This document shows positions 1-64,000 of a DNA stretch of 64,000 bases, piece after piece; within the stretch, counting starts at the first letter, position 1; each line of letters starts with the position of its first letter. The notes below the pieces were generated by a model. That model made no database searches. It worked only from the letters and a program-made list of their open reading frames with translations, and was not told where the DNA came from. A program made the position numbers and the translations under genes. Origin of the DNA: Turritopsis dohrnii (taxonomy: Eukaryota; Cnidaria; Hydrozoa; Anthoathecata; Oceaniidae); NCBI GenBank assembly GCA_027922465.2, contig BQMF02000628.1:62001-126000 (forward strand), given 5' to 3'.

Positions 1-14
1 ACCAGCAGAGAGAG

Positions 15-405
15 AGGGAGCACTCACATCAGACCCTTGATTGACCCTTGACTCATGTGTGAGTGTCAAATACTTCGAAGCCTCCAACCTAAGCACGTAA
101 AGAGAATGGGTCTTCGGGCCTGATGTTACTAAATAGATTGATAGATAATACTGTTATACTTACAAAAAACAAACAAACAACATCAACATATAACATGATG
201 TATTTTTAGGTAGCTCTATACAACTCTTATTATTAGTAGTAGGTATTATTTTTGTATGTGGCTAGCTGCCACACTCAGTTGCTATTAGATCTATTTTCCA
301 GGAGGGGCAGTGTTAAGGTTTTTGGGGAGGTCCCAAACAACAAAAAAGTATTTGACACTCCTCCCTATATGATATGAACCCAATCAAGAAGGGCCAGTGC
401 TCTCC
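15..405. repeat. Imperfect inverted repeat (arms ~15-80 and ~345-405)
   Basis: The left arm contains GAGTGTCAAATACTT and the right arm its complement AAGTATTTGACACTC. The flanking 'CCCTTGATTG' and 'CAATCAAGAAGGG' also pair. A second block (about 455-490) resembles, in inverted orientation, sequence at about 4060-4110 (GTTTGGAAGGATGTC). The two may be remnants of the ends of one larger element that contains the decayed gene at 2.7-3.4 kb. Confidence 0.4.
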
Positions 406-419
406 TCGATGGTCAACAT

Positions 420-2330
420 ATCATTTACCCAATTTCCCTCACATACTGTCTCAATTGCCCTAACTTCGCAGACATCCTTCCAAACTTCCAACAAAAAAAA
501 AACATACCTCAAAATACAAACCTCATCAATAATAATCCATAGCACTGTGAATTAAACTAAATCCAAAACTTATCATAACTAAACTTAACAAATACAAATT
601 TTTGAATAAGTCAACTGTACCCTTGAGACACGTTGCTTCTAGTTTCATGGAGAAAGTTTCGTGAGGCAAAAAACCTCAACATTTTAGGGATCTACTTTTG
701 CGAATCAGTGACTAATCTATTTTGCGTAAAATAATCTTTAACATTCAACTGGAAAAGTGAATTTTGCGTGATTTTGTTAGTCATTTATGGAACCTTCTTA
801 TTGAGGAGTACCAACGAATCAACAATAAACCAAAGTAGATTTTTATAAAGTATTGATTATCTTGTATATGACAAACTTTATGAAACAAGAAAAACAAAAC
901 CTCACGCAATTCGAGTAATTTTTCTTTTAAGTTTGCAGAAAAGTAAAAATTGTGCACTAAATTAGGCGCCTTGAAAATAACCTCTCAAATATTGGATACA
1001 CACTAAATTAGGGGGCACACTAAATTAGGATAATTATGGTAATATCTGTGTTGTAAAAAGAAAAATATGTGAAAAATATGAAATTTGAGGGTTTTGTTCG
1101 TCAATTTAACTTTTTTTAAAATTTTTCTTCCGAATTGCAAAAAAGTTTTGCTCGAACTACGTCATTGTTTATTAGTACGCATATGCAAACACTTTTCTCG
1201 AGAAATATATTTCTTTCGCATGCGAAAAAATGTAGTTGAACTTTGTTCAACTTTGATGAAATTTTTAAGAAGGCTGCTTTCCACTTCTCGAAAATTTTCC
1301 ACCAATCAATAAATATGGTCTTCTTTCTCTTGCATTTGTGCATTCTGTTTCCTTTGTGTATCCTCAATCAGTAAAAGTCCTGGATATGAAGCGATATTTT
1401 GCAAAAAACATGGCAAAACCAGAATCTTATAAAGTGCCATTTTGTGTGTGCTTGTGACACAAATTCATTATTATCCTTCACGTGTAAGATAATTGAATTC
1501 TGACGAAGTTACTTGCTTTGATGATACTCCTAGTAGTCAGGCAGCTACTTGCATAAAAAAATGAGAAACCATGGAAAGAAGGGGACAATCCAAAAGATAG
1601 TGAAATATGTTCTTAAGATAATCAGTATTAATTATTTTTTTATCGGAGCACATAAAATTATTTATTAAACAAGTTATCACAAAAAGAAAAATCACGCTAT
1701 TCCAACAACAACAAACTAAAATTTCTCCGCCATCTTTCCTTCCTTCTAGACAATTTGGAAAATGGAAAGTACATATTCAGGGGGTGCAATATATGAAAAA
1801 AAATCATTCATTGTATCATTTAAAAAAACAAACAAACAAAACCCTTGTTACTTTTAAATAAAATGTTTTTAAAAAATATACGTTCGATGTCTTTGTTCAA
1901 TGTTTTCATAAAAAAATCTTTGTAACATTTTTTTCAAAAATGTGGAACCCCCGTCTATTATTTCGAACGCTTAAAGATTCCATTATGTGTGGGAAAAAAC
2001 AGCAATGTTTTATCGGGTGCACGAAAAGAAGAACAAAAACTGTCGGCAGGAGAAGAGACGAAAGGTCTTCCTTTGTGCCAAACGACACTTTTTTTCATAG
2101 CTGTGATATTTTTTGGACGCTTTTGCTAAGATTGATAAAAAGTGTTTCAGTGGTTTTCTTGTGATATGAGAGCGAATCATTTCTTTACCTTCTTTGAACA
2201 CTTTTATTAATAAACAGCTGCCCGTTTCCAGGCCATTTCCTATTGTTCTATTTCTAATGACATCGTCATAGTGCAATCTTCATCTCCCCATATAAAAGCC
2301 CTTAGGGGCGGCAGAACCGGCGGGGGGTCT
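420..2330. other. Intergenic, no gene seen
   Basis: AT-rich sequence with short, low-complexity ORFs only. ACTAAATTAGG-type repeats occur near 955-1035; the same core forms the ends of the element at 55756-56016. I see no splice-flanked coding exon. Confidence 0.5.
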
Positions 2331-2699
2331 TTACCCATTGCTATTGTCATTCATTGAATCTATTGGTGAAGATGACCACAAAACAAATGAAGCTTCTGGT
2401 AGGGACGTCATCGCCGAAATCGTTGTTCTGATCGAGTACTCACGGAAAAGAGAGCAAAAATTGCAATCAATCAAACTATTGGTTGAGGAAGGGGATGATA
2501 GCGTTACTCTAATCCGCATCAGTGAACTTTCAACTACCTGTGTTGGACTGTTCGTGCGAATTGATAGAAATTTTTAAGGAAAACCTTTTAAACACGTGCT
2601 TTACACCTTTTACCCATGAAAGTATTTCTTGAATCCTTAACTATAATTAAAAATTATGAGTGTGTTTTAGCCAATCTAGAAAACCAAAGTTTCATAATT

Positions 2700-3408
2700 T
2701 TCTTGACCCTCACTTTCAAAAACGCTGCGCGGGCGCCCTTCCCTGAATGCTGTCATGCGATACCAGCACTCCACGCATTCACTGGTAATGATTATACCAG
2801 TGCGTTCTATGGAGTTGGAAAAACTACAGCATTTAAGTTGTTGCAAGCTTCTGAAGAATTCAAAGCTACTTTTGCGTCATTTGGGAACTCTTTTGGCATC
2901 GACGCCACATTGCTCCAAAACATAGAGGCGTTTGTCTGTCTGTGATATGTACGCAGTTAAATGTAATGACACCAACGAAGCCCGTTGAAAAAAGTTTTGT
3001 TCAAGTCGCAAGGCTCCCGAACCACAGAAACTACCACCAACAAGAGACGCTTTACTGTGTCATTGCAAGCGAGTGTCATATGTGACAGCAGTCATACAGA
3101 GATCTCTCGAAAACAACCCCGAGATACCAAGTCCCATTGGTCATGGATGGAAAATGGAGGCTGGTGTCTTAACCATTGACTGGATGTTGCTTCCTGCAGC
3201 ACCAGACGACGTCATCGAGTTGATTTCCTGTAATTGCTCGAAATCAAAATGCCGCACCCAAGTATGCGAGTACCGATCGCACAGCCTCGAATGCATTGAT
3301 TTATGTGGCTGTGGCGAATGGTGCGAAAACTTGAACTTTGATTACGATACTTCTGATGAAGATAATGATGATGGCGATAGTGACAATGAAGGAAATCTTA
3401 GTGAATAA
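2700..3408 (+). pseudogene. Decayed multi-copy element gene ('LHAFTG...YGVGK' / 'GHGW...C-rich' family)
   Basis: Two pieces of one protein lie in different frames. At about 2757-2940 the frame reads PALHAFTGNDYTSAFYGVGK, and at about 3000-3408 it reads PSPIGHGW, then WMLLPAAPDDVIELISCNC and a Cys-rich tail (CxCxxxxC...CGCGEWCENL), ending in an acidic stretch and a stop. From memory, the same order of motifs occurs in a large uncharacterised family that is repeated many times in cnidarian and fish genomes. The first block resembles a FEN/PIN-type nuclease motif in which the usual 'TGCD' is here 'TGND'. The frame shifts near 2935 and there is an in-frame TGA near 2987, where neighbouring residues suggest a lost Trp. 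The upstream ORF at 2338-2577 may be an earlier fragment but has no motif I recognise. I call it a pseudogene of a mobile or amplified gene; the molecular function is not established. Confidence 0.6.
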
Positions 3409-3424
3409 TGTACATAATGCAGTT

Positions 3425-3576
3425 GGGCGCTATTTCCTTTTCGCACCCCACTAAACGTATCTGACATATTTTTTTACTAGTTGGCTCTTCATCACGGAGA
3501 TAAAAAATAATCCTAAGCCTGACCCTAAAACATCATAGAGAAGGAGAGTGAGGGGGTGCGAAAAGGAAATCGCACC
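3425..3576. mobile_element. Short TIR element (MITE), ~150 bp
   Basis: The ends are inverted copies of ATTTCCTTTTCGCACCCC (about 3431-3450 and its complement at about 3552-3572). No ORF. Its position just after the decayed gene looks coincidental. Confidence 0.55.
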
Positions 3577-3599
3577 ATGTAGTGTTGCAAGTCATTTAT

Positions 3600-4560
3600 C
3601 CCTAATAACTTTTTTTAGGTTCAAAATCACACCATGACATAATTGGGCTTTTAATTCAGCATAAAAAAAACTATCGAATGATATAATAATACTTGAAAAA
3701 TTTCGAAAAAAATTTTGGTTTTATTGTGTGTGACGTCATCAAAATAAAAATCGTACTGGACACGCCCAGTAAATAATTTCAGATATTCCGGTAATGATTG
3801 TCTAATTCTAATGGATGATATCTAACAGTTCAAAGTAGTTTTACATTGTCCCTCTCATTTCCAATTTTTTTTGCAAGTAGCTACCTGACTATAGGGGATA
3901 TGGAATTTTTTTTAAAAAAAATCCACCATTAACATTATTACAGTGATTTTGCGTTTCAACATCTTTTATCTGCTTCATCTAATATTTTAGTATTTGTTGT
4001 GACTTGGTTGAGTGGTTATGTACATTTTGTTTACCAGACAGGTCTGTTTATTGTGTCCGAAGTTTGGAAGGATGTCCGAAGTTATGGCCAGTTGATGGTA
4101 GCATGTGTGGACCGGGTGCTGTGGTACATCACTCACATTGTGATTTGATACCAAGAAGGCAAGGGGGAATTGTGAACCCTGAGAGAGTGGTAACCACTAC
4201 CTTACAATACAGTGACACAACATAAATGTTCAAAGACATGTTCATAACAATGATTTCCTCCATTCATAATGTTATATTTTTAGACTGATTGAGATTTTTA
4301 GACTGACCTTGTGAAACCTATTTTTCTGGCCAGTATGTTGTGTGTGACTTTTGACTTACAAATAACTTACAAATTTTTACGGCTTCATTGCAGTTTTCAC
4401 CCGTAGCTACTGACCTGTTCTTTAAGCCTGCATTTTTAAGAAACGAAACAATTTTCAACATTTCTAATTTGTATCATTGGCATAATGTTTATGCAACATG
4501 TACTATAATAATGTTATCTGTGTACAGTTAAAAAAGTTTTTACTGCAGTACTGATGATGA
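3600..4560. other. Intergenic, no gene seen
   Basis: Apart from the inverted similarity to 455-490 noted at about 4060-4110, I see nothing coding. The ORF at 4004-4225 overlaps that repeat and shows no domain. Confidence 0.45.
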
Positions 4561-4567
4561 TTCTATA

Positions 4568-5527
4568 TCAAAAAGCTTTTGGTTTGTTTCTTTTGTTTAT
4601 TTTATTAATATAAACTATTAAAAACGTTAAAAACGCTTTTTTCGCTCTTTTAATGTTAATGAGTGGGATAATATATGACCTGAAAGTACGAAAGTGATTT
4701 CTCAAATATTGAATACAATTTTCCGTCGCCAGAACTTTCACATATTGTATTTCTATGCCTTGAAACTCTTTAGAGAATTGATCAATACGGTATGCCTTCA
4801 AATAATTTTCTAGGTCTAATTTAGTCCTAAATGCAAGCAAAACTGCCGTTCCCGTGTTACCACCGAACATACCTTCTTTATTACGACTGTGTGAATCAAA
4901 TAAATAGTAAGACGAATTATAAAACATGAAAGCCATACCACTTGACCCTGCTAAAACTATCCCACTGTTATAACCTGCTGGTATGTCAATGAAGTTTTGA
5001 CTTTCTGCACAAAGTGACGTGACAATGGGATCCGTGCGTTCAAACTGAATCGCATTGTTTTCAATGTGAATTTGAAGGGGTAATTCTGTAAGATCTAAAA
5101 AGTTATCGACATATCCAAAGCTACTGTATAAATCATTACCGATCTTGAGAATAGCGTCTAGATCATTTTGAGCCCAATAACATAAGGATTTCACTTTTGA
5201 ATAGACTATTGCCGAAAGGGACATAAACATACATTGGGAGCCTGCAGTCCTACCAAAAATCACGGCATTGCCCTGGTGAGTTGAAGCTTTTACTACCTTG
5301 AATATTGTAACCGGACCTGGATTTAATTCTATATCACCCGATTGAAGAAGTATGATAGAAGAGCATAAAACAATTGCTAAAAAGGAGAGAGGTTTTAATA
5401 ATCGTGACATTCCTCCGCTGGAAATCCGGGAACTGATTATTTGATGGCGGTAAATTGAACGGAGATCATATTGCCTATTCCCATTAAAGTTCCCAATTGA
5501 AATACGATACGCTTCGATTGATATCAT
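4568..5527 (-). CDS. 2A-peptide protein with signal-like leader and cysteine-protease-like domain
   Basis: Intact 319-residue ORF. Residues about 45-61 form a hydrophobic segment (LSFLAIVLCSSIILLQ) running straight into SGDIELNPGP (residues 63-72), a full match to the 2A ribosome-skipping motif DxExNPGP; the break is expected between Gly71 and Pro72. The downstream product would be about 248 residues starting at Pro72. It carries FGRTAGSQC (Cys99), WAQNDLDAIL and YLFDSHSRN (Asp211, His213), a spacing and motif set that recalls papain-fold proteases of the OTU/herpesvirus-tegument-USP type found in ORFs of invertebrate mobile elements. 2A motifs are known in non-LTR retrotransposons and in some marine-invertebrate host genes, where they can double as signal sequences. 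Met40 (MSRLLK) is a good alternative start because it gives a compact leader. No reverse transcriptase or transposase ORF is adjacent, so element versus host gene is undecided. The protease assignment is inference. Confidence 0.6.
   Translation of the reverse strand: MISIEAYRISIGNFNGNRQYDLRSIYRHQIISSRISSGGMSRLLKPLSFLAIVLCSSIILLQSGDIELNPGPVTIFKVVKASTHQGNAVIFGRTAGSQCMFMSLSAIVYSKVKSLCYWAQNDLDAILKIGNDLYSSFGYVDNFLDLTELPLQIHIENNAIQFERTDPIVTSLCAESQNFIDIPAGYNSGIVLAGSSGMAFMFYNSSYYLFDSHSRNKEGMFGGNTGTAVLLAFRTKLDLENYLKAYRIDQFSKEFQGIEIQYVKVLATENCIQYLRNHFRTFRSYIIPLINIKRAKKAFLTFLIVYINKINKRNKPKAF
5312..5338 (-). other. 2A ribosome-skipping site GDIELNPGP
   Basis: The nine codons encode GDIELNPGP in frame with the ORF at 4568-5527. 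All residues that define the consensus (D, E, N, P, G, P) are present, preceded by a Leu-rich stretch as in active 2A sequences. Confidence 0.85.
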
Positions 5528-5529
5528 GT

Positions 5530-6240
5530 TTTAACAAAGGGAAAATATACAATAAATAAGGAGACAATTTTTCAATATCAAGATATTTAAGTTTTTTCTT
5601 TTTTTGCTGATTCAAGTATGCTGTTTATAACAAGTATGCTATTTTTGCTGATTATGCTATTTTTGCTGATTATGCTATTTTGGCTGAAGTTCAATTAATT
5701 CTAGTAAGAAAATTGGATGATGTACTCCACTGGGTGGAGGCAGCAGCGAGCAATGGTGCTGACACCTAAGAAAGAAAAAGGAAAACAATCATAGAGAAAT
5801 TTATTGAGCCAAGATGCGATAATAGGGACCACCAGCAGTTTAAGTGAATGCGGGAATGGGCTTTTTTGTTGCATGAACACGTGAAAATTCAAAAGTTTTT
5901 GCGTGTTTGCTTAAAATTTGGTCTTTTGAGTGATGCATGAATTGCAAAAATTGGTTGCGTGATTGCGTGAATAGACCAACCTTCCCCGATTTCAGAAAAA
6001 GAATTTAGGGGTGACTGGGGTGGGGGGTGGGAGGGTTATACCATCTAATCAAATAACAAAGCTTTCGAGTGCAGTATTTTGAATTATCAGATTTTAGCTA
6101 CAAAATTGATTATAAAAAATGTGTACTTAAAAGCCTACTTTGATCCAATTCCATTGACCCAAGGCTGAACCTAAAAAACTTTTTGTTTCCGATCCATCGA
6201 GTGACGAAAAAAAAGTTACCCAGACCTTATTTTTTGATAA
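5530..6240. other. Intergenic, AT-rich
   Basis: Contains short direct repeats of 'ATGCTATTTTTGCTGATT' near 5618-5690. No gene seen. Confidence 0.4.
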
Positions 6241-6260
6241 TTGATATCAAATTGTCCGAT

Positions 6261-6905
6261 TGAACCTGGATTTGTTCAAAGAATACAAGGTACCGAAAAC
6301 AAAACTCTATTTCCTCCAATAAGCGCCACCCTCTAATAAGCGCCGCACCTTCAAACGCGGCACTAATTAGAAAATCAAGAAAAAATGAGATTTCAATACT
6401 TTTACTCGAAGAAAGAGAACAAAATAGATTTGTTAATTCTTCCTCGTACATTACTAACCTCCCATAGAACCCCAAGTGAGAGCAGTTTCTCTACTAAGGA
6501 TATCAACCCACGAATCGATCAAATTCGTAGAAAATACTAATTGAATCTACCAAACACTAATCTGAACCTGGATTTGTTCAAAGAATACAAGGTACCGAAA
6601 ACAAAACTCTATTTCCTCCAATAAGCGCCACCCTCTAATAAGCGCCGCACCTAAATTTTGAGTATGGAAATAAGCGCTGCCCTCTAATAAGCACTGCACC
6701 TTCAAACGCGGCACTAATTAGAAAATCAAGAAAAAATGAGATTTCAATACTTTTACTCGAAGAAAGAGAACAAAATAGATCTGTTAATTCTTCCTCGTAC
6801 ATTACTAACCCCCCATAGAACCCCAAGTGAGAGCAGTTTCTCTACTAAGGATATCAACCCACGAATCGATCAAATTCGTAGAAAATACTAATTGAATCTA
6901 CCAAA
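6261..6905. repeat. ~300-bp tandem duplication of AAGCGCC-rich sequence
   Basis: Copy 1 (6261-6562) and copy 2 (6563-about 6905) both begin TGAACCTGGATTTGTTCAAA and both contain CCTCCAATAAGCGCCACCCT and the same 'CGAATCGATCAAATTCGT' tail. Copy 2 carries an extra segment of about 45 bp that itself repeats the TAAGCGC motif. The copies are nearly identical otherwise, so the duplication is recent. The AATAAGCGCC motif recurs at 17.75, 34.7-35.1, 48.7 and 58.4 kb. Confidence 0.8.
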
Positions 6906-7376
6906 CACTAATCGAACTAATCGAAATTTCCAGAATGATAACAGACCCTCTAAGGCAATGAACTTTGAAACTTGCCTGCTTGGCTTTCAGATGGATGAGC
7001 ATTGAAAATTACGAATCGAACACAAATCGAAAATTATTTGAAATAATCGAATACTAATTGAATGTTAATCGAAATAATCGAATCCCTATCGAATTAATCG
7101 AATTTTCCATTACTTTTTTCAGCTTTTCGAGTTAGGGGCCACTCACATATCAATTTTTCCCACAACTAACATCAAATTGACGCTAACTCTAAGACCTCCA
7201 CCCCCTATCCTTTGCGTCAAGCAACACTTACAAAAAGTACTGAAAAAAATCTAAAAATACCTTTATAAATTGAATGTTTGTCTACTGTCAGTCACCAATC
7301 CAGCAGAACACCAATACTTTATTTATCAATCTTCTTTCGAAAACAGTGAAAATTGTTAAGAATCAGACCACGAGAT

Positions 7377-7574
7377 TCGTACTGAATGTGCTCGCAATTA
7401 GAGAGATAATGGTAATAAACTGAAAGTATTAAGGAGAACATGGATGCTTTAGCCTGTAAAATACAGATATTGCGGTCGTACTGAATGTGCTTGCGATTAG
7501 GGAGATAATGGTAACAAACTGAAAGTATTAAGGAGAACATGGATGCTTTAGCCTGTAAACTGCAGATATTGCGG
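7377..7574. repeat. 99-bp tandem repeat, two units
   Basis: Units 7377-7475 and 7476-7574 each begin TCGTACTGAATGTGCT and end AGATATTGCGG, with only a handful of differences. Short GGAC repeats follow at about 7602-7618. Confidence 0.85.
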
Positions 7575-8253
7575 ACTCAGGGTAGACCCAAACGCGCACG
7601 GACGGACGGACGGACAGACAGCAAAGGGCTAATGAAAGGCCCAGTACGCTCTGCGCTGGGCCAATTATCTCTAAAAATGATCGTCATATGGTGAATGATC
7701 ATATCTCATGTTGAATTTAATCTTGCTTGGTTTTTACTGAGCACCTAATTGCCTGCAAAGATGCCTGCACATATGTTGACAGGAAAATGTATTGTTACAC
7801 ATAGGGAGGATAATCAAGAAAAAGCAAATCTATAAATCTCTGCTTGCAGTTTATATTTTGAAAGCGTAGTTATGTCTACTAAAATATTTAAGAAAGCAAC
7901 TGTTACTAATGTTTATGGCCTTCCAGTAATCCTGTCTTGAAGACATATATTCTTCTTAATTAATTTTTAAATGTCAAGTATGCAAAAATAGAAACTATAA
8001 AGATCTTTTGTTGTAATGACTACAAAATAGTTTTACCATGGCACATCGAAGTGTCATCCACTGTCAAGGTTTGAGAAAAGTTTTATAAGGACTCATATTT
8101 TTATTGTATTTTTTTTTTTTTGAAAAGAGCAGGCTACAAAGATAGCAGTAAATGTATTAATGGTTGACTAACTCTGACTCTCTATATAAGTTTTTTCGGT
8201 TGCAGGTTAAAAAAGACTAATGTTATAAATTATCTAATTTGGTATTTTTTTAG

Positions 8254-11200
8254 AGCTGGAAGGATCTAATGATTATCATTACTTGGCCGGCATATTTCAA
8301 GAGCTTGGTGAAAATGCTTCTGAAAACTTTAATTACTTTCTGAGAAAACAGAAAAATATTCATGCTGATTACACCAAATCATTTCAATCAATTTTAAACG
8401 TGCTCGATCCTTTACAAATCTCCCTTGAAGTTGTGGCAAATTGTTGTTCAAAATTTGATGTTAGTCCAACATGCAAAGGTTTGTTGATGTTTTTTTCTAT
8501 AAGGATTATGAGGCTATTTGATATTACCATGGGGGTTTTGAACTATAAACTTAGTTTCATTTCTAGGGAATGGTTATCGAAGCATAATAAACATTGTTGA
8601 ATCATGCTTGACCAAAGTGTTAGAACTTTCAATAAAAATCCAAGGAAGTCGAGAGAAGCTGTTTTTCCGATCTTACCATTTGTATATGGAGTTGGAATCG
8701 TACACACAAGTTTTGATGCGCCTGTTGACTGTAACAAATTTGACAATTGTGATGTTGGATTATAGTGCTGTAGGCAATCTTTTTCCAGATGAGAAAATTG
8801 TGGAAGATGTCATGTCTGATTTTGAAAAAATCAACCGGGAATGTTTTTATGGACGCAGTTTTGGTTTCCAGGTATGTGGAGTATTGGTGCTTTCCTTGTA
8901 TTGACCACAAAGACCATGGGTATTAATTTCTATTGAACTTTGACAATTCCATGACAGACACTTTTCAACCATGGAAAGTGATTGAAAGATAACACTATTT
9001 TTTAACATAAAAGGATTGTGCAGGGTCTGTGGAAATTTTATATCCATTATTTTTCTGACTAGATTCTTGCTTCACAAAAAAATTCTCTGAATTTTCATTT
9101 TTTCCCAGTGGGTAGATTTGTGGAAAAATCACTGTGAAGGAGTGCATTTCTATGTAAATGTACACCCACTTCAATTAAAATGATCTTAATCACAGTGACT
9201 TTTTAACAATTTAGTCCATTTTTGGGTTCCTTCATATTTGTTTATTTGTTTATTTTAGTATGCAGAATCCATTAGACAATCGTTACAAGTTGTAGCTGTT
9301 GCCATGGCAGCTTACGGTGATGGTTACATTCGACACAATCGTTCGTTTGCTCGTGCTCTATCCTCAATGCTTCACAGTGGAAAATATGTGATTGATCCTG
9401 AACTAAGAGCTAAAAGAATAACTGAGCTGACACAAAATGCTGATATTGAATTTTGTAAAGCCTTTTGGTCACTGACTGAAGAACATGGAGTACAGGTTAG
9501 AGATGGCATCATTATCATAAATGAATTTTGTATCAGTTAGTATATAGAATAATATATGCAGTACTGGATGACCCACAAACATTTTTCTTATCAAATTTGA
9601 TTTTTTGGTGACATGAGTACACTATGTTTTCTTGTGTGATTTTATACTCACACTCTTGTTTATAAAAACTGTTCATTTTTTTCTTAGCATGCTTGTAAAA
9701 TATAGATGACCGCTGATTGTCAAAAATATTAAAGCTTAAAGCTTTCCATGTATGTTGCCAAATAAAGGTGACACCAGTGGTCATGTCGTATTTTGTGATC
9801 AAAACCAAAATAATTTTTTTCAGAAAATTCATGTTTCTTTATCTTCTCAATATTTCAACTCAGCCTTCAAGTGGGCATTCAGTGGTAAAAAAACATGTCC
9901 ATACCATATCAATTGGAAATGTTAACGAAGTTTCTGTATACAGAACCAATGTAACTAAAAAATTGAGCAGTTTTTCGAATGAAACAGTCCAAAATTTATT
10001 TTTAAGTCATCCAAACAATCAGTTTGATCATGTGAGTAGAAAAAATGTTTTTGCTTCGGAACGCAAAAGAAGCAGCCACTTCTAAGAACCAAACTTCAAT
10101 GATAGTACCTGTAGTGTACTCCAACATCGAATAAAGAAATTCATATGAAAGCTTGGTAAGGGGCGTACGACATCTTGAATTTCCTTGCTATGGTGGTTTT
10201 AACTTATATTTAGCATGCACCTTTACTCATGTGTCCAGCGATGGCTGTCAACTTGGAATTTACCATCCCAACCAACTCGTTAAAAATACAGACCATTGAT
10301 GGAAAGGAGTTGAATGTGAAATTTCCTTTTTTGCATTCTGAACAGCGTGGTATTAAAGCTCGTCTGCTGTCTTATGTGTATAGAGAAGGCCAGGTTGGTC
10401 AGCAATCATGCATATCATCTGTATAACTTATTAGTTTCCATTTAATTGCGATTCACTGATAGAAACACTTCACGCTATAGTTGACTTTTTGATAATAGTA
10501 ACTGGCGCATCGCAAGTGCGGAATACTTGGTTTAAGACTGACCCTGTCATAAACACAATTTTTTAGGTTATAATTCATTGCACACACATGCTATGTTATA
10601 AAAACAAAATAAAATCTATAGAATATAGAATATGATTTATGAGATTCATACAACCTAGCAGGCGAAATATTACAGAAGACACTGCGATGAAAAGCATTTT
10701 TATTGAAAGCATTTTTATTGAAAGCATTTTTATTGAAAGCATTTTTATTGAAAGCATTTTCTAATCTATATTTCTGTGGAAATGCACTCCTTCCCAGTGA
10801 TTTTTTCAACGAATTTGTCCACTGGGAGTATACTGACATGAAAGCCTTTTCAGAATTATACTTCAACACATCTTGTCACATCGTGTTTTGGCCTTCTTCA
10901 GTGAGCAATTTGCAGAAATCACTGCGAGGGAGTGCATTTTTATGGAAATATACACACTCAATAAAAATGCTCTTCATCGCAGTGGCTATGGACAATTTTG
11001 CCCGCTGGATCCGTTATCATCTATCAAAAACACACTCCCTCATCTTATTCATGCTCTCCTCCGTGTAGATGTTTGATTCAAATACTGAATCCTCGAAAAC
11101 CATTTCACCGCTTGGACCGAAACCCAGTCCAAAGTCCAGATACTTGATGATACACTGTCATGGAGGTGGCTTTGTTGCACAATCTTCCAAATCACACGAG

Positions 11201-13560
11201 GTGAGTGTGGCCAGTACTGTTTACTCCTATTTCCTATTTATTAAGAATTTAATTTTTTTTTTCAAATTTGTTCATTCTTATACTTTTATTAGTGTACAAG
11301 CAAAATTAAATCCAATGTTCTCGATTATCTTACTGTAGATGTACTTGCGATATTGGGCAAAAGAGTTAAAAATACCGATCCTTTCAATCGACTATTCTCT
11401 TGCACCTGATGCGCCCTACCCGCAGGCGTTAAACGAAGTGTATTTTGCGTACATCTGGGCTTTGAACAATCTTCACAAACTTGGAACGACTGCAGAAAAA
11501 ATTTGTTTTTCTGGAGATTCTGCAGGTACCCTCTTGTTTCTTTTGTGTATGTAGATTTGTATCTGATTAGTTCTGGTGGCCACAAATATTTTCCATATCT
11601 TTTACCAAATCTTCACTGCACTCTGTGTAGATTTAATGGATTTAGTGATTTATTATATTGTTTCCCACATCATTTGCATCCTTCGTAGCTAAAAAAAGCT
11701 GGGCGCAAACTTTGTCCACATACGCCTGAACAGCGTTTAAAGTCTTCAAAATGTACATGAACTTGCGTCTCTGTCGACTCAATTTAATACCCAGTCTCAT
11801 ATAATTCTATGATAACTTTCGCTTTCAGGTGGCAACCTAGTTACCGGTCTTTCGTTAAAGTGTATTGAATCGAATATACGTCCTGCTGACAGTGTTGTAG
11901 TGGCGTATCCTCCACTACGCCTGCAGTTTCTTCCAACGCCCTCGCGTATTTTATGCTTAATGGATCCGCTCTTACCCTTTGGTGTTTTAAAATCCTGCAT
12001 TCAAGCGTACGGTGGTACAGAAATGAACACAGCGGAGAAGAGGAAAAAATTTAGTTCATTTAGTGATGTAGGTAGTTCATACAACGCTTATGATTTGGAC
12101 TTTGGCTGCATGGAAAGCTGGGATTCATATAACAGATTTAAGCTGGACCACACCCATTCCTTTTCAGAGTCGAATTTGAATTCAATAAAAAAACGTTTGT
12201 TAGTCAAACACCAAGTTGTCGAGGAAGACCGAGAGAGTTTTTACAGTGAGTTTCCTTACTCAGATACGGACGATAGTTTACTTGTCGAGGACGGTAACAT
12301 GTCCACTAATGATGCCGAGGAATACATTTCCTTTCACGCTGACGAATTGATGAGGAATGAGGAACCAAGAGATGACGCTCGCTCCTTACTCGATACATTT
12401 GCCTCGCAAATCTCGTCGAACGTCCAAAACCTCAAAACAGGAGTGACGAGTTTCTTCTCTAAGCAACACGTACCTGACGACAAAACCCCACCACCCGACA
12501 CAAGTCTCGACGACGCTGTCAGTGATGTCGTTAACATTGTCCGTGACGACGTCGACACTTTAGATGGGGGAGACCTACATTGCAAAGCTGACAGTGAAGT
12601 ACCAGATGAGCCGAAAAAGAAAAAAGCATTTCGGATATGTAAGGAATGTTTACATCGGTCGGATAATTGCTTATGTCAGCGAAATCATAAAAAGTGGACG
12701 GACAGTCATAGGAAGATGAACACTCATTATAAGTCTTCGCATCACCATAGAAACAACGATTTCTCGCGGAATCGCTCGAAAAGTTACAGTAGTTTGTATT
12801 ACATGGAACACGAAAGATCGCTTCGTCGTTGTAACTCAAATTATGACGTAGACGAAACGAATGACGGTTCCAGGAACATTCCACAGCGACCCAAGTCTCT
12901 GCATATAGACGGGTATTTGCATCACATGGCGCCAGATCTATCGAAGCGAAACCTGAAGAGCCCTCCTGGGAGTCCTAGAGTGCTGTATGATAAGTATACG
13001 GAAAGCTGCGAGATTCAGACTACTAGCGATGATTGTGAGCAACATCAGATCGCCGAAGACAAGATACTGTCGAAAGTCTTTGAAGAGGGAAAAGATCCAT
13101 TAATGTCGCCTTACCTGGCAGATGATGAAATGCTAAAGAAATTACCTCCGTTTGTCATTGTGGTAAGTTATTCAAGCCTTTTACTGCGCATGTGTGATGT
13201 TAAAGATTAATTTCAGTGCTCGATAATTTTTTCATCTTCTCTCCAATTGATTGTTTGGAAGCGGTTTTGTTTTTCACCTGATGGTCAGTTATTTTTTCGT
13301 TTCAGGCATGCGCACTAGACCCGTTGTTTGACGATTCTGTAGAATTTATCAAGAAACTTCGAAAATTGGATAAAAGGGCAGAACTTTATGTTCTTAATCA
13401 GCTTCCGCACGGCTTCTTGAATTTTCAAGTGTTCAGCAGCGAAGCCCGCGACGGTTGTGATCTCATAATCGCTTGTATCAAAAAATCCCTCGAAATGGGG
13501 ATGCGGAGGCAAGACTCTTCCACATCATTTAGTTCATCTCTGACCAATCAACAGTCGTAA
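8254..13560 (+). CDS. LIPE: Hormone-sensitive lipase (nine exons; 5' end incomplete)
   Basis: Intracellular neutral lipase that hydrolyses diacylglycerol and cholesteryl esters at lipid droplets. Exons that keep phase: 8254-8478, 8567-8871, 9259-9495, 9864-10031, 10214-10393, 11069-11200, 11339-11525, 11829-13162, 13306-13560 (TAA), about 1,006 residues. The HSL-specific N-terminal domain is visible ([46 protein letters not shown]). The catalytic domain shows oxyanion motif [14 protein letters not shown], nucleophile motif GDSAGGN (split by the 11525/11829 intron), DYSLAPDAP, and the Asp and His motifs [11 protein letters not shown] and PHGF. The 1.3-kb exon carries the regulatory insert, far longer than in human, Ser/Asp/His-rich, with basic-Ser sites (RRCNS, RPKS) that could be kinase targets. 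The first coding exon, expected to hold only about 10-20 residues, was not found. The exon at 9864-10031 is the least conserved. Four introns contain or abut MITE copies. Confidence 0.9.
9107..9220. repeat. CACTGCGA palindromic MITE copy (LIPE intron)
   Basis: Begins CCCAGTGGGTAGATTTGT, has AAAAATCACTGTGAAGGAGTGC and the complementary CACAGTGACTTTTTAACAAT. This is one of at least eight copies of a palindromic family of about 120 bp in the window (consensus ends CCCAGTGGGCAAA...). Confidence 0.7.
10672..10829. repeat. CACTGCGA palindromic MITE copy with internal 15-bp expansion
   Basis: The element ends in TTTGTCCACTGGGAG. Its internal AAAGCATTTTTATTG unit, present once in other copies, is here repeated four times and a fraction (10691-about 10757). 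Lies in a LIPE intron. Confidence 0.75.
10896..11020. repeat. CACTGCGA palindromic MITE copy (LIPE intron)
   Basis: Contains AATCACTGCGAGGGAGTGCA and AATAAAAATGCTCTTCATCG, then the complementary CGCAGTGGC and TTTTGCCCGCTGG end. Only about 70 bp from the previous copy. Confidence 0.7.
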
Positions 13561-13564
13561 TACT

Positions 13565-14060
13565 TATCACGTGAGGTTTCAATGTGGCCAAGTGTCCAAT
13601 CAACAGTGTCCCTCGTCTTCTAATAGTAGTAGTCACACTTCTTCCAATTTTTTTTATGTTCCTTTATCGACGAATACTGTCGCTATTGACCGTCTCTTGT
13701 GAATGTTTTTTATACTTATTTATTCCCTATATTATTCAAAATAGATTTGATGTTGATATTGAATTTCTATGTACATAAATTAAATATTAAATTTGTTTTC
13801 AATCGGATTAATTCGCGTTGTATGGTGTTATGAATTTCGATATTTTCCCTGAACATGTCTTTCTACAATATGCTCTGGGCAACTGACGACGGCGCATATC
13901 AAAAAGGCAAGAAGCCCTGGGAACGAGGTTGATCCTCTAGTTAGACCATGACGTAACATACCATTTTCCGCTTTTTCTTCGGCCGATTTGTTTAGCTTCT
14001 TCCGCTCGAGATAAAGTGTAAATTTTACGTATCATGCTTCCATATGCTTTTACTTAACTT
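13565..14060. other. LIPE 3' flank, no gene
   Basis: Probable 3'UTR and intergenic sequence. A copy of the CCCTGGGAACGAGGTTGA motif lies at about 13915-13932. Confidence 0.4.
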
Positions 14061-14068
14061 ATTAGCTA

Positions 14069-14614
14069 TCAATCCAAATTATTTTCGTTGACCGTAACGT
14101 CAAGAGGAACATCGTCCTTGTCAATATCCTTAAAGGTTGTTTTTTTTTTTCCTTTCACCTCCAGTGCACTCACCGTAACAATCCTTTCTGCTAGTTTGCT
14201 TATGAATGTCCATGCTTCTCGAGTCGTCCCTCCAGTTACGTTGAAGATCAAGGGGGGAGTAAACGTTCCATGAGCAGCCATCATGATTTTTTTATTGTAT
14301 TTCCTTTTCTTCTCTTTCTCCAATGTAATGAATATTACTGAAATGGATTTGGTTCGATAAGTTTGAGCTGTTAGGTTTGCAACCTTAACGGCAAAGAATG
14401 CTCTTCTGTAAGCTTGCCAAAATCCATGGGGGCGCTTACAGTCTGTCCTTACTTCGACTGCTGAAACTTTATGATCTTTTCCTTCTTCTGTAACAATAAG
14501 AAAAGGTGGTTTTATCTTGACTTCATCGCAGCATTCACCGAGTAAATTTACAAAATAAACTAGGTAATAATCAACCACGAATCCAGGGTTTCTTGCCTTT
14601 TCGATATACGCCAT
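14069..14614 (-). CDS. Mobile-element-derived ORF ('HGTFTPL' nuclease-like domain)
   Basis: 181-residue ORF. Residues 99-106 read EKEKKRKY and 115-124 HGTFTPPLIF, followed by NVTGG and later FISKLAERI. The order 'DVRV...Y...E.EKKR.Y......HG.FTPL.F...GG' is, from memory, that of a very common ORF in cnidarian and other marine-invertebrate genomes, found with retroelements; the spacing of acidic and Lys residues resembles a PD-(D/E)xK nuclease. Here the expected acidic residue at the 'DVRV' position is Ala (FFAVKVAN, residues 73-80), so activity is doubtful. The ORF start overlaps the hairpin repeat at 14573-14655, so the first ten or so residues (MAYIEKARNPGF) are probably repeat-encoded. Host function unlikely. 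Confidence 0.5.
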   Translation of the reverse strand: MAYIEKARNPGFVVDYYLVYFVNLLGECCDEVKIKPPFLIVTEEGKDHKVSAVEVRTDCKRPHGFWQAYRRAFFAVKVANLTAQTYRTKSISVIFITLEKEKKRKYNKKIMMAAHGTFTPPLIFNVTGGTTREAWTFISKLAERIVTVSALEVKGKKKTTFKDIDKDDVPLDVTVNENNLD

Positions 14615-14655
14615 CTGTATATGGAAAAGGTAAGAAACCCTGGGTTCGAGGTTGA
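14573..14655. repeat. CCCTGGGTTCGAGG hairpin element
   Basis: An ~80-bp near-palindrome. The left arm holds CCAGGGTTTCTTGCCTTTTC and the right arm GAAAAGGTAAGAAACCCTGG, ending GTTCGAGGTTGAG. Partial or full copies occur at about 13915, 18428, 23030-23192, 30787-30895, 31733, 50750-50795 and 56505-56580. Confidence 0.75.
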
Positions 14656-15075
14656 GTTCATAATGAAATGTTTAACTCTATGCCCTACACCATGTCTCAG
14701 AGGTTTTTTGGCTCCGGAAAATTAATGAAATCATAACAATGAATATGTTAAAATATGCGACCTAAGTGACTTTAAAGGATTATATCTTGCGATCTATTTA
14801 ACTTTTTTGAAAAATGATTTCGCCTTTTGAACGATCAAAGATTGAAGTTTGTCTCACAAAAAATTGAGTTGTTCTGCTCTTTTCTATAAAAAAACTCGTT
14901 TTTTTCATCTTCGTTTTTCTTCTTCCATTTTCATTATTCTTCCAAATTTTTTATATCATTAAAAAGTGCTTTTTAACCTTGACACAGTGCAAAAAGAATT
15001 TTTGAAATATCTCATAACCTTCAAATTTGCCAAGCATTTACAAAAACTGTGCAAGTTCATTTGAAACGTACTTTA

Positions 15076-15452
15076 GGGGGTGATCACATGGAGGGGGGCT
15101 AGCTCGGTTAGGCGGGCTAGCTCGGTTTGTGTCATAAATTTGTCTTTGTGATCACATGAGAAACGAGCCAGCCCGCTTTGCCGAGATCTCGCTTTATTTA
15201 ACCGAGATCTCGGTAAAGCGGGCTGAAGATTTCTCATGTGATGGCTTTCAACCGGGCTGGCCCCCTTTGCCGGGATGAAATTGCATACACGGCGCATGCC
15301 TAAAGTTGAAAAATATAACAAATATCACGTGATCAGTTCTTTATCCCGGTTAAGCGGGCTGATACTTTTCCATGTGATCATAAAAATTTATCAGCCCGCC
15401 TAACCGAGCCAGCCCGGTTTACCGGGCTAGCCCTCCTCATGTGATCACCCCC
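15076..15452. mobile_element. GATCACATG MITE, copy A (377 bp, TTA duplications)
   Basis: Ends GGGGGTGATCACATG and its complement, flanked by TTA on both sides, as for PIF/Harbinger elements. The interior is built of repeated GGGCTAGCTCGGTT and CCGAGATCTCGG modules. Nearly the same element lies at 60388-60785. Confidence 0.85.
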
Positions 15453-15479
15453 TTAGTCATTGACTTTTTTTGGAATTTC

Positions 15480-16370
15480 ATATTTCCTCTGATAAACTCC
15501 GCGGGCGGTGTTTATTACAAATTCCAGCTTTGGGGGGTGCGTTCATTAGAGGGCGCTGTATATTACAAAATGAAAAATGAGATAAAAACACTTTAAACAA
15601 CAATGTTTTTTACTTCCAAAAAATGTTGCAAAAGAATGTATAAAATGCTTTAAACAATACGTACAATACAATACGTTTACATTGTTCTTATTTCTTGGCC
15701 AAATTTGAACCTCAAATGTTCTTAAAAAATTTAAAGCAGCACCAGTCGAACTGTCCCACACAATGTCAGAAAATTATAGCCTCGGTGACATTGCGCGTTT
15801 CTGTCCAACTTTGTACTCCCGGTTTCGCACAGAGTATAAGTAAGCGAGGCGAGGTCACTTTTATTCAAAGCTGTCCTGTTTGAAATTCATGCATCACCTA
15901 TAGCTTATAAAGTAGTTTTTAGTACGTGTATACCTCTATCTAGGAAATACAAATAATCTGATATCCTCCCTTTCTTTTGGATGGTGACATCTGATTCTGT
16001 ATGGTGAGACCCAGTAAAATTTCTTTATGTGAGCCTTTTAAGAAACTAAATTTTTCATCACAAACATGCCCAATAAGCTATAACAATATTTAGCTTTACG
16101 AAATCCCCATTTGAAAAATAAATCCCCATGAAAAATAAAAATGTGTCCAGCTTTATCTGTCTGTAGAGGAAAAACAAAACGGTCTATATTGGTCTCACTT
16201 ATTCCACTTCCAAAACAAAACACCAGGCGAACATTGTTCATTTCAGTCCAACAGCATTGCACGTTTGCCCAACATTGGTTGGAACAGAACAAAATGCTGA
16301 TAAAAAAAATATGTGTATACAAGAAATTTTAGTGGGCCACTTAATGATAGCATAGTGCCTACCTTATCGC
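15480..16370. other. No gene seen; AAGCGCC-like repeat at start
   Basis: Related to the 'GTTTATTAGAGG' end motif at 15485-15570. ORFs at 15695-15883 and 16038-16332 have no features of genes. Confidence 0.4.
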
Positions 16371-16376
16371 ACAAAA

Positions 16377-16495
16377 CTTAGTCGGACAAAAGTGACTAAA
16401 TTTTTTGGAAGTGGCTAAAATTTTGTCCGACTAATAATTTTGTCCGACTAAAATTTTGTCCGACTAATTATTATGTCCGACTAAATATTTGGTCC
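16377..16495. repeat. TTAGTCGGACAAAA palindromic repeat, copy 1
   Basis: TTAGTCGGACAAAAGTGACT followed by several inverted units ATTTTGTCCGACTAA. Copy 2 is in the same orientation at about 17597-17712, so the 1.1-kb stretch between is bracketed by direct repeats. Confidence 0.75.
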
Positions 16496-16663
16496 AAATC
16501 ACATTTTTCAGAATTCTTCTTCTTATCAGTTTAATTACAAAATTTTAAATATTTATAATTTCTTTATGATTTTTCTTTTTGCTCACCAACGAATAAAATA
16601 TTTTTACATGACTTAGTCATAAATAAACAATTTCTAAAGTGGTAAAGTGTTTTGATACCTTAA

Positions 16664-17042
16664 GGGAAGAAATTTTCGCGGGAAAAAATTTTCGCGGAAT
16701 TTAATTTCGCGGTTGAAATGGTAAAAATGGCCGATTTTCGCGGAATTTAATTTCGCGATTGACCAATTTTAACATGTTTCGCGGAATTAAATTTCGCAGT
16801 TTTCGATTTTCAAACAAATACTTAACAGAAAAAATGCCTCCTTTTTTGCGTTGTAAATCGTTTTTTCTTTTATTATTTAATATATAAAGTTAAAATCGAA
16901 TTTTCGCGGAATTTAATTTCGCGATTGAGCAATTTTGACGTGTTTCGCGGAATTTAATTTCGCGGTTAGGGGCAAAAATCGCGAAATTAAATTCCGCGAA
17001 AATTTCTTCCGCGAAAATTTCTTCCCGCGAAAATTTCTTCCC
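16664..17042. mobile_element. TTAA-flanked MITE with TTTCGCGGAATTTAA modules (379 bp)
   Basis: Left end GGGAAGAAATTTTCGCGG and right end its complement, each bordered by TTAA (16660-16663; 17043-17046), the duplication typical of piggyBac-type elements. The interior repeats TTTCGCGGAATTTAATTTCG. Confidence 0.85.
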
Positions 17043-17164
17043 TTAAGGTAAATAATATTAACGCTTGCTTTCATGATGTTCATTGTTTATTCTTTACGCT
17101 CTAAAGGGATTCTCAACCCTTTTGTAAACAGATTGGACGTTTTTAGTAGCCCCACTTATTCCAG

Positions 17165-17349
17165 GAAGGAATCCACAGGAAAAGAGAAAAGCACCGGTAA
17201 CAACAGAAACTTCAGATGAAAGTGATAGTGAGGTAGTTCAAAAGAAAATGAAGAAGACAAACATAATAGAAGATGCGCCTGAAGCCAATGCAGGAACCAA
17301 AATAAATTTTTATACTGGTCAGGAATATGACATTGAAATTGAAAAATAA
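17165..17349 (+). CDS. Orphan terminal exon, Lys/Asp/Ser-rich (unrecognised protein)
   Basis: After a good acceptor (CCCACTTATTCCAG) the frame runs about 60 codons: RNPQEKRKAPV, then ETSDESDSE, KKMKK (a likely nuclear signal), and ends TGQEYDIEIEK-stop, with AATAAA overlapping the stop. Composition and the close poly(A) signal suit a genuine last exon of a nuclear protein. It could equally be an exon carried by the surrounding repeats, since it lies between two direct copies of the TTAGTCGGACAAAA repeat and 120 bp after a TTAA MITE. No upstream exon was identified. Confidence 0.4.
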
Positions 17350-17596
17350 AATTATACTACAACCTATTTAATTAGGATTTTTTTCCGACGGCAAAATAGT
17401 GCCGTCGTGGTATGATGATTTTGTTGGACATATTTTTTTTCACGTTGGCAAAACTGTTTTCATTAAATATGCCTTTCCCCTCGTTTTCCTATACATATCT
17501 AGAACTTAGAGTAATCGGCGCACTTCCGCACGCTTTTCGAGAATCCTTATCGAAAATTAAGTAAGTTCTGAAATTTTAGAAAAGGACCAAAATTTT

Positions 17597-17712
17597 AGTC
17601 GGACAATATTATTAGTCGGACAAAAGTGACTAAAATATTTGGAGGTGACTAAAATTTTGTCTGACTAATATTTTCGTCCGACTAAAATTTTGTCCGATTA
17701 AGTTTTGTCCGA
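17597..17712. repeat. TTAGTCGGACAAAA palindromic repeat, copy 2
   Basis: Same arrangement as 16377-16495. A TAAGCGCC-family fragment (GCGGCGTTTATTAGAAGG) follows at about 17750-17825. Confidence 0.75.
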
Positions 17713-18501
17713 TAACTCTTTTCTTATGATAGAACTTTTTCAAGATGCGGCGTTTATTAGAAGGCCGTGCTTATTACAGATGTTCGAAGTGCGGCGTTTT
17801 ATAGAGGGCGGTGTTTATTAGAGGAAATACATATATACATATTCATGTGTTATTTTTAGAGATATAATTTGCTTGAGCGCCAAAACTGTGAAAAAAAAAG
17901 TTACAGTATTTTCTCTAAGTAACGGACACTCCAATGGCGGACACCTCTAATTAACGGCCGTGCTGCTGAAAAGTGTTCAAGTTAGGATCGACATGGCACA
18001 GTTAATAAAATGGACTTCAGTCTTTTTATTTTTTTTTTATGATTTCTATTTTCCCTTGTGATTTCTATTTTCCCTTATTTTTCTTATGACACCATAGGTG
18101 TGATAATAGGATTGATTTAAAAAAGTTATTGAAATCTATTTTATGAAAGAAATCGCACTCAAGGTGATAATGATACCAGCAAACGTTGAAAAACTCAGAA
18201 TTATCAATGAAGGCTCCGGTTTTTTGAATATTATGAAAAAATGGGAGTGCTAATTTTTATAGAAACGTGCAGGAACAACTTACTTTCCAGGCTTTTCCAG
18301 TTTTTCCGAATTCTTGAAGTTCTTTAACTAGCCACAATTGATCATAATTCAGCTTAGTGCAGTTTTCAGTCAAAATGTAACTGTTTGCAATTACGAACAA
18401 CCTGGAACCCAGAGCTGTCAGTAAAAATGCAAGAGATCCTGGGTTCGAGGTTGAGCTACAAACATTCAACAAACAATTCTAGGTGTTCACATTGAAGGTG
18501 T

Positions 18502-18593
18502 CAGGACAATTCCCCCTTGGAAAATTGCCCCCCGGATGATCCCCCCCCCCCTCCCCCCTAGAAAATTGCAATTTTCCAGGGGGAATTGTCCTA
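18502..18593. repeat. Small inverted repeat with C-tract loop
   Basis: AGGACAATTCCCCCTTGGAA and its complement TTTTCCAGGGGGAATTGTCC enclose a run of C residues. Confidence 0.7.
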
Positions 18594-18599
18594 GAACCC

Positions 18600-20450
18600 A
18601 CATTGAATAAGAATGATCTGCATAAATCAAGAGTCTGTTTGTTCTGACAGAGAATTGTTTTCGATTTTCTAAAATTTTGTGTCGTGTTCTCGAGTTTTTC
18701 CAGACAGATACGATGTCATGCGAGAAACGATCATTCTGTCTTGAGAAGTAGCACTCTCACCCGCAGAGTTTTGCTAAAATCTATTTTCATGAGAGCTTTA
18801 ACCAGGAGGAATATGACAATCTTAACACGTAGTTCAACATATCGTATAGTTTTCACTTAACTTTTTCAAATTCAAGTCAAGTCAAAATCAAGTCAAGTTG
18901 GAAAGTTTTTTGCACATTAAAGTATTTTTCCGGTTTACATCTAAACACCGCGAAGGAGTGTCAGAACTGCATATTCGTTTATTCAAAAATGGATGTGTGA
19001 CATCCATAGATAACGCCTCTGTTGAACGCTCTGCGAAATATTTGGTTATCCAAGACTGTGAAGGATTTTTTTCTTAAAATTGGAACAAAACAAAAGAAAT
19101 AAATCAAACATAGCTGGGTAAACGTTTTTTAGATTTGTTTTGAACGAACTTATTTCATACCAAAACATGCGCTTATACTTCTGTGAATGAGATTATTTTG
19201 AAGAAAAATGAAAAAAATAGTTCTTAATAATAACAGTAATTGCTAAATATTTGCATGAAAAGTAAAATATTGATCGCAACATCACAATAGATTATTAATT
19301 ACCATAGCTCAATCAAATGCGTGATTAGACTTATTTATTTATTTTACGTAACGTCTATTCAAAAAAGTGCAAACAATTTATTTCAAATGCAACAATTACT
19401 AGAACAGTTGCATAAACATTCTCAATTTCGTGTTGTATTCGATTACGAGTGTAGTCGCGCCTCTTGTTTCAATGTAAAACAGGTGGGATGGCGAAACTAT
19501 ACTAAGGGTATGTTTACACAAGATCATTTCAATCGGAAAACATAAGATTTCACGAAAGTGTTTTCGAGTTTGCTTTTTTTTCAGAATAAAGTCAAAAATC
19601 TTTTGAATATTAAAAACGCTCGAATATTTTAGAAACAAAAGGTTAAAACTTATTTAGAATATGTTCATATGAAGGATTCAAACATCACATTATTGCACTA
19701 CGTTGAAAACACTTATAAAAGTATTTGAACAAATGAGGCTAAGCCCGAACTTTACCCTCACTAACCCAGAAGCACTTCACAAGGTTGACACCGTAAAAAA
19801 ATGTTTGAATCCTGTCGCTCAACGGTATGTTTGTAACTCAGAAGATAAGATCAAAGTGAATTCAATGACAATCACGTGGAAATCACGAGGCAGTTCCAAG
19901 AAAAAATCTTAAATAATTAAAGGTTCTGTTAAATGGTCAAAACATAAAAACCACGAATAAATCAAAAAATCTAGGATGAGATTAAGAACAAAATTAAAAT
20001 AAATTGAAGTTTAAATTCCTAAAAACATTTGAAGTAGTATTCATTTTCTTTAATTTTTTATACGAAAAAAATTGTATCTTTTTTTTTTTTTTTTTTTTTT
20101 TTTTGAAATTATGAAGTCCAAAAATTGAAAAAACCTATTATTCATCAAAAATATGATCAAAAAAATCATTCTAATTTTCAACAACAATGGCGACCTGAGA
20201 ACATTCAAAAATATCGCACGATGTAAACAGAGCTTCTCTCAGGAGACTTTCTGAGAGAAATTTCTAAACGAAAGCCGTCTTATTGTCTAAAATGAATGAA
20301 AAACCGGGGGTTAAAATGTAAGTAAAATTATAAAAAAAAATTCGAATTAGAAGCGGTTCAGTTTACTATTTGATTGATCAGGAAGAAGAGGTTAACGTGT
20401 AGCTAAATTGTTTTTTACTTTGTGCATAGAAAGTTTATTTCGTGTATAGA
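18600..20450 (+). other. Unassigned ORFs; possible exons of unknown gene
   Basis: Three stretches look less random than their surroundings: about 18950-19075 (reads GVSELHIRLFKNGCVTSID, ends at a stop), 19321-19545, and 19703-19912 (MRLSPNFTLTNPEALHKVD, then a basic SSKKKS end, with AATAAA at about 19955). I recognise none and cannot link them by phase. A poly-T run is at 20076-20104. Confidence 0.25.
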
Positions 20451-20454
20451 TATC

Positions 20455-21684
20455 ATGGAACAAAAACAGGTTAAATTTTTTATGGTTATTTTGAGATTCA
20501 TTGCAGGATACCAGATTGTAGATTTATTTCTAAGAATTCCTGTGTTAGGTAGCTGAAATCATCTTTTCATCATTTCTTTTCAGGGTGATCACTGTTCGGT
20601 AATTTATGGGGTACATTTCCCCAATCGTCTGTTTGTGGGATGTTTGCCTCCAAAGGTAAATTCTATCAGATTATATTTGGTTTATTTCAATTTCTTTAGT
20701 TTTTCTTTTGGGTTTCATGTTCCTTCATTTTACTTGTCAAGTTTTCTGGACGTCTAGCCAAGTCAAGCGAGATTTTTCGGATTTTTTTTTTTATTTTTGA
20801 CGTTTTTTATACTCAAGTATTGCAATTTAAGATTTCATAATCATTTCAGTATTTCTGTAATACGCACGTGTGTTACAACACAACGTCACATCTTTAACGT
20901 CATTTCCTTTCAGGCGACCGCTGACCATCTGGGGAAGTTTTTCAGTTATTTCGGTAAAGTAATTGAAACGAAAGTCGTCTTAGATGATCAAAAAGATCAA
21001 AAAGATTTGGCTTTGTATCGTTTTCAAAAGCTGAAGAAGCGAAGAGAGTGTTGAATCACGGAACGATATATTTAATGGGAAAAAAGATAAACGTTGGTCC
21101 AGCTGTTAAAAAAGAAGTGAGAACTTCATTTTCAATTTTTCTGGTCACAGGGTATCATGTGACTTGACTATTAGCCAATATATTTCCTGTATTTTTGTGT
21201 TGTATTAATGTGTTGTCGTTCTCGACTGGGAGAATTTTTATTTAATCTTTATTCAAAATTTTTGTAAGGAGATATGTCTGTACGGTGTTTTTCATACCAG
21301 TTTGCTTCTTCATAGAGCTCTCAAATATTACCAGCAAACGTTCCAGTACGCATCGTTACCTCGACACCGGTGAATTCGTTCGACGTCAAGACGTCATCCT
21401 GTAAACCAAAATATACATACACTTTTCCTCATTATGATAATCATTATGGCTCGCCGTCTTGTGAGTCGTCACCTGCACCGTCGCCGCCACCTTTGACGTC
21501 ATCACTTGTGCCTCAATCGATGCAACAAAATTCCGGTCGTGTGTATACGCCGGTACGATCTTCACTGCCTCCGTCGCCACCCCGAATTTCATACATGTCG
21601 GATTTTGATTTCCAAGAACGACGTGTCGTGTATATGCCGATAGGACCGGCCAATTCTCAATGTCTTTTTATCCCATCCTACTAA
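20455..21684 (+). CDS. boule: Boule/DAZ-family RRM protein, with a one-base frame break
   Basis: Germline RNA-binding protein family. Exons: 20455-20469 (MEQKQ, tentative first exon), 20584-20655, 20914-21116 and 21316-21684, all boundaries in phase 0. The RRM starts GVHFPNRLFVGCLPPK (RNP2 LFVGCL), continues KATADHLGKFFSYFGKVIET, then RFGFVSF (RNP1), KAEEAKRVLNHGTIYLMGKK and INVGPAVKKE, the typical end of a DAZ-family RRM. RNP2 and RNP1 lie in different frames: exon 3 is 203 nt, one short of a multiple of three, and the break falls in the direct repeat GATCAAAAAGATCAAAAAGA near 20988-21003. One extra A in either A5 run restores the frame. The last exon encodes a Pro/Ser/Tyr-rich tail ending FIPSY. 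Either an assembly error or a true lesion. Confidence 0.75.
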
Positions 21685-21699
21685 AACTTTATTTCGCGT

Positions 21700-23020
21700 T
21701 CACTCACCTGTAAATAGTTGTTAAAAAGTTTTGTATATATTTATATATATTTATTTTGTTTAAATTATAAGCAAACATTTTTTTTTCGATACTCAAAAAG
21801 TTTTTTTTCACTTACATCCTTTTATTTTTTGTTTCTTGGTTTTGTTATTTGTCATATTGGTCTGGTAACCAAGTTGATGTTGTGTTGTTATTTGTGAATT
21901 CAAATTTTATTTACGAGAGTTATTACACATTTACTGATTTCAACCATGGTTTTGTCAAAAATATTTTTAAATCGTTGCTCAAAATAAATTTACCATGTTA
22001 CAGCGGCGAACTGGTACGAAATTAATAGATATGTTTTATTGAATTTTTTTTTAAGTGTACATAAAAATTTATTTTGTGTAAATAGTTTTCAGATAAAAAA
22101 GAACTCGACTCATTTTTACATTTGAGTTTTTGTTTCCGGTTGTCTTGAAAAACCCGATGGATAAATTTCTTCATCGCAGGGACAATTTTACTAAATAAAA
22201 ACGTCCATCAAATGCTAAAAATGTGCTCAAGTTTAAAGTGACGCAAGAAAGAAAAAGCTCTATTCAATTTTTTGAAGACAGATTGTGATAACAGATGGTA
22301 GAAAACAAGCTCAAGGCGTCAACCATATGAATGTATACTATAGCAATTACTATAGTAATTGCTTTCACTTGTTGATGGAACCCATTTTATGTATATGAAA
22401 GTTTTTCTATTGATGAAAAGCATTGAATTTGAAAGAATGTTATATAGGCATTTGTATTTCAAACAACCTGATGTGGCTGTGAAATTTGATACCACAATAT
22501 TCCACAAACCCCAAATCGTTATTTTTGAATTTTTGTTTTTGGCTGAGCAAGTTGATATATTTTAGGTTCAAATCACAAAGAACGACAAGCTTATACCTCT
22601 GACAACAGGATATTATGAAAAACAAATCGTAGCTGAGGCCAATCAGTTTTATTTATTTTTAAAGCCTTTTATACTTTTTTCTTCTAACAGTTAAGAAATA
22701 TTGTCACTCACACTTGCCCAGCGGGCACAGACAGAACTACACAATGATAGTCCTCTTTTCACACTAGTGATGCCCGAATACCGCCATATATTTGATTTGT
22801 CAATAAGCAGGTCTGCTGCAGATTCTAACGCCAGCAGACTTCCCAACGCCCTAGCAAGGGATTGGATATTTGAAAGGGCGCAAGACAGTCGCCTTTTTCC
22901 AGAGCCTCATTCGGCCTCCAGCCAGTTATCCGATGAGTACCGAGGCTCTCTGATACGTTATAAGCGCATGCGCTCTTCAGCAAACCATCCACATCACTAT
23001 AAACCACCAACGTCCTCCGC
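21700..23020. other. boule 3' flank and intergenic
   Basis: A perfect 22-bp palindrome AGCAATTACTATAGTAATTGCT lies at about 22341-22362. The GC-richer stretch 22701-23105 holds an ORF whose 3' part overlaps the hairpin repeat; I do not regard it as a gene. Confidence 0.35.
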
Positions 23021-23029
23021 CCGGCAACG

Positions 23030-23192
23030 TCAACCCCGTACCCAGGGCTTCTTACCTTTTGGAAATACGGACGGTGAAATGCAAAAAGCAATCATGAACA
23101 TGTAGGAGCCTGCGTTCGAGATTGCTCCATTCATGCGATTTAAAAAGAAGGCGAAGAAGGCAAGAAACCCTGCGGACGAGGTTGACACCATA
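23030..23192. repeat. CCCTGGGTTCGAGG hairpin element, full copy
   Basis: Left arm ACCCAGGGCTTCTTACCTTT, right arm AAGGCAAGAAACCCTGCGGA, ending CGAGGTTGACA. Confidence 0.65.
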
Positions 23193-23527
23193 TAAAATAT
23201 AGAAACCATACAAATCATTCAAGGAAAAACTTTCATGAAAAGTTAACATGAAAAAAAAGACAATTCTGGTAAATTACAAATACCGTAGATACTAATAACC
23301 ACAAGAAATCTTAAATAAACAACAACAATAAACTTTCTATTTTTAGGATAAAAGTAAAATGAAACTGTCAAGACTAGTTTTTCCATTAAAGATAATAAGC
23401 CGATATAAATAGAACTGAGGGTTGCAGTATGCTGACATCAGCAATATGATCCGTCATTAGCACAACAAAAAATGGGTTTGAAACGAACAGCAAATAAACA
23501 AAGCAAAGAAATAATTGGCTCTCTCGT

Positions 23528-23626
23528 GGAGATTCCCTCGTAGATTCCCACACCCTTTTCGGAGATTCCCTCGTAGATTCCCACACCCTTTTCGGAGATT
23601 CCCTCGTAGATTCCCACACCCTTTTC
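23528..23626. repeat. 33-bp tandem repeat, three identical units
   Basis: Units start at 23528, 23561 and 23594 with GGAGATTCCCTCGTAGATTC. Identity between units indicates recent expansion. Confidence 0.9.
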
Positions 23627-23679
23627 AACAACTCATCATCTTTAGTTATATCAGACAGGTGATAGAATATGCAGCTTAA

Positions 23680-23964
23680 GGGGTTGTTTATATGGAAGTG
23701 AGCTGGCTTACCTTTTTATTTTTTTGTTTATCAAATAGTATGCACATGCTATGAAATTAGCCCACTCAGCCGGGCTAGCCCAGTTGTGGATGTTTATATG
23801 GAAAATTTTCATCCCACTGAAGCGAGATCTCGGTTAGGCGGGTTGGCTTGGTTTTCATATAAACACATTCGAATAAAAACATGCATTTCTTAATAGAAGT
23901 GAGATCTCGGCTAAGCAACCCAGCACGTTTAACCGGACCAGCGCGCTTCCATATAAACAACCCC
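23680..23964. mobile_element. MITE related to GATCACATG family, diverged ends
   Basis: Ends GGGGTTGTTTATATGGAAG and its complement. The interior has GATCTCGGTTAGGCGGGTT and GTGAGATCTCGGCTAAGC, the same modules as the 15.1 and 60.4 kb copies, but the outer 15 bp have changed from TGATCACATG to TGTTTATATGG. Confidence 0.75.
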
Positions 23965-23969
23965 TATGA

Positions 23970-25120
23970 AAGGAAAGCAACTCTGAGGTGATGATGTCAC
24001 CGATATAGGATCCTTCCTCGTGTAAACCTACTTCAGATATATCTGGGCTGTTTAGCCAGTGGTAGATTTCATAGATAGTTACTAGTTTCTTTAGGAAATC
24101 TTCGAATTCAATAAATTTTTCGATAAAAATATAAAATATAGGCTACAAGAAATAGAATATCTGTCTCAGCAAAAATGTCCTTCTTGACAAGAGTATAATG
24201 CATTGCATTCTTTAAAAAAAAATAAAATAATGTAGCAAGTTCATGAATAATATACATTATATATACAACTTCGAATCTTTTTTGTAAATTCAATAAATTT
24301 ATTGAAAGCTCATAAAGCTTGTATAGAAATACTTAAAGGGACTCTACAAAGATCAAAGTCCAACACTATTTCACTTGAAATGACTTCTATTAACTGTTCC
24401 ATCTTAAAATTTCGTTACTTTTGCTATGTAGTTCTTTATTTAAACTTTGTCAGGGAGAAATACTTGAGAAGCCAAGCCAAAGAAACAGTGACAACAAATT
24501 TCTTTAGACTTGGCAACTATATACGTTTGCCACTATACATACAAAATTCTAGCAGTAAATCACTTAAAATGCCTGAGTTATTTACACTTTGTATTTGCAA
24601 TTTGTTCTTGAACACTGTGGTGTCATGTCCACATGAAGATCAAGTTTTATAAGTGGAAATATCTCAGGAAAGAAAAATGATTTTTAGAGTTTAGATGCCC
24701 TTTAACTATTTTTATTTTGTACATAATGACTTGGAAACTGTAGTTCAAATAAACACATAGTCCAATAAGCATGCTAAAAAAACTTAGAAACCTGATGACT
24801 TGGGCCTTCAAAAAAAAAAATGAATCATAAAATAATATAGACTTTTAAAAAAGCAGACTCAACTTATTTTTAAAAGCTTGACTAGAGAAAAGAATTAGTG
24901 AAAGACTTCAGATGAGAGAATTTTAGTGTGAAATTGGACCAAAAAGTCCTTGAGTTTTCGTGTCTTGCCACAATATTGATCAATTCAGGGTCTCTAATAC
25001 ATCAGCACCATTGATCATACCAGTGTTCTAAAACCAGGCAATCCAAAAGAATGTTACACAAAATAACAATCACTTTTTCAAAACATTTACTAGAGTACAT
25101 AAAATCTAAAAATAAAGCAA
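23970..25120. other. No gene seen
   Basis: AT-rich. 'AATTCAATAAATTT' occurs twice (about 24105 and 24288). ORF 24302-24652 shows no domain or splice context. Confidence 0.35.
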
Positions 25121-25128
25121 ACAAGCTC

Positions 25129-26632
25129 TTACTCTAGCTGGACACAAATTGTACCTTCTGCTGTACAGAGATGAGTAAAATATTCACGTGGCAGGTCCAA
25201 GTACTTTAATATAAATGATATCTTCCCATAATTTAAGTATCCTTCCTTTCGAATATGTTTTTTTATGACTTCAAACAGTTTATCGTGGAGGCGATCATAA
25301 CTTAAGTCAATCATTTCTATCTCATTCATATCTAGTCCCAGCATTATTGAAAATAGTCTCCATTTATCATGAATATGTGTTGAAAGCCAAACTACAGCCA
25401 GAAACATCTGTATTGAATTCCATAAGTTCATCTGAAGAATTATAAGAAAAAAAACATGTAGAGAGCATTCTGACAATAAATAAGAAAACAAAAATAGGCT
25501 TTGATGATAAGCATAATGGCATATTCTTCTATGAGTGAATTTACCAAACACTATCTTCAAATTAGATGGAACTACCCTTATTGCATTACTCAATATTTTT
25601 AAAATGTTTTCCCAATTACATCGACCTTAAGTTTCTTTTTCGTGAACCATTAAACCATATGGTTTTCTTTTAAAAAAGGATTTTAATGGCAAGCTCTAAC
25701 AGATGCACCCAAATTGTTTGACTGAAAAGCATTTTCCCAAAAACCTCAAACTATTTCATAAATGCCACTTCAGATATTCAAGTATTTCAAAGAAAACGTA
25801 ACATACCTATGTGATAATTGCTGTAATTGATATAAGATGCATCAATACTCCAAGTTTCGACTACTTCTATGGATCCTGCACATTCACAAGTTTCAACTGA
25901 TTCTACAGTGCTTGTCCATTTACAAGTTTCGTGTATCTCACAAGTTTCATTTTCTTCAATGGGTGTTGGCAAATCCGTTGTTTTGCTGATGTCATATTTG
26001 ACCCAGTTACATACTGAGAAAATAAAAACAAAAACGTTAAGCAACAGAAGCTGGTACAAAAAGCATATATGATAATGTTCCTCCATGTGAAGCACCATAC
26101 AAGCATGCGAATTCTTGTATGCAAAGTGCCACTAACAAGGATGTGATCATTACAGTACTGTTCTTATGAAACTTTACATGTACACAAGATTTTACGACTT
26201 CCAAGTAACATCTCATGTTTACACAAAGAATGTTCATGTGTCCATTCTTATCACCTGAAGTTAAATATTTTTTATTGTTATACCAACTGTGTGTTTTAAT
26301 AATCAAACTCATGCGCAATCTTTTGTTCGATCACGACATATGCATGTGATATATTTTCATGTACATGTAAAGTTTCATCTGAATTCTACTGTACTAGTTC
26401 ACAGTCAAACTTTGCTAATTTCTACCTAGTTAAACAAGCAAATTATATATTGTGTAAAGCTTTGTTCTTTCAAGCGAAAATAAGACTTTCAAGAAAACTT
26501 GATTGCACCTTGCCAGACAAACATTCAGTCATCCAACTTACACAACTTACCAATATTTTCCATTATGGTCAGTGATTATGTCTTCATTGACTTGCTCACT
26601 TTCTATAAAGCAGCTCTCGATTGTGATGAAAT
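25129..26632 (-). CDS. Candidate gene ending in a death-domain-like exon
   Basis: Three exon-like stretches with consensus splice sites on the minus strand. 26551-26632 (acceptor TTTTTTACAG, donor GTAAGT) reads FITIESCFIESEQVNEDI. 25807-26013 reads CNWVKYDISKTTDLPTPIEE, then a Cys/Glu/Thr-rich stretch (ETCEIHETCKW, VESVETCECAG). 25129-25431 is a terminal exon of 100 codons containing WRLFSIMLGLDMNEIEMID and RLHDKLFEVIKKHI, the W...L+.LGL...EIE.I pattern of death-fold domains, as in adaptor and receptor proteins of apoptosis and innate immunity. The phases of the three do not join directly (phase 2 out of the first, phase 1 into the second; phase 1 out of the second, phase 0 into the third), so at least one exon or boundary is missing. 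An ORF upstream of the second exon has a hydrophobic LLLLNVFVFIFS run that might instead be a signal peptide start. Confidence 0.45.
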
Positions 26633-26639
26633 CTGTAAA

Positions 26640-27700
26640 AAATAATGCAGATAGATAACATTTTTATACCAGTCTCAGAATCAAAAGTTTTTCAGCAAGA
26701 TGAATGTTTCCATGACATTCATTCATTCTATCAAAACAAAACCGTTAATAAAAATGAAACAATTAAATTAAATATAATTCCTTACAATAAAAGCATTGAC
26801 TAGAAAAAAGTTCCAAGACAAAACGCTTTTTTTCTTACTTAAAGCAAAATATGTTTTTGGATGCTCAATCACAATTGTTTAATTTTTGATAATAATTTAT
26901 TTAATAATAATTTAGGTATATACTCAAAGAAGATTTTGCCCAATTTGAAATCCGAGGTCCAAGGGTTTAAAATAAAACTTTTCATTATCAAAATAGACAA
27001 GAAAAAACTAATACTGACCACCAAAATGGCTTTATACCTGTATTATTGTTATCTATCAAATGGATCAACACCAAAAACAAAATTGTAATTGTTGTTTCTG
27101 GTGTGCTTTCTGATAATATTAGATTGACAATCAAAATAAACTTAATAGCATCCACATTAAGTTCTCTTTTTCGGATCTAATCGTGAAACAATACCAACTT
27201 TGTCATAGGATGGCTCAGCACGATATTGCCTATATGGAAACAAGAAACCATCCTAAGCAATAAAACTATATGAAAATAATGCTAAAGAGGGGAGGCCAAT
27301 GCTACCATAAAAACTAAGACAAAAAGGCAAAACATCAACAAACAGACCAAAAGAAAAATACAAGACAATCAGTAGATTGGATATAATAGAAATGGATTAG
27401 TAAGAAGTTAAGAGACAACTTTTTAGGTTACTTTAATGTTGCACGTGCTTTTTACGTGTACAACACTGACACTATGTATGATGGATGCCCATTACAGTAT
27501 TCTGATATTCTTTTCTTTGGAATTTACAAACAGATAAATCAAGCATATCTATTATAAAAGTTAACATAGAGAATATCCATGCTTGAAGAACTTGATGGGC
27601 GACTACATAATAGAATAGACATATGAAAAAGAGACAGTGTAGTACATGAATTCGAAGATTTGTCAGCCATATTCCAATCTGGTCAGTTGATTTCATCAAT
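26640..27700. other. No gene seen
   Basis: AT-rich; probably the 5' part or flank of the death-domain gene. A hydrophobic minus-strand ORF (27472-27699) is not supported further. Confidence 0.3.
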
Positions 27701-28336
27701 AGAGTGGTAGAGTGGCCATTGAATCTCGTGGTGCCATTATATCAAAAAACAAGAAAAAAGATTACATCATCTCATCATACGGTAGAGAATTTCATGAATT
27801 TCATGAAGGTACCACGCAATCCTCTCTTCTCTTTCTCTCTATTATCAAAGAATTTGCTACAGAAAAAATGCAAAAAAGCAACGCCATCCTAAACGGTGTC
27901 ATCAATTTGTTGACAAACAACATGTAGAACGGTATTCTACAAACACCCTACTACGTCAAAGGATGCGGCCCCTGAGGGCTGCTTCCAGATGATGATCCTA
28001 TGACCATTCATCCCGTTAAATATGTATGTATCAGCGCCGAAGCATTAAAGAAGCTACAATAAGATGAGGTGGATCCAGCCCTTCTGGCATGAATGCTGAC
28101 GGTTACAGACGGTTACGCTTCAACTAACTTTGGTGAAACCTTTCTTTACTTTTAGCAATATCATTACGCAATCTATGTAGAAACAAAGAAGAGAAAATTT
28201 TACTGGAATTGTTTTTTTTAGCGTGTCACTTAAATACCTTTGGACAAGAAGCCAGGTGTTCGTCCCATAGGTTGGGAGAGACACTACGAAGAATTGCTGG
28301 ACAAGTAGTCGTAACTGTAGTACAAGATGATGTTAT

Positions 28337-30703
28337 GTTAGTGTTTTTTACACTTTGGCTAAAAACGTGAAAATTTGGAAAACTTTTTTGAATCTAAATT
28401 TTAGACAGCAAGTTAGGATTTTTTTCAAAATCTATTGGCTGTATTAGGAAGAGAAAAGATTGAAGATTCCATCCCTTTTTAAATGAGCTCTACAACTTTT
28501 TTCCAGCTAAAAGTAATGACTCTTCAAACTTTGGAGCAGTTAATCATAAATTTATTCCATCAGACAGATGGAAGAAATATTCCATCATTAATAACCTTTG
28601 GAGTTTTTAAGCTTTTGGGCTAAAATTTTGCAGGCGAAATCCCGTCGGCGTTCTCTACCGATGAAAGGAAGAATTATTCCATTTGGAGCTATTCTGGAAG
28701 AGTTATTCCATTTTTTCGGTTGAAAAATCTCCAGCTTTAATCCAAATTTAGTTCGGTTTTTCTTGATGAATTGATTTCAAGAAAACAATCGTTCAATCTC
28801 AAACACCCCTAGTTTTTGATTTTGAACGTTTTGTTGAAAATGGAGCATGTTAGGATTCCACATTTCATTTTTCGCACAGCCTCTTTTCTCGACACTAATA
28901 TTTAATGAGTTAAATTAAAAACGTTACATTCTTGACTTATCTTTTTCTAAAGGATACTTAATCGATCCCTGATCTAGAAAAAAGCATGCTTTATCATTAG
29001 AGTTAAAAATAAATCGACTTGGAGCTCTCTGGAATGAGATATTCCAAATTTACAAGAAATTATGTGTATTACGAATGGAATCATTCATCCAAAATGACTC
29101 ACTATTTTCGAATGATTTCATCAAATCCTCTAGAAAGGAAGGTTAAATAATTACTTGATAAAGCGCTACATGTAATAGAGAGCTTATTAAGAACGATATA
29201 TTCCATTTAGTTCTTACGCAAAAAAAAAATTAAAATACTTCAACGTAAAGTGCGTTTCTGCCCAACTCCGTTATTTCTCTTGTCACAGGCTCTAAATTTC
29301 AGTCAAAAGTGCTCCTTTTTACACACCTGTTTTCTTAATATGATTCGGAAACCTTTCATGGAAAAACGTTTGAAATTAGGAGCATGTTAAGATTGTTTAT
29401 TCCATAAAATACCAAAATAATCTAATTTGGCAGTTGACATTGGAATATGAAATTTATCTTGCCTGGGGAAACTGGGAAACTTCAACTCAATATTTTAACA
29501 ATTCAACTTTTCATTCCTTATATACGTACAAATAGAGCACCTCATAATGGTTAAATTCCAAGTGTCACCCTAAATAAATTCCACCAGTGCCATCTCAAAT
29601 GAATGAAGAAAATTCCTCCATTGCACTGATGCTCAAGAAACATAAATTACAAGAAATTTGATATCTTGCAAGAGGATGGTCCTTATCAGCCCTGATGAAA
29701 TCAATGATACCTATGTTGAAATCAATGAGAACATGATGCTCGATGCAACCATGTACAATGCCCTTATTCGGAAGGCACTTTCATAATAAGTTGATAAAAA
29801 CATTTAGTTTATATTTTTCACTATTCGGTGTTTAAATTTGTTAGGATTTAACCTCGTTATTTTTCTTAGCATTGTAGAACTAGGAAAACCTAAGAAAATG
29901 GAATATTTCATCCTTCTAGACTCTTGAAATACCTTATTCTGGAATGAGAAAGCATCTCTTGAAGGTTAGAACTAAAAAAACTGAGCTTATTTGCTGAAAG
30001 TAGTCGGAAAAAAGTCGTAAGAAGCTACTTTGGTTTACGGTTTATAGTTTTTATTATTTCCTTGGAATATTAATTCTTATTAGCTCTTTTAATAATGTCA
30101 TTAACGTTCAAGATTACTATTTGTTACAATTACCTTTATATGTTTATGATTTCATGCACCAATATTCTTTGTTCTATAATTAATCTAGTTGAATATATTT
30201 TGCTTTCACAGTGCAAGTTAAAAATGGAATTTAAAATACTCATTGACTCGATAAAAGTTGGGGTTTCATTATTAACACTTTCTAGGGTAATTTTATACAA
30301 CCTTCACATATTTTCGATGCTATAGAATGTAAAAACATTTGACTAAAAACCTTAAAACCTTGCCTTTAGCTTTAGCTAAATTTTATGATGGAATACGCAA
30401 TAAAAAAGTGCTCCTCGCATATGTTTTTCAAAATTCAGGGATAAAGGTATGAGAAAATCTTATTTAGAACCTTAGAATTTGAATGTATCAATTTCAAACA
30501 AGAAAAACACAAATTCTGATATTTTGAAATATCTAATCCTTTTTTACTCGGGGAAAAAGTTTCAGCGCATTTGAAGTTATAATTAGCAACTTTTTGGAAG
30601 TTTTCATCCTCAAACACTCAATAATCGTGATTTGAGACTGAAAAAACCATTTTTGAAGAAAATTTGCTCTCACGTTTTTGGCCAAAGTGTAAAAAACACT
30701 AAC
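28337..30703. mobile_element. 2.37-kb TIR element, TTAT duplications
   Basis: Left end GTTAGTGTTTTTTACACTTTGGC and right end its complement extend pairing for more than 35 bp, with flanking TTAT on both sides (28333-28336; 30704-30707). The interior has many 'ATTCCA' motifs and no transposase ORF, so it is a non-autonomous element. It sits inside the decayed sequence 27.7-31.8 kb. Confidence 0.75.
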
Positions 30704-30786
30704 TTATATATATCATCTGTTGATTCGCTCCAGACTAGCGCGAGAGATTTAAGATGGGTTGAATGAGAGGAATTTGTACAACCTCT

Positions 30787-30895
30787 AACCCAGGGTCTCT
30801 TGACTTTTCAACATACGGATGGCGGCGAAGAAATTTATGGCGCCGCCATCCAGTACATCGGAAAGGTTAGAAGCCCTAGGGGGACAAGGTTGTGA
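30787..30895. repeat. CCCTGGGTTCGAGG hairpin element, diverged copy
   Basis: Starts CAACCTCTAACCCAGGGTCT, has the internal palindrome TGGCGGCG...CGCCGCCA, and ends CCCTAGGGGGACAAGGTTGT. Confidence 0.6.
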
Positions 30896-32229
30896 GATCC
30901 CCAATGCTACAGCTTCAATACCAATGACTTGGCTCCTGTTGAAGTCTTACGTGCCATGAAAACTGCCTGCTCTATATGTTGACGATGTAACTGATACAAA
31001 GCCTCTTCGAGTGGAAACATCTTTGCAGGTCTAGGTCCTAAGTTCTGCTACTAACCTGAGCCAACAAAATACTGACTGATTGATAGTAAAAGAAACTGCT
31101 GTTTGAAAAGCACAAGCAGCAGGAAAAAGACATCTCGGTTGTATTGACTTCGTGTAAGTCCAAAGATGAATACATGGTAGAAAAAGTGAAGAACTGACGG
31201 CGGGACGAGCCCTTTCTGCTATCGAAAATATCCAAAATCGAACCTCAAGCTGCATACCGTGCCTTCTTCTGCGGCTAGACAATGTATTACGTGTGTACAA
31301 TCTCCAGCATTTCGAAACATATGAAACACCTCGATAACATCATGTAAACAGAATTCATCCCGTTCACTAGCGGCATAAAATGCTCTGACTAGAGACACTT
31401 GTTGCTGTTGCCCTCGATCTTTACAGAAATTTGCGAGATTGAATATTACTCATAGATGTCCTGTTATCCGCGACATAATATAGCGAAATCGCTGCTGTCG
31501 ACTTTGCTCTGTTTCTGTGTCAGAAATTGAAAAAAAAGGGGATTGGCTTCTTCGGGCGTACCCACATACGTCACAAAAACTGCTGCTTTGCTAAAAGAGG
31601 TCTGCAAAGATGTTTTCATCGAAGCCGAAAGTGATACCGCTGTTAAGGAGAAACATTCAAACAGAATTCAACACCGCTGAAGAAGCAAGATATCAAGATC
31701 CAACCGAAACACATGAGAGAATGTTGAAACCCTGGGTTCGAGGTTGATATGAGAGAATCTGATATGGGAGAATGTTTAAATGGAAGAGCACTATGAGTTC
31801 ACAGGACTTTCACCAAAATCAAAACCTAACAGAACAATTTATCTTTGGAGTTTTCTTTGAAGAAAAAGCTAGCGATTTTAAACACTGCTTGATTAGCATC
31901 TGGTAAGCTCGTATTCAGTTGGTGGGCATACGAATCGAAAATGTAAATCCATCCACCCAGCACAAAATAAAGACGTATTAAAATCACTCATGAGGAAAAG
32001 GGTCCTTGCAGTATTTTCACAAAGAGTTGTGTGAAGTTAGTTGTAAAGTATCTATGTATAAAGTCTAGAACATTCAAATCATTACATAGAGCGTACAACC
32101 ACTAGTATGCAACATACTGTAACAATTTTTAGAAATGTGTTGCAGCTATGATGTTAGTGTTGTATCATTTCAAAATTTCATGTTACTAGTTTATCTAAGA
32201 TACTGGTGTGCTATTGCTTAAGCCAGTTG

Positions 32230-32400
32230 CATTAAGCCAGTTGGACAAACATGTTGCCCCCCAACATCGCTCAACAACATGTTGGCGAAGAAAAAAAATA
32301 CCCTAAAAATGTTGGCTCAGATTTGCGATAGGCACCAACAGGTTGGTCTAGATTTCGCGCGCTTTCAACACTGAATTATCGACTTTCATTGGTCAGGTTT
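32230..32400. repeat. Clustered 'AACATGTTGG' repeats
   Basis: AACATGTTG-type units recur (32248, 32276, 32309, 32336) and resemble CAGTATGTTGGCCAGCATG at 33160-33178 on the far side of the transposase relic, so they are probably the element's terminal and subterminal repeats. Confidence 0.45.
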
Positions 32401-32479
32401 CATCATATATGACTTTAGCGCGAAAGCAAAACGGTTCCAAACACCCGAATCGTTCATTCTTCCGTTCCTACCTACGTCA

Positions 32480-33098
32480 ACACAATGCACTCATAATCAG
32501 GACCAGTAATAGCCAACAAAATGATAGAAAAGGTTTTTTTATAACTGAAATATTCGGAACTAGTTGCAGGAGGCGGCCTGATTTGAATATGTTTTCCGTC
32601 AATGGCCCCAAACCAGTTTGGAAGTTCCATCTTGATGCAAAAGCATTAGATATTTGCCCTCATTCCTCTAAAGTTGAAGGAGTTTTGATGTATTATTTAC
32701 CCAGATGATGTACTATGTAACGTTGTAACCTCATCGATCATATACGATATTGCTCTCTGGCTTATGCGAAACTGATAGTGGATAGATCGAAATGATTCAC
32801 CTGTAGCTAGAAATCTTACTATTATGACCAATCTCTCCGCTGGTTTAATTATTGTTGTCCCGCTTGGTTCTTTTGGGGTAATGAAAGTTTCAAACTCTCA
32901 ATAGTTCCTTAGAAAATTCGTACGTCATCCTCATCACTTCTCTGTATGTTCTAGTATCTTCGACAAGATTTACAAAAGATGCCATCTTTTTCTCGTCTTT
33001 TTATCCATTGGTCTTGTTTGTCCACATTTCTTCTTTTCATCTTCACCTAATAATGCTATCACTAAACAAGCAGCTGGTGTTTCACGACTATCCGCCAT
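32480..33098 (-). pseudogene. PIF/Harbinger transposase relic
   Basis: Read on the minus strand: start MADSRETPAACLVIALLG at 33098; then, after frame changes, VNLVEDTRTYREVMRMTYEF, ERLVIIVRFLATGESFRS, RISQRAISYMIDE, and WFGAIDGKHIQIRPPPATSS followed by KKTFSIILLAI. 'RFLATGESFRSIHYQFRIS' and 'GAIDGKHI' (first catalytic Asp of the DDE nuclease) are hallmarks of Harbinger transposases (HARBI1-like). At least one stop and two or more frameshifts break it, and the rest of the catalytic core is absent. This family can supply activity for the TTA/TAA-flanked MITEs at 15.1 and 60.4 kb, but no sequence link was shown. Confidence 0.75.
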
Positions 33099-33299
33099 CT
33101 TAGTACTGAATAAATTGTTTTTATGGTTGGAAAAAAAAATTGGTATAGCATTCTGCGCCAGTATGTTGGCCAGCATGTGACCGGCTTTATTTTAAAAAAA
33201 AACTTGTTGATGAGGCAATCAAGCATTGAACCAAACCAACCTTCTGCCTTGTACATCAGGAAACCTATTCGCACCCTTGGTTAATAAACAAGTAAGATT

Positions 33300-34555
33300 T
33301 TGAAGAACTTTCGAAATTTGGTCACAATATCATGCGAAGATCATTCTTAACTGGAAGCAGGAAAAGAGTCAGAGAGAAAGAGAAATTCACTTTCTTTTCA
33401 GGTTATGCTAGTATCCCTGGTTGTACTTTTTGAAAGCATGACCTCCTAATGTAATAGAGATTTAACGTCTGTAGGATTAAGCAAGGAAAATAGCAAATAT
33501 GCTCTTCTTCTCACCAATCAAGTTCAACTCAAAAGAAAAAACCCTCCCCCTTGTAAAAGCCAACCCGACTAACATTTTTATTTATACTGTCCCTTGAACC
33601 TCAGAAACCTTCACATTTTCTTTCCACGTCATTTACATGTCGGTGTCGGTATAAGGTCTTGCAAAAAGGTGGTAAAGAGGTCAAAATCTGTGACAGAAAC
33701 CCTGGTCCTACTTAAAAAAATACCACAATACGCAAAATTTTCCTCAACCAAAACAAAAGTTTACTTCTACGGAATAAACCATCACAATGGATCTTAAAAG
33801 CATTTCTCACAAGATCAAATTTTAACTTAATGACCCAAAAATCTTTTACAAGGTTTACGCTGAAGTTTAGATGCTCTGAAATTGTTAGGTGACTATGTAT
33901 CTTAGGACGAAAACAGATTCATTCACAAAGGAGCGAAAATCTGTTTTCTCACATTGTTCATCGTTTTAATTATATGATCATACAGCGTTTTTTGTTTGTG
34001 GTATATGTGACCACAGATGTAAAGTAATAGCGCAACACACAACAGTAGTGGTTGTAATTCTTATCTTCTCATATTTTAGAACAACGAAACAGAACATAAT
34101 GTACTGTTTGGCGAACGAATAAAACATAACGAGTTGACCATACCATACAAGCCATATACAAAGGAAATATAACTAGTTGTATACAGATCACAGGTTAAGT
34201 GTGAACAGTCCGTCTTGGAAATATTGGCAAACTTGCCATGAAAGTTCCACTGTGTGCGCATGCCTACACGCATGAAAAAATGACATCCTCTAACGACACA
34301 GACAAAATCCATCGATCAAACCAAGTGAAATCACTCGAACTTACAGTACGAAGTGTTGATGAATATAGCAAACACGCTGATGACACGGGACGTTTCCATG
34401 GTAATACGGAAACAACAGCGTGATTTATAGGCTCCGTTCATTGGTGTCTTGGCCACAAGTCCAATAATATCAGTCGACGACATTAGCTTTCGTAACTCCG
34501 TTTCCGTCACTTCCCTTCATGTCATTCACCACGACGAGTTTTTTGATAGCCGTCA
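33300..34555. other. 3' flank of EMSY, no gene seen
   Basis: Short ORFs only (33594-33797, 34238-34423). None shows a domain. Confidence 0.35.
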
Positions 34556-34560
34556 GAAAT

Positions 34561-36597
34561 TTATGTTGAATTAGTGACTTCATCGCTAAGTTTAACTTTT
34601 TTATAAGGAGACACGTGGTGCTAAAAGACATAAAACATTGACATGATTTTGACCTGAGTAACATGTCCAGGAGTGGACTTTCCTGATTTGTCTGATTTTC
34701 GGAACAAGGTTTGAAGGAGGGGTACCGTATTCTTTCTAATAAGCGCTTATAAAATTGTTTTGGAAATTAGGGGGTGGGGGTGGGCTTACTAGAGGGGCGC
34801 TTATAAAAAAATTGTGAAATGGTCATGCTAGCTGTGAACGAGGCATTGCTTTATATCATAAAAGAATAAAAACAACTGTATTTTTCATGGCAACGAAATA
34901 AGATTTTGTACTTATAACTTACATTTAGACATCACAAAAATATAGTCGCTTTTTGTTCAAAGTTCTAATTACCAACCGGGCGCTTATTAATTTCTGAGTT
35001 AATGTTAAGTCACTCTAATAAGCGCCCGGGCGCTTATAAAAATATTCTTGACTAGATGGGGGCGCTTATTAGAGAGAATACGATATGTTCAAAGGGTTTA
35101 TCCTTATAATAGACTTCTGTTTTACAGAAAGGAATGACAAGCGTTGTCTACAAATACATTGTGATATATCAACAGTTTGACAAAAGGCCGGTACAAACAC
35201 TCTATAACTTCATGTCCAGTAGTTGACTTACAAACATGGCGTGACATATAGGTGGTCTCTCGCCTAACATACATGGCGTGACATATAGGTGGTCTCTCGC
35301 CTAACATACACGTAACATCCCAGTGGACAAAATTGTCAAAAAGCCAAAGAATTTTCACAGAAGTTTGTATATTTCTATAGATATGCTACATGACCAATTT
35401 CCACACGAAGCAAATTCGAAATATCATAAAAAGATTCTCTCGGTTCCTATGACGACCTTACGTCAGTGCTATGACTCAGAGCGTCTAACCTCGTTTACAT
35501 GTTTTAATACACTTACCTTCTCCCACCGTTCCAGTAACTTTTGATATTCACTTTCAAAAAACGAGAACACGTCGTCGCAATCCTTTAAAAATAACATCAA
35601 ATATTAAGTTCCCCCGTGAACATGGGCAAACTTACCATGTTAAAATATCAACTTTCCACGCTAACATATCAACTACGCGTGCATACATTAAGAGTTCCGA
35701 AACGCACACCGATAACTAGCCGGATTAGAAAGCGGTACTAAGTGGACAAAATCGTCAAAAAGTCACTACGACGAAGAGCACTTTCATTGTGTGTATAGTT
35801 CTATAGAAATGCACTCCCTCGTTTTTTAACCAATGCACCAGCTGGGTAAATGGTCTTGTATGGTATAATTTGAGTTCGGTTAAGTTACCATCTTGAATTC
35901 TAGTCCTTCAATCAGAAAATATTTAGACGAAACAAAATCCTTTTAAAAGAAAAAGCATAGACAGCGAATAGGTTCATACTAACCTTTCGAGCGATGTGTC
36001 CGTCTGGGTTATACAAGTAGCAGTTCTTTTTTATCTGCATCATGTCTTCGTAGAAGTGAGGGTAGCTGTCATATTCACCATCCTAATGTGAAACAAAACG
36101 AGAATGGGCCATCAAAAACTAGGCGATGAAACAAAATAGTCCAGTTCACAGACTAGACAAGACAATGTTTTTAAAATGCACAACGAAAACGCGACCGATT
36201 TTTGAACGAATATTCAGAGGGTTAATTTTTAAGATGTCACACTTCCCCACATAAAAGCTTCCAAATAAAAGCAGTGTCACACTTACCTCAAGTTTTCTTT
36301 TAATCTTTCCGAAATCCATTGGTACTTTTACTATCCGATAATATCCGGGTGCATCGTTCGGATCCACTGGAGAGAAATAATGCAAAATAATAGAAATTCA
36401 TCTTGTTGGTTATTTCTGAAGAATGACATATATAAGTTGTTTTAGTAGCAGATCCATTTGAAAATAGCTCGTACAACTCTAAAACTCAACCGCAATACGA
36501 CATATAAAATATACCTGGCTTGGTGAACCACGAGGCTGCGTTCATTTCACCTTTCTGCTTATTCGATCCACGAAAACGACAGACTCGAGCAAGCAAG
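34561..36597 (-). CDS. Bromodomain exons (3' part of EMSY-like gene)
   Basis: Five short exons after the long exon. Shelf and ZA loop: AASWFTKPVDPNDAPGYYRI; then KVPMDFGKIKRKLE, EYDSYPHFYEDMMQIKKNC, and YLYNPDGHIARK, where the Asn of YLYN is at the position that binds acetyl-lysine; the last helix is DCDDVFSFFESEYQKLLERW. The shelf is WFT rather than the usual WPF. The ZA loop 'PVDPNDAP' resembles BPTF/NURF301-type bromodomains. Boundaries: AG|C acceptor at 36597, GTATAT donor after 36515, then consensus GTAAGT or GTTAGT donors. If it is a separate gene it would need its own start and promoter between 36600 and 37140; I see none. Confidence 0.8.
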
Positions 36598-39500
36598 CTA
36601 CACAGTAACAAATACAACGAAAAAATGCTAGACTGTAGGTTTTATCGCACAAGTTATGATTGTTATAGTTTATGTGTGGGTTAAGCGAGCAAATTATTGC
36701 CAAATACCCCAATCATTCAAACAAAAATAACAGACTTTTAACCATATAAAAAAACACGGACGAGAAAGCCTGATGAGTACTTTTCACTAATGACATTTAG
36801 TAGTTTTTTCCCTTTTCCAACGTATGGGTTTGTCAAGGCTGCGAAATTATTTTAATAAAAAATGAATAAATAAATAAATAAACGGTAAAGTTCACTATTG
36901 CATCAAACAGACTGTCAAGGAAAAAAAGCCCTTATTGCAATCAGGGCGCAACATTGACGCCCTAACCGAATCAATACATCGTTCACTTCAATTTTTTCCT
37001 GATATCAATCAAGGTCCTGTATATTATTAAAAAAACGTTAAAAAGACAGCAACCGCAAAACAAAACGAAAAGTCCGTAGAAAAATAGAATACGGCATGAA
37101 AAAGGATTATGCAAATCAGCCAATCAGAAATTCTCACTTACTTTGCAGCGCCTCTGATCCAACTAGCTTGCGTTCTAGACGGCGAAGATATGTTCTCATT
37201 CAGTTTTCGTTTCTTCCCATTACAGGGCGACTCGTTAACGCCGATATCACTGTGGGCGTTCGTTTCGGATGTTGTGGCGTTTGTGTTGTTATTATTATGC
37301 AAATTCACTGGCGGTAACGCTTTATTAGTAACGACCTTCGTTAAAGTTTTCACACTCGTACTAACTGTGTTCTCACTCACCGTGTTGGTCTTAAGAACAG
37401 TAGTACTAGTACATACTTGAGTGAAGAAGTCCGTAGAGGCTGGTTTCGAAATATTGTTACTTACAAGTGCAGGAGATATGTTTAGTTTTGAACTACCAGG
37501 CAGATCGGTGGAGCCTGGTATCGACATTTGCAGTTTATTTGATTGGTTTAAGGAGGATAATTTCAAATTTTGATTGGATACTGTACTGTTATCAATAGTC
37601 AGTGAATTGGTGATGTTTAGAAAACCCAGGGTCGTGCCACCGTCACTATACGAGTTCGTCAGATCGCTTTTATTATTTACTTTGGTGATGTTGGAGTAGT
37701 TCAAAACGGCACGGTCGTTCTTTTGAAAGGATGGTGCAGAAACAGTCAACGTTCCCGGCACCGACAACTTTGGTGACGTTGAACAACTAACGACGATGTT
37801 ACCGTCAGGAACGAGGTTAAACTTGGCGTTGACAAGAGTGATGTTGTTACTTAAATTATTTGTGATCACTTTAGAAGTGACAATGCCAAGATTGTGTGCA
37901 CCAGGAGTCTTTTGATTGAGCAGGTAATTAGTCTCTTTTGTAATGGCGTTTCCTTGGCTCACGTCGTTTTGAAAAGATAAATTTTTCACACTAAGCGGGG
38001 GATTTATATCCAAGTGATTCGCGTCGAACACAACCTGATTGGCCTGTTCTCTAGACATGTCTAGTCCCAGGTTTCCAGCGAAAATGAAGCTCTCTTCTTT
38101 CGTCAGACTATCCGGCGATGTTGCCGTCATCTTTGCCGACAACTGTTCTAGGAACTTCTCACCGGCGTTCAAGAACGCCATGTCGTCAGTCTCTGCGATG
38201 GCAGAATTGGCGATTTGTTCTACAAGTGTATTGCTACCATCGTCAAGCAGGTTAAGTGTTGTATTTACATCTTCGAAACTATTTACATTTAGAGTGATGG
38301 CAGTGGCGGTAGGCTGAAGTTGGCCGGGCGCAACCATAGTATCATTTCCGATGGTGAGGTGTTGAGTATTTCCAGTTATATTCAGACTACTCACATCATT
38401 AGTACTATTATGTGAAACATTCAGTACCTGTTGCTTGTCGGGTTTGTGGAGAGTGTTTGAAACTTCAGAGTTCTTGATTTGAATATTGCCTATCCGGTTT
38501 ATACCTTGGGAGCCAACGATGGAGGACAAGAGACTGGTACTAGGTAATAACGGAGGGTTCTTCATTGAGTGACTGATAGCTAAAGGGGAACGGCTTTTCG
38601 AGACTGTCGTGAATAATTTCAAGCTTTGAGCAGAGCTTGGCAGTGTTGTCTTTAGACTGCCTAGACCTTTCGACGTTGAGGAAATCTTCGAGGCTTTCCC
38701 GATTGCTATTGACGGCGTTGCTATACTGTTGCTAAGAGATATGTTTTGTATGTTAGTAGTTTTGCCATGGTTCAGTACGGCAGTGTTCATGGAACGTGCC
38801 ACCACCGAATGAAGGTTTGACGCCAGGGAATTAGCAATGTGCTTTACACTTGATGCTGCTGGTGTCGTTATGGAGGAGCCCGTAGTTTGTGATATCGATT
38901 TCGTTATAGACATTATCGGTGTGGCAATATAAACAGTTTTGACTTGAGTAGTGCCTGGTACGACAGTTGTTACAGCTATCATTTTGAAGCCTGTGGCAAG
39001 AGGCATGGATTTAGATGGCAGTGTGCCTTTCGCTATAGTCTGTGTTACTGAGCTGGCACAGTTGAAGTTAGCTGATGTTTTACTGTTATGTGTTTGAGAT
39101 GAAGTTACTACAGAGCTAACAGTGAGGAGTTTTTGTGCAGGACTTTTGTTACTGGACACGACAACGACGGGTTTGTTACTGTTTATAGACGGCGGTGTTG
39201 TCGACATGCCGGATTTGGCAACCTGTACGACTTTCACCGACACGCCTTGCGGCCCACTCATAGATTTGATTGGTGATGTTGTATTGCTTGAAACGCCCAA
39301 CATTACGCCATCATTATTCTGTGTAGACGATAATAGTCCACTTCGTTGCAATGGTACCATTGGTTTGAATTTGGTCGCCTTGACTTTAGGTTTCGGCAAG
39401 GGGGTTTTAAATTTGATTTTTTGTGTGATACTACTGTTTTGTAAACTCGAAACACTTACGGCGGATGAATTACTACTCGTCTGAATGGAGTTACTGACAA

Positions 39501-42500
39501 CTTTTATCATTGGCGATTGAATTAAATGAAGTGAGTTGTCACTTTTACTGGAATTGAGAGAAGCTAACGATGTCAAAGGTGTGTTGACAGAACTCAAGGA
39601 TTGTAGTTGGATACTAGCTGGCTTCGACATACTCGGCTGAGATTTTGTAGGACTACGTTGCAAGATGATCGGTTTCGGAGAATATTTGACGGGAGACGAG
39701 ATGGTGGAAACCGGTTTTCCTACTGTGTAACTTGAAGACGGTTTTAAGGAATTGCTTTTTATCATAGGCTTGAGAGAAGATGGATTCGACGGCTTGAACG
39801 GGTTGGTTAGAGTCTTATTCAAAGCCAACGGAGAAGGCTTCGTATATAGTATGTTTGGTTTCTTCTTCTTCTTTAATTTGTCGTCCAGTTTACCAGGTAA
39901 ATCTAAAAAATTCGGAACCAGAACGACCAGGTAGAACATTGAAAGCAGCAACAACCAGCACAGTGGGGAAATTTGTTAGACAATCACTGCGAAGGAGTGC
40001 ATTTCTATAGAAATATACATGTTATTTCAATAAAAATGCTCTTCATCGCAATGATATTTTGACGATTTTGTCCACTGGGAGTGTCGTATGTGTAAATTTG
40101 ATTGCAATGCAACAAAAAAATTCCCGCTGATTTTGTAAAAATCAGAAGAGGGTGGGCATTATATGTTATCAATTCATCTGATCACCTGATATTTAATTCC
40201 TCTTGGCACTCATGAGAATTTGAACTCTAAACTTGAAAATGAGGCTTGAGAATTATGCTTACCTAAGGATGACATTTTCACATTCTTACTGTCATCTTTG
40301 TTGTCTTGTATTCGGTCATTTTTGGATAATTGCCGGGACTTAGTTGGTAAAGGTAAAACTTCAATTTCTTCAATACATGAAAGAAAGAAAATATTTCTTT
40401 GTCATACTGCTGTCAAATAGAACAATAAAAATCAGTATCACTTTGACTGTTAGCAATTCTTTGAACTTTCATTGGGTGCATCTCATAAATTAAAGAATAT
40501 TCGCAGAGTTTCCTACCAGTTTTGATAGGCAATTTTTGATTGCTTTCAACTGCCTGATTTGCTGCTGCTGTGGCTTTTGCAGTAAAAACAGTTTGTGGAA
40601 CTAATCGAGGCATCAGCGAGACAAGCCGGCGACCTTCTATTGACCATTCAGTAGCACTACCAGGACCATGCATACTGAAAACAAGAGTAAAAGATTGCGA
40701 TTTTATAACTGCATAAGCGTAAGTATACAACAACAAACATTTCAGCATTTATGGAAGATCGTATAGTCAGGTCAGTATAATAATGACCACTTTAGGATCA
40801 AATGATCATTCTGCATAGGTGGTGGTTGTCCTGCGTAGTATATATGCTTTGGACCGAATCCATTGCAACAGAAAAAAGTACCAAGCAAACGTTTCAGAGA
40901 GGTGGTGTCTTATACTATAAGATTGATAATAGATATCTGATTAAGTAGTATTTTCATGTTGGTTTTTAATGCAGTTTTGATTGTACAGTCTTGAAGTTAC
41001 AAGTTACAGTCTTGATGAAAACCTTTCGTTTAAAGCAACCCAAAAGCCATCTGACTTTACAAAACATTATGTGGAAGATCTCGTACCAATTACCTCCTTA
41101 ATTCATGCATATCTGGGTATTAAAAAAAACTATCCAAACAAGTTGAAATCTTAAACTAGAAGCTATTAGGCTTGAACAATTTCCGCATCAGCCCTTGAGA
41201 AAATTGCTTTAGGCTAATTTTCAAGATATCTGAATGACTTGCACACTGACTAATAATTTGATACAGTCTGGAATTCATCAAATTACTCCCTTCTTTAATT
41301 TATTTAACTTAATCTTGACAGCTTTGCAATTTACTATGATGTTTCGGGGCCAGAAAAACAGTTCACCAATATCTTCTTACGCATGATGTTTATTCATGAA
41401 AGATTTTTAGAAATTTGGTCCAAATTTGGCCCAAATCGTCCCATTTTAGTCAAATCTGACAAAATGACTGTCAAATTCGAAATCAGCACCTTTCAAATGA
41501 AATCCATGCAAAATTTTATGAAATTTGAAGAACTTTCAAAATTTGGTCCAAATTTGGCCCAAATTGTCCAATTTTAGTCATCTGACAAAATGATTGCCAG
41601 AATTGAAATCAGCACCTTTCAAATGTAATCCATGAAAAATTTCATGAAATTTGAAGAACTTTCAAAATTTGGTCCAAATTTGGCCCAAATTGTCCATTTA
41701 GTCAAGTCTGACAAAATGACCGTCAACTTCTAAATAAGCACCTTGTCTAAATTGCCCAATTTTAGTCAAACCTGTCCTAAGTTCCTAGCATAGGTCAGTC
41801 ATTAACTATTCTGAATAAACAACAATCCGAAATCTGAACGGACTTTCCGAAAACGACGAAAAACTGTGACAGAGATAGATACTTAGATAGATAGATAGAA
41901 TGTGTAAACCAAACAATTTCCTACGCTATAAGCGCGAAAATTGAATAAATAAATTAACATAAATTAAAAACAAAATTTCGTCCTTACCATCCTGCAACGG
42001 CATTCAAACGATCGTCATTGACAACACGGCGTACTTCAGCTCGATGACGCTCTGTTGATATACTGAAAAGAGAAGTTGCTTATTCTACATTTTGCTCAAA
42101 CAAAAACTGGCATCAACAATTAAATCAAGTCAGAATTTTTCCTGGACGTGTCATTTTACTCCTTACCTCAAATGATTTGACAATTCATTCAATATACTTT
42201 TTTTTGATCTAGATTAAAAGATAGAGAACTTGACATCTTCATCAATACGAGAACAACAGATAGCTTAATAGAAATGATGTAAGCATTACTTGAGTGCATG
42301 AAAGAACAATATCAAAACTTACTTGTTGATATCACCTTGAGCACGGAATGCAGTCACAATGGCCGAATAAGCATCGAGTTCTACCAAAAAATACACAAGA
42401 AGTTAAGTTAAATATGACACTATATCAAAGTATTTTGTGTTAAAATGAATGATGTATGAATAAAATGATCAAATAGAAACACAATAGCGTTTCTGGTTGA

Positions 42501-43520
42501 ATTTAGAGAGAAGGTTCAATTCCAAAAATAAGATATAGTTCTATATCTAGTATTACCACTTCTTAAACACAAGGGACATAACATCACTTTCTAAAGATAG
42601 AAATTTTTTATATTTCCATTAGTATTTCCATGTTACAATGTAGTTAAGTCTGTGTGATCGTTTCTCAAAACATTCGGAATAAATGTAATGTAATGATTAA
42701 TATCAGGCCTTTGAGTTGTAAATTAAAATAACACAGATACAATTTTTAAAAATACAATTAACCAATCAGGAGTGGACAGCTGTTGCAATCGAATAAAATA
42801 TACACAGCTTTAAAAGAAGTATTTTATCAGAATGTGAGAACAACTTTTTATTGCAAATTAAGAACTCATAAATTTCACCTGAGGCTCAGTGTGTTTTTTA
42901 TTATTGAAGCATCAAATTGTTGTCATTTTGTTCTCGATTTTCAATTATGAGAAATCTTTATTTCCCCATAACAGCGTTCCTTATCAATTCTAGACTCAAT
43001 CACAATCTCAAAAACATAATTTTTTCTTCTTAATGCCATTGAGTCCAGGTTTAAATTGTTTATATTTTTTAGATGATTTACGTCTTGGTTCTTACAAAAA
43101 GAGTGTCATCCATTTCCATGAATGGTTTATTTTATGGTCTAGTTTACTTAGTTTAATAAATTTTGTACGGTTTGTTTGCCAGTTTTCTTTTCTGGTGGTG
43201 TGTTCTTAGTTGGCCAGCATACTTCCATTCATAGCTATTAAGCTAATAATTAGTAATGCCAGTCTTCTGCATAGTTTATTTTAACATCTTATGTGACCTG
43301 TAGTAAACAGTGTAAACTAAAGTAAAAAAACCCAAAAAAACCCTGGTGAGCTTTTTCAAAACATTAGTGTCAGAAACCTTTGCGTATGAGCAACCAGAGT
43401 GCTCAATTACACCATAAAAATGTATCTCTCTTGCTGTCAGATAAACCTACCTAATCTTCTTAGAATCCTCTTTGCTTCTTCTCGAGACATAGGCTCTGGT
43501 TCCGATTCCTCTGAAGCCAT
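34561..43520 (-). CDS. EMSY: EMSY-like chromatin regulator with C-terminal bromodomain
   Basis: Twelve coding exons (minus): 43451-43520, 42323-42380, 42167-42208, 41988-42062, 40517-40674, 40263-40367, 37142-39902, 36515-36597, 36287-36366, 35984-36082, 35517-35582, 34561-34620. All junctions keep phase; total 3,657 nt, 1,218 residues. Exons 1-5 encode the ENT domain: MSREEAKRILRRL, LDAYSAIVTAFRAQGDINK, SKKSILNELSNHLSISTERH, RAEVRRVVNDDRLNAVAG, then EWSIEGRRLVSLMPRLVPQT, matching vertebrate EMSY closely. EMSY is a nuclear co-repressor associated with KDM5/SIN3 complexes and BRCA2. Exon 7 is a 919-codon Ser/Thr/Asn/Val-rich, low-complexity region, as in EMSY. Exons 8-11 encode a bromodomain (separate entry), and exon 12 ends HHVSPYKKVKLSDEVTNST. 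The donor of exon 7 contains an in-frame TAA, so an unspliced reading would stop there and hide the fusion. ATG at 43520 is the first in frame. Confidence 0.85.
34730..35085. repeat. AATAAGCGC inverted-repeat MITE
   Basis: Starts TTCTTTCTAATAAGCGCTTA and ends GGCGCTTATTAGAGAGAATA, with further internal GGCGCTTATAAAA units. Lies in the last EMSY intron. Confidence 0.7.
35234..35307. repeat. 37-bp tandem repeat, two units
   Basis: ACATGGCGTGACATATAGGT is repeated at 35234 and 35271 with no difference in the unit. Intronic. Confidence 0.85.
35737..35850. repeat. CACTGCGA palindromic MITE copy (EMSY intron)
   Basis: AGTGGACAAAATCGTCAAAA, then AGTCACTACGACGAAGAGCA and GAAATGCACTCCCTCG, ending near CAGCTGGG. 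A partial copy lies at 35311-35380. Confidence 0.65.
39961..40080. repeat. CACTGCGA palindromic MITE copy (EMSY intron)
   Basis: Well-preserved copy: CAATCACTGCGAAGGAGTGC, AATAAAAATGCTCTTCATCG, TTTTGACGATTTTGTCCACT. Only about 60 bp upstream of the acceptor of the long exon. Confidence 0.75.
41411..41770. repeat. 127-bp tandem repeat, about 2.8 units (EMSY intron)
   Basis: AAATTTGGTCCAAATTTGGC starts units at 41411, 41538 and 41665. Inside each unit a shorter repeat of the form AAATTTGG(T/C)CC occurs twice. Confidence 0.85.
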
Positions 43521-44769
43521 TTCTACACTTAAAATAAAACACAGAAAGTCATAAACCATTTTTTTCAAAAATTAGTTAATGCAAACAAAGCATACAAATC
43601 AGGATTTTTTTTAAAAAAATCATTATTTGGTTTAAAGGATATGTAACTCTCTTTCTTTTGCTTATGAAAATATCTTGTAATTTCAGTATCTTTTTGTTAC
43701 ATCATAGTAACAGGGAAAATATATGATCAAGTAAAGAAAATATGATTTTTTTCTTATGGTAATAGGCATACTTAAAACCTACTCAGAACATACAATAAGG
43801 AAAGAAATTTTTATACACAGCACCACAATTTCTTTTTCAATTTTCCTGACACCAACCTTCTTAAATAATACTATTAATACATCAAAAAGGCAGCTTTACA
43901 CTGATGTTTATCAAAAATGTTAAAAACATGTTAAGTTATAGCAACCCAAACATGAGCATACAGAAATAGGAAAAGCAAATTTTAGGAAACATATATATTA
44001 ATGACAATTCCTAATACTAAGTGCCCAAGATGATATTAGTGACATAAGTTCATAAATAAAAAATAGGCTAGTTCTTCCACTCACTGACAAAATCTGCTTG
44101 CAAAAAATCAACATACAAAATTTGCTAAAATCTTAAGAAAAAAATGTGGAATTGCTAAATTGAATCAATTGAAGCCTATTTTATAGTTAATGTTTTGGTA
44201 GAACACTTTTTAAAAACAAAATTCAGGCTTGTGTTGCTCCTAAATTTGGATGCAAGGATTTAAGCCTTAACTTGTTCTTATTTTGTTTTCATAACAAAGC
44301 TTGTGTGCAACTTAAACAAGATATTGGTAGGTTTAGAGATGTTATTATGAAACCAAAGGATGAAAAGAAATAGTCAAAGGACCAAAAATTATTGAATGTG
44401 TGCTAAGAACACATCTTTTATTATACATTCTCAAAGCAAACAGTAAATTCAATTTTTCATATGTAATAGATTTTTAGCCTGTGGGATATGTATAGATGAC
44501 TTACACATGTTTACATGCTTATAATGCACTATTTTACGTTATATCCTTTGATTTTGATCACATATTACAGCTTTATTATTGTGTATTTTTATCTACAAAT
44601 TGCATCAAATGAATTGAGTTGAAAGAACAGACAATATGAATAGGCAGATGGTCTGAATTCACTCTATAAAGATATGCCAATCATAGTCATCATGGTTTAC
44701 AAATCTGTCTTAAGAAGACAAATAAACACAAAAAGCATTTCTTCTTGTACCTAGGTCTCAACATCAACA

Positions 44770-44803
44770 GGTTAGGGTTAGTATCGGGGTTAGGGTTAGG
44801 TTT
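44770..44803 (+). repeat. Interstitial telomere-like (TTAGGG) run
   Basis: GGTTAGGGTTAGTATCGGGG followed by TTAGGGTTAGGTTTA. Consistent with a TTAGGG-telomere animal. Confidence 0.75.
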
Positions 44804-45518
44804 AGATAAATAAGAAGCGTTAATTCTGCATCAGAATCATGAATAATAGCACTATTGTGTCACTATAATAATGTAGTATATACACATTAAACATGAAAAA
44901 ATATTCACATTATCAAAACTTTACATTAAAACTTTTTAATTCACATAAAGACTTAATAACAGTGAAGAAATAATTAAAATTATATTCAGTAAAAATTAAC
45001 ATAATAGCATGTTATTTGTTCTCGAAAGTCACATAAAAAAATCATTATATGTTTTTGTTCAATGATTATGTAGGATCCTCTTTAATTTAACATCATTCTG
45101 ACTGAACATTCTTTCCAATCATCTCACTTTTTGCATATTCATTTATGGTTAGCTATGAAACATTAAAGAACAGTTTAGACTAACTTAATTGCGTTAGGAG
45201 TGAATTATACTTATTAAAGTCCTTCTTAAAAGTTATTATGTTGAGAAATGATTTGATATTTAATTTTTCTCAATTTCTACAAACTTGAGTCAGACTTGTT
45301 AAAAAATGCAGCAAAAGTTTGAAATAATATTTTTCGAATGGGTTTCTTTTTTAAAGAAAAGCGTCCCTAAGATAGATCATGTACTTACTTATTACCATGA
45401 TGATTTTTATCATTTGAGAGCACTCTTACAAAAAAACAAATTATAGTTTATTTTGACGGATGTTAAAATTCAAAACAAAGATTTTGAAGATTTTTGACAA
45501 AAACATGATCATATGCGT

Positions 45519-45670
45519 ACTTACACAAATTTTTGTTGAAAAAGATGACAGATAATCACCCAAGGAACACCCGAATACCTCTAGGAATAACAAGCATTAC
45601 AATTTTCGTGCTCGCTCCGTGTTTACCCGCCATGTTGAATTTTGAGTTTTGTTCGATCAAGCATGCGCAG
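45519..45670 (-). promoter_or_regulatory. Putative EMSY promoter and 5'UTR exon with uORF
   Basis: On the minus strand there is a TGCGCATGC motif (NRF1-like, about 45661-45669), followed by AACATGGCGGG (YY1-like, 45626-45633), both common at housekeeping starts, and a consensus donor GTAAGT at 45519-45524. The intron would end at TTTTATTTTAAG just before 43527, seven bases or so ahead of the EMSY ATG. The ATG in the ATGGCGGG box opens a 25-codon uORF (45556-45633). All inferred from motifs. Confidence 0.5.
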
Positions 45671-45679
45671 AAAATACAA

Positions 45680-47715
45680 TGTTGTTTTGCGAATAACTGT
45701 AATAAATTAAAAACACACAGGGGGTAAATAAATAAAATACTGTGACAATTTGAGTACTCAAACAGCTATTAGATATTCATCCCAACCCACGAGTAACATA
45801 TGTATAAACAATTTTTCTTTTATGGAAAGATTAATTTCAGAATTAGTCCCATATTTTTATTTTGTCAAACTACGGAAGTAGTACCTCCCCTAATTATTAC
45901 ATACTCGCGGAAATTATGCATTGCATAAATAATGATGAAAAGAGAGAGAGAGAGAATTGATTTTTGAATGGAGAGATTATTCTCGGTCTCGCTCGGTATG
46001 TAGAAAAGTATGCTAGGAGATATCAGAGATATCATCATGAGGTAAGTGAAAATTTCTTTAATCATTGGGTTGTAAATCCGAAGTTGTCACATCTGCTATT
46101 TAAAGATGATGAGGGCATATGCTTTTCACCACCACTCTACATACAGACACGGTTGGGTGACCTGACATTTTGCGGGGGTAGCCGTGGACCTTGCCTACTT
46201 TTATGCTAAAGAAGGCCAATTTTCCGCGCACAGATATTCTCTTGCTTGCTCATTTCCGTTCCTGTTGTCCCCAAAAAGTTGATTGAAATGAGTTCAACTT
46301 TTATCTGTTTGTTTCGAACAGAAAAGAAGGAAAAGAAAATAAACCAATCAGATTTTAGTATTAATTCTTTTCCGTTCCTGTCCCCGGGAAATTTTCAATT
46401 AGTGGAAAGTCGCCTTTAGTAAATTTTTTTTGCTTGCGTTGCATTATATTCATAGGCGTATAGTCAAAAAAGGGGCGGAGTACAACATATTATATGGTAT
46501 TTCTTTTCAGTCTTAAGTATCGATTAGGTTACTTATACTTTTTTTCTGTTCTAGTTTAAATGATTAAACTTTTCTCCACAAATTTTGACTGAGCACTTAG
46601 TAAACAAGAGTATGTATTCATTGTAACAATTGTAACAAGTATGTATCGAACCAAATGATTATGACTATTTATTAGCGGGATTCGGAAAAATCATGTTTCA
46701 TTTACACAAAGCTATTTTTCTATAGATTTGTAGGGAATTGTATACAATTTAGTAGAGTTGTTCATGAGTTTTTAACTACAAAGTCATTAGAAACTTCACA
46801 TCAACACTTGAAATAAGCGTGCAAAGTAATGATGTGCAAGGTAATGATGTGCAGCGATCCCATACATTTTTTTGATCAGTTTATCGATTTCTACAACATG
46901 GGCACACTTATCATTGCGAATTCCTTAATTTAATTTTTCGTGACGTCTACGCAGGCTGGACATGGGCGGCGAGCGACGCCGCCTTGGCGGCTAGTATATA
47001 TTATTTTCGGTCCCTCCTCCACTTTTAAAACGCGTCACTGGGCCTGCACTAACGTGATTATTTCAAAAAGAAAAAAACAATCCTCTTGACTACCAACAAA
47101 AACTCATGGACCGAAAGACTACCATCTTTAATATACACGCCGCGTTATAAATTAATTCGAATTTTGTCAAGATGGAAACAAGAAAAGTCACAAAGGCGGT
47201 TTTAATAAGACTAGGAGCTCCACAAAAGAAAAAGAATGAAATGAAGGCTGAAATTTAGTCTTCTTATTTATAAAGCTGAGAGCAATTCAAGCTGAAGGCT
47301 AAGAAAAATAAGAACAGCTAACCTCAAGTCAAATTCTACTGTTTCTTATTAACAAAAAACATGTGATAGGAGTGAAAAGGACGATACTTAGCGTTGGTAT
47401 ATTTTCAAAAAGTTGAGGAAGTATGGATTCGAGTTCTAAAAAAAAGAATCAGTATGCTAATAAACGGGTTTTTCATATAAGAATGAAAACGATAAAACGT
47501 TTTGGTCTTCATTCATTGCGCAGTGGGGGACGAATGAAAAAATAATTCTTTTTACACCCCCATATATATAGCATCGCTTTTATGATTAAAAGTAAAAAAT
47601 AGGGAAAAATCAGATACTTTTTTGGGGACAGGCGGCAGTTCCCCATTTAATTTTCTCCTTAATGCATCATTCATTTCCTCAGTATGCAACGAGAGATGAT
47701 TAGAAAACATCGATT
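45680..47715. other. Intergenic, no gene seen
   Basis: ORF 45964-46209 ends near a GTAAGT donor (46041), but no acceptor or homology supports it. GA repeat at 45940-45955. Confidence 0.35.
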
Positions 47716-47722
47716 GAAATTA

Positions 47723-48407
47723 AAGTCTGTCTCAATATAATTGGCAGTGGAAAAGTTGGAGATTTGATGTTTCGCATAAAATCGCTACTGAGTGGTACTT
47801 CGTGTCCCATATCTTCTGAACGACCCATTGGTTTGCCCTCAAACTTTATAACTTTCTTTGCCTAAGGCAGGGCTACCACTGGTGCAGAAATGAAAGTTAT
47901 AGCTTAAGTAGAAAAAAGGCTTTATTTTTTAAATCGCAAATTTAACCGCTAAAAATCGCGAATTTTTCAACCAAAAATATATAGATGAGTTTCTAAGTGA
48001 CGTGATGTTTATAAACATTAGTGTTTTTTGCTCGATAATTGCTGTGAGTTTCAACATAAATGCTTAATAGATCAAGTCAATTTCCTACCAATATGCGCAC
48101 GCATCTTGGTTGGCAATTAGATGCTCTCTGCACACTGAAGGTTAAACCGGTTCTCAGGAGGCGTTTTTAAGACAAAAAAAATTAATAAAAATAATACTCA
48201 TTAGCACTCGAAATCTATTTTTGTGAAGTTTATTAAATTTTTAGTTTAAACAGATCTTTAACTGGTAATTAACATCAGAAACTCATCTATTCAAATATAG
48301 TGCTTTTAATTATCTAAAACATGCAAAAAAACTTTTTGGAATCGGAAGTGGCTATCAAAAGTTATGAGGTAATTTGTTTCCACTGCCAATTATATTGAGA
48401 CAGACTT
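47723..48407. mobile_element. 685-bp Tc1/mariner-type MITE, TA duplications
   Basis: AAGTCTGTCTCAATATAATT starts a perfect terminal inverted repeat of about 31 bp, and both ends are bordered by TA. No transposase ORF. Confidence 0.9.
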
Positions 48408-48852
48408 TAGCAATGTTTATTATATAAACACTGACATAAAGCCCAGCTTACACTATGATAACACCTTTTCAGGGGATGAAATGCTGTCTCTGTTGAATTA
48501 AGAGTTTCCATTTTTCAGTTATCTCCATAATGTTTCATACAAGTACCAAAATACAACGAGAGATATGATCATTAAGAAATATCTCAATAGAAAAATGGAA
48601 AAAGAAACACGTTTGATGAATAAAAATGATATTCTCAATGACACAATGTGCAAATCCCACATCAAGTAATTATTGATTATTGAATTCAAGTAAACGCCAC
48701 CCTCTACAGTTTGCAATAAACGCCACGGCAAAAAATATGCAAACGAAACGTTGACAAACGGGGCGTATAAGGGCGTCCTTGAGCTACTGAACAGAAAGAA
48801 AACCTTATCCCTGGGTTTGAGTCACCATTTTAGCAATATTTTTAGATTTCTT

Positions 48853-48935
48853 GTCAGAAGTGGGATTCGAACCCACGCCTACGAAAGTAGACTGCGACCT
48901 GAACGCAGCGCCTTAGACCACTCGGCCATCCTGAC
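48853..48935 (-). tRNA. tRNA-Leu (anticodon CAG)
   Basis: The minus strand starts GTCAGGATGGCCGAGTGG (A box) and ends TTCTGAC. The acceptor stem GTCAGGA/TTCTGAC has seven pairs with one G-T. The anticodon arm is CTGCG-TTCAGGT-CGCAG, giving CAG. A variable arm (class II) follows, then GGGTTCGAATCCC (B box). 83 nt, no intron, normal for tRNA-Leu. CCA is not encoded. Confidence 0.95.
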
Positions 48936-48939
48936 ATAC

Positions 48940-49735
48940 GTAATCTGGATATTCAAATTTACGTCACTATTTCCTGAGAAGTAGACAAATATTTCGAAAA
49001 TGTGAATAAATAAAAATCTTCAAAAGACCACTGTGACGGAGTATATTTCTCATTGACGTTAAGGACATATTATAGAGCCTTTCTAATACACGTTTTTTTT
49101 ATAAGCAACACGTTTATAAAGCAACACTAGTAACTTTTCTCAAAACGTTAAGCAACAGTACTACCAGAATCTTAGATAAATTAGCAACATGATGCAATTT
49201 TGAAATGATAAAAGCCATACCACATTTCATAAAATTGTTACATTATGTTGTTACACTACGTTGTAGGAATAGGTTGCGCGCTCTATGTAATGATTTGAAT
49301 GTCCTAGACTTTATACTTTAATTAAACAACTAAAACGTACAAAAAGTTTTCAAGACAATATGTATTATTGATTAATGCTTAGCAACAAATTAAGCAACAT
49401 TACTACTAAAAAATGGTCATTTTTTAAGCAATATTACTACTAATGCCTGACCTTGGTTGCTTATTAAAAAAACCTGTAGTAATGCACTCCTCCTAATTGA
49501 TTTTTCCAAAAAAATGGTCTGCTGAGAGTGCGTTGGTTACAGTAAGACAAGTATTTTGACAAGAACCAGGAGGACTTTAACAATTTCTGGTGTTTATATT
49601 TTTTATTTTGTTTGTCCGAAAGTGCTTTATGCAACTATATTGTGGTAATAAAGTATTTTGAGAGGTCTTCTTGAGAAGGAGGCTGAGCAGTTTGTTGGTA
49701 CATCGTTGTTATGGCAACTCTGCGTCTTGTTAAGG
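48940..49735. other. Intergenic, fragmentary repeats
   Basis: 'AAGCAACA...ACTAC' motifs recur between 49100 and 49440, and partial CACTGCGA MITE pieces lie at about 49025 and 49483. Confidence 0.35.
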
Positions 49736-49849
49736 ACTACCTCATTACACGAAATTAACGTGGGAATTAATTAACGCGTTAATTAAAACCGTGTTAATTT
49801 GTGTCCCGTCTAATTTAACCGCCCATTAATTAATCGTATAATATATAAT

Positions 49850-50267
49850 ACAGTGTCTCTGAGAAATTTAGCCCGAAACTTCAACAAGTAATAAATTTTT
49901 ATACACTTGTCAGTTTTTAGTAATTCAAATACTATCAGAAAGATAATTCTGTAAACTATCTTATAATTCAAAAAAAACTTTGTATTTATGGATGGTTAAG
50001 AAGTTAAAAGGGATTTTCTAGAGGTAATGGATCATTTAAACTATAATGATTAACACATTCTTACAATAAAAACTACAAAATGTTACAAATGTAAACAATA
50101 AAACTAAAAGTCATTTTAACAAGGAAATTTTATATTTATTTAACACATAATTTTTATTCCCAGTTGAAAAAAATCAAAGATTCATTAAAAACTGCTAAAA
50201 ACAAATCACTGTATGAAAAGTTATTAGATGTTAAACCTTTGGGCTAAAATTCTCAGAGACACACTGT
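49850..50267. mobile_element. ~420-bp nested MITE, TA-type
   Basis: ACAGTGTCTCTGAGAAATTT and, inverted, ACAGTGTGTCTCTGAGAATT, each followed by TAGCCC; TA flanks. An AT-dinucleotide tract abuts the right end (50268-50292). Confidence 0.75.
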
Positions 50268-50692
50268 ATATAATATATATATATATATAATATCGTATAA
50301 CATAATCCCTCGTTATTTTTTGATATTTTTTAATTTTTGAAAGAAAAATGAACGAAATGCGAAATATTTCGATCGAAATGTGAAGTGAGCATGCGCAGTA
50401 GGTACAAATTGATTTTTCTCTTCGACAAAAGTTGAAAAAAGTTCAGCTTTTTTTCTATCGAAATATTTCGAATAAAATTCTGACCAATCAGATTGCAGCT
50501 TTGTTGTTTATTTTTCCCGCTTTTCTTCAAAAATAGAAAATCATTTGATTTGATTGACATTTGATTTAAAATTGCTGTTTTTTTAATTTAAGTGGAAAAG
50601 TTTTTTTTAAATGAGCGAAATTCGTGGATCGAAAATTTTCGCATTTCACTGAAGTTTTTTTTAAGTGGAAACGAGCCTTAATTTAACGGAAT

Positions 50693-51211
50693 ACACGCTT
50701 ATTTTATAAGAACCATTAAAATCTGACCTGAGGCTGGCTGCAACGGATACGGATCCGTATATCGAAAAGGCAAGAGACCCTGGGTTCGAGGTTGAGGCTG
50801 GCTGTTCTTATTTTTGGAGCCTTTGTCAGCCTGAATTGTTCTTATTTTGTTCTTTGCTTCAAGAACACAGTTTCAAATTTCAGCCTCATTTTGTTCTTCT
50901 TATTTATGGAACTTCCAGTAAAATAGAAATATTTTTTTAAAAACAACTGGTAAAAAGTATGGTTGCTGTTCGGTAATGACCCATTCGCACATTTATTGGA
51001 GGTGAAAAAAAACAATAAACTTTTAAACCACTTACCAGTGAGAGATCTCACATCATGAACTGTTCTTATTTTCCAAGAAAATTCAGGCTCAGGCTGTTCT
51101 TAATTTTTGGAACAATGATTTGAGCCTCGTGTTGTTCTTATTTTGTTCTTCTGTTTTGGCCAAATCTGAGGCTCGTGTTCTTATAAAATTGTTCTTATAA
51201 AAAAAGCGTGT
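50693..51211. mobile_element. ~520-bp nested TIR element
   Basis: ACACGCTTATTTTATAAGAA and its near-perfect complement at 51191-51211. The interior repeats 'TGTTCTTATTTTGTTCTT' and holds a half copy of the CCCTGGGTTCGAGG hairpin at about 50750-50795. Confidence 0.7.
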
Positions 51212-53238
51212 AAAACATATATAAAAATGCAATCATAACGAGTCACTCGCATAGTTTGAAACCCTACAACGCCAAAGTTATGACCGGTATCGAGGGGGGG
51301 GGCGTCCAGCGGTTTGGAGCCACCCAGTAGTCTTTAGCCCTTTGTGCAGTAATATGAGCTATAAATAAAATATCCAGATGGTCGAAAGTTTGGAATTGCA
51401 AACATAAAAATGAAAACTGGGATTAACCTTGGTCAAAAGCATTAACAATTAAATTTGAATTGAATAAAATTGAATTAAATTTTTAAATTTCAAATATATT
51501 ATTATGAAATATCAAACATGATTACAAACACTTCAACAATAAGTAATTGACCAGGAGACCAGCCCATGTATCAAAAAATGTTCACAGGTGCTGGTTGTCT
51601 GTCAACCATTTGAACATTACAGAACTTTTCATTTCTGAATAAATACATGTACAACTAACCTAACAATGGGACACAATATTTTGTCCATTATGTGTGCAAC
51701 ACATTTAGATATTCTGCAGTCTCCATAATAAAAACTAATGATTACCATAAGGGCTCAACTCCTACTTTCTTAGACGCAGTAAACAGACACTTGAAAAAAG
51801 GGTGGGAGAACTGCTTATCTGAATTGTGACGAAAAGATAAAATGGATTGAAAGAACAAAAATGATAATATATAATACTTAAAGATATAAACTGTTATGAA
51901 GGTTGTGAGAAACATAAGTCAGTAGCTGTCTATTAGGAAATTTGTTTGTTTGGGAGTTTGTGTTTGCAATTTTGATGTTGGTCATTATATGTTTATATAT
52001 ATTATGATTATGATCTATTGGATCTATATATTATATATATATAGATTATATATATTATGTTATAACCAAGTCAAAAAAAGAAAACAAACAATAGATCTGT
52101 TTACAAACTCAACTTCTTACCTCAAAGATTTCAAAATAAAATTCATAACCTATCCTTTATGGTTTTTGAAAGAGTATTTTTATGTTATACAAGTCAAAAG
52201 GTAGTATATTGATAAAAAGTTACAAAGCAGCAGATCTAGAAAAACTGTCTAAAAACTAATTTAACACTTATCTTCTCTTAACTTAAAATTTACCATTCAC
52301 ACTAGAAACAGTTTGTTAAACACACAGAAATACCAAAACAGAAAACTATTGTTACCAGTAAAGGATGATACAAAACCATTTAACTTATTATTACTTTGAA
52401 ATATTTGACAATACTTTCAACTGTAAAGGTTCTGATATCATATCAGAAACTTTAATTGAAAGCACATTCCCGAGAATATTCCACGACGCCAAAAGAAGCC
52501 CAGCGATGTGAGAACCGAAGGTTTCAGAGACTGAAAGAGACTGAATATATTTCTCAAGAGATACACCTTATTTTTCAACATACCGAATTTTACTGGTGCA
52601 AGTGCACCAATGCACCAGCCTAAATCCTCCCCTGCACGCACACTGTTGTATTTAATTTTCTTTCTTGTGTTACATTATGTAGGTAATATATTGATATATT
52701 GCTTTTGATTTCCTTTCGGTATTCGAAAATACATCTTCCAAATCATTTAAACAAATCCTGACTCAAAAATCAAAAATCCGCGTTAATTTGATAGCATTTA
52801 AAAATTACAGTCCTTGAACCGTGTTAATTAAAGCACACTTTTAGAAAGTCTCTTCGTCCATCCGTGTTAATTTGTGACCGCGTTAATTTATGGTGCGTTA
52901 AATAGTCCGCCTGTTAACTTCGTGTAATAAGGTAAGTATAAAGAGGGCTTCAAATAAAAGACCTGCACTTAAGAGATCCATTATGGCTCATAGAAATAAA
53001 GTTGAAATCATCTTTAAAAAAATTAGTGGGCGAGACAAATGATGGTCCACAGTGCTCAATTATTGAACCTGTTACTTTGATTTCAACCAAACATTTCCAG
53101 ATGTTATCCCCCAACGTCTACTACAAAGCTAAAAAAAAAACAAAAAAACAAAAAAACAATAGACATTAACGTTTGATTGGCTTAATTTATTTCTTGATAG
53201 GAAGACTCAAATAAATATATTTTTAACATAGATTAAAC

Positions 53239-54965
53239 ATGAAGATGAACTCATCAAATAACCATCTCTTTTTAAATGTTAAAATGAAAAGTAAGAATCT
53301 AGGATTAATTTTCAGTGTTGTTTTACCACTATTTCTCTCGATTTCAATCATACTGGATGGAAGCATCGTTATTATGATAGCTTTAAGGTGTGAGTAAGGG
53401 AAAAATCATTGACTTTTTTGAAAAAAAGTTTTTTTGCACATCAGGATGAAAGGAACTCTGAATTTTCCAATGGTGAAACTATTTTTTCAGGAAGTGGATG
53501 GGAAGTCCGTTTATTTTCCAAAACCGTTGTATTAGCGGCTAATTTGTGTACATTAAAGACCATGAAAAAACAAAACATATTGATCATGTTGCGTATTGAT
53601 CCTTTTGTTTCAAAATTCCGTTTCATAAATAATTAATAAGTTCACGCAATAAAGAAAAATCTTTAAAGCTATTTTTTTCAGTGTTCACTTTTCGTGTCAG
53701 AGCCACTAACGTTTGATGCTTCATTTACAAAACTAAAAAAGCTCTGACAGTGAGACTTGGCTTACTGAAAAGCTGAAGGGTAGATCTAAAAACGGTTTTT
53801 TTTTTATCTTTTTAATTTGAACAGAATATGAGTTATAGTCTTGAAAGCAAAAAAAATGAAAACAGAAAACGATACTTTTGAAAAATTGAAAATAACTCTG
53901 AAAATAATTTGTTTGAGTAAAAACAGAAAAAACCGTTTTTTACTCTATCTCTTGTGATTACAAAAGTGTAAAAAACATAAGTTAAACTTAACTCGTTTTG
54001 TAAATGGAGCTACGTTTTTACAACAAGGTTCATTTTCTTTGACTCGTTCTAAAATCTAACATTTTTAGTTTACCTTAAAATTTTTAACATGGGCTTTTAG
54101 AGATGTAAATAAGCTTTCCAAAAATGTATCATACTTGATATAAACATATTCCTGTCAAAGGAATTAATTAAAAAACAAAAACACGTTTTTTTCCCTTACT
54201 CACACCTTAAAAAGAACACTGCACAATAAAAGAATGGTGATGATAGCCTACTTATGTCTTCTCGATATCTTGGACAGTTTCACAGGGTTAGTGTCACGCT
54301 TTTCTCTCAAAGTGGAGACGCAAAACAATCTACGAGTTGTCATTCAAACCTTGTCTATAGCATCCATCTTTCTAACTCTGGTCTTGCTTATTGAACGGTA
54401 CATCAACATTGTTTATCCCTTCAAGTATTATGCTTGGGTTACACAACGAATGTTCCGATGCAGTTTATTATTACCATGGTTACCAGCAATAGTCATGTTG
54501 ACAGTGCACGTTTCACAGGACAGAAATTTGGATAATCGCAACTATTTGATATCAGTTGGTACAGTTTGGGTGATATTATCCGTTATGTATACTGCTATTG
54601 TTCTTAATGTTAGTGGGCGAATTAAAACTGTCGTTAAGGAACATAAAAAAGCTATTTCCTCGCGAAGAAACACCTTTGGTGCTGAACAGGAAAAACTAAA
54701 CTTACGGAGCCGAGCAAAAAAAACAGTAAATGAAGTGTTGCATCTGAGCTATCTGACCATGTTTTTCGTCGGTGCGCTTGGCTGGAGTATGTTTTTGCTT
54801 GGTTTTACCATGAATGACAAAATTGCTAATGTGGCAGCAACTTTCTTTGCTATTTATCTGTTTACCAACCCATTAATGGTTCTGTTGACACAGTCTGAAA
54901 TTAGGAAAGAAATCCGAAAATCACTGCATGTGATATGGACGCGAAGTCGGGTTTTTTCTTCATAA
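53239..54965 (+). CDS. Class-A (rhodopsin-like) G-protein-coupled receptor
   Basis: Two exons, 53239-53397 by sequence but spliced at 53387 (donor AG|GTGTGAG), and 54215-54965 (TAA); 299 residues. TM1 is LGLIFSVVLPLFLSISIILD with IVIMIALR, TM2 MVMIAYLCLLDILDSF, TM3 ends with the DRY-type motif ERYINIVYPF, TM4 LLLPWLPAIVMLTV, TM5 LISVGTVWVILSVMYTAIVL, TM6 YLTMFFVGALGWSMFLLGF, TM7 AIYLFTNPLMVLL (NPxxY lacks Tyr). The usual GN of TM1 is DG. N-terminus and C-tail are short. Ligand cannot be told; it belongs with the many small orphan receptors of cnidarians, which are often intronless. Its single intron is the element at 53387-54206; joining phase 2 (AG) to A gives Arg and keeps the frame from TM1 into TM2. 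Confidence 0.8.
53387..54206. mobile_element. TTAA-flanked TIR element forming the GPCR intron (820 bp)
   Basis: Left end GGTGTGAGTAAGGGAAAAA, right end its exact complement TTTTTCCCTTACTCACACC, bordered by TTAA at 53383-53386 and 54207-54210. No transposase. The donor GT is the second and third base of the left TIR, and the acceptor AG (54213-54214) is in the host sequence just past the right TTAA. Type by target site: piggyBac-like MITE. Confidence 0.85.
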
Positions 54966-54969
54966 ATAT

Positions 54970-55540
54970 AAATCTGCAATAACCTGGCTGTCGTTATTAT
55001 CTATGCAACTATTTGTTTTTCATCTGTGGGGGAGTTCCTTTCCAGAGTATTTTCGACAAATTTGCCCACTGGGATACTTTGACTACGTGTTAAGAATACT
55101 TTACCTAAATGTGCGACCGAAAAGTTTTCTTTTAAATTCTTTTAGCTAGGTAAAAAGAAAAATGTGTAAGTTATGTTAATTTTGCAAACATAAACTCCTG
55201 GAAACAAAGTGTAACTCCACTCGTGCTAGAGTCGAAAGAAAAAAAATCACAACCACCCGCAGTTTCCTTTGTTCTTTCTACCGTCATAAATTTTAAAACA
55301 AAATTCCATCGTCATCGTTTCCAATTTCCAATGTTTTTCCTTCTCATTATAATCTTCAACACTTTAATTGTAATGTTCATCGTCACCTTTCCTCCTTGTA
55401 CCTCAATACACATTAGTGGTTTTAAACCTTGTATTGAGCGACTAATTAAAAAAAAAAAAAAAAAAAAAAATTCCTTTCCTTCACAATGTCATTAGACCTT
55501 TCCAGAATTTCTGTCCATGTTGTAACTTAACCAACAGCTA
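54970..55540. other. GPCR 3' flank, no gene
   Basis: Partial CACTGCGA MITE end at about 55030-55070; A-tract at 55447-55470. Confidence 0.4.
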
Positions 55541-55542
55541 TA

Positions 55543-55666
55543 CCCAGAGGGCAAATTTGTTGAAAAATCAGCACGGTGGAGTGCATTTCAATAGAAATTT
55601 ACACAACATTTCAATAAAAATGCTCTTCATCACAGTGATTTTTTGACGGTTTTGCCCGCGGGGATG
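55543..55666. repeat. CACTGCGA palindromic MITE copy
   Basis: CCCAGAGGGCAAATTTGTTG to TTTGACGGTTTTGCCCGCGG, with AATAAAAATGCTCTTCATCA in the middle. Confidence 0.75.
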
Positions 55667-55755
55667 ACAGTAAGTGAATGTTATTGAGTAGTAAGGATTT
55701 GTATGTAGTAAAATACAGAATACATGGAAACAAAGTAACCATTGATACCGTAAGT

Positions 55756-56016
55756 CTTCTAATTTAGCTCGACCCAGTTTCGTGATTCTAAAGGTGGTTT
55801 TCCATTATGCGAATATTGTCGCGGTGAAAAATTTACTTGCAATGTCATTGGCTCACAGAACCGAGAGACTATTGCTGCGCCAATCAAAGTGCAGAAAATG
55901 TTTAAATCAAAAAGCCTCTAATTTAACACGGATTTTTGGGAGTATTATTTGAATTCGAATTAGACAGCATATAAATCGGAAATATAATTACTTTTTGACC
56001 CGCACTAAATTAGAAG
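55756..56016. mobile_element. CTTCTAATTTAG MITE (~260 bp)
   Basis: Ends CTTCTAATTTAG and CTAAATTAGAAG. The interior repeats 'CTCTAATTTAACACGG'. Related cores at 955-1035. Confidence 0.6.
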
Positions 56017-56130
56017 AGTTACTCGGCATTTACATGGTTCTTTAACGGAATTTCAGGAGCGCCCTATTACCTGAAAAGGATTTTTTAATTTTTGGAGCCA
56101 AACTGTGAGAGATCAGTTAGACCTGGTTCA

Positions 56131-56490
56131 CACCTGACGATTACGACGATTACGTCGATTACAAAAAATATCAATCGTCGTAATCCCCAATCACCAGGTC
56201 TGAACACTCTCAAGTATCTCAAAATAATAATTTCAAAATTGTTTCGAACACACGATATTTCTTTCCCTTGTTAAGTTTGAACTTCTTTGTAAAATTTGAA
56301 GCACGTGTCTTCACGACCTTAAAACAATGAAATTGACGTAGAATTCTATAGATTTTTACATAGAGCGACTACGACGATAAAATATCAAAATGTTTTGATA
56401 TTTTGTCGTCGTAAACGTCAGACGTTTATGACGATTACGACGATTACAAACGTGTTCACATTAAACGATTACGACGGTTACACTAAATTT
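56131..56490. repeat. ACGATTACGACG repeat cluster
   Basis: ACGATTACGACGATTACG at the left (56137) and ACGATTACGACGATTACA at the right (56430), plus inverted ATCGTCGTAATC units. Probably a MITE with repetitive ends. Confidence 0.6.
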
Positions 56491-56504
56491 TAATCGTCGT
56501 GTGC

Positions 56505-56580
56505 CTTTTAACCTCTTGTCTTTTCGATATAACGCTATCCGTATATCGAAAAGGCAAGAGACCCTGGGTTCGAGGTTGGC
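56505..56580. repeat. CCCTGGGTTCGAGG hairpin element
   Basis: TTGTCTTTTCGATATA paired with TATATCGAAAAGGCAAGA, ending CCCTGGGTTCGAGGTTGG. Confidence 0.65.
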
Positions 56581-57063
56581 AACTTTCCTAGAAACAAACT
56601 TATTATCAAAAAAGTTAATCTTGTGGAATCGATAGAAACGTAATTCGACCAAGAAATATTCTCCGCCTATATTAACAGACGACATAGAAGGTGTAAGTTA
56701 CCTGGTTGTTATTAACAGAAATGAATTCACACAAGTGTCTATAAAATATTTGGTAGTACCTCCTTCTCCCCTTCCTCAAAGCTTAATATTGTATGAGTAG
56801 TGATGGTCACCCAGCGGCTTTTCTTTAAAACATTCTGTTATCTTATTAGACAGGAGGGATTTCTAAGCTTCAATGATGTTGATGTTATCAAATGCTGATT
56901 ATACGGTTGAACTCAAAAAGATAGAACACCTAGAAGACTTTTAGATTGGATGCCTGACGAAGAGAATAAAAATCTCGAAAGTGAACATGATGGCAGTTTT
57001 TTATGGTTGTCAGGGCAATCGTCTCCATAGTGATTTTCAACAAATTTGTGCATTATTAAGCGT

Positions 57064-57224
57064 AGTTTATACGGTCGAACTTTTGCTTTGTCTAATGTAA
57101 ATCTAATGACCTGTACATATGAATTGCATTAAAAATATGCATTCTTAAGTAAAAGTATTGACAATGTCTTATCGCAGGTCAATATATTTACATTAGACAA
57201 GGCGAAAGTTCGACCGTATAAACT
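57064..57224. mobile_element. 161-bp MITE with ~39-bp TIRs
   Basis: AGTTTATACGGTCGAACTTT and its complement at the right end. TIRs cover half of the element and have one or two mismatches. Confidence 0.85.
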
Positions 57225-58355
57225 TCTTCTTTTTTTTTTAATTTAATAAAATATACTTCCCAGGACCACAGTTGACTGGGTATGCGGCCTATGTACAGGT
57301 TAAAAACAAATTATTCACAGTTTAAAAAAGAAAAAAAAAACAAACAACTATGGCAAAAAAAACTACCGTTTAGGAAGGTTAAGTTATACAACGTCAAATT
57401 TAATCCGTTATATTATAAAAAAAAAAAAAAAAAAAATTGATCCTGATTTTGATCCTGATTAACTTTAATTCTCAGTGAGCTTTTCATTTTGATCCAATAA
57501 TTTTGAGTAACATAGACAGCTAGGCTGTTAATCCATTTTTCTTCTAATGCATTATGAAAACCTATTGTACTCTTTATGAGTGATGGCCAACATTGTAGAC
57601 ATTGCAGATGTTGGTTGGTGTTACTTTCAGGATTTTTCAGTAGTATTTTTGTTTATAATAGCAATACCAGTTTTAATTTCGAAAATGATATATCGGATCC
57701 CTCCTTCTTGTGACAAAAACTAGGTTGGTAAAAAATAAAAGCATGGTATGATGAGCGGAAAGTGTGTCCATCCTGCACAGTTCGACAATCTAGTCGGAAA
57801 AATGTATTGTATCGTTTCTTTACGACTAAGCGTTCAATCGTTCAAGCCCACATTTGTCACCCTATCGCGAACATCACCGAACCCCAAAAAACGTCTTTTA
57901 TTCTTATTGGTTCTCTAGATTTATTCTTGAAATATAGAGGTAACTTGGTTTTGCAATGAATTCGTTTCTCCCTAATATGAAATCGCTTATATAAATTTTT
58001 GTGTGATCTTATGTGACGAATCTGCATTCTCTCATTTTGCTCCAAAACCAAAACGTTTTATTCCAATTTTTTGGGTATATCAGCCCATGGATATGCACTT
58101 TTCACGAAACTACATAGAGAGCGCGATAGGCATGAACTGAACATGATTCCAATATGAAATCTTAGTTCCCAAAATCGTGCCAATCAAAACGTTTCCCATA
58201 AACATCTTTTAGGGAATGGTCTCAATGTGGCAGAGATGTTTGATGTTTGATTCCTGCTGTACGATAAACTCCTCACTTTCTCTTTGACGTAATTTTAAGC
58301 TGATTGCCACAGGGAATGTTAATTGATAATGAACTGTAATAAACAGAACAGAAGA

Positions 58356-58462
58356 TTAAGCGCCCCTCTCTAATAAGCGCCCAGGTAATTTCCACAAAGT
58401 TCAATAAGCGCCCAGCATTTATTAAGCGCCCCCACCCCACCCTTGAATAAGCGCCCACCTTA
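58356..58462. repeat. AATAAGCGCC repeat cluster
   Basis: TTAAGCGCCCCTCTCTAATA, then AATAAGCGCCCAG and AAGCGCCCACCTTATA. Same family as 34.7 and 6.3 kb. Confidence 0.7.
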
Positions 58463-58469
58463 TAAAAGA

Positions 58470-59500
58470 GGACGGTTAATCGAAAACTGCCTTGAGAAAC
58501 TGGGCGTTTATTTGAAATTTTTACTTTCTTATATCGGGAATAAAAAAATACGTAGTTTATGTTGTGGGTATCTATTTTTTCTATATTTTAACTCTAAAGG
58601 CTGAAATACATTATCATTTTCATGGATCAGTTTAAATTGTTTTAAATTGTTCTATTTATGACGGTTTTGCCCGCGGGGACTATATTTCTATTAAATTTGC
58701 TACAGTGTGTTTTGTAATGTTGGAAATGGAAATTTTAAAGTTGTTTTTTTAAATGAATATACCGAGTTTCAAAATAATTTTTACATCAATGGAAAGCCAT
58801 TTTCAAGCTCTTTCGGCTAGTATATTTTTGTGAAAAATGAAAAAGTGGTTTTTGTATAAACAAGGAAAATGTCTTGGAAAAATGTAATTAAATTTGTATA
58901 TGTGAAAAAATGTGGTGAAAAAATGTTGAAAAAAGGTTGAAAACTGTTCTTTGATCTTCAACAATTGTTCATCAAGGACTCTTACTGTTCCATTTTTTGT
59001 CTGCCAATGACTGTAACGTAGATGTGATTTTTTTGTATCTGCGTTCAAAAACTGATGAAGTAGTTTTGAAATTTGACGATGAGAAATATGATGTCGATAT
59101 TGTTTAAATGGAAACTAAAAGGCCCCAATAAAACAGTAGTAAGACGAAACCTCCCTTCGTTGATTTTTTTTTTCAGTTTTATTTTTCAGGAAAAATTATA
59201 AAAGTCAAAATTATCGTTGTCTTTATTTAGTGCAAAATTAGAACATTTTATTAGCGTCAAGCATTTATTAAAAGTGTTTGGTCAAAGCTTCTCGCAGATT
59301 TCAGAGGCTAAATGGCTCCATTACTGCTTATGGGAAAGTTTTTTTTTTTTGTGGTTTATATAGATTTTCCGCTGTCAGGATATGTGCAGAACAAATTGGT
59401 CTTGATATTAGAATACTTTAGCAACAAAATTGCGTTTTCAATGTGTGATCATCGAGACATAACAAAACATTATACGTCATCATTGAAATCACCTATTGGG
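58470..59500. other. Intergenic, no gene seen
   Basis: AT-rich with short ORFs that lack splice or domain support. CACTGCGA-MITE end fragment at about 58658-58680. Confidence 0.35.
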
Positions 59501-59509
59501 CAACCTGCC

Positions 59510-59630
59510 CGTCGCCACGGCCCCTGCAAGGCGAAAAATCACAGCAAAGGAGCGCATTTATATAGAAATATACACACTATTTCAATAAAAATGCTCTTCA
59601 TCGCAGTGACTTTTCAACCATCTTGCTCTT
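59510..59630. repeat. CACTGCGA palindromic MITE copy
   Basis: AAAATCACAGCAAAGGAGCG, AATAAAAATGCTCTTCATCG and CGCAGTGACTTTTCAACCAT. Confidence 0.7.
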
Positions 59631-60387
59631 GCTGAAAAAAAGTGATTGTTTTCCGTGACACAGTAGCAAAAATACAAAGATGTGTTTGACATTACCCAAC
59701 AGCATCATCATTACTTTTATCAGAAGTTAGTGGTGAGAATTGCAAAATTCATTGACTATTTTGCAGTTAAATTCCACTTACTAGAATGATGTGTACATTT
59801 CGAGTCATCAAAAAGAACTACTAACTAATTGTCGAACTGACTGACGTCAATATTGTTAAGATCTTATTTATTGTATTGTTATGTGTGATTGATTACTGCG
59901 ATAAAAGATGGAACGTCCTCATTGGTGCAAAAAATGTAGGACGATCTTAGCAGTTGATAATAGTTTTTTATTAGACTTAATTAATTCTCCACTTGACTAC
60001 TGCCAAGTCATTCTCTGAACTGTTTTTAGAAAAAAAATGACAAAAAAAGCCACTTCTGTTTTATTTTGAATCATTTCTTAGAATAGTAAATGAGTATTTG
60101 CTTAGGGTTAAAGATTTGAGAGAAGACAAAAACAATGAAATACATGGAAACGAGACGAAACTTGATGCATTGGCATTAACGAGGCGTTTTTAAGAGTAGG
60201 TTCACGTGATGACTCGATTTCATCAAACTTTTCGCAGGAAAGTCTTACAAAAATGTTTGAAAGAATTAGACATGACGTAATTTTATTCTCACTGACCCAA
60301 GCAAATTCATCAAGTTTTTCATCATTAAACAAGGTTTTCACCATGAAGTTTTGTTGAACGATTCAAGATTCAGTGATATTTAATTAA

Positions 60388-60785
60388 GGGGGTGATCACA
60401 TGGAGGGGGGCTAGCCCGGTTAGGCGGGCTAGCTCGGTTTGCCGAGATCTCGCTACTATTGTCATATAAATTTGAGTTTGAGATCACATGAGAAACGAGC
60501 CAGCCCGCTTTGCCGAGATCTCGCTTCATTTAACCGAGATCTCGGTAAAGCGGGCTGAAGAATTTCTCATGTGATAGCTTTCAACCGGGCTGGCCCCCTT
60601 TGCCGGGATTAAATTGCATACACGGCGCATGCGTAAAGTTGAAAAATATAACAAATATCACGTCATCAGTTTTTTAGCCCGGTTAAGCGGGCTCATACTT
60701 TTCCATGTGATCATAAAAATTTATCAGCCCGCCTAACCGAGCCAGCCCGGTTTACCGGGCTTGCCCTCCTCATGTGATCATCCCC
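60388..60785. mobile_element. GATCACATG MITE, copy B (398 bp, TAA duplications)
   Basis: GGGGGTGATCACATGGAGGG to CATGTGATCATCCCC with TAA on both sides. Very similar to copy A at 15076-15452 over its whole length, apart from an extra CCGAGATCTCG module near the left end. Confidence 0.85.
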
Positions 60786-61820
60786 TAAATATAAATTGAT
60801 ATTTTGCATTAACTGTTTTTCTCGTCACATACGCGTGTTTAAAAGTCTTTTAAAAAAAAATTCTGTCCCCAACCAATTTTTGCGGAATTAAATGTTTAAA
60901 TGCTCGAATAAAAACGGTTTTTAGTTCAATTTTCTAAAAATGAAATGGATAAGAAAATTGTTGAAAAAGAAAATGCGTAATATTTTTTCATGATCCAAAT
61001 TGACATAAAATTTTTGAAAAACATACACGCTGAAAAATACGAGTAGGAGAGCTTTTCAATTTTTTTTAGAAATTAGCTAAGGGTCTCTCTGCAACAGCCA
61101 GGACGTTTTGAATGAACGAAGTACTTCAGAAAATGCGCGAAGTGGTCTTCAAACAATTCTTGTGTCTTTGTCGTTATGGATTTTTCTATTGTATGAACTC
61201 TTAATCTCTGGAAACTACATTGATAAAACCTTTATAATGATTAGCAATTGAATGCAGCTGAGAGTGACGATATCATTAATGTATAAAAGGATTGCGCGTT
61301 GTGTTGTTTTACTAGTAAAAAACTTTTGTCATCATAACAAAGCAATTAGTGATAGTTATCACAATCATAGTGAAAAAAAAAAAAATTACCATGAGCTTTT
61401 AGTCTATTTTTAATGTAAAGCAAAGAGTTTGTTTTTCAAATTGCGTTTCAAAAAAAAAGAAGGTAAATTTCATTGAAGTTATTTTTTTTTAACTCGGTTT
61501 AGCTTTGTCTGAAAGGATATCTACTAGTTCATGTAAACGCATCTTGTGTAAATGATTTTTTAATTTTGTGTTATTTGTTTTCAGTTTTTTTTTGTTTTGA
61601 AATTTTGACGTGAAAATTTGTCCTGTTTGTCACTAAGTTTGCTAAAATAAAGGCTTAAAGTTTTTGCCCAAACCATCTTTTTTTGGTTTCGTTTTAATTG
61701 TCAAAAACTATCAAAAAGGAAAATTGATTAGAAAAGATCGAAAAATGGAATCGAAGATTTTAGTTATCATCTGAAATTTAACTCTTTCGAAAGATGTAAT
61801 TCCTTATCAAGATAATATAT

Positions 61821-62153
61821 ACCGGTTGAGTCAAAAAGAAGTACAGGTGTTTCACAAAAAATATCTTTCGATTGAATAATTATGAAAGATAGTTTTTTTA
61901 TTTCTGAATAGAGGAATCCTTTACCTATATTTTGGTGCATCACGTTTCTAATTTGGTTGAGTAAAATAAAAGTTATGGACAAAAAACTGGAAGCGGTCCT
62001 TCTAAAAATCCGAGCAAAATGTCTTAAAACAAGATTTATGTTTTCATTGCAAACCAGAAGGGAATGAAGCACTACTGTATAAAACTTTTTTCTACTCAAC
62101 CAAATCAGACGAATGATACACCAAAACGTACTTTTTTTGACTCACCCCCGGTA
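61821..62153. mobile_element. ~330-bp MITE, TA-type
   Basis: TACCGGTTGAGTCAAAAAGA and inverted TACCGGGGGTGAGTCAAAAA ends, TA flanks, resembling Tc1/mariner-like ends. Confidence 0.8.
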
Positions 62154-62278
62154 TACATCATGATAAGTTTTTTCTATTATTATTGAGTTATCAAGAACCT
62201 TAAGTTCATACTTTCTTTATCATCGCCAATAAAATTATTTGCGCATGAAAGCTTTCCATTTTTGCTATTTTTTTAAAC

Positions 62279-62338
62279 AAAACTGTTTTTATTGGATAAT
62301 TCATTTTAAAAACTGTTTTTATTGGATAATTCATTTGA
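62279..62338. repeat. 30-bp tandem repeat, two units
   Basis: AAACTGTTTTTATTGGATAA repeated twice with identical sequence followed by TTCATTT. Confidence 0.8.
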
Positions 62339-62683
62339 GTGATGTCACTAAAAGCTTAACGGTATAATTATTTTTTAATAGCCGGTAACAATCGGATAAA
62401 ACAGAACACAGGAATCGTTTTTTCTTCTTTTGGGGTTTTTCCAAGTCGTAATCACTGCGACAAAAGAAAATAAGATTCAACAGAATAGAACTTGAAATCG
62501 ACATGGTCAGATGATGACTTTTAGAATATTTTAAAATTCTACAACCTTTTTTCCAGGGCCTTTTCGACGAATCTCTACGGCGAAACGTCTTACAGGAGTG
62601 AGTCCAAGGTCCCTGTTTTGTTCATGGGTGCATAAAAATAATTTATGCAATCACTTTTTCATAAATTTATCGGCCATACTTAA

Positions 62684-62800
62684 AGGCGAATATTCACTAT
62701 AGACAACGCGAAAACATTACGTATTATTTTCACGTGGTCTATTGTTTTGCGAATCGAACCGGTCCGGCCCGTGGACAACTATCCAAAGTGGATATTCGCC
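62684..62800. mobile_element. ~117-bp TTAA-flanked MITE
   Basis: AGGCGAATATTCACTATAG and inverted GGCGAATATCCACTTTG ends, TTAA at 62680-62683 and 62801-62804. Confidence 0.75.
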
Positions 62801-62809
62801 TTAAAGCAG

Positions 62810-64000
62810 AGTTCGATTTTTTTTCGTCTATTGTTTTTTAAATTAATTCGGACACCAAAGACAGAGTCGATTTTTGAATAAAAAATCTGGCATGTCACTG
62901 GCAGTTATACACACGTGTTTTTAAATTTCGAAGTATATAAAGTAGATGGTATTCCAATTTGGTATGGAGCACTTCTCTGCTGGATTCCCAGCTTTCAGTG
63001 GTCTTGAGGAAATGAAACATAAAGCTGTTTCTAATCTCTTCATCAGTAAGATAATAAGGACGGTAGATAAACTATTTGTTCGTTGGATCACATAACTTTG
63101 AATGTAGCAAGAGCAGTAACAAAGTTTGTTTTATATATCCTTCCAATCTTTTGCTCTATTTAATTGCGTTTCATCGCTAATGATCTTGATGTTATTAGTG
63201 GGGAAAAAAACTTAAATACACATTAACTTAACACATAGTACAAAATGATCTTCTATAATTTTTTTATGATTTTTCATTGTTTGATAGCTAATCTTCGTGA
63301 CAGTCAACATCAATCAATCAAGACATTTAAATTAATGATGAAGTTTGTGTCTAAATTCTTTTTAATAAAAATTATTTCAAATAAGATATGTATTTTTGTG
63401 AGTAAAGATAATGAAGTTACGTTTTTTTATTTCTCTGAAGTAATTTGTTAAAAAATCACTGCTAAGGAGTGCATTTCAATAGAATTATACACTGTATTTC
63501 AATGAAAAATGCTCTTTGTCGCAGTGACTTTTTGACGATTTTGCTTACTGGGAGTTATTTGGTAGCCGGTAAATTTGCATATTTTTAAAGTAAAAAAAAG
63601 AAAAGGAAATTAGGTACTGGTGGAGTAAATACATACGAAGATCTTTACTTGCATACCAAAGTTTCAAGAAATAATTCTGAGTGTTATCTATGTCATTATC
63701 AGTAGCAAATTTACCCTCTTCATTCAAATCAAAGGGTTGCTATTCTCTATATGTGATTTAAACTGGGAATGTGTGACCAGGTCTGCGATAAGAACTGATC
63801 TAGGTTTTAGTTGGGCCTAATCGAACCTTTGAAACTTTTAAAATTAGAAATCAATAAATAGATTTGATAAGGTCTTATCCCTCAGCTATTTACCTTTGGT
63901 AATCTGAAATTTTAAGTGTCCAAAAGAGAGATTACGGTAGACCATAAAGAAGAGATCTTTTCGTATGTTGTATACCATTTCGGCAAAATTGTCAAAAAAT
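62810..64000. other. No gene seen; CACTGCGA MITE at 63450-63552
   Basis: The MITE copy has AAATCACTGCTAAGGAGTGC and GTCGCAGTGACTTTTTGACG and ends TACTGGGAG. The rest is AT-rich with short ORFs. Confidence 0.5.

Follow-up and report, generated by a model that had tools for sequence, protein, structure and literature searches.

A TTAA-flanked DNA transposon within a receptor gene of Turritopsis dohrnii: a candidate transposon-made intron

Single transposon insertions can reportedly behave as introns: going by their titles, studies of maize Ds and C. elegans Tc1 are said to describe a transposon that is spliced from the message or makes a new intron. Transposon insertion is one of the mechanisms of intron gain listed in a 2012 review (PMC3443670), the available part of which tabulates 35 events, from Oryza, Drosophila, Oikopleura and Zea, and counts none of its tabulated transposon intron gains as shown in vivo. 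Introners have since been surveyed across eukaryotes, and many are non-autonomous DNA elements that carry a target-site duplication (TSD), terminal inverted repeats (TIRs) or both and lie in coding sequence (Gozashti et al. 2022, PMC9860276). In the excerpt available, that study defines introners as families of at least four similar introns, has their splice sites supplied by the element, the TSD or the host, describes some insertions that add or delete neighboring codons, and reports introners in only two animal groups. The introner elements of Amoebophrya, a dinoflagellate parasite, are described in part of another paper (PMC7789003) as having inverted repeats at the intron ends, capable of folding into a hairpin that brings the exon boundaries together, and direct repeats over the exon/intron borders; they make up many repeated, often non-canonical introns.

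We analyzed a window of 64,000 nucleotides from the hydrozoan Turritopsis dohrnii (contig BQMF02000628.1, positions 62,001 to 126,000; coordinates below are those of the window), in which an 820-bp element interrupts the predicted coding sequence of a GPCR. As with Ds and Tc1, a single transposon insertion would serve as the intron; those cases are reported as observed, whereas the present one is predicted from DNA. As in the introners of the Gozashti et al. excerpt, an element with TIRs and a TSD lies in coding sequence, the predicted splice sites come from element, TSD and host, and a codon is lost; unlike those families, this element has no second copy in the window and its splicing is a prediction. 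It shares with the Amoebophrya elements, so far as the excerpt describes them, inverted ends that can pair and direct repeats at the borders, but there the introns are many and here a single GT-AG intron is predicted. We regard the case as a well-preserved candidate of a known kind, the transposon-made intron. A Kolobok-type introner was absent among the literature matches listed, which comprised titles and the starts of abstracts, and one may still exist in print.

The element and its superfamily

The element and its flanks consist of the following features.

53383 to 53386, no strand: left TTAA target-site copy, from sequence reading
53387 to 54206, no strand: non-autonomous DNA transposon, 820 bp, with exact 19-bp terminal inverted repeats
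53387 to 53405, plus strand: left TIR, GGTGTGAGTAAGGGAAAAA, from the inverted-repeat search
54188 to 54206, minus strand: right TIR, the exact complement of the left TIR, from the inverted-repeat search
54207 to 54210, no strand: right TTAA target-site copy, from sequence reading

In full, the inverted arms are 24 nt long (53382-53405 and 54188-54211) and 100% complementary. Since the outer five bases of the arms are the TTAA and one matching base, the element proper is taken to be 820 bp with 19-bp ends, and its end sequence is TTAAGGTGTGAGTAAGGG. It thus has the TIRs and the flanking target-site duplication of a DNA transposon. Because TTAA is palindromic, a TA duplication with one extra TIR base is also possible; the empty site is identical under either. 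Inside the element an 80-codon open stretch (53394-53633) gave no Pfam match at E 0.1.

Chance formation of the inverted pair at 53387-54206 was rejected, since an exact non-simple pair of at least 19 nt within 3 kb appeared in just one of 100 dinucleotide shuffles. The real window holds 11 such pairs, the element's included and several of them overlapping at 16656-17050, from which we judge the window rich in mobile DNA. When its 574 TTAA sites were paired at spacings of 60-3000 bases, two pairs bounded a perfect 16-nt inverted end, one being the 820-bp element and the other 16660-17046. No second copy of the TIR tip (14 bases, up to two mismatches) was found elsewhere in the window, nor, by sensitive blastn, one of the whole element, all matches being of 31 bases or fewer. 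Viral and prokaryote collections, where such copies are hardly to be expected, contained no exact 18-base match to the TTAA plus TIR tip.

Kolobok elements are described, in the part of the source available, as having TTAA duplications and ends of the form 5'-RR...YY-3', unlike piggyBac (PMC9587614), and the 820-bp element, with TTAA and GG...CC ends, has this form. No transposase was found in our element, the one open stretch scanned giving no Pfam match. T2-MITEs carry a terminal AGGRR at TTAA, according to an excerpt of their description (PMC6004289); the element reads AGGTG, one base off that motif. The coral CMITEs, as excerpted (PMC2872659), are about 100 bp long, with a TTAA duplication, short TIRs, no coding capacity and the piggyBac motif CC[C/T]T. 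Our element resembles these and other piggyBac-type MITEs in the TTAA target-site duplication, short TIRs and lack of coding capacity, and differs in its 820-bp length and in starting GGTG instead of CC[C/T]T. On that terminal motif we rejected piggyBac membership; as read from its ends, the element is a better fit to Kolobok than to piggyBac.

Other repeats and genes were noted in the window. The inverted-repeat element at 16656-17050 measures 395 bp; its exact ends are 29 nt long (TACCTTAAGGGAAGAAATTTTCGCGGGAA), and repeats such as ATTTTCGCGGAATTTAATTTCGCG occur inside it. It was considered as a T2-MITE and dropped, and it is not counted as support for the 820-bp element: its repeats extend beyond the TTAA (TACCTTAAGGG), which makes a TA duplication more likely than a TTAA one. 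A 2367-bp segment at 28337-30703 has 23-nt exact inverted ends and may have a TTAT duplication, and a 689-bp segment at 47721-48409 has the longest exact inverted pair within 3 kb in the window, 33 nt. On the minus strand, 4568-5527 is a 319-aa ORF matching Pfam Herpes_teg_N (E 4.3e-10) and containing GDIELNPGP, which we take to be a 2A-like motif; with seven relatives found, the best 71% identical, it is perhaps a mobile-element protein. A tRNA-Leu (CAG) gene lies at 48851-48936, also on the minus strand.

The interrupted receptor gene

Two pieces of coding sequence flank the element and its target-site copies.

53239 to 53386, plus strand: upstream coding piece, N-terminus and helix 1 of a GPCR, 49 codons plus one base, starting at the ATG and ending with the first TTAA
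54211 to 54965, plus strand: downstream coding piece with the stop, intracellular loop 1 and helices 2-7 with ERY and NP motifs, from Pfam and PDB matches

In-frame stops lie just 5' of the ATG at 53239. The upstream piece contains a 19-aa stretch with a mean hydropathy of 2.65 (best 21-aa mean 2.46), and when 186 other open stretches of 49 codons starting with ATG were taken from the window, only one had so high a best 21-aa mean. The 251 downstream codons contain no stop, and ERY after helix 3, a Trp in helix 4 and NP in helix 7 can be read from them. In the product of splicing from the boundary donor (donor A below), hydropathy gives one peak upstream and six peak groups downstream, seven groups in all. 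Pfam 7tm_1 matches the downstream piece (scanned 54213-54962) at E 1.4e-5 and 25.1 bits, short of the curated threshold of 30.5, and adrenergic receptors match in a phmmer search of PDB at E about 1e-4. The gene thus has the seven helices and signature motifs of class A, though with a 7tm_1 score under the cut-off, and by these features the host gene is a divergent class A GPCR. No relatives were found at E 0.001 among 1387 candidates drawn from 5.8 billion predicted proteins, in collections of a sort that is probably poor in animal genes; among viral contigs 29 stretches fitted a pattern and none encoded a relative.

When the element and one TTAA are removed, a 300-codon ORF runs from the ATG at 53239 to the TAA at 54963, and the empty site GCTTTAAAAAGAACACTG reads A-L-K-R-T-L in frame. 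Among the 45 inverted pairs in the window, only that of the 820-bp element leaves, on excision, an ORF to which both flanks contribute 49 codons or more; for the runner-up the figure is 35. Aligned with the alpha-1A receptor, the empty-site protein is ungapped over the junction and matches from residue 24 with 25.4 bits, whereas the form spliced from donor A starts at residue 50 (23.5 bits) and that from a second donor, C, at residue 35 (24.2 bits). By hand count on this alignment, the residue aligned with the GN asparagine of helix 1 lies 28 from the helix-2 Asp in both proteins.

These results bear on the idea that the upstream piece is foreign to the gene and the joined frame an accident. 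The Pfam score does lend it something: no gain came from adding helix 1, the downstream piece alone scoring 25.1 bits, the empty-site form 23.7, the donor-C form 22.7 and the donor-A form 22.6. Several PDB scores likewise fail to rise, since the empty-site form loses 1.1 bits relative to the downstream piece alone against 7f4d (melanocortin-1; 20.5 vs 21.6) and 2.5 bits against 8jj8 (beta-2; 22.1 vs 24.6), while against 8thk (alpha-1A) it gains 0.8 (25.4 vs 24.6). Against an accident, the upstream piece provides precisely the missing first helix, none of the 44 other inverted pairs joins two pieces alike and the alpha-1A alignment crosses the junction without a gap. With a single pair in 45 giving such a join, we consider a chance union of the two pieces very improbable.

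GPCR genes can carry introns in the region of helix 1 and loop 1, so an older intron might already have been present, the transposon landing in it or replacing it. We give this next to no weight: each TTAA copy borders directly on coding sequence, no remnant of an intron lies beyond the element, and the joined flanks keep both the frame and the canonical spacing.

Very probably, then, a DNA transposon was inserted into a GPCR exon, as argued by the exact TIRs and TTAA copies, the join test, the ungapped alignment and the division of the receptor into helix 1 upstream and helices 2-7 downstream. The first-pass annotation had described an 820-bp element bounded by TTAA and ending in exact inverted repeats of 19 bp, and the repeat search and coordinates agree. 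Its reading of an open in-frame empty site, A-L-K-R-T-L, is borne out by the 300-aa frame across the junction, and the insertion it proposed into a continuous GPCR frame is well supported by the TIRs, that frame, the hydropathy, the ungapped alignment and the join test. Its further claim, that the ancestral gene was probably intronless at the insertion point, is established as far as one sequence allows, the empty site being in frame.

Predicted splice sites

Candidate splice sites were ranked among all GT and AG sites in the window with a vertebrate-like matrix.

53388 to 53389, plus strand: predicted donor A, AAG/GTGTGA, formed from the TSD and the TIR tip; rank 32 of 3349 GT sites, top 1%
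53394 to 53395, plus strand: alternative donor C, TGA/GTAAGG, in frame with 54214 and adding C-E; rank 259 of 3349
53395 to 53397, plus strand: in-frame TAA, reached at once if the element is retained in the message, from frame reading
54213 to 54214, plus strand: predicted acceptor AG in host sequence, AAAAAG/AACACTG; top 25% of 3300 AG sites

Donor B (53390, GTGAGT) ranks 85 of 3349 by the same matrix, in which a GT at 53291 also scores above donor C. The predicted acceptor closes an AAAAAG at 54209-54214. Twelve AGs are listed in 54090-54330 and six of them score above it; better-scoring AGs in the coding region are 54285 (top 2.4%), 54277 (top 4%) and 54312 (top 5.6%). The predicted intron, 53388-54214, leaves out the first base of the element and takes in 8 bases beyond its right end. 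Both predicted splice sites thus lie only a few bases from the ends of the element, as they do in introners.

The window also offers a useful source of real splice sites of the host species in two exons at 8542-9537 with HSL_N of hormone-sensitive lipase (E 2.6e-27 and 2.3e-28), presumably an animal family. That gene may extend to about 13557, where there is a weak alpha/beta hydrolase match below cut-off.

Four donors were combined with nine acceptors and the frame read through each junction; acceptors 54291, 54312 and 54317 were scored but lie outside the nine. Donor A or C with acceptor 54214 keeps the whole downstream frame. With 54232 or 54277 these two donors leave the frame open, but part of loop 1 and helix 2 is deleted. 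Donor B was rejected, for when joined to 54214 it yields only 50 aa before a stop, and with 54246 or 54285 it is open but again at some cost to loop 1 and helix 2. The GT at 53291 was also set aside, being open only with 54246 and 54285 among the nine acceptors and at the expense of helix 1 and 2 sequence, as were the upstream acceptors 54100, 54102, 54113 and 54160, which run into a stop whichever of donors A, B or C is used. All remaining acceptor combinations with these three donors stop.

A control inserted the element in silico at 33 TTAA sites within ORFs of the window. Donor A with the first AG kept the frame at six of these, the real site included, and four of the six lie in the receptor gene itself; donor C kept it at 4/33, and any of the three donors at 24/33. 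Frame preservation is therefore little evidence, and we rejected it as a proof of splicing.

Folding of 53360-54240 as RNA pairs the TIRs in one stem (z -5.46 vs 20 shuffles), which brings the exon ends together yet covers the donor.

The annotation's donor, made by the TTAA and the TIR tip, stands: AAG/GTGTGA is present and scores strongly. Of its acceptor, the AAAAAG in the exon is there, while its quality falls short, at only the top 25% of 3300 AG sites. The predicted cost of splicing, one Lys codon, is confirmed in silico, the junction 53387/54215 giving 299 aa, one Lys below the 300-aa empty-site form.

New intron or recent insertion

The proposed course of events is as follows. A non-autonomous, TTAA-targeting, Kolobok-like transposon would have landed in the coding sequence of a class A GPCR gene with no intron at that point. 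The TTAA with the TIR tip, TTAAG/GTGTGAG, would make a good donor in any target, and the complementary right TIR would give a pyrimidine-rich stretch with the branch-point-like CTTAC and CTCAC. The host AG 8 bases beyond the element would serve as acceptor, and splicing from 53387 to 54215 would shorten intracellular loop 1 of the receptor by one Lys. Such an intron would be young and probably leaky. That the element is spliced in this way, or through donor C, is quite possible on the DNA sequence, and we place the prospect just short of even. Thus, of the annotation's central claim, a GPCR intron made by a TTAA transposon, the insertion holds, and the spliced intron is plausible from the sequence, with a strong donor and a mediocre acceptor. 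Its description of 53388-54214 as the only intron of the receptor is a prediction.

A serious rival is a genuine insertion that took place recently and is not usefully spliced. The assembly would then have caught by chance a null or low-function allele, which might be polymorphic or heterozygous. The intact frames on both sides would then mean that too little time has passed since insertion. The TIRs are still identical, the unspliced message runs into its stop inside the element at 53395, the acceptor is weak with better AGs nearby, and the stem covers the donor; all of this suits such an allele. What speaks for the spliced intron instead is a good donor at the boundary together with a frame-keeping AG 8 nt past the element, as selection would favor, although the combination is not rare. 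We hold the null or polymorphic insertion to be possible, if doubtful.

The pairing of the ends allows another route. DNA transposons are said to be removed from animal mRNAs by end pairing, cutting and ligation, a process called SOS splicing, and this element might leave its message by a similar cut-and-ligate reaction independent of the spliceosome. In its favor, the ends are perfectly complementary over 24 bp and the fold juxtaposes both exon ends. A good GT donor is nevertheless present, and ordinary splicing could suffice; we think the spliceosome-independent route unlikely.

The origin of new introns in animals is thinly documented, case by case. The spliced intron proposed here would add a case with an insertion preserved well enough that its target duplication, both TIRs and the empty site are still readable. 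A larger and rather speculative idea, which we put forward with little confidence, is that many genes of this animal owe introns, in either orientation, to a Kolobok-like MITE family with TTAA as its target, which would be a new animal introner family. Its ends would bring a ready donor, TTAAG/GTGTGAG, and, in complementary form, a run of pyrimidines containing branch-point-like motifs. Were the element present in many copies, these symmetric ends would allow introns to arise in both orientations.
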